A stretch of DNA of 64,000 nucleotides, from positions 1 to 64,000 of the forward strand of contig NZ_VFPT01000003.1 in the NCBI RefSeq assembly GCF_006716865.1, given 5' to 3'. A model generated the notes under the pieces. That model was not told the origin of the DNA. It ran no database searches and worked only from the letters and a program-made list of their open reading frames with translations. Positions 1-64,000 of this stretch are shown here, one piece after another. Origin of the DNA: Roseinatronobacter monicus (GTDB lineage Bacteria > Pseudomonadota > Alphaproteobacteria > Rhodobacterales > Rhodobacteraceae). The position numbers were made by a program, and so were the translations under genes. Each line of letters begins with the position of its first letter. Positions within the stretch are counted from its first letter, which is position 1.

Positions 1-268
1 CATCAGCGACATTCGGGGCACAAAATGCTGCGCAGTGCATGAGTACCGGTTCTGGAAAGCTGCGCCGGAGCATCGTGTTCGTCCTGACCGACGACAATGG
101 GCCGGTCGCTTGATCGTGTCACGACTCGCGAGCCCGTCAGTTGGGCTTTGTTTAGCGTGCCAAAGCCTGCGTGCGCCCCCAATGCCCCCTCGATATTCAA
201 TCCCATCGACATGACATGCCGCCCAAAGCATAATAAATGATGGGCACCCGCGACACTCGGATCATCGT
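1..268. other. Non-coding start of window, no gene supported
   Basis: I see no convincing gene here. The first ~110 bases resemble 47561-47670 at several short blocks, for example CATCAGCGAC, AAAATGCTGCGC and CTGACCGAC followed by a G-rich stretch. Both look like decayed relics of one sequence. Confidence 0.4.
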
Positions 269-1096
269 ATGCGCAAGATCATACCACCCTCTAACCAAGT
301 CCAGCTCGACCTTTTTTCACCGGATTGTTCGCCGTCAGAGCCCGTGACGCCTGCTGAGACCATAGCCGCGCACAAACCCGCTGCCGCCCCGTCGGTGCCA
401 CCAGAAGAGATGAGCGACGAGTGCTTGCTTACGGAATTTCCAAGGGCGTCGGTGGCCGCCGTCTCGGCTCTGGGCGCTGAACTAATCAAACGGCGCCCAG
501 CGGGCTGGCAAGAGGCCGCCATCAAGCTGTGGTGCCGCTTTCGTGGCTTTGGGGGTGAGAGACCCATGGTTGAGCAAGAGATCATCCTCACAATGGCGGT
601 CGAAACCGCCGATCGACGCTTGCTGGAAGCGATTATGGTCGAGGGGCAGATTCTGCCTTGCTTTGAGCCTTTCCTGGTCCGCGCGGCGGCAGCAAATGGG
701 GCGGCGCTTCCAACGGAAATGGTAGAGGCTGGTCTGCGCAACAAACAGGCAGATGTGCGCTGCGCGGCCCTGCGTTTGGCAGTAATATCCGGCCTTGGGC
801 GGGATGACATCTATGCAAGCCTAACGGACCCTGTACGCGAGGTCCGCCGAGCGGCAGCGATCACCCTTGCCGAGGCTGGAGAAGAGGCGGCACGCGATAT
901 GCTACTCTGCGAGATGCTGGTTCGGCCAAGTCGGCCCCTGCTTGAGGCTCTCAGCTTTGTCGCGAATGAGGACGTCGTCATCCGGCTTGGGCAGCTCGGG
1001 CGTCAAAAACCCGAATGGTGCGAAGTCGTGATTGCTGTGCTGGATACCATCGATCACCCCAAGGCGGGAAAGGTTATCGCGAGCCTGATGAACTGA
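269..1096 (+). CDS. HEAT-repeat-like hypothetical protein
   Basis: This 275-aa protein has a low-complexity, proline-rich N-terminus (about residues 10-50). The rest is alpha-helical and Ala/Leu/Arg-rich, with recurring short helical pairs such as DPVREVRRAAAITLAEAGEE near residue 190. That pattern is typical of HEAT/PBS-lyase-type repeats, a protein-protein interaction scaffold. No catalytic motif or membrane segment is visible. It stands alone on the plus strand with a weak ribosome-binding site, so the ATG at 269 is only the likeliest start. The nearest obvious terminator is about 300 bases downstream. The function is unknown and the repeat assignment is by eye. Confidence 0.6.
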   Translation: MRKIIPPSNQVQLDLFSPDCSPSEPVTPAETIAAHKPAAAPSVPPEEMSDECLLTEFPRASVAAVSALGAELIKRRPAGWQEAAIKLWCRFRGFGGERPMVEQEIILTMAVETADRRLLEAIMVEGQILPCFEPFLVRAAAANGAALPTEMVEAGLRNKQADVRCAALRLAVISGLGRDDIYASLTDPVREVRRAAAITLAEAGEEAARDMLLCEMLVRPSRPLLEALSFVANEDVVIRLGQLGRQKPEWCEVVIAVLDTIDHPKAGKVIASLMN

Positions 1097-1485
1097 TCAG
1101 TTTGCCATGCCGCTGTCGCGTAACCCTGAAATCGGCTCTGCCTCAGTCTGTGCGGCACCGGCAGACGCCGAAAGCTGTCATCGCCATTCAGGGAACCTGG
1201 CAAGATGCGGACATCCAGATCGCACCATAACACCATATAAGGGCTCCATGCCAGACGAGCATACAAAATATAGTGCATTCTGTATTGTAGAATCGGTTGC
1301 GTGCAGAATATACTCAATCAAGATCAGGCATTCGCTGTCGATCTGCTCCTGAGCCAGCAACCGCCTGTGCTGTCTCACATGCCTTATACTGGGCCAGCTT
1401 TATGCTGGCCCATTTTTCATTTGCCTATCTGGCGCTGCTCGAGGTTTTCGTCATCGCCATCAGATTTCATGACATTGGAGATAGA
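1097..1485. other. Intergenic stretch with one terminator
   Basis: No gene is supported here. The only clear structure is the hairpin at 1391-1420, listed separately. The sequence is less GC-rich than the neighbouring genes. Confidence 0.4.
1391..1420 (+). terminator. Rho-independent terminator
   Basis: GGGCCAGC (1391-1398), a 5-base loop and GCTGGCCC (1404-1411) form a perfect 8-bp GC-rich stem, followed by ATTTTTC. It would stop plus-strand transcription from the HEAT-like gene or from an unseen small transcript. Confidence 0.8.
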
Positions 1486-1796
1486 GATCTCGAGGCGCTG
1501 TCGCTCGCGAAACTGCGCAAATTGCATGAACGACATCGACAAGGCGATCACCACCACCTATGAGGGCCGGCAAAAGGCAGAGGCCCGCGCCAAGGTGGAA
1601 GCCTTCGCCAAAGACCTGGGCTATTCGCTGGCCGAACTCAGGGGCGGGGATGCAAAACCCAAGCGCGCGCGCCCCTGCAAAATACCGCCACCCTGAAAAC
1701 CCGGCGCTCACCTGGCCCGGCCAGGGACGCAAACCGCTGTAGCTCAACGAGGCGTTGGAGGCGGGCAAATCCGCAGCGGACATGGAAATCGGTTGA
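1486..1796 (+). pseudogene. Decayed H-NS/HvrA-like gene
   Basis: This stretch aligns along its length with the intact H-NS-like gene at 41765-42085. It matches DLEALSL, LRKLH, the KAEARAKVEAF block, LGYSLAEL and the C-terminal GQGRKPL core. It has lost the start codon. It carries a one-base insertion after the LRKLH codons and further frame changes in the Lys/Pro-rich linker. A TAG stop replaces the tryptophan codon after the conserved RKPL. The final residues before TGA at 1796 still resemble the intact C-terminus. No other part of the duplicated module is seen beside it. Confidence 0.85.
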
Positions 1797-1879
1797 TGAA
1801 CGATGTCGCTATCAAGCCAACCAAGGTGAGCAGTTGGACATGTCGCGGTTCGTTGCGAGGGCCTGCAAACGCCGATTTT

Positions 1880-2899
1880 TCACGCGATCCCCGCAAGCGC
1901 ATCAATCAACGCATCCGCATCGGCAGGACCGACATCGAGATGCGTGACCATGCGCAAGCGTTTAGGCCCAACAACGGTCACAGTGACATTCTTTTCCCGC
2001 AACCGCCGCGCTGTTTCCCGCGCATCTGGCGCGTGGTCGGCGAGATCGGCCATCACGATGTTGGTGTCTACCCGCATGACGCTCTTGATCAGCGGAAGCA
2101 CTGAGAGCCTTGCGCCTATCGATTGTGCGAGCGCGTGATCTTCTGCCAGACGGTCTACATGGTGATCAAGTGCATAAAGACACATAGCGGTCAGAACCCC
2201 GGTCTGACGCATTGCCCCGCCCCAACGCCGCTTCAGCAGCCACGCTTGTGCGATAAAATCATGCGAGCCGGCAAGCACTGCGCCAACCGGACAGCCAAGC
2301 CCTTTGGTGAAGGCGATCCAGGCACTGTCGAAACCGCGCGCATATTCCGCGGCCGGGATACCGGTTGCGACTTGCGCATTGAGCAGCCGCGCCCCGTCCA
2401 GATGCGTGGCAAGCCCTGCCTCTTGCGCCGCAAGGACCACGCCATTCAACTGCTCCAAAGGCCAGATCGCGCCACCGGCAAGATTCGCGGTCTGCTCCGC
2501 GACAAGCAGGCGTGACCGAGGGGCATGGGCAGAACGTGGTCGAATGGCCGCACCCAACTGCTCGGGCGTCAGCATTCCTCTTTCGCTGTCGATCGGATAC
2601 ATCATCACACCCGACAGCGCAGCCGGTCCGCCGCTCTCGGCAAAAATGATGTGGCTTTCGCGTGTACAGATGACCTCATCACCCGGGCGGGTATGCACTG
2701 CGATGGCAATCTCGTTGCACATTGTGCCCGAGGGCAGGAAAAGCGCGGCCTCCATGCCCAGCATTTCCGCCACCCGGGCACAAAGCTCAAGTGTCGGCGG
2801 ATCTGCGTCATGGCGCTCATCCCCAAGGGGAACGTCAAGCGCGGCCTCGCGCATCGCGCGCGTCGGGCGGGTTTGAGTGTCGGAGTAAAAATCGTGCAT
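1880..2899 (-). CDS. Low-specificity L-threonine aldolase family protein
   Basis: This 339-aa PLP enzyme of the threonine aldolase/beta-eliminating lyase family would cleave L-threonine or L-allo-threonine to glycine and acetaldehyde in the cytoplasm. The N-terminal YSDTQTRPT and the LPSGTMCNE segment are family hallmarks. HLDGAR (about 167-172) supplies the residues stacking on and binding PLP, and the lysine in FTKGLGCPVG (about K199) is the expected Schiff-base lysine. The length is normal for the family. It is the only metabolic gene in this part of the window and sits between a decayed H-NS gene and the start of duplicated module A, so it reads as cargo. The exact substrate range cannot be told from sequence. 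Confidence 0.9.
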   Translation of the reverse strand: MHDFYSDTQTRPTRAMREAALDVPLGDERHDADPPTLELCARVAEMLGMEAALFLPSGTMCNEIAIAVHTRPGDEVICTRESHIIFAESGGPAALSGVMMYPIDSERGMLTPEQLGAAIRPRSAHAPRSRLLVAEQTANLAGGAIWPLEQLNGVVLAAQEAGLATHLDGARLLNAQVATGIPAAEYARGFDSAWIAFTKGLGCPVGAVLAGSHDFIAQAWLLKRRWGGAMRQTGVLTAMCLYALDHHVDRLAEDHALAQSIGARLSVLPLIKSVMRVDTNIVMADLADHAPDARETARRLREKNVTVTVVGPKRLRMVTHLDVGPADADALIDALAGIA

Positions 2900-2939
2900 C
2901 GAACCTGTCAGCTATTTATCCGCCCTGTGACAAGCCGTC

Positions 2940-3059
2940 TCAGGAGGCTTTTTTCAGGGCCTTGCGGGCGGTTTTCAGCTTGGCTTCCTGCCTAGCGACT
3001 TTTGCCTTGCGCGATTTGACTTCTTTCTTGAGCTTCTTGATCTCGGGTTTCTTGGCCAT
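2940..3059 (-). CDS. Small lysine-rich protein, copy A
   Basis: This 39-aa, highly basic peptide starts MAKKPEIKKLKKEVKSRKAK and ends in LKKAS. It is almost all Lys, Ala, Arg and Glu in an amphipathic helical pattern. An equally long copy with two conservative differences lies at 24584-24703, and preservation of the frame through divergence supports it as a real gene. Such basic peptides often bind nucleic acid, but nothing here proves that. It is the most downstream gene of the minus-strand module. Confidence 0.7.
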   Translation of the reverse strand: MAKKPEIKKLKKEVKSRKAKVARQEAKLKTARKALKKAS

Positions 3060-3244
3060 GATGCTATCCTCGCATGTCGCCGACCCTCCCCCATGGTACG
3101 TCGGCACCGGCCACTATTGACCAAAAACCCTGCGAATACAAATCTCAGCGCGGCTGCAACATCTCGGGTGGGTCAAACGTCACCCTGCGTTGCGCACAGC
3201 GCGCACGCGCGCAAAATGCCAAGGCACAGACGGCACCACGCAGG

Positions 3245-3532
3245 TCACGCATATCCCCGCCGCTGCTTCACGCGCGCGAGTTTCATCAGCGCGGTCACGG
3301 CCTGCCCTTCATCGGCATGCGGCTCGACCATCATCTGGCCGCGATATCCGATGCGGCCCCATTCGCGCACAAGGCTGGCACCGCCGAACAGGTCCGGCTG
3401 GATGCTCATGCGGTAAAAGCGGCGCATGTTGCGCTCAGGATCGACCCGGCGCATCTGCAGGTCGGTCGGGAAGATTTCCAATTGGCTGACAGTATCAAAC
3501 ATGTCGCAATCCGGGCGCGGGGTTTGTGCCAT
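3245..3532 (-). CDS. WGR domain protein, copy A
   Basis: This 95-aa protein is essentially one WGR domain, named for Trp-Gly-Arg. It contains RRFYRMSIQPDLFGG, then VREWGRIG, then a C-terminal helix ending in RRGYA. WGR domains are small nucleic-acid-binding modules found in PARPs, in MolR-type proteins and as stand-alone plasmid proteins. The ATG at 3532 gives the domain a natural N-terminus and matches the copy at 24889-25176. It lies 72 bases downstream of the DUF2493 gene on the same strand, so they may share a transcript. Confidence 0.85.
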   Translation of the reverse strand: MAQTPRPDCDMFDTVSQLEIFPTDLQMRRVDPERNMRRFYRMSIQPDLFGGASLVREWGRIGYRGQMMVEPHADEGQAVTALMKLARVKQRRGYA

Positions 3533-3604
3533 GATATCAGGGGAAAGCGCGTGCTTCCACCGTGATGTCCGCCGCTGTGTTGTCCCCCGTGAGGGGAAAG
3601 GGGC

Positions 3605-4540
3605 TCACGCCCCCTTCTCAAACTTCATGACCGGGATGCCCAGCTTGCGGGCCTTGTCGGCGAGGTTCTCCTGGATGCCATTGCCCGGGAAGACCAGAAC
3701 ACCCACCGGCAGCACATCCAGCATCGCGTCATTGCGCTTGAACGGCGCGGCCTTGGCGTGCTTGGTCCAGTCAGGCTTGAAGGCCACCTGCGTCACCCCC
3801 CTCGCCTCAGCCCATTTGGCGGCGATGAGTTCTGCACCCTTCGGGCTTCCCCCATGCAAGAGCACCATATCGGGATGTTTGGTCCGGACCTGGTCGAGCT
3901 TGCCCCAGATCAGGCGGTGATCGTTGAAGTCGCTGCCACCAGTGAGGGCAACCTTGGGACCTGCGGGCAGCATCACCTCGGTTTCCGCGCGGCGCTTGGC
4001 GGCCAGGAAATCGCGGCTGTCGATCAGCGCTGCGGTCATGTGCTGGCGGTTCACCATCGATCCGGTGCGGGGGCGCCAGGCGGACCCCGTGTGATGGACA
4101 AACTCTGTGGCGGCGTGATCGCGCATCATGTCCATGCAGTTGCGCCGCTCGACAAGAGTTAGCCCCTCGGCCATCAGGCGCTCGAGCTCGGTGGATTTCA
4201 CCTCGGAGCCGTCCTGCTCGCGCTGGAGGCGGCGCTGCGCCTGCTCGTTCTCGTCGAGCGACCGCTCGACCCTCGCCGTGGCGCGGTGGAAGAGGTTGAC
4301 CTGGCCCCAGAGCAGTTCCTCCATGTCGGGTTCCATGCGGGTGTCTTCCAGCGTGCCGACGAGGGCATCGAAGATATCGGCCGCCGCGCGGCGCAGGTGA
4401 TCGGCATCCGGCATCGGGCGCGGATCGGGCTCGTCTTCAAAGGGGCGGTAGCCATAGAGCTGCAGCTCTTCGAGCGCATGGGCGGTCTGGGATACGGTCT
4501 GGGCGGGGTCATAGGCATCCTCATGGGTCTGGATCGTCAT
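3605..4540 (-). CDS. DUF2493 (SLOG-fold) protein, copy A
   Basis: This 311-aa cytoplasmic protein is helical in its first half. The C-terminal ~120 residues match the DUF2493/YspA-like SLOG fold: KVALTGGSDFNDHRLIW, then VLLHGGSPKGAE, then VLVFPGNG. Such domains are thought to bind nucleotide or ADP-ribose derivatives, and are frequent on plasmids and phages. I prefer the ATG at 4540 because GGAGG lies nine bases upstream. An in-frame ATG at 4579 would add 13 basic residues. Copy B (25248-26183) differs at only a handful of residues. Confidence 0.85.
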   Translation of the reverse strand: MTIQTHEDAYDPAQTVSQTAHALEELQLYGYRPFEDEPDPRPMPDADHLRRAAADIFDALVGTLEDTRMEPDMEELLWGQVNLFHRATARVERSLDENEQAQRRLQREQDGSEVKSTELERLMAEGLTLVERRNCMDMMRDHAATEFVHHTGSAWRPRTGSMVNRQHMTAALIDSRDFLAAKRRAETEVMLPAGPKVALTGGSDFNDHRLIWGKLDQVRTKHPDMVLLHGGSPKGAELIAAKWAEARGVTQVAFKPDWTKHAKAAPFKRNDAMLDVLPVGVLVFPGNGIQENLADKARKLGIPVMKFEKGA

Positions 4541-4664
4541 CTGTTTCTTGCCTCCGGGCTTGTCTCGTCCGCGCGACATCCCGCGCGGCCTTCATGGGCA
4601 GCTCTGAGCCGTCATGGCGGACGACCCTTCACCCCCTCTTCGGGGCCGAAACGCATGTGGAGGA

Positions 4665-4740
4665 GGGCGGCAGGCAGGCTATTTGTTTCGCGATGCAAAG
4701 CGGGATTTATCCCGCGGCGGAAATAGCCTGCCTGCCGCCC
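4665..4740. repeat. Long nested inverted repeat, copy A
   Basis: Arms of 20 bases at 4665-4684 and 4721-4740 (GGGCGGCAGGCAGG... and its exact complement) enclose a second perfect hairpin, GCGGGAT-TT-ATCCCGC, at 4700-4715. It lies in the ~360-base gap between the Toprim and DUF2493 genes, with no gene of its own. The same structure recurs at 26308-26383 with one change that still permits a G-U pair. It could be a terminator or RNA-processing structure, or a small repeat element. Confidence 0.7.
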
Positions 4741-4906
4741 TTGAGGGGGCGGACCCTTTGACGGCAGCACGCCCATCTCTTGAAGGCCGTGTGGGTGTCG
4801 GGGGATGAGATTACCCCGGGAAGAGGCAAGGCGACGGTCCAGAACCGCGACAGGGATCCGTGACCCCTGCCGCGCACTCCCAGACCGCCCCCTTGCGCGG
4901 TGCGGC

Positions 4907-5938
4907 TCAGCCGAACAGGCGCTGCCGATCTTCGGGCCCGATCTGCCCTGCCAGATGCTGGCGCAGCGCCTCCGCGCCGTTCGCCCGCAGATCATCGTTG
5001 AAATCCCCGAGACGCGGTTCCAGCACCCGGACGGCAATCCCGACCTCGGTTGCTCTGGCGCTCAACCGCTCTGCCGCGCGCGCACCCGCAGGATCGCGGT
5101 CGATGGCGATGTAGAGGCGCTGCAAACCCTCCGGCAGCAGGACGGCCCCGAGGTGACCCGATGAGAGCGCCGCCCAGACAGGAAGGCCGGGGACCGCTTG
5201 CGTGAGCGACAACATGGTCTCGATGCCCTCCCCGACCACGAGGATGTTGTCATGCGGGGTCAGCCTGACGGCATTGCCCAAAAGGTGACCCATGGCCCGC
5301 CGCTGCGTTTTGACCGCCGCCTTGTCCTGACCGTCTGGCGCCAACCAGGTGCGATGCACACCCTGCAAGGCCCCTGCCCCATCGGTGACAGCCGCGATCA
5401 GCGCCGGTCTGGGGAGGCTCCGGGTCTGGCCCTCATCCCGATGCCAGCACTTGGGGTGGAAGCGCAGGGCCCTCATCGTGCCGCCTTGGGTGAGGCCCCG
5501 GGCGCGGAGGTAAGTGTCGGCAAGCGTGCCGTTGAGCGGCTTTGCGGCCGCAAACAGGCGCGCCGCTGCTGCTGGCGTGCCACCGGGGGGTTTGGGTTTC
5601 CTTAGTGCTGGCGCATCCGGCATCACCGGCATTGGGCGGCCAAGATGCGTGCGGGCCTCGTCTAGGAGTTCGGGAAACCGCGTGATCCCCGTGCGCGCAC
5701 GGATGATGTCCAGCAGATCCCCATATTGCGACGTCGCGGAATCACTCCATTTTCCGCGCGCGCCCGGCCCGGACGTTGGCCCGGTCAACCGCACAAAAAG
5801 CGACCGGCCCGGGTTGTTCTGCAGATCGCCCACCATCCAGTAAGACCCTTCCCGCCGCCCGGCGGGAAGGTAATGACGACATACGCTTTCCGCGTTTTGC
5901 GCAAGTTCGCGCAGAAGATCTTCTGTTTCAACCGACAT
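4907..5938 (-). CDS. Toprim domain protein, primase-like, copy A
   Basis: This 343-aa protein has an N-terminal region with SYWMVGDLQN and GKWSDSATSQYGDLLD, which resembles the degenerate zinc-finger/CHC2-like part of plasmid primases. A middle domain follows, then a Toprim fold with VVGEGIETMLSL (catalytic Glu) and IAIDRDPAG (metal-binding DxD). These proteins handle DNA replication or transfer of mobile elements. I chose the ATG at 5938, which keeps the same N-terminus as copy B (26551-27582). Upstream in-frame codons run into the neighbouring gene. It begins 15 bases after the stop of the methylase/helicase gene, so the two are almost surely co-transcribed. Confidence 0.85.
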   Translation of the reverse strand: MSVETEDLLRELAQNAESVCRHYLPAGRREGSYWMVGDLQNNPGRSLFVRLTGPTSGPGARGKWSDSATSQYGDLLDIIRARTGITRFPELLDEARTHLGRPMPVMPDAPALRKPKPPGGTPAAAARLFAAAKPLNGTLADTYLRARGLTQGGTMRALRFHPKCWHRDEGQTRSLPRPALIAAVTDGAGALQGVHRTWLAPDGQDKAAVKTQRRAMGHLLGNAVRLTPHDNILVVGEGIETMLSLTQAVPGLPVWAALSSGHLGAVLLPEGLQRLYIAIDRDPAGARAAERLSARATEVGIAVRVLEPRLGDFNDDLRANGAEALRQHLAGQIGPEDRQRLFG

Positions 5939-5952
5939 GGACCGCATCTTTT

Positions 5953-8900
5953 TCAACCATTGCGTGCATGTAGGCCAGCCACGGGCAGGCGCGCAAGCAA
6001 CTGCTTTAGAACCGTAATCCCGCGCGGATCCGTCGGGCAGAACAGCCGCAGCTTCCACGCGATGATTTCCGAGAAGAAGCCATCGGCCTTCAGCCGGTCC
6101 TTGGCGGCCTCGGTGAACCCGGAGAGCTCGATCCGGTTCACGCCCATGACGCGGGAGCGGTGAAGTTCCATCCCCTCGGCCAGCCGCACCACCGTCTTGC
6201 CCTCGAGAACAAGGGCATGGACCTGCGCCGCTGTCAGTTTTGGTGCATCCTCCGCCAGCGTGGTTGCGACCCAGGCGGGCGAAACGCGGCGGCCAATGAT
6301 GCGTTGGCCGTCATCGGTTTGCAGCCGGTAGACGCGGGTTTCATCCTGCGGCAGTTGCTTCCAGATCGGCAGCAAGAGCCCCGCCACGATGTGCAGGGTG
6401 GACTCGCTGAACTCTGGCACCTCGGCCAGTTCCGCCGTCCAGGCGGCAGTGAACGCCGCGCGGTCGGCTTCCAGCCAGTGGGTGTCCTCCATGATTTTGG
6501 CCGGAACCGTGCTGGCATCAAGCGGGCGGATCAGCCGCAGGCGGGGCTCTATCGTGCCATCATCCAGCATCAAGCTGGTGGCGGGCACCTGCACCGCAGC
6601 CCGGTTTGAGCGGCTGTTGACCAGAAGGCGTGCCTTCGGGTCGTCGAGCCAGTCCAGCGCATCCGCCAGCGACAGCGGCGTGTTGCGCCGTTTTTCCGCA
6701 ATGGTGAGCAGCTGGGTTTCGGCGCCAGAGCCGGGATGGGTGTAGATCACCCTTGCATCGGTGACGCGAAAGCTTTCGGCGCGCAGCGTCTCGAGACCGA
6801 GGTCATAGACCCCGGCGGCGATGGCGCCCTCGATGCGCGCGTCGAGCAAGTCCTCAAAGGCCGCAAACAGCACGCCCTGCATATCAATCGTCAGCGCCAG
6901 CAGGCGATTGAGGAAGGTGGTGATGGGGGGCAGGTCGTCCTTCAGACCGTTGTCATCGGTCAGGCTGAGGCCCGTCGCATCCTCGAACGCCTCCAGCGAG
7001 CAGCCCGCCACATCGCCGCGATGCAGTTTGCGGTAGAGCTGGCGCAGCGCGTCGCGGGCATAGGGCGACTCGAGATTGTCTTCGGGCCGGAACAGCCCTT
7101 GCCCCCCGGTCTGGCGCTGGCCGCGCGTGATGGCACCCAGCGTGTCGAGGCGGCGGGCGATGGTGGAGAGGAACCGTTTCTCCGCCTTCACATCGGTGGC
7201 GACGGGGCGGAACAGTGGCGGTTGCGCCTGATTGGTGCGGTTGGTCCGGCCAAGGCCCTGGATCGCCGCATCGGCCTTCCAGCCCGGCTCAAGGAGGTAA
7301 TGGACCCGCAGGCGCTGGTTTTTCACCCCGAGATCGGCATGGTAGCTGCGCCCCGTGCCGCCGGCATCCGAGAAGATCAGGATGCGCTTCTGGTCATCCA
7401 TGAAGGCGGCAGTTTCCGCGAGATTGGCTGAGCCCGCGCGGCTTTCCACGACAAGGCGCGCGGCAGGACCCTCGCCCTTGCGCACGATGCGGCGCGAGCG
7501 GCCTGTGACCTCGGCCACGAGATCGGTCCCGAAGCGCTGCACTATCTGGTCGAGCGCGCCCGGGACGGGCGGCAGGCTTGCCAGATGCTCGATCAGCGCA
7601 TCGCGCCTACGCACCGCCTCGCGGCATTCCACCGGCTGGCCATCGCGCGTGACAGGCCGCGAAGACAGGTTGCCCTCGCTGTCGGTGAAGGGCTCAAACA
7701 GCTGCACCGGGAAGGAATGGGCGAGGTAGTCCAGGCACGCATCCCTCGGCGTGATGTCAACGCGGACGTCATTCCATTCATCCGTGGGGATGTCTGACAG
7801 GCGGCGTTCCATCAGCGCTTCGCCGGTGGAGACGATCTGGATGACCGCTGCATGGCCTGCTGCCAGATCGGCTTCAATGCTGGAAATGAGGGTGGGGGTT
7901 TTCATGGAAGTGAGCAGATGGCCGAAGAAGCGCTGCTTGGCGGACTCGAAAGCCGAGCGGGCGGCGGACTTGGCCTGGCGGTTCAGCGTACCGCCGGATT
8001 CGCCTGTCGAGCTGGCCGGGCCAGTAATGTTGGCCGCTTCCAGCGCCGCGGACAGGTTCCGATGTATGACTCCGAAGGCGAGCGCATATGCATCATAGAT
8101 GCCGCGCTGCTCGGGACTGAGCGCGTGAACCAGCATCTCGTATTCGACGCCGTCATAAGAAAGCGACCGGGCGGTGTAGAGGCCAAGCGACCGCAGATCG
8201 CGGGCAAGGACTTCCATCGCGGCGACGCCGCCTGCCTCGATGGCCTGGACGAACTCCGCACGGGTGGTGAACGGAAAGTCCTCCCCGCCCCAGAGGCCGA
8301 GGCGTTGCGCATAGGCGAGGTTATGCACCGAGGTCGCGCCCGTGGCCGAAACATACACGACGCGCGCATTGGGCAACTTGTGCTGCAGGCGCAGGCCCGC
8401 CCTGCCCTGCTGCGATGCCTCGGTGTCACCGCGCTCGCCCTTGGACCCTGCGGCGTTGGCCATGGCATGGCTTTCGTCAAACAGGATCACCCCGTCGAAA
8501 TCCGCCCCGAGCCAGTCGACGATCTGATCGACGCGGGACTTTTTTGCGCCCCGCTCTTCCGAACGCAGCGTGGCATAGGTGGTGAAGAGAATGCCTTCCG
8601 TAAGCGGAATGTCCTTGCCTTGGGCAAAGCGCGAGAGCGGCGTGACGAGCAAGCGTTCCTGCCCGAGGGCCGACCAATCGCGCTGCGCATCCTCCAACAG
8701 CTTGTCGCTTTTGGAAATCCAGAGCGCCTTGCGCCGTCCCTGCGCCCAGTTGTCCAGAACAATTCCGGCCGACTGGCGGCCTTTGCCCGCACCGGTGCCA
8801 TCGCCGAGGAAGAAGCCACGGCGGAAGCGGATGGCGTCCACGGCACCGTCGGGCGCGGCTGAGACCATGTCGCCAGTTTCATCAATGCACCACGAGCCAG

Positions 8901-10350
8901 CAAGATGCGCAGAATGCGCCTCGCCCGCATAGATCAACGTTTCAAGCTGTGCGTCAGAGAGCAGGCCATCGCGCAGCACAGCCGCGGGCAGCTTCGGGCG
9001 GTAGCTGGGTTTTGGGGGCGCAACGGACGCCATCGCCGCCGACTGCACCAGCTTGGTTGGGTGCGGTTCTGCCCCGGGGATGGCGATCGCCTGCAGGCGG
9101 AAGGTCTCGTAGATCGCGTCAGAAAGGCGCGCGCTGGCATCGTCTTCGGTTGCATCGCGCAGCGCATAGGCCAGATCTTCGGCCTCGACTTGTGCACTGG
9201 ACTGGTGTGGCTGGGCCGCAGGGGTTACGCGCGATGTGCTGATGGCAGCGCGCGTGAGGCGGGCAGGATTTCCCGGGAAGGGGGAGGTGGGGCGCTTTGC
9301 TGTCGCTATGCTCGGGTCCAGCGTGAGGCGCGGGGGGACACCGGCTGAAATCTGCGAAAGCAAACTGGCGACATCTGGGGATATGGGGCACGCCAGATCG
9401 GCGGTGATGCCGCCCGCCTCACCGCCCCGGCATTTGTCGAAGACCGAAACCCGCGTCTCGAAACTCGTGCCGTGTTTGGCAAAAGCGGCACCCGCCACCG
9501 CGCCGGTGAACACCAGATGCGCGGACTCGGTCAGGCGGGTGAAAGTGTCAGCCCAGGCGGGCGTATCGGGCGCGAAACCAGCCCCTGTGATGGCGACGAG
9601 CCGTCCGCCGGGGGCCAGACGCGCGAGCGCCGAGCGCAGATGCCGGGCTGTCGCCTCGGTGCTGCGGGTATCGACATTGGCCACCGCCGAGAAGGGCGGG
9701 TTCATCACGATGATGCTCGGGCGCAGCCCCGCGTCGAGATGATCGTCGATTTGTGCGGCATCAAAACGGGTGACCGGACGCCCCGGAAAGAGGCGGCGCA
9801 GAAGATCGGCGCGGGTGTCGGCCAGCTCGTTCATCATCACGCTGCCGCCTGCGATCTCGGCGAGGATCGCCAGAAGCCCGGTTCCGGCCGAGGGCTCCAG
9901 CACAAGATCGCGGGGCGTGATCTGTGCAGCAGTGAGCGCCGCGAGCCCCATGGGCAGCGGGGTCGAGAACTGCTGGAAGCGCTCCATCTCCTCCGAGCGG
10001 CGGGTATGCGTCGGCAAGAGGCCAGCCACCTTGGCAAGGATGGGCAAGAGTGCTGCGGGTGAACCCGCCCGGGCCAGAAGCGCGCGGCCGAATTTCCGCA
10101 GGAACAGGACGAGCGCTGCCTCGCCCGCTTCATAGGCCAGCTTCCAGTCCCAGGCGCCAGTCGCGTCAGAGCCGCCAAAGGCGCGCTCCATCTCAACGCG
10201 CAGGCGCAGCGCGTCGATCTGGAAACCTTGCGCCAGGTCAGGCTGCAGCGCCTCGGCCACGCTCAAGATCGCAGCGGCCGTATCGGGCGACGGGATGGGG
10301 GCAACAGAAGCAAGTGCGCGCTCGGTCGCAAAATGGGCGAGATGGGTCAT
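5953..10350 (-). CDS. Strawberry-notch-type methylase/helicase, copy A
   Basis: This 1,465-aa fusion protein carries an N-terminal N6-adenine methyltransferase-like domain: motif I LEPSAGTG at 151-158 and motif IV NPPF at 217-220. A variable linker (about 340-440) leads to a superfamily 2 helicase of the strawberry-notch class, with a Walker A-like GDGTGAGKGRQ (516-526), DESH box (625-628) and a C-terminal helicase half with GLGRTNRTNQ. Related methylase-helicases occur on plasmids and phages, including phage P1 DarB, which protects incoming DNA from type I restriction. A similar antirestriction role here is inference. The start has GGAG seven bases upstream of ATG. It heads a run including the Toprim gene. 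Confidence 0.9.
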   Translation of the reverse strand: MTHLAHFATERALASVAPIPSPDTAAAILSVAEALQPDLAQGFQIDALRLRVEMERAFGGSDATGAWDWKLAYEAGEAALVLFLRKFGRALLARAGSPAALLPILAKVAGLLPTHTRRSEEMERFQQFSTPLPMGLAALTAAQITPRDLVLEPSAGTGLLAILAEIAGGSVMMNELADTRADLLRRLFPGRPVTRFDAAQIDDHLDAGLRPSIIVMNPPFSAVANVDTRSTEATARHLRSALARLAPGGRLVAITGAGFAPDTPAWADTFTRLTESAHLVFTGAVAGAAFAKHGTSFETRVSVFDKCRGGEAGGITADLACPISPDVASLLSQISAGVPPRLTLDPSIATAKRPTSPFPGNPARLTRAAISTSRVTPAAQPHQSSAQVEAEDLAYALRDATEDDASARLSDAIYETFRLQAIAIPGAEPHPTKLVQSAAMASVAPPKPSYRPKLPAAVLRDGLLSDAQLETLIYAGEAHSAHLAGSWCIDETGDMVSAAPDGAVDAIRFRRGFFLGDGTGAGKGRQSAGIVLDNWAQGRRKALWISKSDKLLEDAQRDWSALGQERLLVTPLSRFAQGKDIPLTEGILFTTYATLRSEERGAKKSRVDQIVDWLGADFDGVILFDESHAMANAAGSKGERGDTEASQQGRAGLRLQHKLPNARVVYVSATGATSVHNLAYAQRLGLWGGEDFPFTTRAEFVQAIEAGGVAAMEVLARDLRSLGLYTARSLSYDGVEYEMLVHALSPEQRGIYDAYALAFGVIHRNLSAALEAANITGPASSTGESGGTLNRQAKSAARSAFESAKQRFFGHLLTSMKTPTLISSIEADLAAGHAAVIQIVSTGEALMERRLSDIPTDEWNDVRVDITPRDACLDYLAHSFPVQLFEPFTDSEGNLSSRPVTRDGQPVECREAVRRRDALIEHLASLPPVPGALDQIVQRFGTDLVAEVTGRSRRIVRKGEGPAARLVVESRAGSANLAETAAFMDDQKRILIFSDAGGTGRSYHADLGVKNQRLRVHYLLEPGWKADAAIQGLGRTNRTNQAQPPLFRPVATDVKAEKRFLSTIARRLDTLGAITRGQRQTGGQGLFRPEDNLESPYARDALRQLYRKLHRGDVAGCSLEAFEDATGLSLTDDNGLKDDLPPITTFLNRLLALTIDMQGVLFAAFEDLLDARIEGAIAAGVYDLGLETLRAESFRVTDARVIYTHPGSGAETQLLTIAEKRRNTPLSLADALDWLDDPKARLLVNSRSNRAAVQVPATSLMLDDGTIEPRLRLIRPLDASTVPAKIMEDTHWLEADRAAFTAAWTAELAEVPEFSESTLHIVAGLLLPIWKQLPQDETRVYRLQTDDGQRIIGRRVSPAWVATTLAEDAPKLTAAQVHALVLEGKTVVRLAEGMELHRSRVMGVNRIELSGFTEAAKDRLKADGFFSEIIAWKLRLFCPTDPRGITVLKQLLARLPVAGLHARNG

Positions 10351-10377
10351 CGGGAAACTCCGGAATGAGGGACAGGA

Positions 10378-10417
10378 TCAGGCCAGGACACCCTCTCTCG
10401 GGCACCCTCAGGCCTGA
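10378..10417 (-). other. Leader hairpin before methylase/helicase, copy A
   Basis: TCAGGCC (10378-10384) and GGCCTGA (10411-10417) can pair in the leader of the methylase/helicase transcript, about 30 bases upstream of its ATG. The same arms occur in copy B. A regulatory role is possible but not shown. Confidence 0.35.
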
Positions 10418-10468
10418 CCCTCCCCGGCCCTCCTCTTCCTCTCGAGCCCCATGATCTGCGCAGGTGGC

Positions 10469-10497
10469 TTGCTTTTGTTCCTGTTATGTTCTATATT
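10469..10497 (+). promoter_or_regulatory. SOS promoter with LexA box, copy A
   Basis: TTGCTT (10469-10474) and TATATT (10492-10497) are separated by exactly 17 bases and make a good -35/-10 pair. The spacer holds GTTC-CTGTTAT-GTTC (10477-10491), a perfect match to the GTTC-N7-GTTC LexA box known from Rhodobacter-type alphaproteobacteria. A repressor bound there would block RNA polymerase. The ATG of the microgene follows 30 bases downstream. Confidence 0.8.
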
Positions 10498-10526
10498 GAG
10501 GGTCGAGCTATGAAGGGAGAGCCCCG

Positions 10527-10673
10527 ATGGACAGCACCACTTACGCCCTGCCCGCAACGCCGAAGCAGATCGCCTTCGCCGAAGGCCTCGCCCGCATCAA
10601 ACGCCGCGCCGTCCCGGACGAATGTTTCCGCGACAAGGGGCTGATGGCGAAATGGATCGATGGGAATAGGTGA
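10527..10673 (+). CDS. 48-aa SOS-type microgene, copy A
   Basis: This 48-aa basic protein has the core TPKQIAFAEGLARIKRRAVP, then ECF and MAKWIDGNR. GGGAG precedes the ATG and a LexA-box promoter lies just upstream. The same ~40-aa domain occurs in copy B (32186-32332) and twice in tandem in the protein at 47796-48104, so it is a recurrent family rather than chance. Predicted helices with many Lys/Arg suggest nucleic-acid or protein binding. No function is known to me. It is divergent from the methylase/helicase gene. Confidence 0.75.
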   Translation: MDSTTYALPATPKQIAFAEGLARIKRRAVPDECFRDKGLMAKWIDGNR

Positions 10674-10842
10674 GGGTGGCACTATACCGCCGCGCGAGCA
10701 TTCGGAGCTTTTGCCACACCATAGGTTCACAAACCGATCGTATTTGCCAAACTGTAGAGTGGCAGATTGGGTCGTCAGGACTTCAACCTTGATCAAACTC
10801 CTGTCCGAGCCGCACCAGCTCCGTGAGCGCGGCGTCCTTTTT

Positions 10843-11400
10843 CTACAAGTCGTTCTCTCCAGCGATGAGCTTGCGAACATTGCTGACGGACATGAACATT
10901 CTGAGCGGGTTCGAAGCCAAGGATTGGAACCCGTAGCCTTCGTAAAGTGCCCTGCGGCGCGCAACGCGATCAGGATCACCGCAGTCAAGGACATCAAGCA
11001 TGACGACCGCGACGCCAATGGCGTCGGCCGCAACGGCGATTCGCCGGAGGGCGTCGACAAGCAGATCGCCGCCAAACCCGCCCCCGTGGAACTTCTGATC
11101 ACGCCCGATCATCGAGATATAGGCGGCGGGGATGTTCCCATGCGAAGGCCGGGACCGCGCAAACTTTGCAGGAAGATCGGTAAACTCAACCGCGTGCGCA
11201 TTCAGAGCATAGAAGCCGATGACCGTGCCGTCTCGGTCAACCATAACATAGAGGCGGACGTTATCTGCCTTGGCGAGCTTGTTTGCGGTCTTCTGAAAAT
11301 AGTTGTCGACTTGCTCGACACCGCAAGAAAAAGCCGCCCGATCATGCCTCGAAGGATCGAACGGCTCAATGATATAGGTAGCAGGTCGTGAGCCCGACAT
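10843..11400 (-). CDS. GNAT acetyltransferase toxin (TacT-like), copy A
   Basis: This 185-aa protein is of the GNAT toxin family, whose members acetylate the amino group of charged tRNAs and stop translation. It opens with the family pattern YIIEPFDPSRHDRAAFSCG. It carries LYVMVDRDGTVIGFYAL, the acetyl-CoA loop KFHGGGFGGDLLVDAL, and the late LYEGYGFQ with a candidate catalytic tyrosine. Its ATG abuts the stop of the upstream antitoxin gene, the normal order for this class. The protein is identical to the one at 32502-33059. Confidence 0.9.
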   Translation of the reverse strand: MSGSRPATYIIEPFDPSRHDRAAFSCGVEQVDNYFQKTANKLAKADNVRLYVMVDRDGTVIGFYALNAHAVEFTDLPAKFARSRPSHGNIPAAYISMIGRDQKFHGGGFGGDLLVDALRRIAVAADAIGVAVVMLDVLDCGDPDRVARRRALYEGYGFQSLASNPLRMFMSVSNVRKLIAGENDL

Positions 11401-11709
11401 TTACTGCGACACAACTGTTTTGCTGTGCCGACGGAAGGCCGCGCGCAGGGCCTCAGTCGGCGCCGCCGGCGCATCAAGCACTGCGAAGAACGCCTCATGA
11501 TCGACCGGCTGCAGCACCGTCCGTTCATGCGCTGCGATCGTTGCCAGCGCTGCCTGGTAAGCGGCATTCATCGTGAAGACGGAATCGTCGACGCCAGAAA
11601 GCGCCGCCGCCTGCTGGATTGCAGTCTTGATGCGCGGCTTCGTCCGGAAATTCATCCGGGCCTCGTTGCGCTCATCGATCGCGCGCGTGGTGTCGTGGAA
11701 ACCAAGCAT
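11401..11709 (-). CDS. DUF1778 antitoxin (TacA-like), copy A
   Basis: This 102-aa antitoxin of the DUF1778 family has an N-terminal ribbon-helix-helix-like region (RMNFRTKPRIKTAIQQAAAL) that binds DNA. Its C-terminal tail (about 65-102) would wrap the GNAT toxin and block its active site. The start is set by AGGAGG five bases before the ATG at 11709. It is directly followed by the toxin ATG without a gap. It probably represses its own operon through the inverted repeat at 11738-11758. The protein is identical to that of copy B. Confidence 0.88.
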   Translation of the reverse strand: MLGFHDTTRAIDERNEARMNFRTKPRIKTAIQQAAALSGVDDSVFTMNAAYQAALATIAAHERTVLQPVDHEAFFAVLDAPAAPTEALRAAFRRHSKTVVSQ

Positions 11710-11737
11710 GGTCGCCTCCTGTTTTGCCAATCCATCA

Positions 11738-11758
11738 TGTACGCCATTTTGACGTACA
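11738..11758 (-). promoter_or_regulatory. Probable autoregulatory operator, copy A
   Basis: TGTACG and CGTACA form a perfect 6-bp inverted repeat with a 9-base spacer, 29 bases upstream of the antitoxin ATG. Its position and symmetry suit a ribbon-helix-helix repressor. The identical site occurs at 33397-33417. Confidence 0.6.
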
Positions 11759-11797
11759 ATACAAGCGTTCGGTCAGAGAAATTCAACGAAAGCCCGC

Positions 11798-12442
11798 TCA
11801 CCCAAACCGTCGCCCAGTCTCAGTGAAAGTGTATTCATTGGCGATGATCCCTTCCTCGATTGTCTCGTCCGAGGTGAGGTGGTCATACTCAACCTGAAGC
11901 TGGCGATAGAGCCAGCGGGCCAGATCGCGGATTGCTTCAACCACGGTTTCCTCGGCATCCTCGGTCGGCGGCTGCCAGGTCGGGCTGTCGCGCGTAACGT
12001 CCACCGACATGGTGTATTCGTGGTAATAGCGGCCCCGATGGCTGATCTCGGCGGCGAGCTGGTAGAAGTTCCGCCGCTGGACGGCCTGAAGCCGGTCAGC
12101 GATGCTGTGCAAGGTCGCGTCCTGGGGCGCATAGGCGCGGATGCGTGCGGTCGCGCCCTTGGCGTGGCTGAGGTAGCCCTCAAACGACGCCCCATCCCCC
12201 TGGCTCCAGAACCCCGAGAACCAGATGCAGGGCTTTTGGCGCGTGCCGCCGCCCATCAGGCGCACAGGCGTGGTCTTGAGGCGAATGCCGAGAATCTCGC
12301 AGACCTGTTCGAAATCCTCATAGACCGCGTCCCACCAATCATCATGGGGGTCCAATTCGCGATACCAGCTGCGTGCCTTGTCCTTGGCGGCGTCGGAGAG
12401 TTCGGGGAACTGGTAGACGGTGGTGCAAATCACCTCAGGCAT
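11798..12442 (-). CDS. Plasmid-type hypothetical protein, copy A
   Basis: This 214-aa protein opens MPEVICTTVYQFPELSDAAK and has WYRELDPHDDWWDAVYEDFE, then LMGGGTRQKPCIWFSGFWSQ, a strongly conserved Trp-rich centre. Relatives on alphaproteobacterial and phage DNA are sometimes labelled antitoxin of a toxin-antitoxin stability system. I recall the label but cannot confirm it, and no partner toxin is seen adjacent. It is soluble, with no known catalytic motif. Its start overlaps the end of the next gene upstream by eight bases, showing translational coupling. The copy at 33457-34101 is about 90% identical in DNA. Confidence 0.7.
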   Translation of the reverse strand: MPEVICTTVYQFPELSDAAKDKARSWYRELDPHDDWWDAVYEDFEQVCEILGIRLKTTPVRLMGGGTRQKPCIWFSGFWSQGDGASFEGYLSHAKGATARIRAYAPQDATLHSIADRLQAVQRRNFYQLAAEISHRGRYYHEYTMSVDVTRDSPTWQPPTEDAEETVVEAIRDLARWLYRQLQVEYDHLTSDETIEEGIIANEYTFTETGRRFG

Positions 12443-12854
12443 GGGGGTCCTCCCCGTTCAGTGCGGCGGCCAACCAGTCTTGCGTGCTGGTGGCACCAAT
12501 CAATTTGCGCGCGCCAAGGTCGATGACATGCGCGCCGCCGCCGAAGGCGTCGAGGCGGGGGCGGGAACAGGTCAGGGCGTACTGGAAGCCCCAAAGGCCA
12601 GTGAGGCCGAGGTCGTGCGCAAGGCGCAGCACGAAGCGGATGACCGCCTCGGGGTCGCCGTGGTCTTCGCTGCGGATCCAGAGTTGTGATCCAGAAGGAT
12701 CGCTCTCGATCGTCAGGTCAAAACCGCAACACAGGGTTTCTGCCTCGGCATAGGCGTCGTTGCGCAGCGCGAGATACGCCTCATAGGCGCGCGCGGCATT
12801 CTGGGGCGTGCCAACGTCCAGCAGGCACGAGAAACGGGTGAAATAATCCGCCAT
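12435..12854 (-). CDS. Hypothetical protein, copy A
   Basis: This is an unrecognised 139-aa soluble protein starting MADYFTRFSCLLDVG. GGAG lies seven bases before the chosen ATG at 12854. Alternative in-frame ATGs at 12866 and 12884 lack a better site. It contains LWIRSEDHGDPEAVIRFV and ends in STQDWLAAALNGEDPHA. The last codons overlap the following gene. A homologue lies at 34094-34513. No domain assigned. Confidence 0.7.
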   Translation of the reverse strand: MADYFTRFSCLLDVGTPQNAARAYEAYLALRNDAYAEAETLCCGFDLTIESDPSGSQLWIRSEDHGDPEAVIRFVLRLAHDLGLTGLWGFQYALTCSRPRLDAFGGGAHVIDLGARKLIGATSTQDWLAAALNGEDPHA

Positions 12855-12865
12855 TGGGGTCTCCA

Positions 12866-12893
12866 TAAGAAAAGGCCCGACCAATGGCCGGGC
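12866..12893 (-). terminator. Intrinsic terminator, copy A
   Basis: On the minus strand, GCCCG and CGGGC with a partly paired centre form a stem-loop, followed by CTTTTCTTA. It lies between the 65-aa gene upstream and the 139-aa gene downstream, so it would end the former's transcript. Copy B has the same structure with one loop change. Confidence 0.65.
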
Positions 12894-12932
12894 GTGGGGT
12901 GTGATGAGTTGGGATGATCAGGGGCGGCAGCG

Positions 12933-13130
12933 TCAGTCCGCCCCCACTGGGTTAGCCTTTGTCTGCAGGCGCGCATGGCTGGCCAGCATGGCGCGGTAAA
13001 ACCGCTGGCGCGCGACGCGCAGCCCGCGCATGCGCCGCAGGCTGGGATGCAATGCCCGGATCGCGGCGCGCAGCACAGTGCAGGGCCTGTCCTGAGGACT
13101 TACCCCCAGGCGTGCATAGAACGGGTCCAT
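12933..13130 (-). CDS. Small arginine-rich hypothetical protein, copy A
   Basis: This 65-aa protein starts MDPFYARLGVSPQDRP and continues into a helix very rich in Arg. The ATG overlaps the stop of the upstream gene (TGATG), which decides the start and shows coupled translation. The first residues recall a short DnaJ-like or transposon-type helix, but nothing definite. A same-length copy sits at 34592-34789. Function unknown. Confidence 0.65.
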   Translation of the reverse strand: MDPFYARLGVSPQDRPCTVLRAAIRALHPSLRRMRGLRVARQRFYRAMLASHARLQTKANPVGAD

Positions 13131-13645
13131 CACCATGGCCCCTGCGCATAACTGGCGGAGCAGGCTTGTGGCGGGCCGGAGGGGGACACAGCACCGCACG
13201 GAGTGTAATCGAGCAGGTTCGCGCGCGCAGCGGCATCGAAGCAAAAGCTGCCATCTGCAGCGCAGGTCGTGCCGGATGCCGCGCGCAAATCCTGCAGCAC
13301 ATCGCAGGCGATGCCCGCAATCGCGTGTCTGAGCGCCAGATTGCTGGGCGCGAACCCGGGCTGGTCCAGCGCAACATAGGGGATGGTCACATCGGGACAG
13401 GGGCGTTCCACATCATCCGCCCAGGCGGTGATGCCGGTGACCCGGCAGATGTCATGACCACAGTGAAAGCTGACCATGACATGGGTGATGCCAGCACGGG
13501 TCAGATGATCATAAAGCCGGGTCATATTGGCGGCCATCAGGGCGGCCAGGCGGGCCTCGGCCTCGGCATACCGGGCCTGCAGCCCTTGAAAATCCGTGCG
13601 GGCCGGGGGCAGCGGGGCGGGTAATGTCGGGGTATTCTGGCGCAT
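13130..13645 (-). CDS. DUF6878-like hypothetical protein, copy A
   Basis: This 171-aa soluble protein starts MRQNTPTLP behind AAGGAGA. The first helix (about 15-45) contains LQARYAEAEARLAALMAAN. It is followed by LYDHLTRAGITHVMVSFHCG, an architecture I associate tentatively with DUF6878 of plasmid-borne alphaproteobacterial proteins. Several cysteines and histidines are conserved with copy B (34789-35304), but no metal motif is clear. It overlaps the next gene by one base. Function unknown. Confidence 0.65.
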   Translation of the reverse strand: MRQNTPTLPAPLPPARTDFQGLQARYAEAEARLAALMAANMTRLYDHLTRAGITHVMVSFHCGHDICRVTGITAWADDVERPCPDVTIPYVALDQPGFAPSNLALRHAIAGIACDVLQDLRAASGTTCAADGSFCFDAAARANLLDYTPCGAVSPSGPPQACSASYAQGPW

Positions 13646-13750
13646 CGATCTCTCCTTCAAACAGGCTGGGGACATGCGCGGGGCGGGGCGATCTTTCCTC
13701 TTCCCCCGCAAGGCGCATCTCTGCCCTGCCCGCCTCTGCCTCTTCGGGCC

Positions 13751-14269
13751 TCACGCGGCCAGTTGCAGCGCGCGGGCGGCAAATCCGCGCCAGAGCGGAT
13801 CAACCAGACGCGCATCCAGCAGATCGGCACGCTGGCGCAGGCGTTCTGCCAGATCAGCCTCGCGCCAGTCAGTGGCCCGGCCCGCCTGTGCGCGCAGCTG
13901 GCTTGCCTCATGCACCACAGATCGCGCCTCGGCCGCGCTCGCCACCGGATGGCACCAGGCCACTGCGCTCTCGCTGGCCGCACCCGCGAGCACCAGACGC
14001 GCATCGCGGTCCAGAATGGCGATCATCTGCGGGGAAGCATCGGGGGCGATGTCCTCGGCGTGATCGATCGCGCCCTGCATGGCCTCCGCCAGCGTGGCGA
14101 AACGGGCAAGGACCATGGGCGCGGCCCGGCCTGACATCTGCGCAGCGGGCAGCGGGTTCGGAACTGTAAGCGCGAAGGGGCGCTTGGGATCAGCGGTGCC
14201 ATTTGGGCTGTGTGGCGCGGGGCCGCTCGGGCGAGGGGTCGGGTGGATCGGCAGGGGCAAGTCGAACAT
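13751..14269 (-). CDS. Hypothetical protein, copy A
   Basis: This 172-aa protein opens MFDLPLPIHPTPRPSGP, a proline-rich tail-like start. A compact helical domain follows, with LARFATLAEAMQGAIDHAED and LVLAGAASESAVAWCHPV. GGAG lies about ten bases upstream of the chosen ATG. The ORF can be extended by 15 residues but without a better site. Copy B (35402-35920) has the same length. I do not recognise the family. Confidence 0.65.
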   Translation of the reverse strand: MFDLPLPIHPTPRPSGPAPHSPNGTADPKRPFALTVPNPLPAAQMSGRAAPMVLARFATLAEAMQGAIDHAEDIAPDASPQMIAILDRDARLVLAGAASESAVAWCHPVASAAEARSVVHEASQLRAQAGRATDWREADLAERLRQRADLLDARLVDPLWRGFAARALQLAA

Positions 14270-14397
14270 GGCGCATATCTCCGACGGCGCGGAAAGCCTC
14301 TCTCCCCGCTTCATCCGTCAAAGACCAAACCACCGCCCTCTTCCTCGAAAGGGGGCGGCGGCGGTGATGTAGATAGCCATGCAAAACGTGAAACGGA

Positions 14398-14427
14398 CGT
14401 GGCCGCCCGTTGCCCTGGGCAGCCACG
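14398..14427 (-). terminator. Terminator-like hairpin after DUF932 gene
   Basis: CGTGGCTGCCC and GGGCGGCCACG pair over 11 positions with one mismatch, about 15 bases past the stop of the DUF932 gene. The tail after the stem contains only short T runs, so it is a moderate candidate. Copy B has replaced this spot with an inserted gene. Confidence 0.55.
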
Positions 14428-14442
14428 TTCAAAAGGATCGTG

Positions 14443-15642
14443 TCAGCCGACCCGGTCGAGCAGCTTTTTCGCGCGCCCTTCCATGTCTAGACGCGCATCC
14501 TGCTGGGTCTTGTCGCGCGCAAGCCGCGTGATGCCCTGCACGAAATCGAAGATGCTCTCCGGCGGGCGGCCTTCTTCCATCAACACCTTCTCGATGATCT
14601 TGCCCGACTCGGCTTTCGAGAAGCCGCGCTTGCGCAGGAAGTCATCCCGGTCCTCGTCCGTGCGCGCCACGATCTGCTGCCGCGCCGCCTTGATCCCGTT
14701 CACAAACCCCTGCGGCGAGGAATTGGCAAAGCGCGTCAACGCCGGGGCGGCCTCATGCGCGAAGCGCGAGGCCGCGTACTTCGAGTGGCGGATCTTGATC
14801 TCCTGGAAATCCTCGACGCCCCACAGATTCCTGTTTTGACACACCGCCCGCAGGTAGAAGCTCGCCATGCCGAGGGTCTTGGCACCAACTTCGGAGTTCC
14901 AGCAGTAGAAGCCCCGGAAGTAGAGATCGGGCGAGCCATCGGGCAGCTTGCCCGCCTCGATCGGGTTGCGATCATCGACCAGGAACAGGAAGACATCACG
15001 GTCCGAGGCATAGAGCGTGGTCGTGTCGCGGCTGATTTCGACATCGGGGTTATAGACCCCGGTCGACCAGTCGAGCACGCCCGGCACCTTCCAGCGCGTG
15101 TCGCCGGTGCCATTACCCGCAATGCGCTGCACCGCCTCGACCAGTTCATGGTCATGGATCCTGCCGTAGCTTAAACCCGTTATCGCGCGCAGTTCGGTCC
15201 GGCCATCTTCGGTCTCGAAGGTCTTCACCTGCTCGGCGCGGTGATTGGTCAGGCCGTATTGCAGGTTGATCCCCGCCAGCGGCGCTGGCAGCTGCCGCAG
15301 ATATGACGCCGGGGCGCCGACGATGCTGGCCAGCTGGCCAAAGGCCCAGTGCGTGGGGGCAACAGGTTCATGTGCTTTCGGCAGCATCAGGTGCAACCGT
15401 TCTGGGTTGTCGCGCGCGGCCTCGACGCGAATGTCCGCCGTCTGCACAACCCGGCTGCGGCTGCGCTCGGACCGACCCTTCACATCGGCCCAGAGATCGT
15501 CGAGCGACAGATACCGCTCATCATCCGGCCGGTTGAACCATTCGGACGACACCCGCCCGTTCCGCTCACCCCGGCTCACATCCACTTTCCAGCCACCAGC
15601 CCGCGTCGGCGCGACCGGATCCAGAACTTCCACAACACCCAT
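14443..15642 (-). CDS. DUF932 domain protein, copy A
   Basis: This 399-aa protein of the DUF932 family is common on plasmids and phages and of unknown biochemical role. Typical segments are LHLMLPKAHEPVAPTHWAFG, LRQLPAPLAGINLQYGL, ELRAITGLSYGRIHDHELVE and DRDVFLFLVDDRNPIEAG in the centre. A basic helical C-terminus follows. GGAGGA six bases before the ATG at 15642 fixes the start and matches copy B. It is the most upstream shared gene of the main module block. In copy A the OLD-type nuclease gene lies 177 bases further upstream on the same strand. Confidence 0.88.
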   Translation of the reverse strand: MGVVEVLDPVAPTRAGGWKVDVSRGERNGRVSSEWFNRPDDERYLSLDDLWADVKGRSERSRSRVVQTADIRVEAARDNPERLHLMLPKAHEPVAPTHWAFGQLASIVGAPASYLRQLPAPLAGINLQYGLTNHRAEQVKTFETEDGRTELRAITGLSYGRIHDHELVEAVQRIAGNGTGDTRWKVPGVLDWSTGVYNPDVEISRDTTTLYASDRDVFLFLVDDRNPIEAGKLPDGSPDLYFRGFYCWNSEVGAKTLGMASFYLRAVCQNRNLWGVEDFQEIKIRHSKYAASRFAHEAAPALTRFANSSPQGFVNGIKAARQQIVARTDEDRDDFLRKRGFSKAESGKIIEKVLMEEGRPPESIFDFVQGITRLARDKTQQDARLDMEGRAKKLLDRVG

Positions 15643-15819
15643 CGGTATTCCTCCGTGACAGGCGCTGGAAGCCACTCTCCCAGCCCTTAACCTGTCACCG
15701 GGAAACCGGCACGTCTCTCACTCTTCAAAAGTCGAGCAATGCGGGACCAAGCTGGTGTTCATGTTGTTTCGAACCGAACGTAGCTTATTTGCGCTTTCCT
15801 CGCGCCCCTTCAGGTGCCA

Positions 15820-17922
15820 CTACGGTGCGTCTTGCGGCGAGAATGCCTCGAACAACCCGACCCACCGCTCCACCACGTGCGGCGGGATCGCGTTCAATCC
15901 CCGTGTCAGCATCCTTTGTTTGACCTTGATCGACAGCGGCACTTTCCAATGTTCGTCAAGGTGCACGCCCTGCGCCTGTGCCCAGGCTTCGATCTGGCCC
16001 ACAATTGGCAGGCCTGCCTGCACAACGTCCGCGAACCTCACGTCAGGTTCGCGTTCCATTCGGTCCAGTTCGTCGGCGATGATGTCGAATGGTATCAGGT
16101 CTTCAATCTCGGCACGCTCGTAGCCAACATGGGCTGCGACGCTAAGCACCTTGTCCGGGCTTTCCGCATACAAACCCTGAGCCAAGTTGGCGCGCATCTG
16201 TCGGCCAGGTCCATCGTCGTCGAGCAGCATCATCGGCAGCACTTCGTCGCGACCAGTGAGGATGCTGGCCACTACCCGCGCTGTCTTCGTTCCGCCAGAG
16301 GGTGGGAAGACCAATTCTCGTTTGGGCGTAATTTTCGCGCCGGAGACCAAGAGAGCCTTGATTGCAGTCAGGTAATGTTGATCCGACGGGCCTTCGACCA
16401 GCACGGGCCGACAACCAACAAGTAGGCTCTCAGCGACGCTCAGGTTCAGTGCAGAATGGACGGCATACGCCGCGCCCGCCTGCTCATCCCGGCCTTCGCT
16501 ATGCCGCAGGTTTGGTGTTGCCTTGGTGGTGCCGTCCGCCGCTACATAGACTTTCCTAGCCCTCTCAAGTCGATCCGCATCGACCAGGAAGGGCGAGTGC
16601 GATGTATAGATGATCTGGTTGGTCTGGGACAGACTTTCAAAGAACGCAGAGAGGTCACGTTGGGCAAGCGGGTGCAGCGACACGCCCGGTTCGTCGAGGA
16701 GCAGCACCGCCTTTTTGTGGTCGCCTCGGCTTTCGACAAGGAAGACGAGATAGAAACTCAGGAACCACTGCAAACCCGTGCTTCGGTTCTCAAGCTCTAC
16801 CTCAGTCGGACGCCGGTCGTCAGCAACCCAAATACGAAAGTGATTTCCGTCCGCCTCAAAACGGAAGCGGTAATCGCCTTGCTTCCACCAATCCCGAAAA
16901 CGAGTGGTCAGAGTTGCGCCCGCAGACTGCAGCAAGATTGAGCGCGTCCGTTTCTGCTCCGCGATTGCGGCAATCTCATCCGCGGTTGGCTCTCGGTTCT
17001 GGCCATTCACCTCTTTGAAGTCACGTCCGAGTTCTAGGATTTCCTTTGCCTCCAACTGCACGAAGCTGAACAGCACCCGCAGCGTTCTCGCCTTTGCGGC
17101 TTCTTTCGCCCCCAAATCCTGCCGCACGAGGTTCTCAACGACATGCGGTAGGTAGATTTCTGAATCGAGGTTGCCATAGTTGGAGTAATAGACAAATGGC
17201 GGGATTGCGTTCACGATTACTGCTTCAACGCCTTCGACACGGCCTGGTGGCGGTGTCATCAGCACGCGGAGCTGGTCGCCTAGTTCTGACGATAGTTGCC
17301 TGACCATCGGGACAATAACGCTGGTCTCTGCAGGCTCTTCGGGTATTAGCGCATCGACTGCCTTGATGGCCGCGCGCAACTGAACCGCTCCAAGGTTCTC
17401 CGTTTCGGGCAGCGCGTCGGAGGTGGCCCTGAGGCCTTGAACCAACTGAGGCTGCAGCTCGGCTTCTTTCTTGAGAGCCTGCGCCGCTTCAACTGTGCCT
17501 GCGGCCCCCGTTAGCTTGCCCGCGAGCCACTCACGCGTAACGGTGGTGATCCGTTGGTGCTTTGGAAATTCGATGTCGTAGTGACCGTCGAAGAAGCGCG
17601 TGACGCGGACCGTCTTAGCAATCTCAGCCGAAATACCAGCGGCTTGCGCGATAGCAGCGCCGGATGCACCGGTATCAAACTCGGCTTCGATGAAATGGTA
17701 ATCGCCCGGCGCGTTGCGGATTTCTCCGAACATCGTTTTCGGATAATCGGACGTCGGTTGAATCTCACCGTCTTGGGCAGGCTTTAGCTTCCAAAGTGGC
17801 AGCAGCAAGTTCGTCTTGCCAGACTCGTTGACCCCAATCAGCGCTGTCACGTCGTCGGCCTCAAGCCAACCGCTGTCGGACACGGACCGGAAATTGGAAA
17901 CTCTGAACCTGGACAATTTCAT
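15820..17922 (-). CDS. OLD-family ATPase/Toprim nuclease
   Basis: This 700-aa protein has an ABC-type ATPase N-terminus: FRSVSD, then Walker A GVNESGKTN at 30-38. The signature half includes the Walker B VLLLDEPGVSLHPLAQ and the switch histidine in IIYTSHSPFLVDADRL. A C-terminal Toprim domain has LVEGPSDQHYLTAI and a DDDG metal motif. This is the OLD (overcoming lysogenization defect) nuclease layout. Family members act in phage defence, and the GajA subunit of Gabija is related. No GajB-like helicase is adjacent, so a stand-alone class 1 OLD is likelier. AGGAG precedes the ATG. IS66 sits only 80 bases upstream, close to the promoter. It occurs in copy A only. Confidence 0.88.
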   Translation of the reverse strand: MKLSRFRVSNFRSVSDSGWLEADDVTALIGVNESGKTNLLLPLWKLKPAQDGEIQPTSDYPKTMFGEIRNAPGDYHFIEAEFDTGASGAAIAQAAGISAEIAKTVRVTRFFDGHYDIEFPKHQRITTVTREWLAGKLTGAAGTVEAAQALKKEAELQPQLVQGLRATSDALPETENLGAVQLRAAIKAVDALIPEEPAETSVIVPMVRQLSSELGDQLRVLMTPPPGRVEGVEAVIVNAIPPFVYYSNYGNLDSEIYLPHVVENLVRQDLGAKEAAKARTLRVLFSFVQLEAKEILELGRDFKEVNGQNREPTADEIAAIAEQKRTRSILLQSAGATLTTRFRDWWKQGDYRFRFEADGNHFRIWVADDRRPTEVELENRSTGLQWFLSFYLVFLVESRGDHKKAVLLLDEPGVSLHPLAQRDLSAFFESLSQTNQIIYTSHSPFLVDADRLERARKVYVAADGTTKATPNLRHSEGRDEQAGAAYAVHSALNLSVAESLLVGCRPVLVEGPSDQHYLTAIKALLVSGAKITPKRELVFPPSGGTKTARVVASILTGRDEVLPMMLLDDDGPGRQMRANLAQGLYAESPDKVLSVAAHVGYERAEIEDLIPFDIIADELDRMEREPDVRFADVVQAGLPIVGQIEAWAQAQGVHLDEHWKVPLSIKVKQRMLTRGLNAIPPHVVERWVGLFEAFSPQDAP

Positions 17923-18060
17923 ATGCGAGCACTCCTAATCAAGCGCAATACTACTGGTTGTGTTGCTGCAAAGCAATGCAACACCATGTACTGACATCAA
18001 CGTAAGCCTACGCCGAGGGCCGTCTTTCTGCGCTGAAGATTTCCGCTTAGGTCCGACGTT

Positions 18061-18477
18061 ATGTCCGACCATAGATACAGACCCGAAGTCGAGATCCTTT
18101 CTGTCACCGATACCGGTCGCCGTCGGCGCTGGACGGATGCGCAGAAGGTTCGCATAGTTGAAGAGAGTTTCGGCCCGCGCGGGAGCATGTCCGAGACAGC
18201 GCGACGCCATGATATTGGTCGCACGCTGCTTGTGCGCTGGCGGCGTCAATATCGCGACGGTGAACTGTCGGGAGATGCTGCGCCGTTGCGGTTCATGCCG
18301 GTGACGCTCGCGGACCCTGAAGCCCCGGCGAAGGCAAATGCGCCAGAACCGGCACCTGTGCCGACTGCGTGCGACCGTGCAGAGATCACGCTGCTGAACG
18401 GTCGGCGTCTTTCGGTTGCAGCGATGATCGACCCTGCGGTTCTGACGCGCCTCGTGCAGGTGCTGGATCCGGCATGA
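18061..18477 (+). CDS. tnpA: IS66 accessory protein TnpA
   Basis: This 138-aa protein carries a Helix-turn-helix/Tnp_1-like N-terminal segment: RRRWTDAQKVRIVEESFGPR, then TARRHDIGRTLLVRWRR. That is the typical IS66 OrfA, an essential accessory for transposition of this family. Its C-terminal part is more variable. Its stop overlaps the tnpB ATG (ATGA), indicating coupled translation. Confidence 0.92.
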   Translation: MSDHRYRPEVEILSVTDTGRRRRWTDAQKVRIVEESFGPRGSMSETARRHDIGRTLLVRWRRQYRDGELSGDAAPLRFMPVTLADPEAPAKANAPEPAPVPTACDRAEITLLNGRRLSVAAMIDPAVLTRLVQVLDPA

Positions 18478-18824
18478 TCGCGTTTCCGGCTGGCACCAAG
18501 GTCTGGATCGCGGGCGGGGTGACGGACATGCGGCGTGGCATGAACACCCTGGCGCTGGCGGTGCAGCAGGGACTTGGCCGTGACCCGCATGGCGGCGAAA
18601 TCTTCTGCTTCCGGGGCCGCAAAGGCGATCTGGTGAAACTGCTCTGGCATGACGGGGTCGGCATGTCGTTGTATGTGAAGCGGCTGGAGGCGGGCAAGTT
18701 CATCTGGCCTGTAAGTCAGGATGGGACGGCCGTTTCGATATCCGCCGCGCAGCTCGGCTATCTTCTGGAAGGGATCGATTGGCGCAATCCGCGTTGGACG
18801 CAACGCCCTGCAAAGGCTGGATAA
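18474..18824 (+). CDS. tnpB: IS66 accessory protein TnpB
   Basis: This 116-aa protein is the IS66 Orf2/Tnp[19 protein letters not shown] at the start and FCFRGRKGDLVKLLWHDG in the centre are diagnostic, followed by LEGIDWRNPR near the end. It is needed for IS66 transposition, though its biochemical action is poorly defined. The ATG at 18474 overlaps the tnpA stop. The longer upstream frame is only read-through in tnpA. Confidence 0.95.
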   Translation: MIAFPAGTKVWIAGGVTDMRRGMNTLALAVQQGLGRDPHGGEIFCFRGRKGDLVKLLWHDGVGMSLYVKRLEAGKFIWPVSQDGTAVSISAAQLGYLLEGIDWRNPRWTQRPAKAG

Positions 18825-18883
18825 TCCCTGCTGAAGTGCCTGTTTTTATTGGCGATCCAGCGCATCTGTGGTAGTCCTCTGCC

Positions 18884-20527
18884 ATGTCAGATGCCGCTTC
18901 CGAAATCGCCAGATTACGCGCTGAGCTGGCCGCGCAAACAGCCCGTGCCCAGGCCGCCGAACGCGACCTGGCGCAGGCGCGCGCCTTGGCATCCTGCACG
19001 GAAGCGATGATCCAGGAATTGAAGCTGGAGATCGCCAAGCTGCGCCGCGACAAATACGGCATCTCATCCGAACGCCGGGCGCGGCTGATCGATCAGCTGG
19101 AGTTGCAGCTTGAGGAATTGGAAGCCGCTGCCACGGAGGATGCGTTGGCGGCGGAACAAGCAGCAGCGCAGGATAAGACCAGCACCGTGCGCGCCTTCAC
19201 ACGACGCAAGCCCGTGCGCAAACCCTTTCCCGAGCATCTGCCGCGAGAGCGTGTGGTGGTCGAGGCCCCGTCCAACTGCACCTGCTGTGGTTCAGACCGG
19301 ATCGTGAAGATGGGCGAGGATATTACCGAGACGCTGGAGGTCATCCCGCGCCAGTGGAAGGTGATCCAGACGGTGCGCGAGAAGTTTACCTGCCGGTGTT
19401 GTGAGAAGATCAGCCAGCCACCTGCACCCTTCCACACCATTCCTCGGGGTTGGGCCGGACCGCAACTGATCGCCATGGTGGCCTTCGACAAATACGGCCA
19501 GCACCAACCACTGAACCGCCAATCCGAGCGCATTGCGCGCGAGGGCATCGATCTCAGCCTGTCCACCCTGGCTGATCTGATCGGCCATGCCTGCGTTGCG
19601 CTGGCCCCGATCCATGAGTTGATTGAGGCCCATGTTCTGACAGCAGCACGCCTGCACGGCGATGATACGACGGTGCCGCTTCTGGCGCGTGGCGGCACCA
19701 AAACTGCGCGGCTCTGGACCTATGTGCGCGATGACCAGCCATGGGGTGGCAGCGCGCCACCTGCCGCCTTGTTCAAATTCTCCCGTGACCGCCAGATGAT
19801 CCACCCCAACAAGCATCTCGCGGGGTGGCAGGGCGTTCTGCAGGCTGATGCCTATAGCGGCTATAACGACCTGTATCTGGCTGACCGCAGCCCCGGCCCT
19901 GCACGCAGCGCGCTCTGCTGGAGTCACGCACGGCGCAAATTCTTTGAGCTGGCCGACATCGCGGGCAACGTGCGCAAGAACAAGCCTGCACATGATATCT
20001 CGCCCGTCGCCTTGGAAGCGGTGAAACGGATCGACGCGATCTTCGACATCGAGCGCGACATCAACGTTATGGGCGCGGCTGCTCGCCTTGCCGTGCGGCA
20101 GGAACGGTCGCTACCGTTGGTTGAAGGCCTGCGTAGCTGGCTTCTGGAAGAACGCGCCCGAATGTCGAAACACAACAGCGTCGCAAAGGCCATCGACTAT
20201 CTGATGCCGCCCAAGGGTGACCGATGGCATGCCTTCACCGCTTTCCTGGATGACGGGCGTATCTGCCTGACCAACAACGCCGCCGAACGCGCCCTGAGAG
20301 GCATCGCATTGGGCAGAAAGTCATGGCTCTTCGCAGGGTCTGAACGCGGTGGCGAAAGGGCGGCCTTCATGTACACCCTGATCGTCAGCTGCAAGATGAA
20401 CGACATTGATCCGCAGGCCTGGATGGCAGACGTCCTGGCGCGCATGCCGGACATCACCGTGTCTCGCTTGCCCGAGTTGCTCCCATGGAACTGGAAGGCC
20501 CAGCAGGAAGCCGTCAAGGCCGCGTGA
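18884..20527 (+). CDS. tnpC: IS66 transposase TnpC
   Basis: This full-length 547-aa IS66 transposase has an N-terminal coiled coil (about 1-80), a zinc-binding segment with CTCCGSD and CRCCEK, and the DDE catalytic core with HGDDTTVPLL, LQADAYSGYND and TNNAAERALRGIALGRK. It ends in LLPWNWKAQQEAVKAA, the usual family terminus. It is intact and presumably active. It starts 59 bases after tnpB and ends 24 bases before the right end of the element. Confidence 0.96.
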   Translation: MSDAASEIARLRAELAAQTARAQAAERDLAQARALASCTEAMIQELKLEIAKLRRDKYGISSERRARLIDQLELQLEELEAAATEDALAAEQAAAQDKTSTVRAFTRRKPVRKPFPEHLPRERVVVEAPSNCTCCGSDRIVKMGEDITETLEVIPRQWKVIQTVREKFTCRCCEKISQPPAPFHTIPRGWAGPQLIAMVAFDKYGQHQPLNRQSERIAREGIDLSLSTLADLIGHACVALAPIHELIEAHVLTAARLHGDDTTVPLLARGGTKTARLWTYVRDDQPWGGSAPPAALFKFSRDRQMIHPNKHLAGWQGVLQADAYSGYNDLYLADRSPGPARSALCWSHARRKFFELADIAGNVRKNKPAHDISPVALEAVKRIDAIFDIERDINVMGAAARLAVRQERSLPLVEGLRSWLLEERARMSKHNSVAKAIDYLMPPKGDRWHAFTAFLDDGRICLTNNAAERALRGIALGRKSWLFAGSERGGERAAFMYTLIVSCKMNDIDPQAWMADVLARMPDITVSRLPELLPWNWKAQQEAVKAA

Positions 20528-20551
20528 CCGCGTCCCTCGCCGGATGCTTAC

Positions 20552-20760
20552 ACATCAACAACAAGAATGAGAGCTAGGAAGGACCGGAGTCGCTTGAAGG
20601 ATTGAATGATCTATCCCCGTCATGTCCAGTGTCGGCACGCTGCAGTTCGAGGGAATTTTCGCATGGTGGAGCATCGGGAAGATGGACTCCGAGCCGCCTT
20701 GCGGCAATCAGTCAAACCCGGCGGTCTAACCCGCCGGGCCCAAGGGGGAGCCCCCGTTCC
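20552..20760. other. Gap between IS66 and ssb
   Basis: No gene is seen. From about 20690 the sequence is homologous to 40860-40933 of copy B. CCCGGCGG (20717-20724) and CCGCCGGG (20731-20738) form an 8-bp hairpin just past the ssb stop on the minus strand, a likely transcription end without a strong T tract. Confidence 0.5.
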
Positions 20761-21165
20761 TCAGAACGGGATCTCGTCGTCGCGGTCGACCAGCTCGGGG
20801 TTTTCGTTCTCGGCCGACTTCGGGCGGCTCAGGAAGTCGACCTTCTCGGCGATGATCTCGCAGCCGTAGCGGTCGTTGCCCATGCTGTCGATCCACTTGC
20901 TGTAGTGGAGGCGGCCGTGGACAAGGACCTTCATGCCCTTTTCGCAGTGCTCCGCGACCGTCTTGCCGAGGCCATTGAAGCAGGTGATGCGGTGCCATTC
21001 CGTGTCCATGACCCGGTAGCCGTTCTCGTCGCGCAGGACGCGACCTTCCGAGAGGCGGGGGCGAGAGGTGGCGAGGCTGAAGTTGGTGATGTTGGTGCCG
21101 CCCTGGGTGGTGCGGGCTTCGGGTTTTTGGCCAATGTTGCCAGCGAGGATGACGATGTTCTGCAT
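20761..21165 (-). CDS. ssb: Single-stranded DNA-binding protein, copy A
   Basis: This 134-aa SSB with one OB fold starts MQNIVILAGNIGQKPEART, followed by TNFSLATSRP, EWHRITCFNGLGKTVAEHCE and VHGRLHYSKW. It ends in DRDDEIPF, the acidic-aromatic tail that recruits replication and repair partners. It is shorter than a chromosomal SSB (about 170 aa), as usual on plasmids. AAGGAAG upstream of the ATG at 21165 fixes the start. Plasmid SSBs support DNA entry and SOS control during transfer, so it fits the module's apparent DNA-maintenance theme. Confidence 0.93.
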   Translation of the reverse strand: MQNIVILAGNIGQKPEARTTQGGTNITNFSLATSRPRLSEGRVLRDENGYRVMDTEWHRITCFNGLGKTVAEHCEKGMKVLVHGRLHYSKWIDSMGNDRYGCEIIAEKVDFLSRPKSAENENPELVDRDDEIPF

Positions 21166-21590
21166 GGTAAGCTTCCTTCTGTGTCCTGTCTTCGGGACCG
21201 TCCCTTCGACAAGACCCTGAAAAGCCCGTCGGGTGACGCGTGCACGGTGGACGGAACGGACACCGGAAACCCCCAGAGGACCGGGGTGGAGCGGGCAGCC
21301 CCGAAGGGGCAACACGGCCCGGTCTGACGCGGGGTTGCGCGTGAGAGCCCTAACGGGATTAGGGGATTGTCAGTCGAAAGGATGGCCCAGCAGACAGAGC
21401 GACACGGGGGAAGCCAATGCCAGACCCTGTCATCCGGCACACATGGCCCGTCAGAACCCAAGCCCGGCCCTGCACTGGCGGTCGATACCGATCATGCCCA
21501 ACCGCCCCCCTGCCCCAGCCGTAAGGGAGTTGCGGGTCCATGCCGATACAGGCTACCTTGCGGGATAATTCAGGACACGGAAAGCATAAC

Positions 21591-21902
21591 GTGGCCGATT
21601 TCGATCTCGAGGCGCTGTCGCTCACGGAACTGCGCAAATTGCACAAGGACATCGCCAAGTCGATTTCCACCTACGAGGACCGGCAAAAGGCAGAGGCCCG
21701 CGCCAAGGTGGAAGCCTTCGCCAGAGACCTGGGCTATTCGCTGGCCGAACTCATGGGCGAGGATGCAAAACCCAAGCGTGCGCCCGCCCCGGCGAAATAC
21801 CGGCACCCTGAGAACCCGGCGCTCACCTGGTCCGGCCGGGGGCGGAAACCGCAGTGGTTCGTCGAGGCCCCATCGGAAGGTTTCTTCGTAAAACCACGTT
21901 AA
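21591..21902 (+). pseudogene. Truncated H-NS/HvrA-like gene, copy A
   Basis: Compared with the intact gene at 41765-42085, this copy keeps the N-terminal helical region and the DNA-binding core ending in WSGRGRKPQWFVEA, but has a GTG in place of the ATG. Homology stops exactly at 21865, where the miniature inverted-repeat element begins. The last ~12 residues are replaced by ones encoded by the element. The dimerisation and DNA-binding parts remain, so a residual product is conceivable. Confidence 0.85.
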
Positions 21903-22226
21903 CAAGGAACTTTTAGCGAACATTTTTCAGAGAGAACGCGAAATACATAAAAGTTATCAACACTTTATTCCATCAAGGCGATAATGGAGGATTTCCAGGA
22001 GTTGAGTCCGCGACTCTGCCAGTCCACAAAACGCTCGTTTTAGAGGCGGCTGCCTCGGAAGCGGGCTGCGCCCTAGAAAAGGCCCTCATGGCGTCCTTAA
22101 AACCGTCTCTATTTCCTCAGCGTCCCAAAATTCATCGCCGCCGTTTGATGGACGTGCCCCCAAAAGCGATGTTTCTTATATGTTCTTCCTTAGCGTGGTT
22201 TTACGAAGAAACCTTCCGATGGGGCC
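21866..22226. mobile_element. Tn3-like miniature inverted-repeat element
   Basis: This 361-bp element has terminal inverted repeats of 38 bases at 21866-21903 and 22189-22226. They match for the first 33 bases (GGCCCCATCGGAAGGTTTCT...) and end ...CACGTTAAC and ...CACGCTAAG. The 38-bp length and the ACGYTAA inner end are those of Tn3-family ends, so this resembles the Tn3-derived TIME elements. There is no transposase inside and the interior is AT-richer. The flanking 5-mers differ (GTCGA, AGCCA), so it is not a simple insertion. Confidence 0.7.
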
Positions 22227-23524
22227 AGCCATCGCCGACCGGTCGGCCAGGCTATCATCCTGGGCTGTTGCTGCGGATTTATCTTTACGGGTATTTGAAC
22301 CAGATCCAGTCATCACGGCGGCTGGAACGAGAATGCGGTCGGAACCTGGAACTCATTTGGCTGACCGGTCGGTTGAAGCCGGATTTCAAGACGATTGCTG
22401 ATTTTCGTAAGGATAACGGGCCTGCGATCCGCAAAACCTGCCAGCAATTTGTTGCCCTATGCCGCAACATGGGTTTGCTCGACGGCGATGTTGTCGCGAT
22501 TGATGGCAGCCGCTTTAAAGCGCTGAACTCCAAGGCCAAGAATTACACGCGCGGCAAGCTGCGCCAGAAGCTCGATGAGATTGATAAAGCAATCGAGCGT
22601 TATCTGGGCGAGTTGGATCGTGCTGATGCGGTGTTTGAGCAGACGGGCACTGTGCTGCCAGAGGCCCGCATGGAACGCACCCTGAGAAAGCTGGAACATC
22701 TGAAAAAAGAGGCGGTCCGCTACCGATCAATTGAACAGCGCATGGATGAGACTGGTGAAAGCCAGGTCTCGCTCAGCGACCCTGACGCCAGATCAATGGC
22801 AACAACAGCGCGCATGCCGCGCATTGTCGGCTACAATGTTCAGACCGCTGTCGAAGCCGATCACCATCTGATCGTCGCACATGAAGTCACCATGCTTGGG
22901 TTTGATCGGGACGCTTTATCGATGATGGCGGTAGCCGCGGGCGATGAAATGACGACAGATCAACTCACGGCAATCGCGGACAAAGGCTACTACAAGGGGG
23001 AGGAAATCGTCGTCAGCGAAGAGGCTGGCATCTCGGTTGTCGTTCCCAAACCCATGACATCAAATTCCGGTGCGCGCGGCCAGTTTGACAAGGCAGACTT
23101 CGCGTATGACGCCGCAAAGGATGTCTACATCTGCCCAGCGGGCGAGGATTTGATTTACAGATTTACCAGTCAACAAGACGACAAAGCCATCAGATCATAC
23201 TGGTCGGGCGCATGTGCTGATTGCGTCATCAAGGACAAATGCACGACCGGCAAGGAACGCCGCGTGCGCCGGTGGGAACACGAGGCTGTCCTTGAGCGCG
23301 TTCAGGCGCGGCTGGATGCCGACCCGGGCCAATTGGCTGTCCGAAGCATGACGGTAGAGCACCCCTACGGCACGATTAAATCATGGATGGGTGCTACGCA
23401 TTTCAAAATGCGGACCCTGAAAAAGGTGGCGACGGAAATGGCGCTGCATGTGCTGGCCTATAACATGACCCGTGTCATGAACATCATGGGCATTCCGGCG
23501 ATGATCGCGGCGATGAAGGCGTAA
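22227..23524 (+). pseudogene. 5'-truncated IS1182-family transposase
   Basis: From 22227 this is, as far as I can see, base-for-base identical to the intact transposase gene at 37885-39330, but the first ~49 codons are missing. A longer frame opens at 22088 inside the miniature element and runs in phase into the transposase. That makes a chimeric 478-aa frame with a foreign 46-residue start. The catalytic core (AIDGSRFKALNSK, IADKGYYKG, EHPYGTIKSWMG) is intact, but the missing N-terminus probably abolishes normal function. Confidence 0.9.
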
Positions 23525-23696
23525 ATGGCCTTGATTGCTCAAAATCCGCTCCCGAAAACACAGAAACCATCCTCAGATGCTCCCGCCGCCCTCGTGGCCC
23601 CCCGAGACGGACCAAATACTTCGCACGACTAAAAACACGCCCATACGGCGAGAACGACCGGTTTTTCCAAAAATAGTCGAGTTTTCACACACCCTC
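22227..23696 (+). mobile_element. IS1182-family fragment, right part
   Basis: The right terminal repeat, CGAGTTTTCACACACCCTC (23678-23696), is intact and equals that of the full copy at 37814-39502. The left ~219 bases are absent and replaced by the miniature element. The base quartet after the right end is TCCG, the complement of the CGGA target duplication at the full copy. Confidence 0.9.
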
Positions 23697-23733
23697 TCCG
23701 CACAGCCGCCAGTCACAAGCTCCGTCCCGCCGC

Positions 23734-23790
23734 AATGGGATATCCCTATACGCATTGCTTGAATATGCACATTGGGATATACATATGATC
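23734..23790 (+). promoter_or_regulatory. Repeat-rich operator region of vapBC-like pair
   Basis: GGGATATCCC (23737-23746) is a perfect palindrome, and TGGGATAT recurs 37 bases further on at 23773, next to ATACATATG. The AT-rich block lies 50-100 bases upstream of the antitoxin start. Type II antitoxins normally bind such repeats to repress their own operon. Assigning this as the operator is inference. Confidence 0.45.
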
Positions 23791-23840
23791 ATTGCAGGCG
23801 CGTCATCGGATATGCGCCGGTCATCAGTGAGAGACAGACA

Positions 23841-24086
23841 ATGCCGCTCTACATCCGGGATGACAAGGTCGATGATCTCGCGACGCGCTTCATGAAACTG
23901 AGCGGCGCGAAGACCAAGACGGAGGCTGTGCGCATGGCGCTGACGGCGCAGCTTGCCGTCGAGCAGGCACGCAAGCCGCTGCTCGACCGGCTGGCCCCGC
24001 TGCTGCATCGCGCGGATGAGCTGGGGCCCCCCGATCCTGATTTCGACATGAAGCGCTTCACAGATGAGATGTGGGACGCGCGCTGA
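23841..24086 (+). CDS. VapB-type antitoxin (Rv0623-like)
   Basis: This 81-aa antitoxin of the Rv0623/PSK-operon type starts MPLYIRDDKVDDLATRFMKL and has the beta-strand/helix DNA-binding opening and SGAKTKTEAVRMAL helix typical of the family. The C-terminal half (about 50-81, ending FDMKRFTDEMWDAR) would cover the toxin active site. An upstream in-frame start at 23772 would add residues unlike the family. The stop overlaps the toxin ATG by one base (TGATG), so the pair is an operon. Confidence 0.85.
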   Translation: MPLYIRDDKVDDLATRFMKLSGAKTKTEAVRMALTAQLAVEQARKPLLDRLAPLLHRADELGPPDPDFDMKRFTDEMWDAR

Positions 24087-24505
24087 TGTTCATCGACGCC
24101 TCCGCGATCGTGGCGGTCCTGAACCGCGAGGCAGGGTATGAGGATATGGTGCGCCGCATGGGCGATCATGAAGGCCAGCTTTACACATCGCCGATGGCGC
24201 GGTTTGAGGCGAGTGTCAGCCTTGCGCGCTCGCGCTCCGGCGCGCAGGCAAGGCCATCGCGCGCGTTGATGGACGCCTGTGCCGGGCTGGTTAAGGATTT
24301 CGTGGAAGAATTATCCGCGCGGGATATCCATATCACGGGCAGCATCGGGGATGGCGCGATTCAAGCCGCGGCGGAATATGGCAAGATCGTCGGACATCCC
24401 GCCGATCTGAATTTCGGCGATTGCTTTGCCTATGCCTGCGCCCGGGCCTATCGGCTCAAGCTGATCTACAAGGGCAATGATTTCGCGCAGACAGATCTTG
24501 CGTGA
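24086..24505 (+). CDS. VapC-type PIN ribonuclease toxin
   Basis: This 139-aa PIN-domain protein has the expected acidic active-site set: D4 in MFIDASAIVAVL, the Glu in MARFEASVSL, the Asp in NFGDCFAYA and the last Asp in YKGNDFAQTD. VapC toxins cut specific tRNA or rRNA sites and stop growth when free of antitoxin. The ATG at 24086 overlaps the antitoxin stop. The pair lies between the IS1182 fragment and module B and is absent from the matching slot before module A. Confidence 0.9.
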   Translation: MFIDASAIVAVLNREAGYEDMVRRMGDHEGQLYTSPMARFEASVSLARSRSGAQARPSRALMDACAGLVKDFVEELSARDIHITGSIGDGAIQAAAEYGKIVGHPADLNFGDCFAYACARAYRLKLIYKGNDFAQTDLA

Positions 24506-24583
24506 ACGCTGGCGGTCGACAGCCGCTATCATTGCTCCTTGCAAAACCCCCGCCAGATGCGCGCATCTTGTTGCAAAGCCGTC

Positions 24584-24703
24584 TCAGGAGGCTTTCTTGA
24601 GGGCCTTGCGGGCGGTTTTCAGCTTGGCTTCCTGCTTGGCGACTTTTGCCTTGCGCGATTTGACTTCTTTCTTGAGCTTCTTGATCTCGGGTTTCTTGGC
24701 CAT
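24584..24703 (-). CDS. Small lysine-rich protein, copy B
   Basis: This 39-aa basic peptide has the same length and frame as copy A; the visible coding changes include Lys for Arg near residue 23. The upstream leader, including the oddly conserved run towards the WGR gene, is also shared. It may be the last gene of the module's minus-strand transcript. Confidence 0.7.
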   Translation of the reverse strand: MAKKPEIKKLKKEVKSRKAKVAKQEAKLKTARKALKKAS

Positions 24704-24888
24704 GATGCTATCCTCGCATGTCGCCGACCCTCCCCTACGGTACGTCGGCACCCGCCACTATTGACCAAAAACCCTGCGAATACAAATTTCAGCGCGGCTG
24801 CAACATCTCGGGTGGGTCAAACGTCACCCTGCGATGCGCACAGCGCGCACGCGCGCAACATGCCAAGGCACAGGCGGCACCACGCAGG

Positions 24889-25176
24889 TCACGCATATCC
24901 CCGCCGCTGCTTCACGCGCGCGAGTTTCATCAGCGCGGTCACGGCCTGCCCTTCATCGGCGTGCGGCTCGATCATCATCTGACCACGATATCCGATCCGG
25001 CCCCATTCGCGCACAAGGCTGGCACCGCCGAACAGGTCGGGCTGGATGCTCATGCGGTAAAATCGCCGCATGTTGCGCGCAGCATCGACCCGGCGCATCT
25101 GCAGGTCGGTCGGGAAGATTTCCAGTTGGCTGACAGTATCAAACATGTCGCAATCCGGGCGCGGGGTTTGTGCCAT
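24889..25176 (-). CDS. WGR domain protein, copy B
   Basis: This 95-aa WGR protein differs from copy A by a few residues (for example AARNMRRF for PERNMRRF, and MIEPHADE for MVEPHADE). The WGR signature VREWGRIG is unchanged. A frame open 25 codons further upstream exists only because an upstream stop is lost, so the ATG at 25176 equivalent to copy A is kept. Confidence 0.85.
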   Translation of the reverse strand: MAQTPRPDCDMFDTVSQLEIFPTDLQMRRVDAARNMRRFYRMSIQPDLFGGASLVREWGRIGYRGQMMIEPHADEGQAVTALMKLARVKQRRGYA

Positions 25177-25247
25177 GATATCAGGGGAAAGCGCTTGCTT
25201 CCACCGTGATGTCCGCCGCTGTGATGTCCCCGTGAGAGGAAAGGGGC

Positions 25248-26183
25248 TCACGCCCCCTTCTCAAACTTCATGACCGGGATGCCCAGCTTGCGGGCCTTAT
25301 CGGCGAGGTTCTCCTGGATGCCATTGCCCGGGAAGACGAGGACGCCTACTGGCAGGACGTCCAGCATGGCGTCGTTGCGCTTGAAGGGCGCGGCCTTGGC
25401 ATGCTTGGTCCAGTCAGGTTTGAAGGCCACCTGCGTGACACCTCGGGCCTCGGCCCATTTGGCGGCGATGAGCTCTGCGCCCTTCGGGCTTCCCCCGTGC
25501 AGAAGGACCATGTCGGGATGTTTGGTCCGGACCTGATCGAGCTTGCCCCAGATCAGGCGGTGATCGTTGAAATCGCTGCCACCGGTGAGGGCAACCTTGG
25601 GGCCTGCGGGCAGCATCACCTCAGTCTCTGCCCGGCGCTTGGCGGCCAGGAAGTCGCGGCTGTCAATGAGCGCTGCGGTCATGTGCTGGCGGTTCACCAT
25701 CGATCCCGTGCGGGGGCGCCAGGCGGATCCCGTGTGATGGACAAACTCGGTGGCGGCGTGATCGCGCATCATGTCCATGCAGTTGCGTCGCTCGACAAGC
25801 GTCAGCCCTTCGGCCATCAGGCGCTCAAGTTCGGTGGATTTCACCTCGGAGCCGTCCTGCTCGCGCTGGAGGCGGCGCTGCGCCTGTTCGTTCTCATCGA
25901 GCGACCGCTCGACCCTCGCCGTGGCGCGGTGGAAGAGGTTGACCTGGCCCCAGAGGACTTCTTCGAGGTCGGGTTCCATGCGGGTGTCTTCGAGGGTCGC
26001 GACGAGGGCATCGAAGATATCGGCAGCGGCGCGGCGCAGGTGATCGGCATCCGGCATCGGGCGCGGATCGGGCTCGTCTTCAAAGGGTCGGTAGCCATAG
26101 AGCTGCAGCTCTTCGAGCGCATGGGCGGTCTGGGATACGGTCTGGGCGGGGTCATAGGCATCCTCATGGGTCTGGATCGTCAT
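25248..26183 (-). CDS. DUF2493 (SLOG-fold) protein, copy B
   Basis: This 311-aa protein is nearly identical to copy A, with changes confined to the helical N-terminal half (for example VATLEDTRMEPDLEEVLWGQ). The nucleotide-binding-like C-terminal half is identical. Most DNA differences are silent, so the protein is under purifying selection in both copies. Confidence 0.85.
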   Translation of the reverse strand: MTIQTHEDAYDPAQTVSQTAHALEELQLYGYRPFEDEPDPRPMPDADHLRRAAADIFDALVATLEDTRMEPDLEEVLWGQVNLFHRATARVERSLDENEQAQRRLQREQDGSEVKSTELERLMAEGLTLVERRNCMDMMRDHAATEFVHHTGSAWRPRTGSMVNRQHMTAALIDSRDFLAAKRRAETEVMLPAGPKVALTGGSDFNDHRLIWGKLDQVRTKHPDMVLLHGGSPKGAELIAAKWAEARGVTQVAFKPDWTKHAKAAPFKRNDAMLDVLPVGVLVFPGNGIQENLADKARKLGIPVMKFEKGA

Positions 26184-26307
26184 CTGTTTCTTGCCTCCGG
26201 GCTTGTCTCGTCCGCGCGACATCCCGCGCGGCCTTCATGGGCAGCTCTGAGCCGTCATGGCGGACGCCCCTTCACCCCCTCTTCGGGGCCGAAACGCATG
26301 TGGAGGA

Positions 26308-26383
26308 GGGCGGCAGGCGGGCTATTTGTTTCGCGATGCAAAGCGGGATTTATCCCGCGGCGGAAATAGCCTGCCTGCCGCCC
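26308..26383. repeat. Long nested inverted repeat, copy B
   Basis: This has the same arms and inner GCGGGAT/ATCCCGC hairpin as 4665-4740. One A-to-G change in the left arm still pairs as G-U in RNA if read on the plus strand. It occupies the ~370-base gene-free gap between the Toprim and DUF2493 genes. Confidence 0.7.
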
Positions 26384-26550
26384 TTGAGGGGGCGGACCCT
26401 TTGACGGCAGCACGCCCATCTCTGAGAAGGCCGTGCGGGTGTCGGGGGGATAAGATTCACCCGGGAAGAGGCAAAGCGATGGTCCAGAGCCGCGACAGGG
26501 ATCCGTGACCCCTGCCCCGCCATCCCCGACCGACCCCTGCGCGATGCGGC

Positions 26551-27582
26551 TCAGCCGAACAGGCGCTGCCGATCCTGGGGCCCGATCTGCCCTGCCAGAT
26601 GCTGGCGCAGCGCCTCCGCGCCGTTCGCTCGGAGATCATCGTTGAAATCCCCGAGACGCGGTTCCAGCACCCGAACAGCAACCCCGACCTCGGTTGCTCT
26701 GGCGCTCAACCGCTCTGCCGCGCGCGCACCCGCAGGATCGCGGTCGATGGCGATATAGAGGCGCTGCACCTCCTTCGGCAGCAGGACAGCCCCGAGGTGA
26801 CCCGATGAGAGCGCCGCCCAGACAGGAAGGCCGGGGACCGCTTGCGTGAGCGACAACATGGTCTCAATGCCCTCGCCAACCACGAGGATGTTGTCATGCG
26901 GGGTCAGCCTGACGGCATTGCCCAGAAGGTGACCCATCGCCCGCCGCTGCGTTTTGACCGCCGCCTTTCCCTGACCGTCAGGTGCTAACCAGGTGCGATG
27001 CAAACCCTGCAAGGCCCCTGCCCCATCGGTGACCGCCGCGATCAGCGCCGGTCTGGGGAGGCTCCGGGTCTGGCCCTCATCGCGATGCCAGCACTTCGGG
27101 TGGAAGCGAAGGGCACTCATCATGCCGCCTTGGGTGAGGCCCCGGGCGCGCAGATAGCTGTCGGCAAGCGTGCCTGCGACCGGCACCGAGGCTGCAAACA
27201 GACGCGCCGCCGCCCCTAGTGTGCCCCCGGGGGGTTTGGGTTTTCGAGGGCCTGGCGCATCCGGCATCACCGGCATTGGGCGGCCAAGATGCGCGCGGGC
27301 CTCGTCCAGAAGCTCGGGAAACCGCGTGATCCCCGTGCGTGCACGGATGATGTCCAGCAGATCCCCATATTCCGACGTGGCGGAATCACTCCATTTTCCG
27401 CGCGCCCCCGGCCCCGAGCTTGGCCCGGTCAGCCGCACAAAAAGCGACCGGCCGGGGCTGTTCTGCAGATCGCCCACCATCCAGTAAGACCCTTCCCGCC
27501 GTCCGGCGGGAAGGTAATGACGACATACGCTTTCAGCGTTTTGCGCAAGTTCGCGCAGAAGATTTTCTGTTTCAACCGACAT
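26551..27582 (-). CDS. Toprim domain protein, primase-like, copy B
   Basis: This 343-aa protein is colinear with copy A. The Toprim residues (VVGEGIET, IAIDRDPAG) and the N-terminal SYWMVGDLQN block are retained. Differences cluster in the linker around residues 125-150 (LGAAARLFAASVPVAGTLAD). It starts 15 bases past the methylase/helicase stop, as in copy A. Confidence 0.85.
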   Translation of the reverse strand: MSVETENLLRELAQNAESVCRHYLPAGRREGSYWMVGDLQNSPGRSLFVRLTGPSSGPGARGKWSDSATSEYGDLLDIIRARTGITRFPELLDEARAHLGRPMPVMPDAPGPRKPKPPGGTLGAAARLFAASVPVAGTLADSYLRARGLTQGGMMSALRFHPKCWHRDEGQTRSLPRPALIAAVTDGAGALQGLHRTWLAPDGQGKAAVKTQRRAMGHLLGNAVRLTPHDNILVVGEGIETMLSLTQAVPGLPVWAALSSGHLGAVLLPKEVQRLYIAIDRDPAGARAAERLSARATEVGVAVRVLEPRLGDFNDDLRANGAEALRQHLAGQIGPQDRQRLFG

Positions 27583-27596
27583 GCACCACATCTTTT

Positions 27597-30500
27597 TCAA
27601 CCATTGCGTGCATGTAGGCCAGCCACAGGCAGGCGCGCAAGCAGCTGCTCCAGCACCGCAATCCCGCGCGGATCCGTCGGGCAAAAGAGCCGCAGCTTCC
27701 AGGCGATGATTTCCGAGAAGAACCCATCGGCCTTGAGCCGGTCCTTGGCGGCCTCGGAGAAACCGGAAAGTTCGATCCGGTTGACGCCCATGACGCGCGA
27801 GCGGTGCAACTCCATCCCCTCCGAGAGGCGCACCACGGTCTTGCCCTCCAGAATGAGGGCATGGACCTGCGCCGCGGACAGTTTTGGTGCATCGTCCGCC
27901 AGCGTGGTTGCGACCCAGGCGGGCGAGACGCGGCGGCCGATGATACGCTGCCCATCGTCAGTTTGCAGCCGGTAGACGCGGGTTTCGTCCTGAGGAAGCT
28001 GCTTCCAGATCGGCAGAAGAAGGCCTGCCACGATATGCAGCGTGGTCTCCGAGAATTCCGGCACCTCGGCCAGTTCCGCGGTCCAGGCGGCAGTGAACGC
28101 CGCGCGGTCGGCTTCCAGCCAGTGGGTGTCGTCCATGATCTTGGCCGGGACCGTGCTGGATTCCGTGGGGCGGATCAGCCTCAGCCGCGGCTCAATCGTG
28201 CCGTCATCCAGCATCAGGCTGGTTGCGGGCACCTGCACCGCAGCGCGGTTTGAGCGACTGTTGACCAGAAGGCGCGCTTTGGGGTCTTCGAGCCAATCCA
28301 GCGCGTCGGCCAGCGACAGCGGCGTGTTGCGCTGCTTTTGCGCGATGGTCAGGAGCTGGGTTTCCGCGCCAGAGCCGGGGTGCGTATAGATCACCCGTGC
28401 ATCCGTCACCCGAAAGCTCTCTGCGCGCAGGGTCTCGAGACCAAGGTCATAGACCTCGGCGGCGATGGCGCCCTCGATGCGCTGCGCCAAAAGCTCTTCG
28501 AATGCGGTGAACAAAGTGCCCTGCATGTCGATTGTCAGCGCCAGAAGGCGATTGAGGAAAGTGGTGATGGGGGGCAGATTGTCCTTGAGGCCATTGTCAT
28601 CGGTCAGGCTGAGGCCCGTCGCATCCTCGAACGTCTCCAGCGAGCACCCCGCCACATCGCCGCGATGCAGTTTGCGGTAGAGCTGGCGGAGCGCGTCGCG
28701 GGCATAGGGGCTCTCGAGGTTGTCCTCGGGCCGGAACAACCCCTGGCCACCGGTCTGGCGCTGACCGCGCGTGATGGCACCGAGCGTGTCGAGACGGCGC
28801 GCGATGGTCGACAGGAACCGTTTTTCTGCTTTCACATCGGTGGCGACGGGGCGGAACAGTGGCGGCTGCGCCTGGTTGGTGCGGTTGGTGCGGCCAAGGC
28901 CCTGGATCGCTGCATCTGCCTTCCAGCCGGGCTCAAGGAGGTAATGGACCCGCAGGCGCTGGTTTTTCGCGCCAAGATCGGCATGATAGCTGCGTCCCGT
29001 TCCGCCCGCGTCCGAGAAGATCAGGATGCGCTTCTGGTCATCCATAAAGGCTGCGGTTTCCGCGAGGTTGGCAGATCCTGCCCGGCTTTCCACAACGAGC
29101 CGCGCCGCGTGACCCTCGCCCTTGCGCACGATGCGCCGCGAGCGGCCCGTGACCTCGGCCACCAGATCGGTGCCGAAGCGCTGGACGATCTGATCCAGCG
29201 CGCCGGGCACAGGCGGAAGCGATGCCAGATGCTCGATCAGCGCATCGCGGCGGCGCACCGCCTCGCGACATTCCACCGGCTGGCCATCGCGCGTGACAGG
29301 GCGCGAGGAGAGGTTGCCCTCGCTATCGGTGAAAGGCTCAAACAGCTGCACCGGGAAGGAATGGGCGAGGTAGTCCAGGCACGCCTCCCTCGGCGTGATG
29401 TCAACGCGAATGTCGTTCCACTCATCCGTAGGGATGTCTGACAGGCGGCGTTCCATCAGCGCCTCGCCGGTCGAGACGATCTGGATGACCGACGCATGGC
29501 CTGCTGCGAGATCGGCTTCGATGGAGGATATGAGGGTGGGGGTTTTCATGGAAGTGAGCAGATGGCCGAAGAAGCGCTGCTTGGCGGATTCAAACGCCGA
29601 GCGCGCGGCCGACTTGGCCTGGCGGTTCAGCGTGCTGCTGGAGCCAGTCGAACTGGTCGGACCAGTCGAGCTGGCCGGGCCAGTGATGTTGGCCGCCTCC
29701 ATCGCAGCGGACAAGTTCTGATGGATAATTTTGAACGCGGTCGCGAAATCATCATAAATGCTCCGCTGCTCCGGCGTCAGCGCATGAACCAGCATCTCGT
29801 ACTCGACGCCGTCATAGGAGAGAGAGCGGGCCGTGTAGAGGCCAAGGGACCGCAGGTCGCGGGCGAGGACCTCCATCGCGGCAACCCCGCCTGCCTCGAT
29901 GGCTTGCACGAATTCTGCCCGCGTTGAAAACGGAAAGTCCTCCCCACCCCAGAGGCCAAGCCGCTGCGCATAGGCCAAATTGTGCACCGAAGTCGCGCCG
30001 GTGGCAGAGACATAGACCACGCGGGCATTGGGCAGCTTGTGCTGCAGACGCAGACCCGCCCTGCCCTGCTGCGATGCCTCGGTGTCACCGCGCTCGCCCT
30101 TGGACCCTGCGGCATTCGCCATGGCATGGCTTTCGTCAAAGAGGATCACCCCGTCGAAATCAGCCCCCAGCCAGTCAACGATCTGATCGACGCGGGACTT
30201 TTTGGCGCCCCGCTCTTCCGAGCGCAGCGTCGCATAGGTGGTGAAGAGGATGCCCTCGGTGAGCGGAATGTCTTTGCCTTGCGCAAAGCGCGACAGGGGC
30301 GTGACCAGCAGCCGCTCCTGCCCGAGGGCCGACCAGTCGCGCTGCGCATCCTCCAACAGCTTGTCGCTTTTGGAAATCCAGAGCGCCTTGCGCCGGCCGC
30401 AGCACCAGTTGTCAAGAACAATTCCGGCCGACTGGCGGCCCTTGCCCGCGCCCGTGCCATCGCCCAAGAAAAACCCGCGGCGGAAGCGGATGGCGTCAGC

Positions 30501-32009
30501 GGCATCATCGGGCGCAGCCGAGACCATGTCGCCGGTTTCATCGACGCACCATGATCCGGCGAGATACGCCGAATGCGCTTCGCCCGCGTAGATCACGGTC
30601 TCGAGCTGGGCGTCTGAAAGCAATCCGTCGTGCAGAACGGCGGCGGGCAGCTTGGGGCGGTAGCTGGGTTTGGGAGGCGCGACCGAGGCCATCGCCGCTG
30701 ATTGCACCAGCTTGGTCGGGTGCGGTTCCGCTCCTGGGATGTCGATCGCCTGCAGGCGGAAGGTTTCATAAATGGCATCCGACAGGCGCGCACTGGCATC
30801 GTCTTCGGTCGCATCGCGCAGCGTGTAGGCGAGGTCTGTGGCCTCGATCTGCGCGGCCGTTTTGGTGGGGGGTGTTGCTGGCGTGGCGCGCGATGTGCTG
30901 ATGGCCGTGCGCGTGGTGCGGGCAGGATTTCCCGGGAAGGGGGAACTGGGGCCCTGCCCGGCTGGTACGACCTGCGCCAGCGTGAGGCGCGGGGGGACAT
31001 GGACGGTGATCAGCGAGAGCAGGCTGGCGACATCGGGCGATATCGGGCGCGCCAGATCGGCGGTGATGCCGCCCGGCTCGCCACCGCGACATTTGTCGAA
31101 GACCGAAATGCGCGTCTCGAAGCTGGTGCCGTGCTTGGCGAAGGCGGCACCTGACACAGCACCAGTGAAGACCAGATGTGCAGACTCGGTCAGGCGGGCG
31201 AAGGTTTCGGCCCAGGCGGGCGTATCGGGCGCAAAACCCGCACCTGTGATGGCGACGAGCCGTCCGCCGGGGGCCAGACGCGCGAGGGCCGAGCGCAGAT
31301 GCCGGGCTGTCGCCTCGGTGGTGCGGGCGTCGACATTGGCCACTGCCGAGAAGGGCGGGTTCATCAGGATGACGCTCGGGCGCAGGCCTGCGTCCAGATG
31401 ATCGTCGATTTGTGCGGCATCAAAACGGGTGACCGGACGGCCCGGGAACAGGCGGCGCAGAAGATCGGCGCGGGTGTCAGCCAACTCGTTCAGCATCACG
31501 CTGCCGCCTGCGATCTCGGCGAGGATCGCCAGAAGGCCGGTCCCGGCCGAGGGCTCCAGCACAAGATCGCGGGGCGTGATCTGTGCCGCAGCCAAAGCCG
31601 CCAGCCCCATGGGCAGGGGTGTGCTGAATTGCTGGAACCGCTCCATCTCCTCCGAGCGGCGGGTATGCGTGGGCAAAAGGCCCGCCACCTTGGCGAGGAT
31701 GGGAAAGAGTGCTGCAGGCGAGCCGGCACGGGCCAGAAGCGCGCGGCCGAATTTCCGCAGAAACAGGACCAGCGCCACCTCGCCCGCCTCATAGGCGAGT
31801 TTCCAGTCCCAGGCGCCGGTCGCATCGGAGCCGCCAAAGGCGCGCTCCATCTCAACGCGCAGGCGCAACGTGTCGATCTGGAAGCCCTGCGCCAGATCGG
31901 GCTGCAGCGCCTCGGCCACGCTCAAGATCGCAGCGGCCGTATCGGGCGACGGGATGGGGGCAACAGAAGCAAGTGCGCGCTCGGTCGCAAAATGGGCGAG
32001 ATGGGTCAT
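27597..32009 (-). CDS. Strawberry-notch-type methylase/helicase, copy B
   Basis: This 1,470-aa protein is five residues longer than copy A. The extra length lies in a linker after EAANITGPASSTG, where an 18-bp unit coding for TGPASS/TGPTSS has expanded (about 29630-29690). All visible motifs are intact: LEPSAGTG, NPPF, GDGTGAGKGRQ, DESH and GLGRTNRTNQ. The disordered region around residues 340-400 also differs more than the domains do. Both copies therefore look functional. Confidence 0.9.
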   Translation of the reverse strand: MTHLAHFATERALASVAPIPSPDTAAAILSVAEALQPDLAQGFQIDTLRLRVEMERAFGGSDATGAWDWKLAYEAGEVALVLFLRKFGRALLARAGSPAALFPILAKVAGLLPTHTRRSEEMERFQQFSTPLPMGLAALAAAQITPRDLVLEPSAGTGLLAILAEIAGGSVMLNELADTRADLLRRLFPGRPVTRFDAAQIDDHLDAGLRPSVILMNPPFSAVANVDARTTEATARHLRSALARLAPGGRLVAITGAGFAPDTPAWAETFARLTESAHLVFTGAVSGAAFAKHGTSFETRISVFDKCRGGEPGGITADLARPISPDVASLLSLITVHVPPRLTLAQVVPAGQGPSSPFPGNPARTTRTAISTSRATPATPPTKTAAQIEATDLAYTLRDATEDDASARLSDAIYETFRLQAIDIPGAEPHPTKLVQSAAMASVAPPKPSYRPKLPAAVLHDGLLSDAQLETVIYAGEAHSAYLAGSWCVDETGDMVSAAPDDAADAIRFRRGFFLGDGTGAGKGRQSAGIVLDNWCCGRRKALWISKSDKLLEDAQRDWSALGQERLLVTPLSRFAQGKDIPLTEGILFTTYATLRSEERGAKKSRVDQIVDWLGADFDGVILFDESHAMANAAGSKGERGDTEASQQGRAGLRLQHKLPNARVVYVSATGATSVHNLAYAQRLGLWGGEDFPFSTRAEFVQAIEAGGVAAMEVLARDLRSLGLYTARSLSYDGVEYEMLVHALTPEQRSIYDDFATAFKIIHQNLSAAMEAANITGPASSTGPTSSTGSSSTLNRQAKSAARSAFESAKQRFFGHLLTSMKTPTLISSIEADLAAGHASVIQIVSTGEALMERRLSDIPTDEWNDIRVDITPREACLDYLAHSFPVQLFEPFTDSEGNLSSRPVTRDGQPVECREAVRRRDALIEHLASLPPVPGALDQIVQRFGTDLVAEVTGRSRRIVRKGEGHAARLVVESRAGSANLAETAAFMDDQKRILIFSDAGGTGRSYHADLGAKNQRLRVHYLLEPGWKADAAIQGLGRTNRTNQAQPPLFRPVATDVKAEKRFLSTIARRLDTLGAITRGQRQTGGQGLFRPEDNLESPYARDALRQLYRKLHRGDVAGCSLETFEDATGLSLTDDNGLKDNLPPITTFLNRLLALTIDMQGTLFTAFEELLAQRIEGAIAAEVYDLGLETLRAESFRVTDARVIYTHPGSGAETQLLTIAQKQRNTPLSLADALDWLEDPKARLLVNSRSNRAAVQVPATSLMLDDGTIEPRLRLIRPTESSTVPAKIMDDTHWLEADRAAFTAAWTAELAEVPEFSETTLHIVAGLLLPIWKQLPQDETRVYRLQTDDGQRIIGRRVSPAWVATTLADDAPKLSAAQVHALILEGKTVVRLSEGMELHRSRVMGVNRIELSGFSEAAKDRLKADGFFSEIIAWKLRLFCPTDPRGIAVLEQLLARLPVAGLHARNG

Positions 32010-32127
32010 CGGGAAACTCCGGAATGAGGGACAGGATCAGGCCAGGACACCCTCTCTCGGGCACCCTCAGGCCTGACCCTCCCCGGCCCTCCTCTTCCTC
32101 TCGAACCCCATGATCTGCGCAGGTGGC

Positions 32128-32156
32128 TTGCTTTTGTTCCTGTTATGTTCTATATT
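32128..32156 (+). promoter_or_regulatory. SOS promoter with LexA box, copy B
   Basis: This is identical to the copy A promoter: TTGCTT, a 17-base spacer holding GTTC-CTGTTAT-GTTC (32136-32150), then TATATT. Its exact conservation in both modules supports function. Confidence 0.8.
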
Positions 32157-32185
32157 GAGGGTCGAGCTATGAAGGGAGAGCCCCG

Positions 32186-32332
32186 ATGGACAGCACCACT
32201 TACGCCCTGCCCGCAACGCCGAAGCAGATCGCCTTCGCCGAACGCCTCGCCCGCATCAAACGCCGCGCCGTCCCGAATGAATGCTTTCGCGACAAGGGGC
32301 TGATGGCGAAATGGATCGACGGGATCAGGTGA
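32186..32332 (+). CDS. 48-aa SOS-type microgene, copy B
   Basis: This 48-aa protein has residues differing from copy A at three places (FAERLAR, VPNECF, WIDGIR). The glutamate-arginine form FAERLAR is the one shared with the tandem-domain protein at 47796-48104. The ribosome-binding site and LexA promoter are unchanged. Confidence 0.75.
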   Translation: MDSTTYALPATPKQIAFAERLARIKRRAVPNECFRDKGLMAKWIDGIR

Positions 32333-32501
32333 GGGTGGCACGATACCGCCGCGCGAGCATTCGGAGCTTTTGCCACTCCATAGGTTCACAAACCGATCGT
32401 ATTTGCCAACCTGTAGAGTGGCAGATTGGGTCGTCAGGACTTCAACCTTGATCAAACTCCTGTCCGAGCCGCACCAGCTCCGTGAGCGCGGCGTCCTTTT
32501 T

Positions 32502-33059
32502 CTACAAGTCGTTCTCTCCAGCGATGAGCTTGCGAACATTGCTGACGGACATGAACATTCTGAGCGGGTTCGAAGCCAAGGATTGGAACCCGTAGCCTTC
32601 GTAAAGTGCCCTGCGGCGCGCAACGCGATCAGGATCACCGCAGTCAAGGACATCAAGCATGACGACCGCGACGCCAATGGCGTCGGCCGCAACGGCGATT
32701 CGCCGGAGGGCGTCGACAAGCAGATCGCCGCCAAACCCGCCCCCGTGGAACTTCTGATCACGCCCGATCATCGAGATATAGGCGGCGGGGATGTTCCCAT
32801 GCGAAGGCCGGGACCGCGCAAACTTTGCAGGAAGATCGGTAAACTCAACCGCGTGCGCATTCAGAGCATAGAAGCCGATGACCGTGCCGTCTCGGTCAAC
32901 CATAACATAGAGGCGGACGTTATCTGCCTTGGCGAGCTTGTTTGCGGTCTTCTGAAAATAGTTGTCGACTTGCTCGACACCGCAAGAAAAAGCCGCCCGA
33001 TCATGCCTCGAAGGATCGAACGGCTCAATGATATAGGTAGCAGGTCGTGAGCCCGACAT
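32502..33059 (-). CDS. GNAT acetyltransferase toxin (TacT-like), copy B
   Basis: This 185-aa protein is identical to the one at 10843-11400, in contrast to the divergence of neighbouring genes. The acetyl-CoA loop and late tyrosine are present. It directly follows its antitoxin gene. A cell carrying both copies has two interchangeable toxin-antitoxin pairs. Confidence 0.9.
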   Translation of the reverse strand: MSGSRPATYIIEPFDPSRHDRAAFSCGVEQVDNYFQKTANKLAKADNVRLYVMVDRDGTVIGFYALNAHAVEFTDLPAKFARSRPSHGNIPAAYISMIGRDQKFHGGGFGGDLLVDALRRIAVAADAIGVAVVMLDVLDCGDPDRVARRRALYEGYGFQSLASNPLRMFMSVSNVRKLIAGENDL

Positions 33060-33368
33060 TTACTGCGACACAACTGTTTTGCTGTGCCGACGGAAGGCCG
33101 CGCGCAGGGCCTCAGTCGGCGCCGCCGGCGCATCAAGCACTGCGAAGAACGCCTCATGATCGACCGGCTGCAGCACCGTCCGTTCATGCGCTGCGATCGT
33201 TGCCAGCGCTGCCTGGTAAGCGGCATTCATCGTGAAGACGGAATCGTCGACGCCAGAAAGCGCCGCCGCCTGCTGGATCGCAGTCTTGATGCGCGGCTTC
33301 GTCCGGAAATTCATCCGGGCCTCGTTGCGCTCATCGATCGCGCGCGTGGTGTCGTGGAAACCAAGCAT
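33060..33368 (-). CDS. DUF1778 antitoxin (TacA-like), copy B
   Basis: This 102-aa antitoxin is identical in protein to copy A; I see one silent DNA change (GGATCG for GGATTG). The AGGAGG ribosome-binding site and the upstream inverted repeat are unchanged. Confidence 0.88.
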   Translation of the reverse strand: MLGFHDTTRAIDERNEARMNFRTKPRIKTAIQQAAALSGVDDSVFTMNAAYQAALATIAAHERTVLQPVDHEAFFAVLDAPAAPTEALRAAFRRHSKTVVSQ

Positions 33369-33396
33369 GGTCGCCTCCTGTTTTGCCAATCCATCA

Positions 33397-33417
33397 TGTA
33401 CGCCATTTTGACGTACA
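33397..33417 (-). promoter_or_regulatory. Probable autoregulatory operator, copy B
   Basis: TGTACG-N9-CGTACA lies 29 bases upstream of the antitoxin ATG and is identical to 11738-11758. Confidence 0.6.
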
Positions 33418-33456
33418 ATACAAGCGTTCGGTCAGAGAAATTCAACGAAAGCCCGC

Positions 33457-34101
33457 TCACCCAAACCGTCGCCCAGTCTCAGTGAAAGTGTAGTCATTGG
33501 CGATGATCCCTTCCTCGATGGCCTCGTCCGAGGTGAGGTGGTCATACTCAACATGAAGCTGGCGATAGAACCAACGGGCCAGATCGCGGATTGCTTCAAC
33601 CACGGTTTCCTCGGCGTCCTCGGTCGGCGGCTGCCAGGTCGGGCTGTCGCGGGTGACGTCCACCGACATGGTGTATTCGTGGTAGTAGCGGCCTCGGTGG
33701 CTGATCTCGGCGGCGAGCTGGTAGAAATTCCGCCGCTGGACGGCCTGCAGCCGGTCGGCGATGCCGTGCAAAGTTGCGTCCTGGGGCGCATAGGCGCGGA
33801 TGCGTGCGGCTGCGCCCTTGGCGTGGCTGTAAAATCCTTCCAGACAGGCCCCATCGCCCTGGCTCCAAAACCCGGAGAACCAGATGCAGGGCTTTTGACG
33901 CGTGCCGCCGCCCATCAGGCGCACAGGGGTGGTCTTGAGGCGAATGCCGAGAATCTCGCAGACCTGCTCAAAATCCTCATAGACCGCATCCCACCAATCA
34001 TCATGTGGGCCCAACTCGCGATACCAGCTGCGCGCCTTGTCCTTGGCGGCGTCAGAGAGTTCCGGGAACTGGTAGACTGTCGTGCAAATCACCTCAGGCA
34101 T
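33457..34101 (-). CDS. Plasmid-type hypothetical protein, copy B
   Basis: This 214-aa homologue of 11798-12442 keeps the Trp-rich centre LMGGGTRQKPCIWFSGFWSQ. A patch just after it (GACLEGFYSHAKGAAAR) differs strongly from copy A, though the frame is preserved. This makes it one of the more diverged genes of the pair of modules. Confidence 0.7.
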   Translation of the reverse strand: MPEVICTTVYQFPELSDAAKDKARSWYRELGPHDDWWDAVYEDFEQVCEILGIRLKTTPVRLMGGGTRQKPCIWFSGFWSQGDGACLEGFYSHAKGAAARIRAYAPQDATLHGIADRLQAVQRRNFYQLAAEISHRGRYYHEYTMSVDVTRDSPTWQPPTEDAEETVVEAIRDLARWFYRQLHVEYDHLTSDEAIEEGIIANDYTFTETGRRFG

Positions 34102-34513
34102 GGGGGTCCTCCCCGTTCAGTGCGGCCGCCAACCAGTCTTGCGTGCTGATCCAGCCAATCAATTTGCGCGCGCCAAGGTCGATTGCATGCGCGCCACCGC
34201 CGAAGGCGTCGAGGCGCAAGCGGGAACAGGTCACAGCATAGGTGAACCCCCACAGGCCGGTGAGATCGAGGTCTTCCGCAAGGCTCAGCACGAAGCGGGT
34301 GACCGCTTCGGGGTCGCCGTGGTCTTCGCTGCGGATCCAGAGTTGTGAGCCGGAAGGATCGCTCTCGATCGTCAGGTCAAAACCGCAACACAGCGTTTCT
34401 GCCTTGGCATAGGCGTCGTTGCGCAGTGCGAGAAACGCCTCATAGGCGCGCGCGGCATTCTGGGGCGTGCCAACGTCCAGCAGGCACGAGAAACGGGTGA
34501 AATAATCCGCCAT
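34094..34513 (-). CDS. Hypothetical protein, copy B
   Basis: This 139-aa homologue of 12435-12854 overlaps the downstream gene by eight bases. The middle and C-terminal parts (VLSLAEDLDLTGLWGFTYAV) are more diverged than the N-terminus. No domain recognised. Confidence 0.7.
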   Translation of the reverse strand: MADYFTRFSCLLDVGTPQNAARAYEAFLALRNDAYAKAETLCCGFDLTIESDPSGSQLWIRSEDHGDPEAVTRFVLSLAEDLDLTGLWGFTYAVTCSRLRLDAFGGGAHAIDLGARKLIGWISTQDWLAAALNGEDPHA

Positions 34514-34524
34514 TGGGGTCTCCA

Positions 34525-34552
34525 TAAGAAAAGGCCCGACCGATGGCCGGGC
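34525..34552 (-). terminator. Intrinsic terminator, copy B
   Basis: The minus-strand stem GCCCG/CGGGC is followed by CTTTTCTTA, as at 12866-12893. Confidence 0.65.
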
Positions 34553-34591
34553 GTGGGGTGTGATGGGTTGGGGTGATCAGGGGCGGCGGCG

Positions 34592-34789
34592 TCAGTCCGC
34601 GCCCATTGGGTTAGCCTTTGTCTGCAGGCGCGCATGGCTGGCCAGCATGGCGCGGTAAAACCGCTGGCGCGCGACGCGAAGCCCGCGCATGCGCCGCAAG
34701 CTGGGATGCAGCGCCCGGATCGCGGCGCGCAGCACAGTGCAGGGCCTGTCCTGAGGGGTTACCCCGAGATGTGCATAGAACGGGTCCAT
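34592..34789 (-). CDS. Small arginine-rich hypothetical protein, copy B
   Basis: This 65-aa homologue of 12933-13130 starts MDPFYAHLGVTPQDRP. Its start overlaps the stop of the upstream gene in the same TGATG arrangement. The Arg-rich helix is conserved almost without change. Confidence 0.65.
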   Translation of the reverse strand: MDPFYAHLGVTPQDRPCTVLRAAIRALHPSLRRMRGLRVARQRFYRAMLASHARLQTKANPMGAD

Positions 34790-35304
34790 CACCATGACCC
34801 CTGCGCATAACTGGCGGGGCAAGCTTGCGGCGGGCCGGAGGGGGACAGGGCACCGCATGGGTTGTAATCGAGCAGGTTCGCGCGCGCGGCGGCGTCGAAG
34901 CAAAAGCTGCCATCTGCGGCACGGGTCGTTCCGGATGCCGCGCGCAAATCCTGCAGCACATCGCAGGCGATGCGCGTAATCGCGTGCCTGAGCGCCAGAT
35001 TGCGGGGCGCAGGTGCTGGCTGGTCCAGCGCAACATAGGGGATGATCACGTCTGGACAGGGGCATTCCACATCACCCGCCCAGGCGGTGAGGCCTGTGAT
35101 CAGGCAGATGTCATGATCACAGTGAAAGCTGACCATGACATGGGTGATACCGGCCTGGATCAGGTGATCATAAAGCCGGGTCATATTGGCGGCCATCAGC
35201 GCGGCGAGGCAAGCCTCGGCCTCGGCATGCCGGGCCTGCAGCCCGTGAAAATCCGTGCGGGCCGGGGGCAGCGGGGCGGGTAATGTCGGGGTATTCTGGC
35301 GCAT
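34789..35304 (-). CDS. DUF6878-like hypothetical protein, copy B
   Basis: This 171-aa homologue of 13130-13645 starts behind a conserved AAGGAGA. A longer frame reaching 35589 exists only because an upstream stop codon is missing in this copy, and that extension is not homologous to protein sequence in copy A. The Asp/Cys-rich C-terminus is retained. Confidence 0.65.
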   Translation of the reverse strand: MRQNTPTLPAPLPPARTDFHGLQARHAEAEACLAALMAANMTRLYDHLIQAGITHVMVSFHCDHDICLITGLTAWAGDVECPCPDVIIPYVALDQPAPAPRNLALRHAITRIACDVLQDLRAASGTTRAADGSFCFDAAARANLLDYNPCGALSPSGPPQACPASYAQGSW

Positions 35305-35401
35305 CGATCTCTCCTTGAAACAGGCGGGGGACGTGCGCGTCGCGGGGTGGTCTTTCCTCTGCCCCGCAAGGCGCATCTCTGCCCTGCCAGCCTCTTCCTC
35401 T

Positions 35402-35920
35402 TCACGCGGCCAGCTGCAGCACGCGGGCGGCAAAGGCGCGCCAGAGCGGATCGACCAGACGCCCATCCAGAAGATCGGCGCGGTGGCGCAGCCGCTGCGC
35501 CATATCGGTCTCGCGCCAGTCAGTGGCACGGCCCGCCTGTGCGCGCAGCTGGCTTGCCTCCTGCACCACGGATCGCGCCTCGGCAGCACTGGTCACCGGA
35601 TGGCACCAGGCCACTGCGCTCTCGCTGGCCGCACCCGCGAGCACCAGACGCGCGTCGCGGTCCAGAATGGCGATCATCTGCCGGGCAGCATCGGGGGCCA
35701 TGTCCTCGGCATGATCGATCGCGCCCTGCATGGCCTCGGCCAACGTGGCGAACCGGGCAAGGACCATGGGCGCGGCCCGGCCCGACATCTGCGCAGCGGG
35801 CAAGGTGTTTGAGACTGTCAGGGCGAAGGGGCGATTGGGATCAGCGGTGCCATTTGGGTTGTGTGGCGCGGGGCCGCTCGGGCGAGGGGTCGGGTGAAAC
35901 GGCATGGGAAAGTCGAACAT
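35402..35920 (-). CDS. Hypothetical protein, copy B
   Basis: This 172-aa homologue of 13751-14269 has the same proline-rich start (MFDFPMPFHPTPRPSGP) and helical core. An upstream in-frame ATG at 35980 is possible but lacks support from copy A. Confidence 0.65.
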   Translation of the reverse strand: MFDFPMPFHPTPRPSGPAPHNPNGTADPNRPFALTVSNTLPAAQMSGRAAPMVLARFATLAEAMQGAIDHAEDMAPDAARQMIAILDRDARLVLAGAASESAVAWCHPVTSAAEARSVVQEASQLRAQAGRATDWRETDMAQRLRHRADLLDGRLVDPLWRAFAARVLQLAA

Positions 35921-36101
35921 GGCTGATATCTCCGACGGCGCGGAAAGCCTCTCTCCCCGCTTCAAACCGTCAAAGACCAAACCGCCGCCCTCTTCCTCGA
36001 AAGGGGGCGGCAGATAATCTAGGCTTAAGTCAGCAATCAGGATGTTGCAGACACTACCAGCTTATGCCAGCCTCGGATCGCTCGACCGGGGGACAGCCAT
36101 C

Positions 36102-36449
36102 ATGAAGTTCAAGGTTACAGAGGACTGGACAGCCACTTATGTTGATCCAATAGTTTTACAGGCCGGCGACGTGCTTTATCTCACGGGTCGTAAGGAAAAC
36201 TGGGATGGCTACATCTGGCTATGGGCGAAATCCGCAGGCGGTCTGGAGGGCTGGATACCCGATACCATCGTAAGAAAAGCAAACGATGGCTGTGCAGCAG
36301 CTGAAGATTATAATGCTGCTGAACTTACTTGTCAGGTGGGCGAAATTGTTACAGGCGAAAAGGAAACACACGGCTGGGTATTCTGCCGGTCAGCGGACGG
36401 TTCTGCCGGTTGGGTTCCGCTGAAAAACCTTGTGTCGAGTGTCGAGTAA
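36102..36449 (+). CDS. Two-SH3-domain-like protein, inserted in copy B
   Basis: This 115-aa protein starts MKFKVTEDWTATYVDPIVL and contains two SH3-like barrels. The first has AGDVLYLTGRKENWDGYIW ending WIPDTIV. The second has YNAAELTCQVGEIVTGEKE ending GWVPLKNL. The paired pattern resembles bacterial SH3-type ligand-binding proteins. No signal peptide is seen in this frame. It is on the plus strand against the module, has lower GC, and is absent from the corresponding place in copy A, so it is an insertion. The ATG at 36102 fits the domain start. Confidence 0.7.
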   Translation: MKFKVTEDWTATYVDPIVLQAGDVLYLTGRKENWDGYIWLWAKSAGGLEGWIPDTIVRKANDGCAAAEDYNAAELTCQVGEIVTGEKETHGWVFCRSADGSAGWVPLKNLVSSVE

Positions 36450-36470
36450 GGGTTCATCTTGATTTTTTAT

Positions 36471-36491
36471 GGGGCGCCAGTGAGGCGCCCC
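36471..36491. other. Hairpin between SH3-like and DUF932 genes
   Basis: GGGGCGCC, five bases and GGCGCCCC form a perfect 8-bp stem midway between the convergent gene ends. No T tract follows on either strand, so intrinsic termination is uncertain. Confidence 0.45.
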
Positions 36492-36499
36492 ACCCAACT

Positions 36500-37699
36500 T
36501 CATCCGACCCGGTCGAGCAGCTTCTTGGCCCGCCCTTCCATGTCGAGGCGGGCATCCTGCTGGGTCTTGTCGCGCGCCAGCCGCGTGATGCCCTGCACGA
36601 AGTCGAAGATGCTCTCGGGCGGGCGGCCCTCTTCCATCAGCACCTTCTCGATGATCTTGCCAGACTCCGCCTTCGAGAAGCCGCGCTTGCGCAGGAAATC
36701 CGCGCGATCCTCATCGCTGCGCGCCACGATCTGCTGCCGCGCGGCCTTGATGCCGTTCACAAACCCCTGCGGCGAGGAATTGGCAAACCGCGTCAGCGCC
36801 GGGGCTGCCTCATGTGCGAAACGCGATGCCGCGTATTTCGAATGCCGGATCCTGATCTCCTGAAAATCCTCGACGCCCCAGAGGTTGCGGTTCTGGCACA
36901 CCGCCCGCAGGTAAAAGCTCGCCATTCCGAGGGTCTTGGCCCCAACCTCGGAGTTCCAGCAGTAAAACCCCCGGAAGTAGAGATCGGGCGAGCCATCGGG
37001 CAGCTTGCCCGCCTCGATCGGGTTGCGATCGTCGACCAGGAACAGGAAGACGTCGCGGTCCGAGGCATAGAGCGTGGTCGTGTCGCGGCTGATTTCGACA
37101 TCGGGGTTATAGACGCCCGTCGACCAGTCCAGCACGCCCGGCACCTTCCACCGCGTATCACCGGTGCCATTGCCCGCGATGCGCTGCACCGCCTCAACCA
37201 GTTCATGGTCATGGATCCTGCCGTAGCTGAAACCCGTTATCGCGCGCAGTTCGGTCCGGCCATCTTCCGTCTCGAAAGTCTTCACCTGCTCAGCGCGGTG
37301 GTTGGTCAGACCATATTGCAGGTTGATCCCCGCAAGCGGCGCAGGCAGCTGCCGCAGGTAGGACGCTGGTGCACCGACGATGCTGGCAAGCTGGCCGAAG
37401 GCCCAATGCGTGGGTGCGACCGGTTCTTGCGCCTTCGGCAACATCAGGTGCAACCGCTCGGGGTTGTCGCGCGCGGCCTCGACCCGGATGTCGGCGGTCT
37501 GCACCACCCGGCTCCGGCTGCGCTCGGACCGGCCTTTCACATCGGCCCAGAGATCGTCGAGCGACAGATACCGCTCATCATCCGGCCGGTTGAACCATTC
37601 GGACGACACCCGCCCGTTCCGCTCGCCTCGGCTCACATCCACTTTCCAGCCGCCAGCCCGCGTCGGCGCGACCGGATCCAGAACTTCCACAACACCCAT
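36500..37699 (-). CDS. DUF932 domain protein, copy B
   Basis: This 399-aa protein is almost identical to 14443-15642, with single changes such as AKEPV/AQEPV, TGFSYG for TGLSYG and EIRIRHSK for EIKIRHSK. GGAGGA precedes the ATG. Upstream sequence diverges after CTTAACCTGTC. An IS1182 copy lies 115 bases upstream. Confidence 0.88.
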   Translation of the reverse strand: MGVVEVLDPVAPTRAGGWKVDVSRGERNGRVSSEWFNRPDDERYLSLDDLWADVKGRSERSRSRVVQTADIRVEAARDNPERLHLMLPKAQEPVAPTHWAFGQLASIVGAPASYLRQLPAPLAGINLQYGLTNHRAEQVKTFETEDGRTELRAITGFSYGRIHDHELVEAVQRIAGNGTGDTRWKVPGVLDWSTGVYNPDVEISRDTTTLYASDRDVFLFLVDDRNPIEAGKLPDGSPDLYFRGFYCWNSEVGAKTLGMASFYLRAVCQNRNLWGVEDFQEIRIRHSKYAASRFAHEAAPALTRFANSSPQGFVNGIKAARQQIVARSDEDRADFLRKRGFSKAESGKIIEKVLMEEGRPPESIFDFVQGITRLARDKTQQDARLDMEGRAKKLLDRVG

Positions 37700-37813
37700 C
37701 GGTATTCCTCCGTGACAGGCGCTGGAAGCCACTCTCCCAGCCCTTAACCTGTCGCGAAAGCAACCAGCCCTTCTCTGACTCTCAAACGCAGATGTGAGGG
37801 GCAGCAATGCGGA

Positions 37814-39502
37814 GAGGGTGTGTGAAAACTCGCCTCTTTTAGTGAATTGTGGTATGCTCTCTACATCTGAAGCGGGGGTATATCATGGCGGGATTTATCG
37901 AAGGTTTGGACCGCCAGCAGACGATGTTGCTGCCTGAACATCTGGACGATTATGTTGATGAGAACAGCCCGGTCCGCGCCATTGATGCCTTTCTCGACAT
38001 GCTTGATCTCGCGATGCTTGGCTTCACTGTGCAGCCATCGCCGACCGGTCGGCCAGGCTATCATCCTGGGCTGTTGCTGCGGATTTATCTTTACGGGTAT
38101 TTGAACCAGATCCAGTCATCACGGCGGCTGGAACGAGAATGCGGTCGGAACCTGGAACTCATTTGGCTGACCGGTCGGTTGAAGCCGGATTTCAAGACGA
38201 TTGCTGATTTTCGTAAGGATAACGGGCCTGCGATCCGCAAAACCTGCCAGCAATTTGTTGCCCTATGCCGCAACATGGGTTTGCTCGACGGCGATGTTGT
38301 CGCGATTGATGGCAGCCGCTTTAAAGCGCTGAACTCCAAGGCCAAGAATTACACGCGCGGCAAGCTGCGCCAGAAGCTCGATGAGATTGATAAAGCAATC
38401 GAGCGTTATCTGGGCGAGTTGGATCGTGCTGATGCGGTGTTTGAGCAGACGGGCACTGTGCTGCCAGAGGCCCGCATGGAACGCACCCTGAGAAAGCTGG
38501 AACATCTGAAAAAAGAGGCGGTCCGCTACCGATCAATTGAACAGCGCATGGATGAGACTGGTGAAAGCCAGGTCTCGCTCAGCGACCCTGACGCCAGATC
38601 AATGGCAACAACAGCGCGCATGCCGCGCATTGTCGGCTACAATGTTCAGACCGCTGTCGAAGCCGATCACCATCTGATCGTCGCACATGAAGTCACCATG
38701 CTTGGGTTTGATCGGGACGCTTTATCGATGATGGCGGTAGCCGCGGGCGATGAAATGACGACAGATCAACTCACGGCAATCGCGGACAAAGGCTACTACA
38801 AGGGGGAGGAAATCGTCGTCAGCGAAGAGGCTGGCATCTCGGTTGTCGTTCCCAAACCCATGACATCAAATTCCGGTGCGCGCGGCCAGTTTGACAAGGC
38901 AGACTTCGCGTATGACGCCGCAAAGGATGTCTACATCTGCCCAGCGGGCGAGGATTTGATTTACAGATTTACCAGTCAACAAGACGACAAAGCCATCAGA
39001 TCATACTGGTCGGGCGCATGTGCTGATTGCGTCATCAAGGACAAATGCACGACCGGCAAGGAACGCCGCGTGCGCCGGTGGGAACACGAGGCTGTCCTTG
39101 AGCGCGTTCAGGCGCGGCTGGATGCCGACCCGGGCCAATTGGCTGTCCGAAGCATGACGGTAGAGCACCCCTACGGCACGATTAAATCATGGATGGGTGC
39201 TACGCATTTCAAAATGCGGACCCTGAAAAAGGTGGCGACGGAAATGGCGCTGCATGTGCTGGCCTATAACATGACCCGTGTCATGAACATCATGGGCATT
39301 CCGGCGATGATCGCGGCGATGAAGGCGTAAATGGCCTTGATTGCTCAAAATCCGCTCCCGAAAACACAGAAACCATCCTCAGATGCTCCCGCCGCCCTCG
39401 TGGCCCCCCGAGACGGACCAAATACTTCGCACGACTAAAAACACGCCCATACGGCGAGAACGACCGGTTTTTCCAAAAATAGTCGAGTTTTCACACACCC
39501 TC
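37814..39502 (+). mobile_element. Complete IS1182-family element
   Basis: This 1,689-bp element is bounded by 19-bp inverted repeats, GAGGGTGTGTGAAAACTCG at the left and its complement at 39484-39502. It is flanked by a 4-bp direct repeat, CGGA, at 37810-37813 and 39503-39506. It encodes one intact transposase. It is in the cargo slot upstream of the DUF932 gene in module B. Confidence 0.9.
37885..39330 (+). CDS. IS1182-family transposase
   Basis: This 481-aa DDE transposase starts MAGFIEGLDRQQTMLLPEHL and includes the N-terminal DUF772-type domain (GYHPGLLLRIYLYGYLNQIQ). It then carries the catalytic residues in VVAIDGSRFKALNSK, AIADKGYYKGEE and EHPYGTIKSWMG. A CxxC-type knuckle lies in SGACADCVIKDKC. 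GGGGG with ATATC lies before the ATG at 37885. An upstream frame to 37849 covers the terminal region and is unlikely to be used. It is intact and full length for the family. Confidence 0.95.
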   Translation: MAGFIEGLDRQQTMLLPEHLDDYVDENSPVRAIDAFLDMLDLAMLGFTVQPSPTGRPGYHPGLLLRIYLYGYLNQIQSSRRLERECGRNLELIWLTGRLKPDFKTIADFRKDNGPAIRKTCQQFVALCRNMGLLDGDVVAIDGSRFKALNSKAKNYTRGKLRQKLDEIDKAIERYLGELDRADAVFEQTGTVLPEARMERTLRKLEHLKKEAVRYRSIEQRMDETGESQVSLSDPDARSMATTARMPRIVGYNVQTAVEADHHLIVAHEVTMLGFDRDALSMMAVAAGDEMTTDQLTAIADKGYYKGEEIVVSEEAGISVVVPKPMTSNSGARGQFDKADFAYDAAKDVYICPAGEDLIYRFTSQQDDKAIRSYWSGACADCVIKDKCTTGKERRVRRWEHEAVLERVQARLDADPGQLAVRSMTVEHPYGTIKSWMGATHFKMRTLKKVATEMALHVLAYNMTRVMNIMGIPAMIAAMKA

Positions 39503-39772
39503 CGGACCTTGCGGACGTTCGCGCCATCCGCCCATGATCCTTCGCTGTTTAGCCATAACCGCGACTTTTGCTATAGGGGTCGGTCAGCACCGATGCGGCG
39601 CTGTTCGCACCCACCCGCATAGCGCCTGTCGCTTGTTCGCATTTGCAGCGGACGCCCGGGGCAGGCATCGCTATGGCGACATCACCTTGACTCGGTGATG
39701 CGCTTCGGAAAAGCTAATACAGTCGAGTGTGGGTGTATGCGTGGACACCCCAAGTTGGACGAGGTGAACAGG

Positions 39773-40738
39773 ATGCGACAATCAGGCTTGCTGGTCGGTG
39801 CTTTGCTTTTTTTCATGTCTGGCAATGCCACCGCACAGGACGCCCAGCGCGGGATCGATGCCTATCGCGCCGGCGATTTCGCGGAGGCCTATGCGCAATG
39901 GCTGCCGCTGGCGCTGGCGGGCGACGCCACCTGGCAGTTCAATATAGCCGTGCTCTATGCCAATGGCCAGGGCGTGGCGCGTGATCCGGGCACCGCGCTG
40001 GAATGGTTCGAGGCTGCCGCAAACAACGGCGAGCAGCGCGCGCAGATCATCATGGCCGAGCATTACGAAAGTTTTGACTTTTCAGCGCGTGGCATGGCGC
40101 AGCCTCGGGCGATCCATTGGCGGCGACAGGCGGCGCTGTCAGGTCATGCCATCTCGATGGCCATTTTGGCGAGGCATCTGGAGTTAGGGTATCCTGATGG
40201 CGAAGGCTTCTTCGAGGATCATGACGAGGCCACGCACTGGTACGACCAGGCGCTGGTTCATCTTGAGCGCGAGATACGCGAGAATGATGACCTGGAGGCG
40301 ATGTATCAACTCGCTGCGATCCTGGATCGCGGCCCTCTCTCCATCGAGTCCGACCGCGCCCGCGCAGCGCAATTATTCGAGCGTTACGTCGCCCAGACTG
40401 GCTCTAGGGCGGTGATGCACAATCTGGGGAATATCTACCGCAATTCAACCGCGGTTCGGGATCTGGCCTTGTCCCATCACTGGTACCGGCGCGCCGGGCT
40501 CGCGGGCTTGGCGTTTTCGCAAACCGAAGTTGCCGGCATGTATTTCGATGGCGAAGGCGTCGCGCCCGACGTGGAAAAGGCGCTGCTCTGGTATGTCATC
40601 GGCGCACAAAACAATTCCGGCCACAGAATTTTCGCCATCGATGAGGCGATCGATGCGCTGCCCGCGGAAGATCGCGCGCTTTTGCAAAGACGCGCCGAGC
40701 GCTGCATCGAACAGGACTACCGCGATTGCGGCCTGTGA
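39773..40738 (+). CDS. Exported Sel1/TPR-repeat protein
   Basis: This 321-aa protein has a classical Sec signal peptide: MRQSGLLVGALLFFMSG, then ATAQ as a likely cleavage site near residue 22. The mature part consists of Sel1-like repeats with the pattern of paired helices, for example FNIAVLYANGQGVARDPGTA, MAEHYESFD and GMYFDGEGVAPDVEKAL. Such solenoids mediate protein contacts in the periplasm or at the envelope. GAGG lies nine bases before the chosen ATG. It is on the plus strand in the slot between IS1182 and ssb, a place taken by the OLD nuclease and IS66 in copy A. Role unknown. Confidence 0.8.
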   Translation: MRQSGLLVGALLFFMSGNATAQDAQRGIDAYRAGDFAEAYAQWLPLALAGDATWQFNIAVLYANGQGVARDPGTALEWFEAAANNGEQRAQIIMAEHYESFDFSARGMAQPRAIHWRRQAALSGHAISMAILARHLELGYPDGEGFFEDHDEATHWYDQALVHLEREIRENDDLEAMYQLAAILDRGPLSIESDRARAAQLFERYVAQTGSRAVMHNLGNIYRNSTAVRDLALSHHWYRRAGLAGLAFSQTEVAGMYFDGEGVAPDVEKALLWYVIGAQNNSGHRIFAIDEAIDALPAEDRALLQRRAERCIEQDYRDCGL

Positions 40739-40887
40739 GCCAATAATCGTCGATCAACACCCAAACTTCGAAATGACAGCTTGTTTGGCATCGCGGTGGT
40801 GGATCTCTGTCATGCGCGTAAAGTTGGCGCTGTGAGCAACTGACCGTCCGCAAAGGGCTCGAAGCTGCCTTGCGGCAGTGCAGCGAA

Positions 40888-40909
40888 CCCGGCGGGTTTC
40901 CCCGCCGGG
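40888..40909 (-). terminator. Hairpin after ssb, copy B
   Basis: CCCGGCGG and CCGCCGGG (8-bp stem, 6-base loop) lie 24 bases past the ssb stop on the minus strand. The same structure follows ssb in copy A. The T tract is weak. Confidence 0.5.
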
Positions 40910-40933
40910 CCCGAGGGGGAGACCCCGTTCCTT

Positions 40934-41338
40934 TCAGAACGGGATCTCGTCGTCGCGGTCGACCAGCTCGGGGTTTTCACTCTCGGCCGATTTCGGGCGG
41001 CTCAGGAAATCGACCTTCTCGGCGATGATTTCGCAGCCGTAGCGGTCGTTGCCTGCGGCGTCGGTCCATTTCGTGTAGTGGATGCGGCCATGGACCAGGA
41101 GCTTCATGCCCTTTTCGCAGTGCTCCGCGACCGTCTTGCCGAGGCCATTGAAGCAGGTGATGCGGTGCCATTCCGTGTCCATGACCCGGTAGCCGTTCTC
41201 GTCGCGCAGCACGCGACCTTCCGAGAGGCGGGGGCGGGAGGTGGCGAGGCTGAAATTGGTGATCTTTGTGCCACCTTGGGTGGTGCGGGTTTCGGGTTTT
41301 TGGCCAATGTTGCCAGCGAGGATGACGATGTTTTGCAT
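40934..41338 (-). CDS. ssb: Single-stranded DNA-binding protein, copy B
   Basis: This 134-aa SSB is colinear with copy A, with changes in the loop after the HGR motif (HYTKWTDAAGNDR for HYSKWIDSMGNDR) and near the tail (SESENPELV). The DDEIPF tail is intact. It is divergent from the H-NS-like gene, with ~425 bases between them. Confidence 0.93.
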   Translation of the reverse strand: MQNIVILAGNIGQKPETRTTQGGTKITNFSLATSRPRLSEGRVLRDENGYRVMDTEWHRITCFNGLGKTVAEHCEKGMKLLVHGRIHYTKWTDAAGNDRYGCEIIAEKVDFLSRPKSAESENPELVDRDDEIPF

Positions 41339-41764
41339 GGGTAGCTTCCTTCTGTGTCCTGTCTTCGGGACCGTCCCTTCGACAAGACCCTGAAAAAGCC
41401 CGTCGGGTGACGCGTGCACGGTGGACGGAACGGACGCCGGAAACCCCCAGAGGACCGGGGTGGCGCGGGCAGCCCCAAAGGGGCAACACGGCCCGGTCTG
41501 ACGCGGGGTTGCGCGCGAGAGCCCGAACGGGATTAGGGGATTGTCAGTCGAAGGGATGGGCCAGCAGACAGAGCGACACGGGGAAGCCCGTGCCAGACCC
41601 TGTCATCCGGCACACATGGCCTGTCAGAACCCGAGCCCGGCACTGCACTGGCGGTCGATAGCAATCATCCCCAACCGCCATCCGCCCCCGCGCCGTCAGG
41701 GAGTTGCGGGGTACTGCCGATACAGGCTACCTTGCGGGATCATTCAGGACACGGAAAGCATAAC
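41339..41764. other. Divergent ssb / H-NS intergenic region
   Basis: This 426-base region has no supported gene and is homologous to 21166-21590. It should hold the ssb and H-NS-like promoters. GGGGTGGCGCGGGCAGCCCC-type short repeats and several G-rich runs are visible, but I cannot pick a promoter with confidence. Confidence 0.35.
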
Positions 41765-42085
41765 ATGGCTGATTTCGATCTCGAGGCGCTGTCGCTCACG
41801 GAACTGCGCAAATTGCACAAGGACATCGCCAAGGCGATCACCACCTACGAGGACCGGCAAAAGGCAGAAACCCGCGCCAAGGTGGAAGCATTCGCCAGAG
41901 AGCTGGGCTATTCGCTGGCCGAACTCATGGGCGAGGATGCAAAACCCAAGCGTGCGCCCGCCCCGGCGAAATACCGCCACCCTGAGAACCCGGCGCTCAC
42001 CTGGTCCGGCCGGGGGCGCAAACCGCTGTGGTTTGTGGAGGCGCTGGAGGCGGGCAAAACCGCAGAGGACATGGCCATCGGGTGA
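41765..42085 (+). CDS. H-NS family DNA-binding protein (HvrA-like)
   Basis: This 106-aa protein starts MADFDLEALSLTELRKLHKD with an N-terminal coiled-coil oligomerisation region (about 1-50), a basic linker (KPKRAPAPAK), then the family's minor-groove DNA-binding core KYRHPENPALTWSGRGRKP. H-NS/HvrA proteins silence AT-rich foreign DNA, and a plasmid copy can hide new cargo from the host. It is the only intact one of three in the window. A TGAGCTGC/GCAGCTCA hairpin at 42086-42117 follows the stop and may terminate it. Confidence 0.92.
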   Translation: MADFDLEALSLTELRKLHKDIAKAITTYEDRQKAETRAKVEAFARELGYSLAELMGEDAKPKRAPAPAKYRHPENPALTWSGRGRKPLWFVEALEAGKTAEDMAIG

Positions 42086-42434
42086 TGAGCTGCGGCTGAC
42101 ATCCCGGCGGCAGCTCACCATTGCCATATTTCAGCAAAGCGGCCGCTCAGGCGTGGCGCAGCAACCGAGCGCCACCAGTCTCAATGGGGTGCAGGTCTTG
42201 CATAGAGAACCTGCGCGAGACCGACGCAGAGGGCGGTGAGCTGCCTGACGGCACCGCAGCATTGCATTCGCAGCACCTTGCGAAAGCGGTCGGTCGTCGT
42301 GCCCCGCTCGACCGATGAAAATACGCAGAAGCGCTATTCCGAGATCGGGCGCAGTCGTCCGGTTGGATTTGAGCGATCGTCCTTAAATGACGCTCATAAT
42401 GCGCCATCGACTGAACCGAAGCAGTCTTTTCAAC
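42086..42434. other. Gap between H-NS-like gene and merA
   Basis: No gene is supported in these 349 bases. The TGAGCTGC-N16-GCAGCTCA hairpin just after the H-NS stop is the only clear structure. Confidence 0.4.
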
Positions 42435-43844
42435 CTACCCCGCGCAGCAGGACAGCTTTGCCACGTCCTTGTCGAAGGTCTGCGCGGCAAGTTTCAGCCC
42501 CTCAACCGTGGTGAGATAGGGAAAGATCGTCTCGCCAAGTGCCTTGATCGTCATGCCGAACTTCAGTGCCATGACAAGCGTCTGGACGCAGTCCGCGCCC
42601 TCGGGTGCCATGATCACCCCGCCCAGCAGGTGATCGGTTTCTGCGTCCGCCAACAGCTTGATCAGGCCCCGCGTATCGCGCGCGGCCAGGGCGCGGGGCA
42701 CGTTGTTGAGGCTGATGAGGCTGGTCTTGACGGTGCGGCCGGCCTTGATCGCCTGTGCCTCGGTCAGGCCCGCGCCCGCCACCTGTGGATCGGTGAACAC
42801 CACCCAGGGCATGGCGGCGCTGTCATACCGCTCGACGCCGCCCAGCACGGCATTGCGCGCGGCGAGTTTGGCACCATAGGCAGCCATGTAGACGAACTGG
42901 TCGCGGTCGGTCACATCGCCCGCTGCATAGATGCCGGGGCGGGTGGTTTGCATGTCATCTCCAACCACGACCGCGCCGTGTGCGTCAGTCTTTATGCCCA
43001 TCTCGACCAGTCCTAGCCCTTCGGTGTTGGGCCTGCGCCCGGTGGTCAGGACGATATGATCGGCCGTCAGATCATGGGTTTCGCCATTCCGCATCACGAT
43101 CAGGATCGCCCGATCGCTGTTGCGCCGTGCCCCCCCATAGGCAACGCCATCCATGATTAACACGCCCTCGGCGCGCAGTGCATCGGCCAGTGCCCCGCCC
43201 ACCTCCGGCTCAGCCTGCGGCAACAGACGCGAGCGGCAGACAATCGTCACCGCAACGCCCATGCGGGCCATCATCTGCGCCAGTTCCACGCCAACATAGC
43301 CCCCGCCAAGAAAGATCAGACTTTCGGGCAGGGTCTCAAGGTCCAGCAACTGCGTGCTATCAAGCGTCGGCACCGCATCGATCCCCGCGATCTCTGGCAC
43401 CGCAGGCCGACCGCCCGTGGCAATTATGATCTTGGGCGCAGTAACCTTACGCTCTCCGACCTCGACTCCGCCATCCACCAGCCGCGCAGGGCCTTCGTCG
43501 ATATAGGTGACGTTCTCATAACCTGGCAGCAGGTCGGCGTACTTCTTCTCCCGCAGCGTCCCGACCAGATCGTCCTTGGCCGCGACCAGCGCCGCCCAAT
43601 CATCCACCCGTGCCTCTCCCTGCAAGCCGGGAAACCGCTCTGCGGCTTTCGCACCATGCAGGGCCTCGGCGGCGCGGATCATCGTCTTGGACGGAACACA
43701 GCCGACGTTGACACAGGTGCCGCCAATTGTGCCATGACCGATCAACGCCAAACGTTTGCCCGCTTCGGCCGCCGTGATCGCTGCGGAAAACCCCGCCGAT
43801 CCGGCGCCAATCACAATCAGATCGTAGTCATATGTGTCTGTCAC
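42435..43844 (-). CDS. merA: Mercuric reductase
   Basis: This 469-aa flavoprotein disulfide reductase reduces Hg(II) to volatile Hg(0) with NADPH in the cytoplasm. It shows the FAD motif GAGSAG near residue 13 and the redox pair C44/C49 in GTCVNVGCVPSK. The NAD(P) motif LGGGYVGVELAQ and the C-terminal vicinal pair C466-C467 in LSCCAG that delivers mercury are also present. It lacks the N-terminal MerP-like domain found in many MerA proteins. Translation starts at GTG (43844), overlapping the stop of the small membrane gene upstream (GTGA). It is the last gene of the mer operon. Confidence 0.95.
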   Translation of the reverse strand: MTDTYDYDLIVIGAGSAGFSAAITAAEAGKRLALIGHGTIGGTCVNVGCVPSKTMIRAAEALHGAKAAERFPGLQGEARVDDWAALVAAKDDLVGTLREKKYADLLPGYENVTYIDEGPARLVDGGVEVGERKVTAPKIIIATGGRPAVPEIAGIDAVPTLDSTQLLDLETLPESLIFLGGGYVGVELAQMMARMGVAVTIVCRSRLLPQAEPEVGGALADALRAEGVLIMDGVAYGGARRNSDRAILIVMRNGETHDLTADHIVLTTGRRPNTEGLGLVEMGIKTDAHGAVVVGDDMQTTRPGIYAAGDVTDRDQFVYMAAYGAKLAARNAVLGGVERYDSAAMPWVVFTDPQVAGAGLTEAQAIKAGRTVKTSLISLNNVPRALAARDTRGLIKLLADAETDHLLGGVIMAPEGADCVQTLVMALKFGMTIKALGETIFPYLTTVEGLKLAAQTFDKDVAKLSCCAG

Positions 43845-43996
43845 GAGGTGCGCCTTTCGTTTCCGATCGCCTCGCCGTGCTGCGCATCTGCACGCCTTGT
43901 GACCAGGTAGGTCAGCGCGACCGCAGCCAGGATCAAGGTGACGGTCAGGGTCCAGCTAGGGCCGAACCAGGCCATCGCGGAAAAGCAGTGGGTCAT
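43841..43996 (-). CDS. 51-aa one-pass membrane protein of mer operon
   Basis: This small gene starts MTHCFSAMAWFGPSWTLTVT, has one hydrophobic segment of ~22 residues up to LTYLV, then a positively charged, polar C-terminus (RRADAQHGEAIGNERRTS). AAAGGA lies eight bases before the ATG. Its stop overlaps the merA GTG. It contains one cysteine (C4) and no vicinal pair, so it is unlike MerT, MerF or two-span MerE. The tight fit between merF and merA argues it is real and co-expressed. Function unknown; accessory mercury transport is one possibility. Confidence 0.65.
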   Translation of the reverse strand: MTHCFSAMAWFGPSWTLTVTLILAAVALTYLVTRRADAQHGEAIGNERRTS

Positions 43997-44010
43997 GATG
44001 GAATGTCCTT

Positions 44011-44235
44011 TCAGGTGTGATTCTGACGCCGCTGCCTGCGCCAGACGGCGTAGACGGTCAGCGCGATGAAGAAGGCGAGCGCCGGAAACAGCACATAGTC
44101 GATCCAGCCCAGCACCGCAGACAGGCCGACAACCCCCAGAAGGATGACCAGCACCGGCGTGAAGCAGCAGAGCGCGGCTATGACGGTGCCAACAATCCCG
44201 ATGCCGAGCAGCTTGCGGTCGTCAGGACTGGCCAT
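44011..44235 (-). CDS. merF: MerF-type mercury transporter
   Basis: This 74-aa inner-membrane protein has two transmembrane helices. The vicinal cysteines C23-C24 in ALCCFTPVLVILLG and the run SAVLGWIDYVLFPALAFF are typical of MerF, which moves Hg(II) across the inner membrane to MerA. AAGGAG precedes the ATG at 44235, which lies inside the end of the previous gene (14-base overlap). It ends in a basic tail WRRQRRQNHT. Confidence 0.88.
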   Translation of the reverse strand: MASPDDRKLLGIGIVGTVIAALCCFTPVLVILLGVVGLSAVLGWIDYVLFPALAFFIALTVYAVWRRQRRQNHT

Positions 44236-44485
44236 GGACTGTCTCCTTTGCGTCAGCTGCATCAACGCAGCATTCGACATCGCCCCTTCGCCGCCGCAAA
44301 CTGCGCCAGGCCAGCGCGGCACCCGCCGCGACGATCAGCGCCGCAATGCCGCCAAGCCCACTCAGCCAGCCGCCGACCGCGCCGGTCAGCCCGGCCAGCA
44401 GAACCCCGCCACCGCCACAACAGACGATCATGGCAGGGGCGGCGACCGCCGTTGCCAGCACACCGCCCATCAGGTCATCACGCAT
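44222..44485 (-). CDS. Small Cys-pair membrane protein of mer operon
   Basis: This 87-aa protein starts MRDDLMGGVLATAVAAPAMI and has two hydrophobic helices rich in Gly and Ala. A vicinal pair C22-C23 (VCCGGGG) lies within the first, and a second pair lies in the cytoplasmic tail (DVECCVDA). Paired cysteines in helix one are the mark of MerT/MerF-like Hg(II) carriers, and the tail pair could pass the metal onward. It does not look like classical MerC. It lies between merP and merF with short spacing. The transporter role is inference. Confidence 0.7.
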   Translation of the reverse strand: MRDDLMGGVLATAVAAPAMIVCCGGGGVLLAGLTGAVGGWLSGLGGIAALIVAAGAALAWRSLRRRRGDVECCVDAADAKETVHGQS

Positions 44486-44489
44486 GGGG

Positions 44490-44795
44490 TCAGCCCTCAA
44501 CGAGCGCAGGATAACCTGCGTTGGCAGAGGCGGCAGCAATGGCCTCGGCGCTTGTCGATGCCGTATCGAACAGTACGGTGGCGGTACGGGCGGCAAAGTC
44601 GATCTCGACAGCGCGCACGCCCTCGACTCCCTCCATCGCACGCTTCACCGTCACCGGGCAGAGCGCGCAGGTCATGTTCTCGACCGTAAAGGTCACGCTA
44701 TGCTCGGTGGCGACCGACTGCGCCGCGGCGGGACCCACGGCCATCGGCACCACGGCCGTCAGACCAAACAGGGCAAGGGCAAGTATCTTCTTCAT
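44490..44795 (-). CDS. merP: Periplasmic mercury-binding protein
   Basis: This 101-aa protein has a signal peptide (MKKILALALFGLTAVVPMAV, cleavage near AAAQ). A heavy-metal-associated domain follows, with the Hg-binding pair C43/C46 in NMTCALC. It scavenges Hg(II) in the periplasm and passes it to MerT. The C-terminal half, AVEIDFAARTATVLFD, is the usual ferredoxin-like fold. It lies 17 bases downstream of merT. Confidence 0.93.
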   Translation of the reverse strand: MKKILALALFGLTAVVPMAVGPAAAQSVATEHSVTFTVENMTCALCPVTVKRAMEGVEGVRAVEIDFAARTATVLFDTASTSAEAIAAASANAGYPALVEG

Positions 44796-44812
44796 GGGGT
44801 TTCCTTTCGGGG

Positions 44813-45202
44813 TCAGTAGAGAAGCGGCGCCCACCAATTGATGGTGAGAGCGGCCAGAACGAGGGCGAGCGACGCCCAGAGCAGGGTCTTGGTGATCCGG
44901 GCCGAGTTGGGCCGCGCGCAGTAGGACCCGGGCTCGCAGACTGTGGGCTGGCGGAAATACACCTGCCAAAACCCCGCCGCGATGAAGCCGAGCGCAATGA
45001 CAGCGAAGATCGGCTTGTAGGGCTCCAGCGCTGTCAGGTTGCCGATCCACGCGCCGGAAATCCCCAGTGTCAGCAGCACAAGAGGTCCGATGCAGCAGGC
45101 CGAGGCGAGAAACGCCCCGACAACACCGCCTGCCGCGAACCAGCCCTTGCGCGCCGGGCGACCCGGAACCGTGCTACTTGTCTTGTCTTCCGCAATGCTC
45201 AT
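44813..45202 (-). CDS. merT: Mercuric transport protein
   Basis: This 129-aa inner-membrane protein has three predicted helices. The vicinal cysteines C36-C37 in LASACCIGPLVLL and the cytoplasmic pair in TVCEPGSYC match MerT, which moves Hg(II) from MerP to the cytoplasm. The first ~20 residues are a polar extension. I chose the ATG at 45202, since the longer frame runs into the operator. It is the first gene of the operon, divergent from merR. Confidence 0.93.
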   Translation of the reverse strand: MSIAEDKTSSTVPGRPARKGWFAAGGVVGAFLASACCIGPLVLLTLGISGAWIGNLTALEPYKPIFAVIALGFIAAGFWQVYFRQPTVCEPGSYCARPNSARITKTLLWASLALVLAALTINWWAPLLY

Positions 45203-45233
45203 GCAAGTCACCTCTCGTCTATCATCGAGGATC

Positions 45234-45264
45234 GGTGTACGGTCTGTAGCAACTACAGGCTCAA
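45234..45264 (-). promoter_or_regulatory. mer operator-promoter
   Basis: On the minus strand, -35 TTGAGC and -10 TACACC are spaced 19 bases apart, the long spacer typical of MerR-activated promoters. The spacer contains the palindrome CTGTAG-TTG-CTACAG (45244-45258). MerR would bind there, repress without metal and untwist the promoter with Hg(II). It is close to the merR start on the other strand, so MerR probably also represses itself. Confidence 0.8.
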
Positions 45265-45278
45265 GGAAATAATGCACC

Positions 45279-45695
45279 ATGTCCGGTCACAAGAGCGAGA
45301 GTGGCCTGTCGCGCGGCGAACTTGCCCGCGCGACAGGCAGCAACATCGAGACGATCCGCTACTACGAGAAAACCGGCCTGCTGCCCGACCCGCCGCGAAC
45401 GGGCGCGGGCTACCGTGTCTATTCAGCGGCCCACGCCCTGCGCCTTCGATTCATCCTGCGCGCCCGCGAACTCGGCTTCTCCATGGACGACATCCGCGGG
45501 CTTCTGGGGCTGGGGGATGGTGCCGCGCCAACGTGCTCAGAGGTCAAGTACCGGACGGAACGGCATCTTTCGGATGTGCGGGCGAAAATCGCGGACCTGA
45601 AGCGGATCGAGGCGGTTCTGGCCCAGACCGCAGCGCAATGCTCTGGCGATCAGGTGCCGCAGTGCCCAGTACTCAGGACGCTTGCCGGGGACTGA
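45279..45695 (+). CDS. merR: Mercury-responsive regulator MerR
   Basis: This 138-aa MerR family regulator has a winged HTH start: GELARATGSNIETIRYYEKT, then GYRVYS. A long dimerisation helix follows. The three metal-binding cysteines are C86 (APTCSEV), C121 and C129, spaced much as in characterised MerR. The C-terminus is short. It is divergent from merT with a 76-base gap containing the operator. Confidence 0.93.
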   Translation: MSGHKSESGLSRGELARATGSNIETIRYYEKTGLLPDPPRTGAGYRVYSAAHALRLRFILRARELGFSMDDIRGLLGLGDGAAPTCSEVKYRTERHLSDVRAKIADLKRIEAVLAQTAAQCSGDQVPQCPVLRTLAGD

Positions 45696-45699
45696 CAAG

Positions 45700-46088
45700 G
45701 CGGCCTTCGAAGGCGTGACCAAAGGACACGCGTCGGCAGCGTCCCTACGTGTCCGCATCTGTTTCAGGATGTTCAGCAGGACGATCAGGACGGGAAGCTC
45801 GATTGCGGGACCGATCACGACCGTCAAGGCAATCAGCGGGCTGGTAAAGGCTGTCACCGCCACGTCCGGTGAAGCCTTGGAGTTTCGTACCGGCGTCGTG
45901 AAGACCATTAGCGCGGTCTGCGGATTGGTCAGGTTCGCCGTCCAGCTGACGCCCAACATCACGATGAAGATCACCGCGAAGAAGGTGGCTCCGGGACCGA
46001 TTATCAAGAGGATCACACCCGGGTTGTCGAGCATCACGCTCCCATGTGAGGCAAACATCACCGCAATGGCAAGCACGGAATTTCTCAA
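45700..46088 (-). pseudogene. Fragment of bile acid:Na/arsenite-type permease
   Basis: The readable frame (46088 to 45537) begins at a TTG after a stop-containing sequence and lacks the first ~200 residues expected. What remains has hydrophobic helices (VILLIIGPGATFFAVIFIVM, SPLIALTVVIGPAIELPVLI), like the C-terminal part of bile acid symporter/ACR3-like or related permeases. The frame then overlaps the 3' end of merR on the opposite strand, so its last part is spurious. It is a truncated relic, and the exact family is uncertain. Confidence 0.55.
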
Positions 46089-46560
46089 CCGGACCCCAAA
46101 AAAGTGGCCCCGTCCGGTAAGTTAATACCCGATGAGCAAACACGGCGCACGTCCGCCCCTTGCCCTCTGCATCATCAATGCCAAGGGCCGCACCAATATT
46201 CCCGACGTTAGAGGGGCTCTTCCTGTCATATGCTGCGCCGTCCCTGAGCGGCAGCTTCGGAGAATGATGCACCGCAGGCCGACAGGCCGCAATGGGCCGA
46301 CCACGTCGATGGCATCAGACGCGCGAAGACACGGCCCATGCTGCGACGTCGCATGACCGCAAGGGAGCCCACAGCGGCTATTGGGGTCTTTCTTCGCCCT
46401 CGGTTGTCCATTCCGAGATCTCTGTCAGTGGCGGGTTCTGGCGTTGTCCCATTGAATTGCTTCGGCAGTTTTGATCGCGGGGCAAAAACCCGTTAGGCTG
46501 CACGACGACAGCGTGCCACGCGCGTGACGGACGTCCACCCCGATGCGAAGGGATTGATCC
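46089..46560. other. Gene-free stretch beside permease relic
   Basis: No gene is supported in these 472 bases. A CCGGAC...GTCCGG hairpin-like repeat around 46090-46118 sits exactly at the break of the permease fragment and may be an old element end. Confidence 0.35.
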
Positions 46561-47439
46561 ATGCAGAGCCCTGGAGAGTTGCCAGCCATTCGAAGCGTGC
46601 GCGTTGGTACGACAGGGACCGGCAGCATGCACCGCGAGCACAGGTATGGCTCCCCGCTGCCAACATTGCTTTGGGTGCTTCTGTCGCGACGCTGGGTCGA
46701 CGGGGTGCCGGTGCATTTCTTCGCCATCGACCATCGCGACGGGCTGGTGTTGTTCGACACGGGCCTCGACCCGGCCTGCGCAAGCAATCCACGGGAGTAT
46801 CTGGGCAGCGCACTGGGAGTATTCTTCCTCAACCGTCTGTTTCGCTGGCAGATCCGCCCCGAGGACAACGTCACCGATCAGCTGGCCTTGATGGGACATG
46901 ATGCCGGGGCGGTGCGCAAGGTGGTGTTCTCGCATCTGCATTTCGACCATACCGGCTGCATCGATCACCTGCTCCATGCCGAACTCATTGCGCCACGGCG
47001 CGAATGGCAGGCACTGACCCGGCCCAAGGCTGAGCGCAGCTGGTATCTGCGCCAGCACGTCGACCTGCCGGGCGCGCAATGGACCCTGTTCGACATGGCG
47101 CCATGCGATGACCCTGATCTTGCGTCGTTCGATGGCTGTCTCGATGTCATGGGTGATGGCTCGATCATGATCCTGCCGACCCCGGGTCACACGGCGGGGT
47201 CGGTATCGATGCTGTTGCGCAGCGCCGGTATGCCTCCGATTCTGCTGATTGCCGATCTTGCCTTCGAACTCGACATGCTCATGGCCGATCACATGCCCGG
47301 CGTGGGCGAGGATTTCGACGCGATGCGCGACTCCTACGCCCGGGTGCGCGCCCTGCGCGAGCGGCTGCCGGGGCTGATTGTATTGCCCAGTCATGACATG
47401 GAAACCGCCGCCCGCCTTTCGGAAGCGTTGCCTGCCTGA
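46561..47439 (+). CDS. MBL-fold hydrolase, N-acyl-homoserine lactonase-like
   Basis: This 292-aa metallo-beta-lactamase-fold protein has the dizinc site in SHLHFDHTGCIDHLL. A later His lies in LPTPGHTAGSVSMLL, an Asp in LLIADLAFELD, and a last His in VLPSHDME. This is the AHL-lactonase/AttM-AiiB type pattern that opens quorum-signal lactone rings, though related lactonases use other lactones. AAGGGA precedes the ATG. It stands alone on the plus strand near the mer locus and has no signal peptide. Quorum quenching is plausible but unproven. Confidence 0.8.
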   Translation: MQSPGELPAIRSVRVGTTGTGSMHREHRYGSPLPTLLWVLLSRRWVDGVPVHFFAIDHRDGLVLFDTGLDPACASNPREYLGSALGVFFLNRLFRWQIRPEDNVTDQLALMGHDAGAVRKVVFSHLHFDHTGCIDHLLHAELIAPRREWQALTRPKAERSWYLRQHVDLPGAQWTLFDMAPCDDPDLASFDGCLDVMGDGSIMILPTPGHTAGSVSMLLRSAGMPPILLIADLAFELDMLMADHMPGVGEDFDAMRDSYARVRALRERLPGLIVLPSHDMETAARLSEALPA

Positions 47440-47795
47440 GTCTTGTTGCGAAACCCACGGTCCGCAGGGAAGCGATCGACCGGCTGGTAAGTGCCTATAT
47501 GTCCGGAACACCGCGTTGATGGCTCCACACATAGCTTTCCCCTCAATGACCGCTCGTCCCGCATCAGCGACGTTCAATAGCAAAAAATGCTGCGCGATGC
47601 ACGATTGGCCGGTTTGGTGACGCAGAACTGCAGCGTGCCACCGACGCTGACCGACCGCAAAGGGCCGGGTACGTTACGAAGGCCGGCCACTGTTTGAAGC
47701 TTCTGATGGGTTGTTTCCCGCGACTTACGGCCGAACGAGCTGGCACCGCGACCGGCCGCTTTGTGTTGGACTGCCAGCTCGGTTCCCTCGAGATT
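47440..47795. other. Gap with short similarity to window start
   Basis: No gene is supported. 47561-47670 shares short blocks with bases 1-110 of the window, suggesting two decayed copies of one sequence. Confidence 0.35.
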
Positions 47796-48104
47796 TCAAA
47801 ACCTGTTGCAGTCAATCCAGCGTGACATCAGTTCGCGGCTGCGAAAGCATTCCTCGGGCACTGATCTCCGCTTCGCACGCGCAAGCCGCTCAGCGAATGC
47901 GACCTGCTTGGAGGTGGGGTGCTCAGACGCAGCGGGCATCATTCGAGATTGCGCGTCAATCCACTGGCTCAGAGCCCGCCGATCTTGCTGGACATTCCAC
48001 GGGAGAATGACCTGATTCTGTAACGCAAGTTTGCGGGCAAACATGAGCTGTTTCTCGGTTGCAGGAAGAGCCTGTGGCCGGTCCAGGGTTTCGGTTGTTG
48101 ACAT
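47796..48104 (-). CDS. Tandem microgene-domain protein
   Basis: This 102-aa protein starts MSTTETLDRPQALPATEKQL and has two copies of the ~40-aa domain seen singly in the SOS microgenes. The first is ATEKQLMFARKLA ... LSQWIDAQ and the second is TSKQVAFAERLARAKRRSVP ... LMSRWIDCNRF. The second copy is the closer match to the microgenes. Shared positions are T/S-x-K-Q, FA-x-x-LA, and WID near the end. Longer upstream frames lack homology. Palindromes lie 47-85 bases upstream of the ATG. Function unknown. Confidence 0.75.
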   Translation of the reverse strand: MSTTETLDRPQALPATEKQLMFARKLALQNQVILPWNVQQDRRALSQWIDAQSRMMPAASEHPTSKQVAFAERLARAKRRSVPEECFRSRELMSRWIDCNRF

Positions 48105-48150
48105 GGCAGTGCCCCCAATTGATGTGATCAAATGATGGCATAAATCCGGG

Positions 48151-48189
48151 TATAATTCAATTATATTGTGTGTTGTTTCGTAAGAAACA
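48151..48189 (-). promoter_or_regulatory. Double palindrome upstream of tandem-domain gene
   Basis: TATAATT-C-AATTATA (48151-48165) is a perfect palindrome, also offering a -10-like TATAAT on the minus strand. TGTTTC-GTAA-GAAACA (48174-48189) is a second. Their spacing and position suit a repressor-controlled promoter. No LexA box is seen here. Confidence 0.5.
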
Positions 48190-48273
48190 CTACATATAGT
48201 TCCGCATTGATGACTACCGGGCATCTAAGTGCACATTGTCAATATCGGTATCGTTGCGGTTTCGGGCGTGGGC

Positions 48274-48558
48274 TCAGGTCTCACCATTGAGGCGCGCCAG
48301 AAGCGCCTTGGAGGCGCGAAACATCGCAATCTGCTTGGGCGCAACCTGAACAGATTCCCCAGTTTTCGGATTTCGCCCTATACGCCCGCCACGCTGCTTC
48401 GGCGCGAAGACACCAAAGCCTCTGAACTCGACCCTATTACCACGCGCCAGGGCATCAGTGATTTCATCAAAGACCGCATCTACAACTGCCGTAATCTGCC
48501 TGTGCGTGAGGTCAGGATAGTGCGACGCGAGCTGCGCAATCAATTCTGATCTGACCAT
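48274..48558 (-). CDS. Integration host factor beta-like / HU-family protein
   Basis: This 94-aa HU/IHF-family protein starts MVRSELIAQLASHYPDLTHR. RGFGVFAPKQRGGRIGRNPKT forms the DNA-bending arm and the end carries FRASKALLARL. The sequence is closest to IHF beta (HimD) in pattern. AGGAG lies eight bases upstream of the ATG at 48558. Extended frames run into the inverted-repeat element. IHF bends DNA in replication, recombination and transcription of mobile elements. Confidence 0.9.
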   Translation of the reverse strand: MVRSELIAQLASHYPDLTHRQITAVVDAVFDEITDALARGNRVEFRGFGVFAPKQRGGRIGRNPKTGESVQVAPKQIAMFRASKALLARLNGET

Positions 48559-48607
48559 TACATTGTCTCCTCTTGTTGCCTTGAGAATGTACTGATGCTC
48601 GCTCATC

Positions 48608-49082
48608 GGGTTGGTTGAAAGTACGTGTAAAAAGTTCACTGTGGCGTGTTGAAGTATGATGGTTTGTGCTCTGCACAGCTCGCTTTGGCGCACGGATCAG
48701 GGGCATGATAATGAGTGTCCAAAAAAGGGTCAGCCATAGGCTTATCAAAAGGTGTTTATATTGAGCAACTTAGGCGATAGCGCTTTGATGTCCAAAAAGG
48801 AAAACATTTGTGGACGACGCAATCTGGCCGAGCTTGCAAAAACCAAACCTGCAGCATGATGGTGAGCGTTCACTATTGCCCTTTCTATTACGTCTTTTTA
48901 GAAAACGCGATTGCGTGCCTGACACTCCTCCCTGAGGCAGGTGTTTCAAATATCAGCTAGATTGCCCATAAAAAACTGAGGTGTAGCCCTGTCGGCGACA
49001 CAGCGATACGTGACCACGCGCTGTTCGAGCAACAGAACTATCGACCGAGTGTGAACTTTTTACACGTACTTTCAACCAACCC
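48608..49082. mobile_element. 475-bp inverted-repeat element (MITE-like)
   Basis: Perfect 32-base inverted repeats lie at 48608-48639 and 49051-49082 (GGGTTGGTTGAAAGTACGTG... and its complement). The interior, 48640-49050, is AT-richer with no gene. No target duplication is visible. The right end abuts the truncated IS110 transposase, and the left lies upstream of the IHF-like gene. It resembles a non-autonomous element; the parent family is unknown to me. Confidence 0.65.
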
Positions 49083-49680
49083 CTTGTTGCGCGAGTTCGG
49101 GCATATCTTGCCTATCGGGATCGAAGCGGTAACGGCCTTTGCGAAGCGCCACCTTGACGGTGATCACCCGGACATGCCCGAGATCGCGAACGGAATGCTT
49201 GGCATCCAGTGCTACCAATTCATCGGTTTGAACGAGCGCGTCGAAGGCTACTCAAAGATGATCGAACAACATGCTCTGCTAAATGCTGATGCGCGCAGAT
49301 TGATGCGTATGCCAGGAATTGGGCCAATAACGGCATCGGCCATTGTCGCCACGGTCGGGGACGCAAAACAATTCCGCACCGGGCGCGATCTAGCGGCTTG
49401 GCTGGGGCTGACCCCGCTCAACAAATCCAGTGGCGGCAAGGAGCGATTGGGCAAGATTACAAAGGCTGGCGACCGCTACATTCGCAAGCTTCTGGTCGTG
49501 GGCATGACGTCTCGCGCCGTGATGGCGAAGCGCTCACCTGAAAAAGTGGATTTGTGGACGGCCAAGATTATCGCGGAGAAACCGTTCCGGCTGGCAACAG
49601 TCGCGATGGCAAACAAAGCAGCGCGTTCCATCTGGGCGATGCTCACAAAGAAACAGGAATACCGGCAGCCTGCGTTCTAA
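49083..49680 (+). pseudogene. IS110-family transposase, C-terminal fragment
   Basis: The frame carries the IS110/IS1111 C-terminal Transposase_20 region: MRMPGIGPITASAIVATVGD, then GRDLAAWLGLTPLNKSSGGK and GDRYIRKLLVVGM. The N-terminal DEDD RuvC-like half is missing. The 5' break coincides with the end of the inverted-repeat element. A spurious ATG at 49051 lies inside that element. It is inactive by itself. Confidence 0.9.
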
Positions 49681-50658
49681 CCGCGCCGACTGCCTACGAG
49701 ATGCAAGACGTTGAAGTGATGATGCGGAAATAAGTCAACCAAGAGCAAGGACACTCCGGGAATGGCTACGGCCCTCTGAGGTCGATAAGCCGATTGGAAC
49801 CTCGCTCGCGGAATTCATCAGGGCCAGTGGAGGCAATGCCAAAACATAAACAGGCCGGACAGACGACAGTACTGACGAAAATGACCGCAAACATCGACAG
49901 AAAACGCTTGCAATGCAGGAGCCACCCACAGAGGACATTCCGCCAAGTTGAAATGCTGCAGGGGCAGTCGGCTGCAGGAGCCTCATTGCGGACCCTCAGG
50001 CAGGGTGAGGCATGTACCGGGAGATCGACAGACAGGGCGAAAGCCGACTGACGGCGCCGCGGCAATGCTTCCGGAGAGTCCTCCGAAAGCAGCCATTTCA
50101 TTCGCGCTGTCTCGATCACGCGGTGACAGGATCCGCTTCAATGACATGCCCTATCCTACCATGATTTCGCGGCAACCTATTGTCTGTAAGATGGTTTAGG
50201 GCATTATTTGATGAGTCGTGGTTGACCACCGGTCCAGGCAGCAAAGTTGGTATCATCTTTACCGGATCCGGGATTCAGATTGGCATTTCTGTTGAAGGTC
50301 ATGTAGCGCGCGATAACGCCCTGACAGCTCTGGCAAATGATCGAAAGCCTTGAAGCGCCTCCCATGTTGAAGTGCGGGTGCGGAGCATCGAACGCTACCC
50401 TCTTCAAGTTTATCATTTGTTGGCGGCCTCAAAACAAACGCCTATCTGGCTAACCGGTGATGTTGAAGTTCACATCCCCGGCAGCTGTTCAATCGCCCAA
50501 CCGGACACTCCATTAGGTTGCCTCAACTGATGAGGAAGCTTGGCTCTTTGCGACGCTCGCTCCCGTATAAGTTCGAAAGATTAAAACAGATGTTGTCAAT
50601 CCAAGCCTAATCTCCTTCCTGGCTGAAACACGTAAGAATCTGAAAAATATACATTCTT
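49681..50658. other. Gene-free stretch before ami operon
   Basis: About 980 bases with no gene I can support. One short minus-strand frame (50204-50416) has no recognisable family. The GC content falls towards the ami promoter. Confidence 0.4.
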
Positions 50659-50687
50659 TTGTGTTGCTAATTTTATAAAAATATTGT
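50659..50687 (+). promoter_or_regulatory. Candidate ami operon promoter
   Basis: TTGTGT (50659-50664), 17 bases and TATTGT (50682-50687) form a plausible sigma-70 promoter in an AT-rich stretch. Transcription would begin near 50694, just before the first leader hairpin. It is one of several possible pairs here. Confidence 0.4.
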
Positions 50688-50698
50688 AGCGTAAAGAG

Positions 50699-50784
50699 AG
50701 AGATCAACAGCGATCTTCACAGAGTTAAGGCAATAAAGCCCTGCATGACAGCATCAAGAGTGATGCTTCTTGCAGGGCTTTTTC
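50699..50784 (+). promoter_or_regulatory. Leader antiterminator/terminator (ANTAR target candidate)
   Basis: Hairpin 1 is AGATC-AACAGC-GATCT (50701-50716), with a six-base loop. Hairpin 2 is GCATC-AAGAGT-GATGC (50751-50766), also with a six-base loop. Both loops fit AANAGN. Hairpin 2 sits inside AAAGCCCTGCA/TGCAGGGCTTT (50735-50781), a strong stem followed by TTTTT-like runs, which is a rho-independent terminator ahead of the first gene. Paired hexaloop hairpins with the second overlapping a terminator are the known target layout of ANTAR antiterminators. The operon ends in such a protein, AmiR. The ~34-base separation between the hairpins is longer than I would expect. Confidence 0.65.
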
Positions 50785-50829
50785 TGTTTTGGCGGTACTC
50801 AAGAATCATGTCCAGGGAGGAATGTAACG

Positions 50830-52074
50830 ATGAAGCGTCGCAGTTTTATACGAAGTGTCGGAGCCGTAGGCGCGATGGCAACAACAGGTGTACTCGGTGC
50901 CCCAGCACTTATTTCCGGTGGCGGTCGAGCGTTTGCAGCAAATGGAGAAATCCCGATTGGATTGCTGTTTTCATTGACAGGTGAAGTCGCCGTTGTTGAG
51001 CGAACGCTTCATGATGCAGCGTTGCTGGCCATTGAAGAAATCAATGCGGCCGGCGGAATACACGGAATGCAATTGAGGACATTCATTGAGGATCCGGCAT
51101 CAGATCCGGCGACATATGCTGATCGTGCGCGCCGGTTGATGATCCGTGATAATTGCGTCAGCGTGTTCGGTTCTTACACATCCGCAAGCCGACAGGCAGT
51201 GTTGCCAGTCGTAGAGGGGCGAAACAATCTTTACTGGTACCCAACTCTCTACGAAGGCCGTGAGTGTTCGCGCAACGTCATGTACGGCGGCGCTGTTCCA
51301 AACCAACAGCAGCAGGAGTTTGTGCCATGGCTGAAAGAAAATTTTGGTGGCCGTTTCTATCTGATTGGTAATAACTACGTCTATCCGCGCGAGGAAAACA
51401 ACGTATGTAAGATGATCCTTGCCCAGATTGGCGGGGAGGCGGTTCACGAAGAATATGTCCCTCTTGGGCATTCTGATTTCAGCTCAGTTATAAACCGGAT
51501 CCGTTCGGAACAACCCGATGTCATCTTTTGCACTCTGGTCGGCGACTCGGATGTGGCCTTCGCGCGGCAATATCGCGCTGCTGGCTTCGATCCAGAAAAG
51601 ATGCCTTGCGCCAGCCTTACGCGCTCAGAAGTTGAAGTTGCAGCAATCGGTGGTGACGCCGCAGCCGGACATTTTTCGTCGGCACCATATTTCATGGGTC
51701 ACCAGTCTACTGAAAACGAACGCTTTGTCGAAGCGTATCGCTCGCGCTTCGGTGCAAATGAAGTGACGCATTTTGTCTCAGAGGCTGCCTATTTCCAAGT
51801 CTATCAGTTCAAGGCAGCGCTGGAGAAACTCGATCCCGCAAACATCACCCCTGAGGCAATACGCGATGCATCAGTCGGAACCACGATCACCGCACCTCAG
51901 GGTGAAATAGTAATCGATCCCAATCTGCACACACATCTCTGGCCCAAAATCGCTCGCTGGAAGTCGGACGGACAAGCAGAAGTTCTGGTACAGTCTGGGG
52001 CACGCGTGGCGCCAGAACCCTACTGGGCCTATGAGGGGGAAACTTGTACCGGAGAAGGTCTCATCCGAGGCTAA
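50830..52074 (+). CDS. Amide/urea-type ABC transporter substrate-binding protein
   Basis: This 414-aa periplasmic binding protein is of the branched-chain amino acid/urea/amide type (UrtA, FmdD and AmiC relatives). It starts MKRRSFIRSVGAVGAMATTG, a twin-arginine-like signal, with AFA as a likely cleavage site near residue 35. The mature protein begins IPIGLLFSLTGEVAVVERTL and carries FGSYTSASRQAVLPV and NLYWYPTLYEGRECSRNVMY, motifs also found in AmiC. GGGAGGA precedes the ATG. It is the first gene after the leader, followed by four transporter genes and the amidase. A short aliphatic amide is the likely ligand. Confidence 0.88.
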   Translation: MKRRSFIRSVGAVGAMATTGVLGAPALISGGGRAFAANGEIPIGLLFSLTGEVAVVERTLHDAALLAIEEINAAGGIHGMQLRTFIEDPASDPATYADRARRLMIRDNCVSVFGSYTSASRQAVLPVVEGRNNLYWYPTLYEGRECSRNVMYGGAVPNQQQQEFVPWLKENFGGRFYLIGNNYVYPREENNVCKMILAQIGGEAVHEEYVPLGHSDFSSVINRIRSEQPDVIFCTLVGDSDVAFARQYRAAGFDPEKMPCASLTRSEVEVAAIGGDAAAGHFSSAPYFMGHQSTENERFVEAYRSRFGANEVTHFVSEAAYFQVYQFKAALEKLDPANITPEAIRDASVGTTITAPQGEIVIDPNLHTHLWPKIARWKSDGQAEVLVQSGARVAPEPYWAYEGETCTGEGLIRG

Positions 52075-52226
52075 TACCGCCAATCAGCCATACACACTGG
52101 GCAATCAAAGTGCCCACGGTGAATTATAAGCCACCCTGGAATGACATGTTTTCTGTCAGTTGGTCGTGTCATGGCGCGACTAACTGACAAGCATGCTTCG
52201 TCCAAAAAACCAAAGGGATGTCGCCG

Positions 52227-53096
52227 ATGGATGCGATCCTAAATCAGGCATTTGCAGGCCTCAGCATGGCCTCGATACTTTTGATGGTCGCCCTTGGGTT
52301 GGCCATCATCTACGGGGCCATGGGGGTCATCAATCTCGCGCATGGTGAATTTGTCATGCTTGGGGCCTATGTCACTTGGGCCATGCAAACATTTCTGGGC
52401 GTCGGGCTGCTGATGGCACTTCCAGTGGTTTTCATCGCGATTGGTGTCGTCGGCTGGTTGATCGAGCGTGGAGTTGTTCACCGACTTTACAGGCGACCGC
52501 TGGACACGATCCTCGCGACATGGGGTATTGGAATTGTGCTGCAACAGTGCGTTCGCATGGGCATCGGTTCCGAATCCCGGTTCGTAGCCGGTCCCAAGAT
52601 TCTCGAGGGCAACCTGATAATCGGCAATGTCTACATGTCGAATTACCGAATCTTTGTGTTGGTCTTTTCAATTGCCGTTTTGATGGCCACTTGGATACTT
52701 CTCAGCCGCACTGAATTTGGAAAGAAGCTTCGTGCGGTTATCCAGAATCGAGAAATTTCTGAGTGTTATGGCATTCGTGCCGAGAAAATCTATTCTCTAA
52801 CCTTCGCATATGGAGCAGGGCTGGCGGGCGTTGCTGGTGCCCTGATCGCGCCTCTGGTCAGTACGACGCCCTCGATGGGTACATATCTGGTTGTTGATGC
52901 ATTTCTGGTCGTGATTATGGGTGGTGTGGGCTCAATTGCCGGCACTGCAATCGCGGCCGGCGCCGTCGGCGAGGCAACAGCATTCTTCTCCATGATGATG
53001 AACGACACAATTGGGCGCATCGGTGTCTTGATAGCAATCATTCTGTTTATCCGTTTTCGGCCAAACGGATTGTTCCCACAGTCAGTACGGCATTGA
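52227..53096 (+). CDS. ABC transporter permease (UrtB/LivH-like)
   Basis: This 289-aa inner-membrane permease is of the branched-chain/urea importer family. It is hydrophobic throughout, with about eight helices. ALGLAIIYGAMGVINLAHGE in the N-terminal part and the EAA-like loop region GIRAEKIYSLTFAYGAGLAG are typical. AAGGGA lies eight bases before the ATG at 52227, while an ATG at 52218 lies on that ribosome-binding site. It pairs with the second permease to form the channel. Confidence 0.88.
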   Translation: MDAILNQAFAGLSMASILLMVALGLAIIYGAMGVINLAHGEFVMLGAYVTWAMQTFLGVGLLMALPVVFIAIGVVGWLIERGVVHRLYRRPLDTILATWGIGIVLQQCVRMGIGSESRFVAGPKILEGNLIIGNVYMSNYRIFVLVFSIAVLMATWILLSRTEFGKKLRAVIQNREISECYGIRAEKIYSLTFAYGAGLAGVAGALIAPLVSTTPSMGTYLVVDAFLVVIMGGVGSIAGTAIAAGAVGEATAFFSMMMNDTIGRIGVLIAIILFIRFRPNGLFPQSVRH

Positions 53097-53106
53097 GGAG
53101 ACCGGA

Positions 53107-54222
53107 ATGAACCGCACAAACCAATATGATTTGCTTGGTTACGCTATTTTCGCATTCGTTATCATGCTTGCAGTGCCTTCGGTGCTAGGTTTTGACGGGT
53201 TCGAATTGAACACGTTTGCACGCTATTTGGCGCTGGCTATGGTCGCGATGGCATTGGCGCTTTCTTGGGGGACTGCAGGGATCCTGAACTTAGGCCAAGC
53301 CGCTACATTTGGGATCGGTGCCTATATCATGGCCATGCACCTGAAGCTGAAGAATAGCGTCAACAACCCCGGGGGCATGCCTGACTTCATGGGGTGGACC
53401 AATGTCGACAGGTTGCCATTGTTCTGGGAACCGTTCCATTCGTTGCCTGTCACGCTGATTGCCGGATTTGTCGTCCCAGCATTGGTCGCGGGCTTGATGG
53501 GGCAGTTTATGTTCCGCGGCAGAGTGACAGGGGTGTTTGTCGCGATCATCATGCTGGCTTTCCTTGTGGCCTTGCAGCTGATCTTTATCGAAGAGCAACG
53601 CTATACTGGCGGGCAAAACGGGCTGACCGGACTAGCGCCACTGGTTCTGGGCGGATGGCGCGTTGATAACTATAGTGTTGAATTCTACTATCTTGTTGCA
53701 GGCTGCCTGATTACTGCGCTCCTAATTGGGGCGCTGGTGACGCGAAGCAAATTTGGCCTGATCTTGCGCGCGATCCGCGACGATAATCTGCGGGTCCGAT
53801 ACTTCGGATACGACGTGGCGCGATATGAGACAGTTGTGTTCTGTCTTTCAGCCGCAATCGCTGGCTGGGCCGGCATGCTGTATGTGTTGGTACTGGAATT
53901 CGCTTCACCCACATACATGGGAGTCGCCTTTAGCTTGGCTATTGTCATCTGGTGTGCCGTCGGCGGACGTGAGTCCCTGCTGGGGGCAGCCATCGGAGCG
54001 ATATTGGTCAACCTAGCCGAAGGGCGGCTGTCGGATGTTTTCGTCGAAGGCTGGCTCTTGATACTTGGCCTAATGTTTATCTTCTTTGTAATCTTTCTGC
54101 CACGCGGGTTGTACGGGCTGATGCGCAGCACCTTTGCGCTGATCAGAAAAAACAAACCGCGGATGGAAAGCCCGGGTCGCCCAAATCCAGACCCCCATGT
54201 ATCAAAGGAAACTGCGTCATGA
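53107..54222 (+). CDS. ABC transporter permease (UrtC/LivM-like)
   Basis: This 371-aa permease has about ten helices. SWGTAGILNLGQAATFGIGA, then the cytoplasmic loop ILRAIRDDNLRVRYFGYDVA and a polar C-terminal tail (RMESPGRPNPDPHVSKETAS) are characteristic. GAGGAG precedes the ATG. Its stop overlaps the next gene's ATG (ATGA), showing translational coupling to the ATPase. Confidence 0.88.
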   Translation: MNRTNQYDLLGYAIFAFVIMLAVPSVLGFDGFELNTFARYLALAMVAMALALSWGTAGILNLGQAATFGIGAYIMAMHLKLKNSVNNPGGMPDFMGWTNVDRLPLFWEPFHSLPVTLIAGFVVPALVAGLMGQFMFRGRVTGVFVAIIMLAFLVALQLIFIEEQRYTGGQNGLTGLAPLVLGGWRVDNYSVEFYYLVAGCLITALLIGALVTRSKFGLILRAIRDDNLRVRYFGYDVARYETVVFCLSAAIAGWAGMLYVLVLEFASPTYMGVAFSLAIVIWCAVGGRESLLGAAIGAILVNLAEGRLSDVFVEGWLLILGLMFIFFVIFLPRGLYGLMRSTFALIRKNKPRMESPGRPNPDPHVSKETAS

Positions 54223-54947
54223 GCTTTCTGGAAATACGCAACCTCACGGTTCAGTTCGGCGGTTTGAAGGCGGTGAACGATCTAAGCCTCGATGTGAAAG
54301 CCGGCGAGTTGCGCTGTCTTTTGGGGCCGAATGGAGCTGGCAAATCCACGATGCTTGATCTGATTTGCGGCAAGACCAAGGCGACCTCCGGACAAATATT
54401 ATTTCAGGGTCAGGACATCACCTGGCTGAAGGAGTACAAGCGCGCGCGCCAAGGCGTTGGCCGCAAGTTCCAAGTGCCATCTGTTTTCAAACAGCTGACC
54501 GTGCTGGAAAATCTTGAAGTCGCCCAATCTCGAAAGGCGGGTGTGCTGGATGCGCTTCTGGTATTTCGAACGCCAGTCCGCGGTCGGATCAAAGAGGTTC
54601 TTGAGCGCGTCGGCCTGATAGAAATGATCGACACTCACGCGGGCAACCTCTCGCATGGTCAGACGCAATGGCTTGAAATAGCGATGTTGCTGGCACAGGA
54701 CAGCAAGCTGATCCTGATGGACGAGCCCACCGCAGGCATGACCATTCAAGAAACCCTCAAGACGGCCGAGATATTCAATACATTGAAAGGCGAGCACACG
54801 CTGATTGTTGTCGAACATGACATGCAATTCGTGCGCGAAGTAGCCGAACGCGTCACCGTGATGAACCAAGGCAGCGTGCTGGCTGACGGCTCCATCGCTG
54901 AAATCGAAGCAGACCCTCGGGTCAAGGCCGTGTATCTCGGACATTAG
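54219..54947 (+). CDS. ABC transporter ATPase (UrtD/LivG-like)
   Basis: This 242-aa ATP-binding subunit starts MSFLEIRNLTVQFGGLKAVN. It has Walker A GPNGAGKST, the signature-like LSHGQTQWLEIAMLLA and Walker B LILMDEPTAGM, followed by the switch VVEHDMQFVREVA. It powers the importer with the next gene. The signature SHGQ replaces SGGQ, as in UrtD-type proteins. Confidence 0.9.
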   Translation: MSFLEIRNLTVQFGGLKAVNDLSLDVKAGELRCLLGPNGAGKSTMLDLICGKTKATSGQILFQGQDITWLKEYKRARQGVGRKFQVPSVFKQLTVLENLEVAQSRKAGVLDALLVFRTPVRGRIKEVLERVGLIEMIDTHAGNLSHGQTQWLEIAMLLAQDSKLILMDEPTAGMTIQETLKTAEIFNTLKGEHTLIVVEHDMQFVREVAERVTVMNQGSVLADGSIAEIEADPRVKAVYLGH

Positions 54948-54956
54948 GAAAGACAC

Positions 54957-55652
54957 ATGCTTCAGGCAAAAAACCTCTATTCCTATTACGGGAAAAGCCC
55001 AGTTTTGCAGAATATCGGCTTTACGCTGGAGCCTGGAAAATTGCTAAGCGTGCTTGGGCGCAACGGCGTGGGCAAGACCACATTGATGCGGACGATCATG
55101 GGGCTGACTGACCGTGTTGAAGGGACTCTGACTTTTGATGGCAAAGACATCGCAAGCTTGCCGACCAGTGATCGAGCGCTTTTAGGCATCGGTTATATCC
55201 CGCAGGGCCGCGAGGTGATCCCGCGGTTCACTGTGGAAGAAAACATTGTGATGGGTACCTATGCACGCAAAGACGGAAGCCGTGATATCCCCGAATATAT
55301 CTTCGATTTGTTTCCAGTCTTGCGCGAATTTCTTCATCGTCGGGGTGGAGATCTTTCAGGGGGACAACAACAACAGATCGCCTTTGCGCGGGCCCTCGCA
55401 ATGAAACCCAAATTGTTGATCCTGGATGAACCAACAGAGGGAATTCAGCCAAACATAGTGCAGCAAATTCACGAAGTTATAACCCGGCTAAATCGCGAAT
55501 TTGGGCTCACGATCGTGCTGGTCGAACAGAACGTGCCGTTTGTGCGCGAGGTATCTGACCAGTTCATCGTAATCGACAAGGGCCGAGTGGCCGCTGTGGG
55601 CACCAGCCAAGACCTGACGGACGAACTTATTGATCGTCATCTGACTTTCTAA
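54957..55652 (+). CDS. ABC transporter ATPase (UrtE/LivF-like)
   Basis: This 231-aa second ATP-binding subunit has Walker A GRNGVGKTT, signature LSGGQQQQIAFARALA and Walker B LLILDEPTEGIQPN. VEQNVPFVREVSDQFIVIDKG at the end is typical of UrtE, including the asparagine-valine variant of the switch region. It follows the other ATPase with a nine-base gap. Confidence 0.9.
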   Translation: MLQAKNLYSYYGKSPVLQNIGFTLEPGKLLSVLGRNGVGKTTLMRTIMGLTDRVEGTLTFDGKDIASLPTSDRALLGIGYIPQGREVIPRFTVEENIVMGTYARKDGSRDIPEYIFDLFPVLREFLHRRGGDLSGGQQQQIAFARALAMKPKLLILDEPTEGIQPNIVQQIHEVITRLNREFGLTIVLVEQNVPFVREVSDQFIVIDKGRVAAVGTSQDLTDELIDRHLTF

Positions 55653-55721
55653 TGCAGTCTGCCAGAAACTCTCGACAGTCGCACCAACCCAACTACGGGA
55701 AAACAAGAGGAGACCAAACCA

Positions 55722-56762
55722 ATGAGACACGGAGATATCTCTAGCAGCGACACAACTGTCGGCGTTGCAGTTGTAAATTATAAGATGCCTCGGTTGCACA
55801 CTAAGGCTGAAGTCATGGAAAACGCGCAGAAGATCGCAGACATGGTTGTTGGAATGAAGAAGGGTTTACCGGGTATGGATCTTGTGATCTTTCCCGAATA
55901 CAGCCTGCAAGGCATCATGTATGATCCAGAAGAGATGATGGAGACGGCCGTTTCCATTCCCGGTGATGAAACCGAGATATTCGCCCGCGCCTGCCGCACA
56001 GCCAATACATGGGGTGTCTTCTCTTTAACCGGCGAGAAGCATGAAGATCACCCGCGCAAGAACCCTTACAACACGCTTATCCTGATGAACAATAAGGGTG
56101 AAATTGTTCAAAAGTACCGCAAGGTTATTCCATGGTGCCCGATCGAGGGCTGGTATCCGGGTGGTGCCACCTACGTCTGCGAGGGGCCCAAAGGGCTCAA
56201 GGTCAGCATGATAATCTGCGATGACGGCAACTACCCCGAAATCTGGCGTGATTGTGCCATGAAGGGTGCCGAACTGATCGTTCGCTGTCAGGGTTATATG
56301 TATCCCGCAAAAGAACAGCAGGTGATCATGTCGAAGTCAATGGCATGGGCCAATAACTGCTACGTTGCGGTGGCCAATGCTGCGGGTTTTGATGGGGTCT
56401 ACAGTTACTTTGGACACTCAGCCATTATCGGTTTCGATGGTCGCACGCTAGGTGAATGCGGCGAAGAGGAAATGGGCATCCAGTATGCGCAACTCTCGAT
56501 CCCCGAGATCCGTGATGCCCGCGCCAATGACCAGTCGCAAAATCATCTCTTCAAGCTCCTGCATCGCGGATATACTGGCGTTCATGCCGCCGGTGACGGT
56601 GACCATGGGATTGCGGATTGTCCCTTCGACTTCTACAAGACTTGGGTAAATGACGCCCAGAAAGCCCGTGAACAGGTTCAGGCCTTTACCCGCACAACTG
56701 TTGGCGTTGCCCAGTGTCCGGTCGGTTCGCTACCGAACAAAGCAAAAGAACAGGAAGCCTGA
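55722..56762 (+). CDS. amiE: Aliphatic amidase
   Basis: This 346-aa protein matches Pseudomonas AmiE in length and, by eye, in most of its sequence. As a nitrilase-superfamily enzyme it hydrolyses short aliphatic amides such as acetamide to the acid and ammonia in the cytoplasm. The catalytic triad is at the expected places: E59 (FPEYS), K134 (KYRKVIPW) and C166 (IICDDGN). GAGGAG lies upstream of the ATG. It follows the transporter genes directly and gives the substrate to which the operon is tuned. Confidence 0.96.
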
Positions 56763-56777
56763 GATAGCTTGTGGTCT

Positions 56778-56800
56778 GGGGGCGGCACCGTTCCGCCCCC
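56778..56800 (+). terminator. GC-rich hairpin after amiE
   Basis: GGGGGCGG (56778-56785) and CCGCCCCC (56793-56800) pair perfectly just past the amiE stop. No T tract follows, so it may act as an RNA stabiliser that raises transporter and amidase levels over the downstream regulatory genes rather than a full terminator. Confidence 0.5.
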
Positions 56801-56889
56801 AAGCCCCTTCAGCATAGTGACTGTCTCTAACTGCAGCTTCACTCAAATTGACTTAAAATCGTGGTTCGCACGATTTAGGAGTGCGACTG

Positions 56890-58044
56890 ATGCCTTTTTT
56901 GAATGATATGCTCGAGGACACTGAACGTCGCCGACGCGATGCTCTAGCCTTACAAGCCGAAACACTGTCATCAAAAGATGTCGTCGGTGCGCATCTGGCT
57001 TCGGGTGCAATCAACAGCCGTTTCCGATTCGATATCGATGTGATCCGTCAACATCTTGAGCATGAGATTATTGGCCAGGATGATGCTTTAGCAGGTATTA
57101 TTGATATGCTTAGCATCGTTCGCGCGGATATCGCAGATCCGCGACGGCCACTTTACACAAGTCTCTTGCTGGGTCCGACTGGGGTCGGCAAGACAGAGAT
57201 GGTGCGGGTTCTGGCCAAGGCGATGCATGGCGATGCAGACGCCCTGTGCCGAGTCGACATGAATACGCTGTCGCAAGAGCACTACGCCGCAGCGATTTCT
57301 GGCGCGCCACCTGGTTATGTGGGATCAAAAGAGGGTCGAACCATCCTAGATCAAGAGAAAATCGAAGGCTCCGCCGGGAAGCCTGGAATAGTACTGTTTG
57401 ACGAGTTCGAAAAAGCCAGCGCCGAAGTTGTGCTGTCACTCCTCAACGTCTTTGACAACGGCATTTTGACCGTAGCATCTGGCGAGCGCGTCTATTCCTT
57501 CCGCAATGCAATAATCTTCATGACATCCAACCTTGGCACCGAACATCTGCGTCGAGAGGCTATCCGACAGACGAAGCCTTGGGCAACGCTGCTGAACGCC
57601 GGCAAGACCCGCAAACAGCGTCTGCATACAATCGCTCAAGATGTGCTTCTGGAAAGTTTCCCACCGGAGTTTGTCAATCGTATTGACCAGATAGAGGTAT
57701 TCAATTGGATCGATCACGAGAATGTTGAGGTTTTGATTGCCTTAGAGATGGAAAAACTCAATCGCCGCCTGAACAAACACGACTGCCTACTTGAAATTTC
57801 ACAAAAACTGCGTGACCATATCGCCTTAAACGGATTTGACCGCCAATTTGGAGCGCGCTCCTTGAGGCGGGCTGTGAGGAGGTTTGTGGAAGTGCCATTC
57901 GCGCGCTTTCTGCTCGGAAGCGAAGCAGCCAGTACGGCTGATGTGGCTGGGAAATCCTTCACCGCGGACCTAGTTGCGGGCGAGGCTGTTATCCTGCGTT
58001 CGGATGAGGCTGGAAAAGAGTATGATGAATTCTCGCGAAGATAA
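56890..58044 (+). CDS. amiB: AmiB-like AAA+ ATPase (ClpA/B/X type)
   Basis: This 384-aa protein has one AAA+ module: Walker A LLLGPTGVGKTEMVR, Walker B PGIVLFDEFEKA, sensor-1-like IIFMTSNLGT and the Clp C-terminal D2-small-like part FDRQFGARSLRRAVRRF. It lacks N-terminal Clp domains. AmiB of the Pseudomonas ami operon is a similar ATPase, thought to energise or chaperone the amide system. AGGAG lies eight bases before the ATG at 56890, favouring it over a GTG nine bases upstream. It overlaps amiC by ~20 bases. Confidence 0.85.
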   Translation: MPFLNDMLEDTERRRRDALALQAETLSSKDVVGAHLASGAINSRFRFDIDVIRQHLEHEIIGQDDALAGIIDMLSIVRADIADPRRPLYTSLLLGPTGVGKTEMVRVLAKAMHGDADALCRVDMNTLSQEHYAAAISGAPPGYVGSKEGRTILDQEKIEGSAGKPGIVLFDEFEKASAEVVLSLLNVFDNGILTVASGERVYSFRNAIIFMTSNLGTEHLRREAIRQTKPWATLLNAGKTRKQRLHTIAQDVLLESFPPEFVNRIDQIEVFNWIDHENVEVLIALEMEKLNRRLNKHDCLLEISQKLRDHIALNGFDRQFGARSLRRAVRRFVEVPFARFLLGSEAASTADVAGKSFTADLVAGEAVILRSDEAGKEYDEFSRR

Positions 58045-59182
58045 TGGTTCCTGGAAGCTTGGCGTCTTGTTTTCAGAGACGGGTGTCACGTCGGTTATAG
58101 AAAAGTCACAGAGGAATGGTGCCCTGTTGGCGATCGGAGAGATAAATTCAAAGGGCGGCGTGGGAGGGCGGCCCCTGGAGCCGGTAATTTATGATCCACG
58201 TTCGATTCCTGAAGAATATGGTCGTCTGGCTGAAAAACTAATTTCTGAAGATGGCGTAAGGCTGTTGATTGGATGCTACATGTCCTCAGCACGCAAGGAA
58301 GTGCTTCCTGTGATCGAGAGGCGCAATGCACTGTTCTTTTACCCCACGCTCTATGAGGGCTTCGAGTATTCGCCAAATGTAATCTACGGCGGCGCGTGTC
58401 CAAATCAGAACAGCGTACCGCTAGCCAGCTACCTGTTAGAAAATTACGGTACGCGCTTCTATTTTGTGGGCTCCGATTACATCTACCCCCGCGAGTCTAA
58501 CCGCGTGATGCGCAATATATTGCGTCAAGGCGGTGGTGAGGTGATTGGCGAGCACTATCTACCTGTGACGGTGGGCAAGGAGGGTTTTGCGGATATTTTA
58601 CTGGATATAGAGCGCACGAAGCCCGATGTGATTTTCTCGACGGTTGTCGGCGAAGGAACGATTAATTTCTACCAAGCCTATTATGAAGCAGGCCATGACG
58701 CGCGCAAGGTGCCCATTGCCAGTCTAACAACAAATGAAGCTGAGATTTCTGCTATTGGCGCAAAGGCTGCCGTTGGTCACATAACTGCTGCGCCTTATTT
58801 CCGCACTATTAACACGGCTAAAAGTCGCAGATTTCTTCAAAGCTATGCGAACATGTTTGGGTCGGATGAGCTAGTAACAAGTTGCTGTGAAAGTGCATAT
58901 TTTCAAGTACACATGTTGGCAGAGGCGTTGGAGCGCGAGAAATCACTTGATATCGAATGCCTGCGCGAGCAATTACTGGGAAGCACATGGGACGCTCCTC
59001 AAGGTAAAATCAAGATCGACCCTGACAACAACCACACATACCTTCATGCGCGTATCGCAAAAGTGGATAGCAAGGGGGATTTTATTGTCGAAAGAGAGGT
59101 TCGCCGTTCGATAAAGCCCGATCCATACCTTGTAACACCGGATTTGAATGATCGAAGGTTTCGTCTGCAGCAAGCGTCCTGA
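58022..59182 (+). CDS. amiC: AmiC-like amide sensor
   Basis: This 386-aa protein has no signal peptide and is homologous to the Pseudomonas AmiC amide-binding negative regulator. Matching segments are LGVLFSETGVTSVIEKSQRN, LLIGCYMSSARKEVLPV, FYPTLYEGFEYSPNVIYGG, IASLTTNEAEISAIG and APQGKIKIDPDNNHTYL. AmiC holds AmiR inactive until an amide binds. Two adjacent ATGs at 58022 and 58025 are both possible. The start overlaps amiB. It is also similar to the operon's own periplasmic binding protein, from which such sensors are thought to derive. Confidence 0.92.
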   Translation: MMNSREDNGSWKLGVLFSETGVTSVIEKSQRNGALLAIGEINSKGGVGGRPLEPVIYDPRSIPEEYGRLAEKLISEDGVRLLIGCYMSSARKEVLPVIERRNALFFYPTLYEGFEYSPNVIYGGACPNQNSVPLASYLLENYGTRFYFVGSDYIYPRESNRVMRNILRQGGGEVIGEHYLPVTVGKEGFADILLDIERTKPDVIFSTVVGEGTINFYQAYYEAGHDARKVPIASLTTNEAEISAIGAKAAVGHITAAPYFRTINTAKSRRFLQSYANMFGSDELVTSCCESAYFQVHMLAEALEREKSLDIECLREQLLGSTWDAPQGKIKIDPDNNHTYLHARIAKVDSKGDFIVEREVRRSIKPDPYLVTPDLNDRRFRLQQAS

Positions 59183-59249
59183 TCATTATGCTCTGTCTGA
59201 CTGAACATGACGTGTAAACCGAATAGGCACCCCGCATTGTGAAAACAGC

Positions 59250-59855
59250 ATGACAAACATGATTGCGGAAGTTCGTACGCTCAATGTTCTTGTTCTGCAT
59301 CCGCGGGACTCTGATTGTGACGACCTGATGCAGCAGGTCGTTCGGATTGGATGTAAGGTGGAGACACTATGGCCCGTCCCTGAAAGCCTGCCGACGAATG
59401 TGGATGTGGTCTTTATCGAAATCCGCGAGGCGATCTCGCCTGCATTGGCAAGACTTTTCCTGCAGCGTCTCGAGAGACGCCCGACAGTTATTGGGATCAT
59501 TGGCTACGAAAATCCTTCAGTCATGCAATGTATGCTCAATCTGGACGTCCATGCGGTGATCAGTAAGCCGTTACGTGCTTTTGGGGTGCTAAGCTGTATA
59601 CTTTTGGCTCGTCGGGTATGGCAGACGCAGATCGATTCTTTCAAAACCGAAGAAAAGCTCAAACTGAAACTTGAAAATATCCAAAAGATCACAGAGGCAA
59701 AGTTTATCCTCATGCGGCTTCATACCATAAACGATCAAGACGCTTATAAAATTATCCGAAGCCATGCGATGTCGCGCCGCACGTCAACCATTGAGATTGC
59801 GAACGCTATCATTAATGCAGACGGGCTACTCAGCAATCTGAATGTCAAGAAATAA
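59250..59855 (+). CDS. amiR: AmiR-like ANTAR antiterminator
   Basis: This 201-aa protein has an N-terminal pseudo-receiver domain (LNVLVLHPRDSDCDDLMQQV, about 1-125). A coiled coil (KTEEKLKLKLENIQKITEAK) follows, then a C-terminal ANTAR RNA-binding helix bundle ending in IANAIINADGLLSNLNVKK. It matches AmiR in layout and length. Released from AmiC, it binds leader RNA and prevents termination. Its most likely target is 50699-50784. A short gap of 67 bases separates it from amiC. Confidence 0.92.
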   Translation: MTNMIAEVRTLNVLVLHPRDSDCDDLMQQVVRIGCKVETLWPVPESLPTNVDVVFIEIREAISPALARLFLQRLERRPTVIGIIGYENPSVMQCMLNLDVHAVISKPLRAFGVLSCILLARRVWQTQIDSFKTEEKLKLKLENIQKITEAKFILMRLHTINDQDAYKIIRSHAMSRRTSTIEIANAIINADGLLSNLNVKK

Positions 59856-60014
59856 TGGCTCGGGTCGAACACGATTACGTTGAATCTTTGAGATCCAAAT
59901 CGGGCTTAAATTATAGTTCATACTGATTGGCGGATAGGAGGTCGACAGTATTCATCCGGCGGGGGCCGTCTTTTTGGGTTGAGGTTTTGCGGTTAAATCG
60001 TAACCGGCCGGTTG

Positions 60015-60311
60015 TTACCGCAGTGATTGGGCCTTGATGCGGGCGACGAGTTCTGCGTCGTGGACGAAGTCGTCGAGGAATTCGTGCCAGCTTTCGGTTG
60101 TAATACGGGCATCCCTGAGCATGTCGGTCAGTTCTTCGATGCCGTCGTCGGTCAGTGCGGTAATGGCTTCGTCCGGGCCGGTATGGACGGTGACGATTAA
60201 TCCGTAGGTCAGGTTATCATCGTTCCAGACGATGGCCTCGAGAAGCTCCAGGTCTTCGTCCATCATCTTGGCGGCGTATTCGAGGGCGTAGATGTGGGTG
60301 ATGGCAGCCAT
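60015..60311 (-). CDS. IS66-associated hypothetical protein
   Basis: This 98-aa acidic protein starts MAAITHIYALEYAAKMMDED and contains LIVTVHTGPDEAITALTDDG. Its ATG overlaps the stop of the tnpC remnant upstream (TGATG). Small accessory frames of this kind lie downstream of tnpC in some IS66 elements, so it is best seen as a passenger of that element. Function unknown. Confidence 0.65.
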   Translation of the reverse strand: MAAITHIYALEYAAKMMDEDLELLEAIVWNDDNLTYGLIVTVHTGPDEAITALTDDGIEELTDMLRDARITTESWHEFLDDFVHDAELVARIKAQSLR

Positions 60312-60511
60312 CAAGCGGCCTCTGCGTTTGGGACGGCGAGTGGCGACCAATTCCATGGCAGCAGTTCGTCGAGGCGATTGATCTTGTGATCGTGTATGCG
60401 GGCCAGGATGTCAGCCAGGTAGGCCTGCGGATCGAGGCCGTTCAGCTTCGCGGTTTCGATTACTGTCATTGCCCGCGCAAGCGTTTCAGCTCCGGTGTCA
60501 GCCCCCGCGAA
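60311..60511 (-). pseudogene. 3' remnant of an IS66 tnpC
   Basis: On the minus strand this reads FAGADTGAETLARAMTVIET, then AKLNGLDPQAYLADILARIH and LDELLPWNW, the C-terminal part of an IS66 TnpC. It is broken on the upstream side at about 60511, exactly where the terminal repeat of another IS66 element begins. The rest of the gene should lie beyond the right edge of the window if the nested insertion is simple. Confidence 0.85.
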
Positions 60512-60539
60512 GTATCCGTCCGGTCTGACTGGCGTTGAC

Positions 60540-61147
60540 TTATTGAGCAGTCCAGTTCCAGGGCATCAGCTCGTCGATATGGGGCATTTTGTGATCTGCG
60601 ACGCGGGCGAGGACCCAGCGCAGCCAGGCTTCGGGATCGACATTGTTCATGCGACAGGTTTCAATGAGCGTATAGGCGATTGCGGCAGCGTCGCCGCCGC
60701 CCTTTGATCCCATGAACAGATAATTCTTGCGCCCGAGAGTCACCGGTCTGATTGATCGCTCGCAGATATTGTTGTCCAGTTCCAGCTTTCCGTTCTCGAG
60801 ATATGCCCGGGCCTTGGGCATGCGGCCGAGCGCATAGCGTATGGCTGCTGCCAGGTTCGACTTGCCGGAAATCTTGGGCAATTGCAGCGAAAGCCATGCC
60901 TCGAGGTCATCAAAGATCGGCTTCGCCTTTGCCTGCCGCAGGACCACACGTTCTTCAGAGGGTTTGTAGCGCGCCTCTTTTTCCACGGCATAGAGGGCGG
61001 CGATGCGCTTGATTGCTTCTTCGGCGATGGCAGAACCTTCGCTTTCATAGATATCGACGAACTTGCGGCGGACATGAACCATGCAGGCCTGCTCGCTGGC
61101 GAGCCCCGCCCCGAACAGATCATTGAACCCGGTGAAGCCATCGGCAT
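60540..61147 (-). pseudogene. IS66 tnpC, 3' part (split by IS256)
   Basis: From [13 protein letters not shown] to the terminal [10 protein letters not shown], this is the catalytic C-terminal half of the TnpC whose first half is at 62531-63443. It includes [20 protein letters not shown]. Joining the two parts across the 9-bp duplication restores one frame, with IS256 as the only visible lesion. Confidence 0.92.
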
Positions 61148-62530
61148 GAGCTATGACTGAATCTGGTGTTTTGGGGATTTGAAAGCTGGCGGTGCATCTG
61201 GTTGGATTGTCGTTGCGACACAACCCGCCAACCGAAGAGGACGCACCACCATGGACGAGAGTAACATTGTTGAATTTGCCGGTCGAGATGCGATCGCGGA
61301 CCCATTGACGGAACTTCTGCGCAAGGGCGCGCGGGAATTGCTGCAATCTGCGGTGGAAGCCGAGCTTGAAACTTTCATGGCCCAATTTCAGGACCGGAAG
61401 ACAGCCGATGGCCATGCTGCGGTTGTCCGCAACGGCCATCATCCGGAACGGGCCGTGCAGACCGGTATCGGGCCTGTCACGGTGAAGGTTCCCAAGGTGC
61501 GTTCAAAGACTGGCAAGCCCGTCACCTTCCACTCCGCGCTGGTCCCGCCCTATGTGCGCAAGGCCAAGTCACTGGAGGCGGCACTGCCCTGGCTATATCT
61601 CAAGGGTATTTCCACCGGCGAGATGGATGGGGCCCTGAAAGCCCTGCTCGGCCCGGACGCCGCGGGGTTCTCGGCAAACACCGTCGCGCGGCTCAAGTCG
61701 AAATGGGCCGCTGAATACAGCGACTGGTGCATGGCCGATCTGGGCCGGGATGACTGGGCCTATCTGTGGGTCGATGGCATCTATAGCGGGCTGCGCGCGG
61801 CCGAGGACAGGCTCTGTGCGCTGGTCGTGATCGGCGTAAATGCCCGTGGCGAAAAGCACTTCCTCGCCATCGAGGATGGTGTGCGCGAGTCCACGCAAAG
61901 CTGGCGCGAGGTGTTGCTTGCGCTGAAGGCACGGGGTCTGAAGGCGCCGAAGCTGGCCATCGGGGACGGTGCCATGGGGTTCTGGGCCGCGCTGGAGGAG
62001 GTCTTCCCCAAAACCCGCCAACAGCGATGCTGGGTTCACAAGACGGCGAATGTGCTCAATTGCCTGCCCAAACGCTCGCAGCCCAAGGCCAAGAAAATGC
62101 TGCATGACATCTGGCAGGCTGAGACCAGGAAAGACGCCGAGGCTGCCTTCGATCTGTTCATCGAGACCTATGAGCCGAAATATCCCAAGGCTGCCACCTG
62201 CCTGATCAAGGACCGGGAAGAGCTGCTATCTTTCTACGATTTTCCAGCGCAGCACTGGCAGAGCATCCGCACCACCAACCCTATCGAGAGCACCTTCGCC
62301 ACCATCCGTCACCGGACCAAACGCGCAAAGGGCTGTCTGACCCGTCCCGGAATGCTGCACATGATGTTCAAGCTCGCGCAATGCGCAGAGACAAGCTGGC
62401 GCAAGCTGCGCGGCTTCGCCCACCTCGCCGACGTCATCGAAGGCGTCGATTTCATCAACGGCGTCAAGCCATCAACCCCAGATCAGGCCGCCGCATGACA
62501 AGCCCCAAACACCAGATTTGACAATAGCTC
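61148..62530 (+). mobile_element. Complete IS256-family element
   Basis: This 1,383-bp element has ends beginning GAGCTATG and GAGCTATT, with inverted similarity continuing through AATCTGGTGTTT. A perfect 9-bp duplication CATCGGCAT flanks it (61139-61147 and 62531-62539), as expected for the family's 8-9-bp duplications. It contains one intact transposase. Confidence 0.95.
61251..62498 (+). CDS. IS256-family transposase (mutator type)
   Basis: This 415-aa DDE transposase starts [20 protein letters not shown]. It contains [20 protein letters not shown], the catalytic region [11 protein letters not shown] (Asp), [11 protein letters not shown] (Asp), [11 protein letters not shown] and [15 protein letters not shown] (Glu). 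Length and order match the family. The chosen ATG at 61251 begins the conserved region. Longer frames reach into the terminal repeat. It looks intact and active. Confidence 0.95.
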
Positions 62531-63443
62531 CATCGGCATGGATCACACCCTTATATCCCTTGAGGTGGGATGAGGGGTGCTCGCCCTTGCGATCCACACT
62601 GAACTGATACCAGACGCAGGGCGGGGCTTGTCCGCACCACGGACGCTCATCGCGCACATAGCTCCACAGGCGTGCTGTTTGCGCCTTGCCTTTGGCCTGC
62701 ATCTTGACGGGCGTGTCATCGGCAAACAGGGCAGGTCCGGCCCGAACCAGCTTGCCGATATGGGCCGCCAAGGGTTCCAGAAGTGCTGTTGATCGCCCCA
62801 CCCAATCGGTCAGCGTGGAGCGGTGCAGGTCGACCTTGTCACGAGCATAGATTTCGGACTGGCGATAGAGCGGAAGGTGATCGCAATATTTGCCGACCAG
62901 CACATGGGCCAACAGACCCGGACCAGGACGCCCGCGGGTGATCGGGCGTGAGGGCAGTTCGGCCTGAGCAAATGCCTCGCAACAGGTGCAGGCCATTCGA
63001 GGCCGCACGATCCGTTTCACCACAAAATGCCCGGGGACGTATTCCAGCTCTTCTGTCACGTCCTCGCCGAGTTGCTTGAGCGCACCACCACAATCGCCGC
63101 AGCTATCGCCCGGCGACAGGATTTCTTCCTGTCGCTCAAGGTGATCGGGCAGCGGTGCGCGATTGTGGGTGCGTTTGGCAGGAGCCTCTTGATCAGCATC
63201 CGTCTCGGGGGCTGTCTTTTGCGCCTCGGAAGCCGCCGCAATTTCGGTATCTTCCTGAAGGTCGAAGGCCAGCTGATCCATGGCCTCGGATTTGCTGCCA
63301 AAACGGGCCTTGCGATGTCCCGCCAGTTCCTTCTTCAGCTTCTCGATCTGATAGGCCTGCGCCTTGATTTCGGCCGCCATCAACTCGCTGACTGCACGCA
63401 GCTCAGTGGGGTCTTCGGGCAGGGATTTGAACGTCGCGCGCAT
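62531..63443 (-). pseudogene. IS66 tnpC, 5' part (split by IS256)
   Basis: This is the N-terminal two-thirds of an IS66 TnpC. It has the coiled-coil start (IKAQAYQIEKLKKELAGHRK), a zinc-binding part with GDSCGDCGG and CTCCEAF, and DDTPVKMQAKGKAQTARLWS. It reads to GVIHADG and is then cut by IS256. The trailing residues read into the IS are not native. Confidence 0.92.
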
Positions 63444-63511
63444 GCGTATTTTATATCCGAACAGCCTCCTGAACGGAACACAAAATGCGCATAAACCCTT
63501 GTTTTACTGGC

Positions 63512-63859
63512 TCATCCAGCCTGCAATGGTCGCCATGTCCGCGCAGGCATCCGCCAGTCAATGCCTTCCAGCAGCATCGACAATTGCGCTGCTGAGACAC
63601 AGATTTTACCGTCCTTGGCCGAAGGCCAGACAAACCGCCCTTTCTCGAGGCGTTTCATGAACAGGCATGCGCCCTGCGTGTCCCACCAGATGATTTTCAA
63701 CAGGTCACCCCGACGGCCACGGAACACGAACAGGTGGCCAGAATAAGGGTCTTCGGCCAGCAGTTTCTCCGTTTGTGCAGCCAGCGTGTTGAAACCTCGG
63801 CGCATATCCGTGACACCCGCTGCCAGCCAAACCCGCGTGTTGTTCGGCACCGGGATCAT
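63512..63859 (-). CDS. tnpB: IS66 accessory protein TnpB
   Basis: This 115-aa TnpB contains [38 protein letters not shown] and [15 protein letters not shown]. It is homologous to 18474-18824 but clearly from a different IS66 element. Its ATG overlaps the tnpA stop (ATGA). Confidence 0.94.
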
Positions 63860-64000
63860 GCCGTCAGCCCCTGCACCAAGCCCACGACCGATGCCAGCGA
63901 CGTCGGGCCTTCCACCAGAATGCGCCGCCCGTCCGACAGCGCGATATCCACGCGCTGCGCCAAAACAGCAGGGCCAGGATCAGCCGCCACGTCATTCATT
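63856..64000 (-). CDS. tnpA: IS66 accessory protein TnpA, partial
   Basis: This is only the last ~48 codons before the window edge. The frame reads [20 protein letters not shown] and ends LVQGLTA, matching the C-terminus of IS66 TnpA. The stop overlaps the tnpB start. Confidence 0.85.

Follow-up and report, generated by a model that had tools for sequence, protein, structure and literature searches.

A probable AmiR-controlled attenuator without the loop guanine of ANTAR targets, ahead of a transporter-amidase operon in Roseinatronobacter monicus

The locus described here lies in the first 64,000 nucleotides of R. monicus contig NZ_VFPT01000003.1 (hereafter the window, part of a contig of 154,656 bases in a genome of 4.73 Mb), where nine same-strand genes follow a leader that an initial annotation, made from the sequence alone, had proposed as the target of AmiR. 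These encode UrtA-like, UrtB, UrtC, UrtD, UrtE, amidase, AmiB-like, AmiC and AmiR proteins, so named in gene order, and the end of the operon is as the annotation had it, with amiC before a last gene carrying AmiR_N and ANTAR domains:

50830..52074, plus strand: UrtA-like periplasmic binding protein, operon gene 1 (UrtA model 374 bits, under the cut-off of 493)
52218..55652, plus strand: urtB, urtC, urtD and urtE, urea/amide-type ABC transporter (four NCBIfam equivalogs over cut-off)
55722..56762, plus strand: amiE, aliphatic amidase (NF009802, 708 bits versus a cut-off of 427)
56881..58044, plus strand: amiB-like gene for an AAA protein that resembles the C-terminal half of ClpB
57974..59182, plus strand: amiC, amide-sensing binding protein (mechanical ORF; Peripla_BP_5, 449 bits)
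59250..59855, plus strand: amiR, ANTAR antiterminator (Pfam domains as above)
59733..59735, plus strand: codon of AmiR Asp162, equivalent to EutV Glu160 in a gap-free ANTAR-domain alignment to EutV 6wsh

By eye the N terminus of the UrtA-like protein (50830..52074) is twin-arginine-like, and the true start of amiC is probably near 58022 rather than 57974. The product of 56881..58044 is named AmiB-like after the Pseudomonas aeruginosa operon, and the next protein is presumably AmiC, a name that comes from its place ahead of AmiR. The P. aeruginosa amidase operon has the gene order amiEBCRS, which includes AmiS; no counterpart of AmiS was recognised in the nine-gene row here. The window's AmiR has the features of its family (both domains and an adjoining AmiC-like gene), and its best match among solved structures was 1QO0, P. 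aeruginosa AmiR. Directly 3' of the operon, on the 154-kb contig, we noted IS66-type and Mutator-type transposase genes (window 60540-62498), given which the operon may have been transposed by mobile elements.

The leader contained the following elements:

50664..50692, plus strand: tentative promoter-like pair TTGCTA - 17 nt - TAGCGT
50700..50717, plus strand: P1, putative recruitment hairpin GAGATC-AACAGC-GATCTT, a C-G-closed hexaloop with A1 and A4
50729..50740, plus strand: P2, putative antiterminator hairpin GGC-AATAAA-GCC, with A1 and A4, 11 nt past P1
50735..50781, plus strand: intrinsic terminator stem, with a U-run at 50779-50783
50751..50766, plus strand: apex hairpin GCATC-AAGAGT-GATGC at the top of the terminator, predicted to have an A-U-closed tetraloop, AGAG

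The two hairpins named in the initial annotation, P1 and the apex, do exist, with loops (AACAGC and AAGAGU) that both fit its pattern AANAGN, and the apex hairpin indeed lies inside a strong terminator; P2 was overlooked there. Positions 50735-50740 are common to the 5' foot of the terminator and to the loop and 3' arm of P2; since the 3' arm of P2 (50738-50740) is itself terminator foot, the two structures are mutually exclusive. The region 50640-50850 folded more stably than 200 of 200 dinucleotide shuffles (z -4.61). A transcript truncated after P2 had P1 plus P2 as its minimum-energy fold (-9.4 kcal/mol), and the full leader folded as P1 plus terminator, 7.5 kcal/mol below the form in which P2 was enforced. 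Because P2 is just three pairs long and comes at this 7.5 kcal/mol cost relative to the terminator, it would need protein or kinetics. The order of folding suits a switch: P2 is able to form ahead of the terminator, which then displaces it unless something keeps P2 in place. A composite scan for P1, P2 and terminator, run with a strict terminator cut-off, returned one site in the 64-kb window and none in 30 random sequences of that length from a first-order Markov model (mean 0.00, maximum 0); the window yielded no further leader. Rfam, which may lack an ANTAR family, gave no gathering match in the window and, at E up to 10, nothing beyond chance-level matches in 50550-50900. As to the promoter, a sigma-70 consensus scan of 50300-50900 returned none and no sigma-54 -24/-12 box was found by eye 5' of the leader. 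A TTG followed, after 16-18 nt, by a hexamer that poorly resembles a -10 box stands at a similar distance 5' of P1 in most of the type-I relatives introduced below, and a start about 7 nt past the promoter-like pair might conceivably make P1 the 5' end of the transcript.

Hairpin pairs of this sort are known targets of ANTAR proteins. ANTAR dual hairpins occur in eut, nas and ami leaders with P2 at the 5' base of the terminator (Ramesh 2012, PMC3369931); the loop consensus drawn from eut mutants is A1, G4 and a C:G closing pair, the linker is 5-12 nt in the Enterococcus faecalis eut leaders, and in P. aeruginosa amide bound to AmiC lets AmiR bind the leader (PMC3369931). In vitro selection with NasR likewise favours A1, G4 and a C:G closing pair (PMC7496416). 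In the EutV-RNA structure, G4 is described as flipped out onto Tyr164 with hydrogen bonds from Arg142, Lys149 and Glu160; EutV E160A bound 60-fold more poorly, Glu160 contributes to the ANTAR dimer contact as well, and a stepwise model has the protein load on P1 and pass to P2 (PMC8934654).

The window's leader has tandem hexaloops, A1 and a C:G closing pair in both, an 11-nt linker and the overlap of P2 with the terminator; when tested for G4, however, both loops were found to have A at position 4, and for this reason we class the leader as a variant rather than a canonical ANTAR member. A variant had been suspected in the initial annotation, and the long hairpin spacing noted there is gone once P2 replaces the apex hairpin. 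The leader resembles those of E. faecalis eut (PMC3369931, PMC8934654) in its two hexaloop hairpins, A1, C-G closure, short linker, P2 that shares the 5' foot of the terminator and ANTAR regulator, and differs in the absence of G4 and in a closing doublet of UC/GA rather than the AC/GU reported for eutP; EutV is a phosphorylated response regulator with Glu160, whereas the window's AmiR is of the binding-protein-released kind and has Asp. Like the P. aeruginosa ami operon, the window's operon combines a leader of hairpins and terminator with genes for amidase, AmiB-like, AmiC and AmiR proteins; unlike it, the window's operon is headed by a UrtABCDE-type ABC transporter, and its loops are without the G4 that, with A1, is said to be in both loops of the P. 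aeruginosa amiE leader (PMC3369931). The Klebsiella nasF leader shares the tandem C:G-closed hexaloops and the setting in a nitrogen operon, but NasR has a NIT-domain sensor and is described as preferring A1 plus G4 (PMC7496416), whereas the window loops have A1 only. Of the residues that contact RNA in EutV, the window's AmiR keeps Lys149, Tyr164, Arg168 and Met172, with Asp for Glu160 and Ile for Arg142.

Ten type-I relatives were compared first (L004-L007 and L037-L042, our numbers for loci; the L042 leader is directly 5' of the amidase gene). All ten, like the window, had a P2-type hairpin of the form [GA]GC-A.....-GC[CT] between P1 and the terminator. The initial annotation had named poor conservation of its two hairpins in close homologues as a refuting outcome, and on this the comparison was mixed: P1 recurred in 10/10 as a C-G-closed A1 hexaloop (that of L004, with its third pair mismatched, was missed by the scan rule), while the apex took this form in four only (L004-L007), which besides the window were also the sole leaders compared with an A1/U6 apex. 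The apex tetraloops in those four were CCGC and AUGA. Elsewhere, 0/13 other leaders folded had a C-G-closed A1 hexaloop at the apex; they had tetraloops there, except for a triloop in L133, U-A-closed hexaloops in L077 and L131 and an octaloop in L138.

In support of P1 and P2 being maintained as paired elements, 92.0% of cells were paired when 25 such P1-P2 elements, drawn from 22 loci, were aligned, versus at most 42.7% in slid versions. Cells with both sides changed numbered 52 versus 20.0 in shuffles, and the covariation score was 0.561 versus 0.160 in shuffles and a slid maximum of 0.207 (0/500 shuffles as high in either case). Since the elements were chosen partly for pairing, the slide and compensatory-cell comparisons weigh more than the percentage paired. 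Across the 25 elements, changes on both sides were seen at four of the five pairs in P1 and at one of the four in P2, and two of the five covariation measures did not exceed shuffles, there being no excess of pairs with both-side change (5 versus 5.2) or of further pair types (16 versus 13.5; 31/500 as high). A leave-out covariance model of eight leaders, without the window and L004-L007 (a set used because MAFFT misaligned the 18-leader set), had 50699-50742 as its best match in the 64 kb (27.9 bits; next 13.7) and the window's leader as its best in the genome (next 17.2 bits, with 150 of 501 first-look candidates scored); no second strong genome target of the P1-P2 kind was seen among the candidates so scored. 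The second-best genome match of model R1 (20.8 bits) is by eye in coding-like sequence, and an earlier genome model search scored 150 of 1758 first-look candidates. Genus-level searches for further type-I operons (1, 4 and 1 genomes) gave no new match. We also observed, in several lineages, a frequent C-C or U-C mismatch at the second pair under the C-G closing pair of P1 (L008, L009, L016, L054, L075, L076 and L132-L137), which may play a part in recognition.

The leader could be weak, because G4 is absent from both loops and its replacement by A in eutP loops is reported to lower induction (PMC3369931). Loop base 4 was set alongside the AmiR residue equivalent to EutV Glu160 in 39 regulons. 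The 17 regulons whose AmiR lacks Glu160 had 18 leaders with 36 loops, none with G4 (A in 30, U in 6), such that wherever AmiR had Asp, Ala or Ile at 160, base 4 of each hairpin found was A or U. The 22 regulons with Glu160 had 33 leaders with 54 loops, 41 of them with G4, and at least one G4 in each of the 22. Counted by leader, G4 was present in 0/18 Glu-less leaders (12 distinct loop pairs) versus 32/33 Glu160 leaders, or 33/36 with the two L090 leaders and the one L086 leader described below added. The discovery set had no G4 with Asp160 (the window, L008, L009, L037, L038, L041 and L042) or Ile160 (L077), and at least one G4 with Glu160 (L004-L007, L011, L013, L014, L016, L039, L040, L043, L044, L054-L056, L075, L076 and L086). 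For 20 new stretches the prediction was written before their leaders were viewed: nine of the ten that had lost Glu160 had a leader, with G4 in 0/9 as predicted, five of those nine (L133-L137, also five of the 17 Glu-less regulons) sharing one identical P1-P2 sequence, and the ten with Glu160 yielded four countable leaders, with G4 in 4/4. Residue 160 was the only one of 202 AmiR alignment columns to separate the two sets without error (next best, 0.83 balanced accuracy), and was again the sole perfect column in the ten type-I rows alone (next, 0.92). In L077 and L130-L137, which belong to the phylum of the window's genome and to another class, Lys149 is lost as well, and in six of these nine the leader stands 5' of the amidase gene, followed by amiC and amiR.

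Leaders without G4 do occur beside Glu160 AmiRs (the L040 main leader and the L090 sbp leader; also P2 of the L086 sbp leader). L040, L086 and L090 each have a second leader, with G4 in its P1, 5' of a cytosine/purine-type permease gene (family shown for L040 and L086; L090 annotated as cytosine permease). Worded after L040 was seen, the rule in this sample is that an AmiR retains Glu160 as long as at least one hairpin in its regulon has G4. We consider it somewhat probable that Glu160, with Lys149 as helper, sets the need for G4, and that the regulons without it form a separate class of G4-less switch. This residue-base rule is the new part; among the open-access papers searched (titles and abstract openings) we found none on residue 160 and loop base 4.

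The AmiRs are a sample rather than a census: wide stretches were taken for 12 of the 36 matches of one search, five more of which lay within stretches already taken, and for 9/9 matches of the other. Scoring was lenient for Glu160 regulons (any G4 in any leader) and strict for Glu-less ones, and A1 conservation in the counted rows is by construction, A1 and C:G having been required by the scans elsewhere. P1 was not determined as an A1 hexaloop in 12/33 Glu160 leaders; for the main leader of L004 it was assigned by eye (AGCACT), and a looser scan supplied the leaders of L055 (sbp), L140 and L147. Of two P1 registers listed for L133-L137, we took the minimum-energy one, AACAGC (-14.8 kcal/mol, versus -8.0 for the register with loop AGCGCC, which has G4). 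Uncounted were L003 (leader past the contig); L012 (a near copy of L011/L013); L139 (Asp160) and L089 (Pro160, His164), with no leader found in either; L149 (Glu160, ambiguous; P2 loop AAGGAC has G4); the Glu160 loci L141, L142, L144, L146, L148, L057, L078 and L088, with no leader by scan rules; L017-L020 (Glu160), with none by scan rules and A1/G4 hexaloop candidates by eye; the L090 sbp leader (Glu160; P1 AACAGC, P2 AAAAGA closed by U-G, no G4); the L090 permease leader (P1 AACGGG with G4, P2 loop GAAAAG without A1); the L086 leader at -2994 (P2 AATACG without G4, P1 candidates not A1); and a Met172-less AmiR-like subfamily (see below). Scan matches judged non-leaders included those at L043 +12331, L055 -14387, L077 -1210, L014 +2291, L088 +19148, L090 +15165, L015 -1295, L042 -11882 and L056 +407.

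An association of this kind may also arise by shared ancestry without coupling, which we regard as unlikely here. The best AmiR tree, for which G4 states were assigned manually and match the residue states as they do in the table, has six state changes, four of them forced by well-supported branches; the four independent contrasts on such branches all agree, but four contrasts cannot reach significance in a sign test (p = 0.125), so phylogenetic support for the association is limited. The Gln149/Ala-or-Ile160 group is moreover one clade of nine regulons, and the dimer-contact role of Glu160 (PMC8934654) could itself drive its loss. (The window joined L006-L007 at weak support, 86/61.) Against this, the two traits coincide in 39/39 rows and every contrast runs in the same direction, including that of the well-supported sisters L040/L042; ancestry would favour many columns, and residue 160 alone among the AmiR columns divides the rows without error; and the Gln149 group has lost Lys149, another G4 contact, too. 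It is very unlikely that the leader is a plain or decayed attenuator whose loops have drifted and whose operon has escaped AmiR control: both loops have lost G4, a base of importance to EutV and NasR (PMC3369931, PMC7496416), but P1, P2, A1, the closing C-G, the linker and the terminator overlap are intact, the stems covary, and G4 loss goes with the protein change, at least four state changes being forced by well-supported AmiR branches.

The remaining alternatives concern the apex hairpin. That AmiR binds P1 together with the apex hexaloop, as initially annotated, strikes us as most improbable. The apex pattern UC-ANNNNN-GA common to the window and L004-L007 does resemble P1, and its position 4 (G in L004-L007, A in the window) matches the residue-base rule; however, the hexaloop is absent from the 13 other leaders and folds as a tetraloop in the window, an apex held by AmiR would leave the terminator stem below free to form, and P2, which overlaps the terminator foot, is conserved in all leaders compared. 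Somewhat less improbable, but still unlikely, is that AmiR of the window's subclade binds all three hairpins, P1, P2 and the apex, with the last acting as an extra brake on terminator closure or as an AmiR sink, the terminated leader exposing P1 and the apex, as has been proposed of EutX/Rli55 RNA for EutV. The apex loop is kept in 5/5 subclade members whose leader was compared (the window and L004-L007) and its base 4 follows the rule, and a single hexaloop has been argued to be the minimal ANTAR site, EutX being named as having an extra one (PMC8934654); yet A1 and U6 are paired in 5/5, hence the tetraloops, and the five leaders are related, with three distinct apex loops only. What stands of the initial proposal, very probably, is an AmiR-controlled autoregulatory leader of which P1 is a rightly named part; what falls is the apex as the partner of P1.

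The locus thus very probably has an ANTAR-type antitermination switch at the operon start, and in our judgement it is likely that the leader is specifically an AmiR-controlled transcription attenuator, a specificity variant without G4 that sets P1 and P2 against the terminator. Computation shows two competing folds that are conserved and covary, the genes of the operon and, within the sample, the association of residue with base; the course of regulation that we infer is as follows. By default the transcript would fold into the terminator (50735-50781) and stop ahead of the operon. Amide on AmiC would free AmiR, which would bind P1 first and then P2 as it emerges from the polymerase; held by AmiR, P2 would keep its GCC foot from the terminator and allow read-through into the transporter, amidase, amiC and amiR genes. 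Because read-through reaches amiC and amiR, the circuit would be self-amplifying. Base 4 would be read differently, the guanine-bonding Glu having given way to a side chain that is shorter or neutral, and G at base 4 to A or U.

G4 is now regarded as invariant in the ANTAR target, and the seed of a published genome-wide search kept A1 and G4 in each loop (PMC3369931). If the residue-160 rule is true, G4-less ANTAR switches, not readily seen by an A1/G4-seeded search, will have been missed, and RNA targets would be predictable from protein sequence; two point changes (AmiR residue 162 and loop base 4) would then make a clean swap test of ANTAR RNA choice, and naturally orthogonal switch pairs might follow.

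Several observations were made beyond the window's operon. ANTAR-type leaders stand 5' of Transp_cyt_pur permease genes beside the ami operons of several relatives (family shown for L004, L039, L040, L043 and L086):

L004 1123-1166, minus strand: permease leader
L005 1100-1143, minus strand: permease leader
L039 near 3284, minus strand: permease leader
L040 near 11127, plus strand: permease leader
L043 near 8866, plus strand: permease leader
L086 near 7849, minus strand: permease leader

Since further leaders precede permease genes, these AmiRs seem to run small regulons. On a Shinella plasmid, a terminator-bearing leader with A1/G4 loops (L056 10640-10700) separates amiR from a urease operon that runs from ureE onward, and ANTAR control of urease is likely there. 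L042 has a divergent P1-P2 leader without G4 (7973-8015, minus strand), and the first long ORF past it had no Pfam match above cut-off. Beside amiC/urt genes in L045-L050, L052, L053, L079-L085, L110 and L115 we noted an AmiR-like subfamily in which Met172 is replaced by Thr (Gln in L046 and L047) and Lys149 is lost, both being RNA-binding residues in EutV; scans of the wide stretches L045-L053 and L079-L085 gave no P1-P2-terminator leader, and this Met172-less subfamily may bind other RNA or none. The closest relative found of the window's AmiR (71% identical) is in an ami operon on a contig labelled as a Thioalkalivibrio MAG (L003), which would represent either a misbinned contig or a transfer. 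Finally, the second ANTAR protein of the R. monicus genome (L001 / L087, G000:C1:1599382-1599540) has Lys149, Glu160 and Tyr164 (AKGILM, LNEEEAY) and is perhaps NasT-like.
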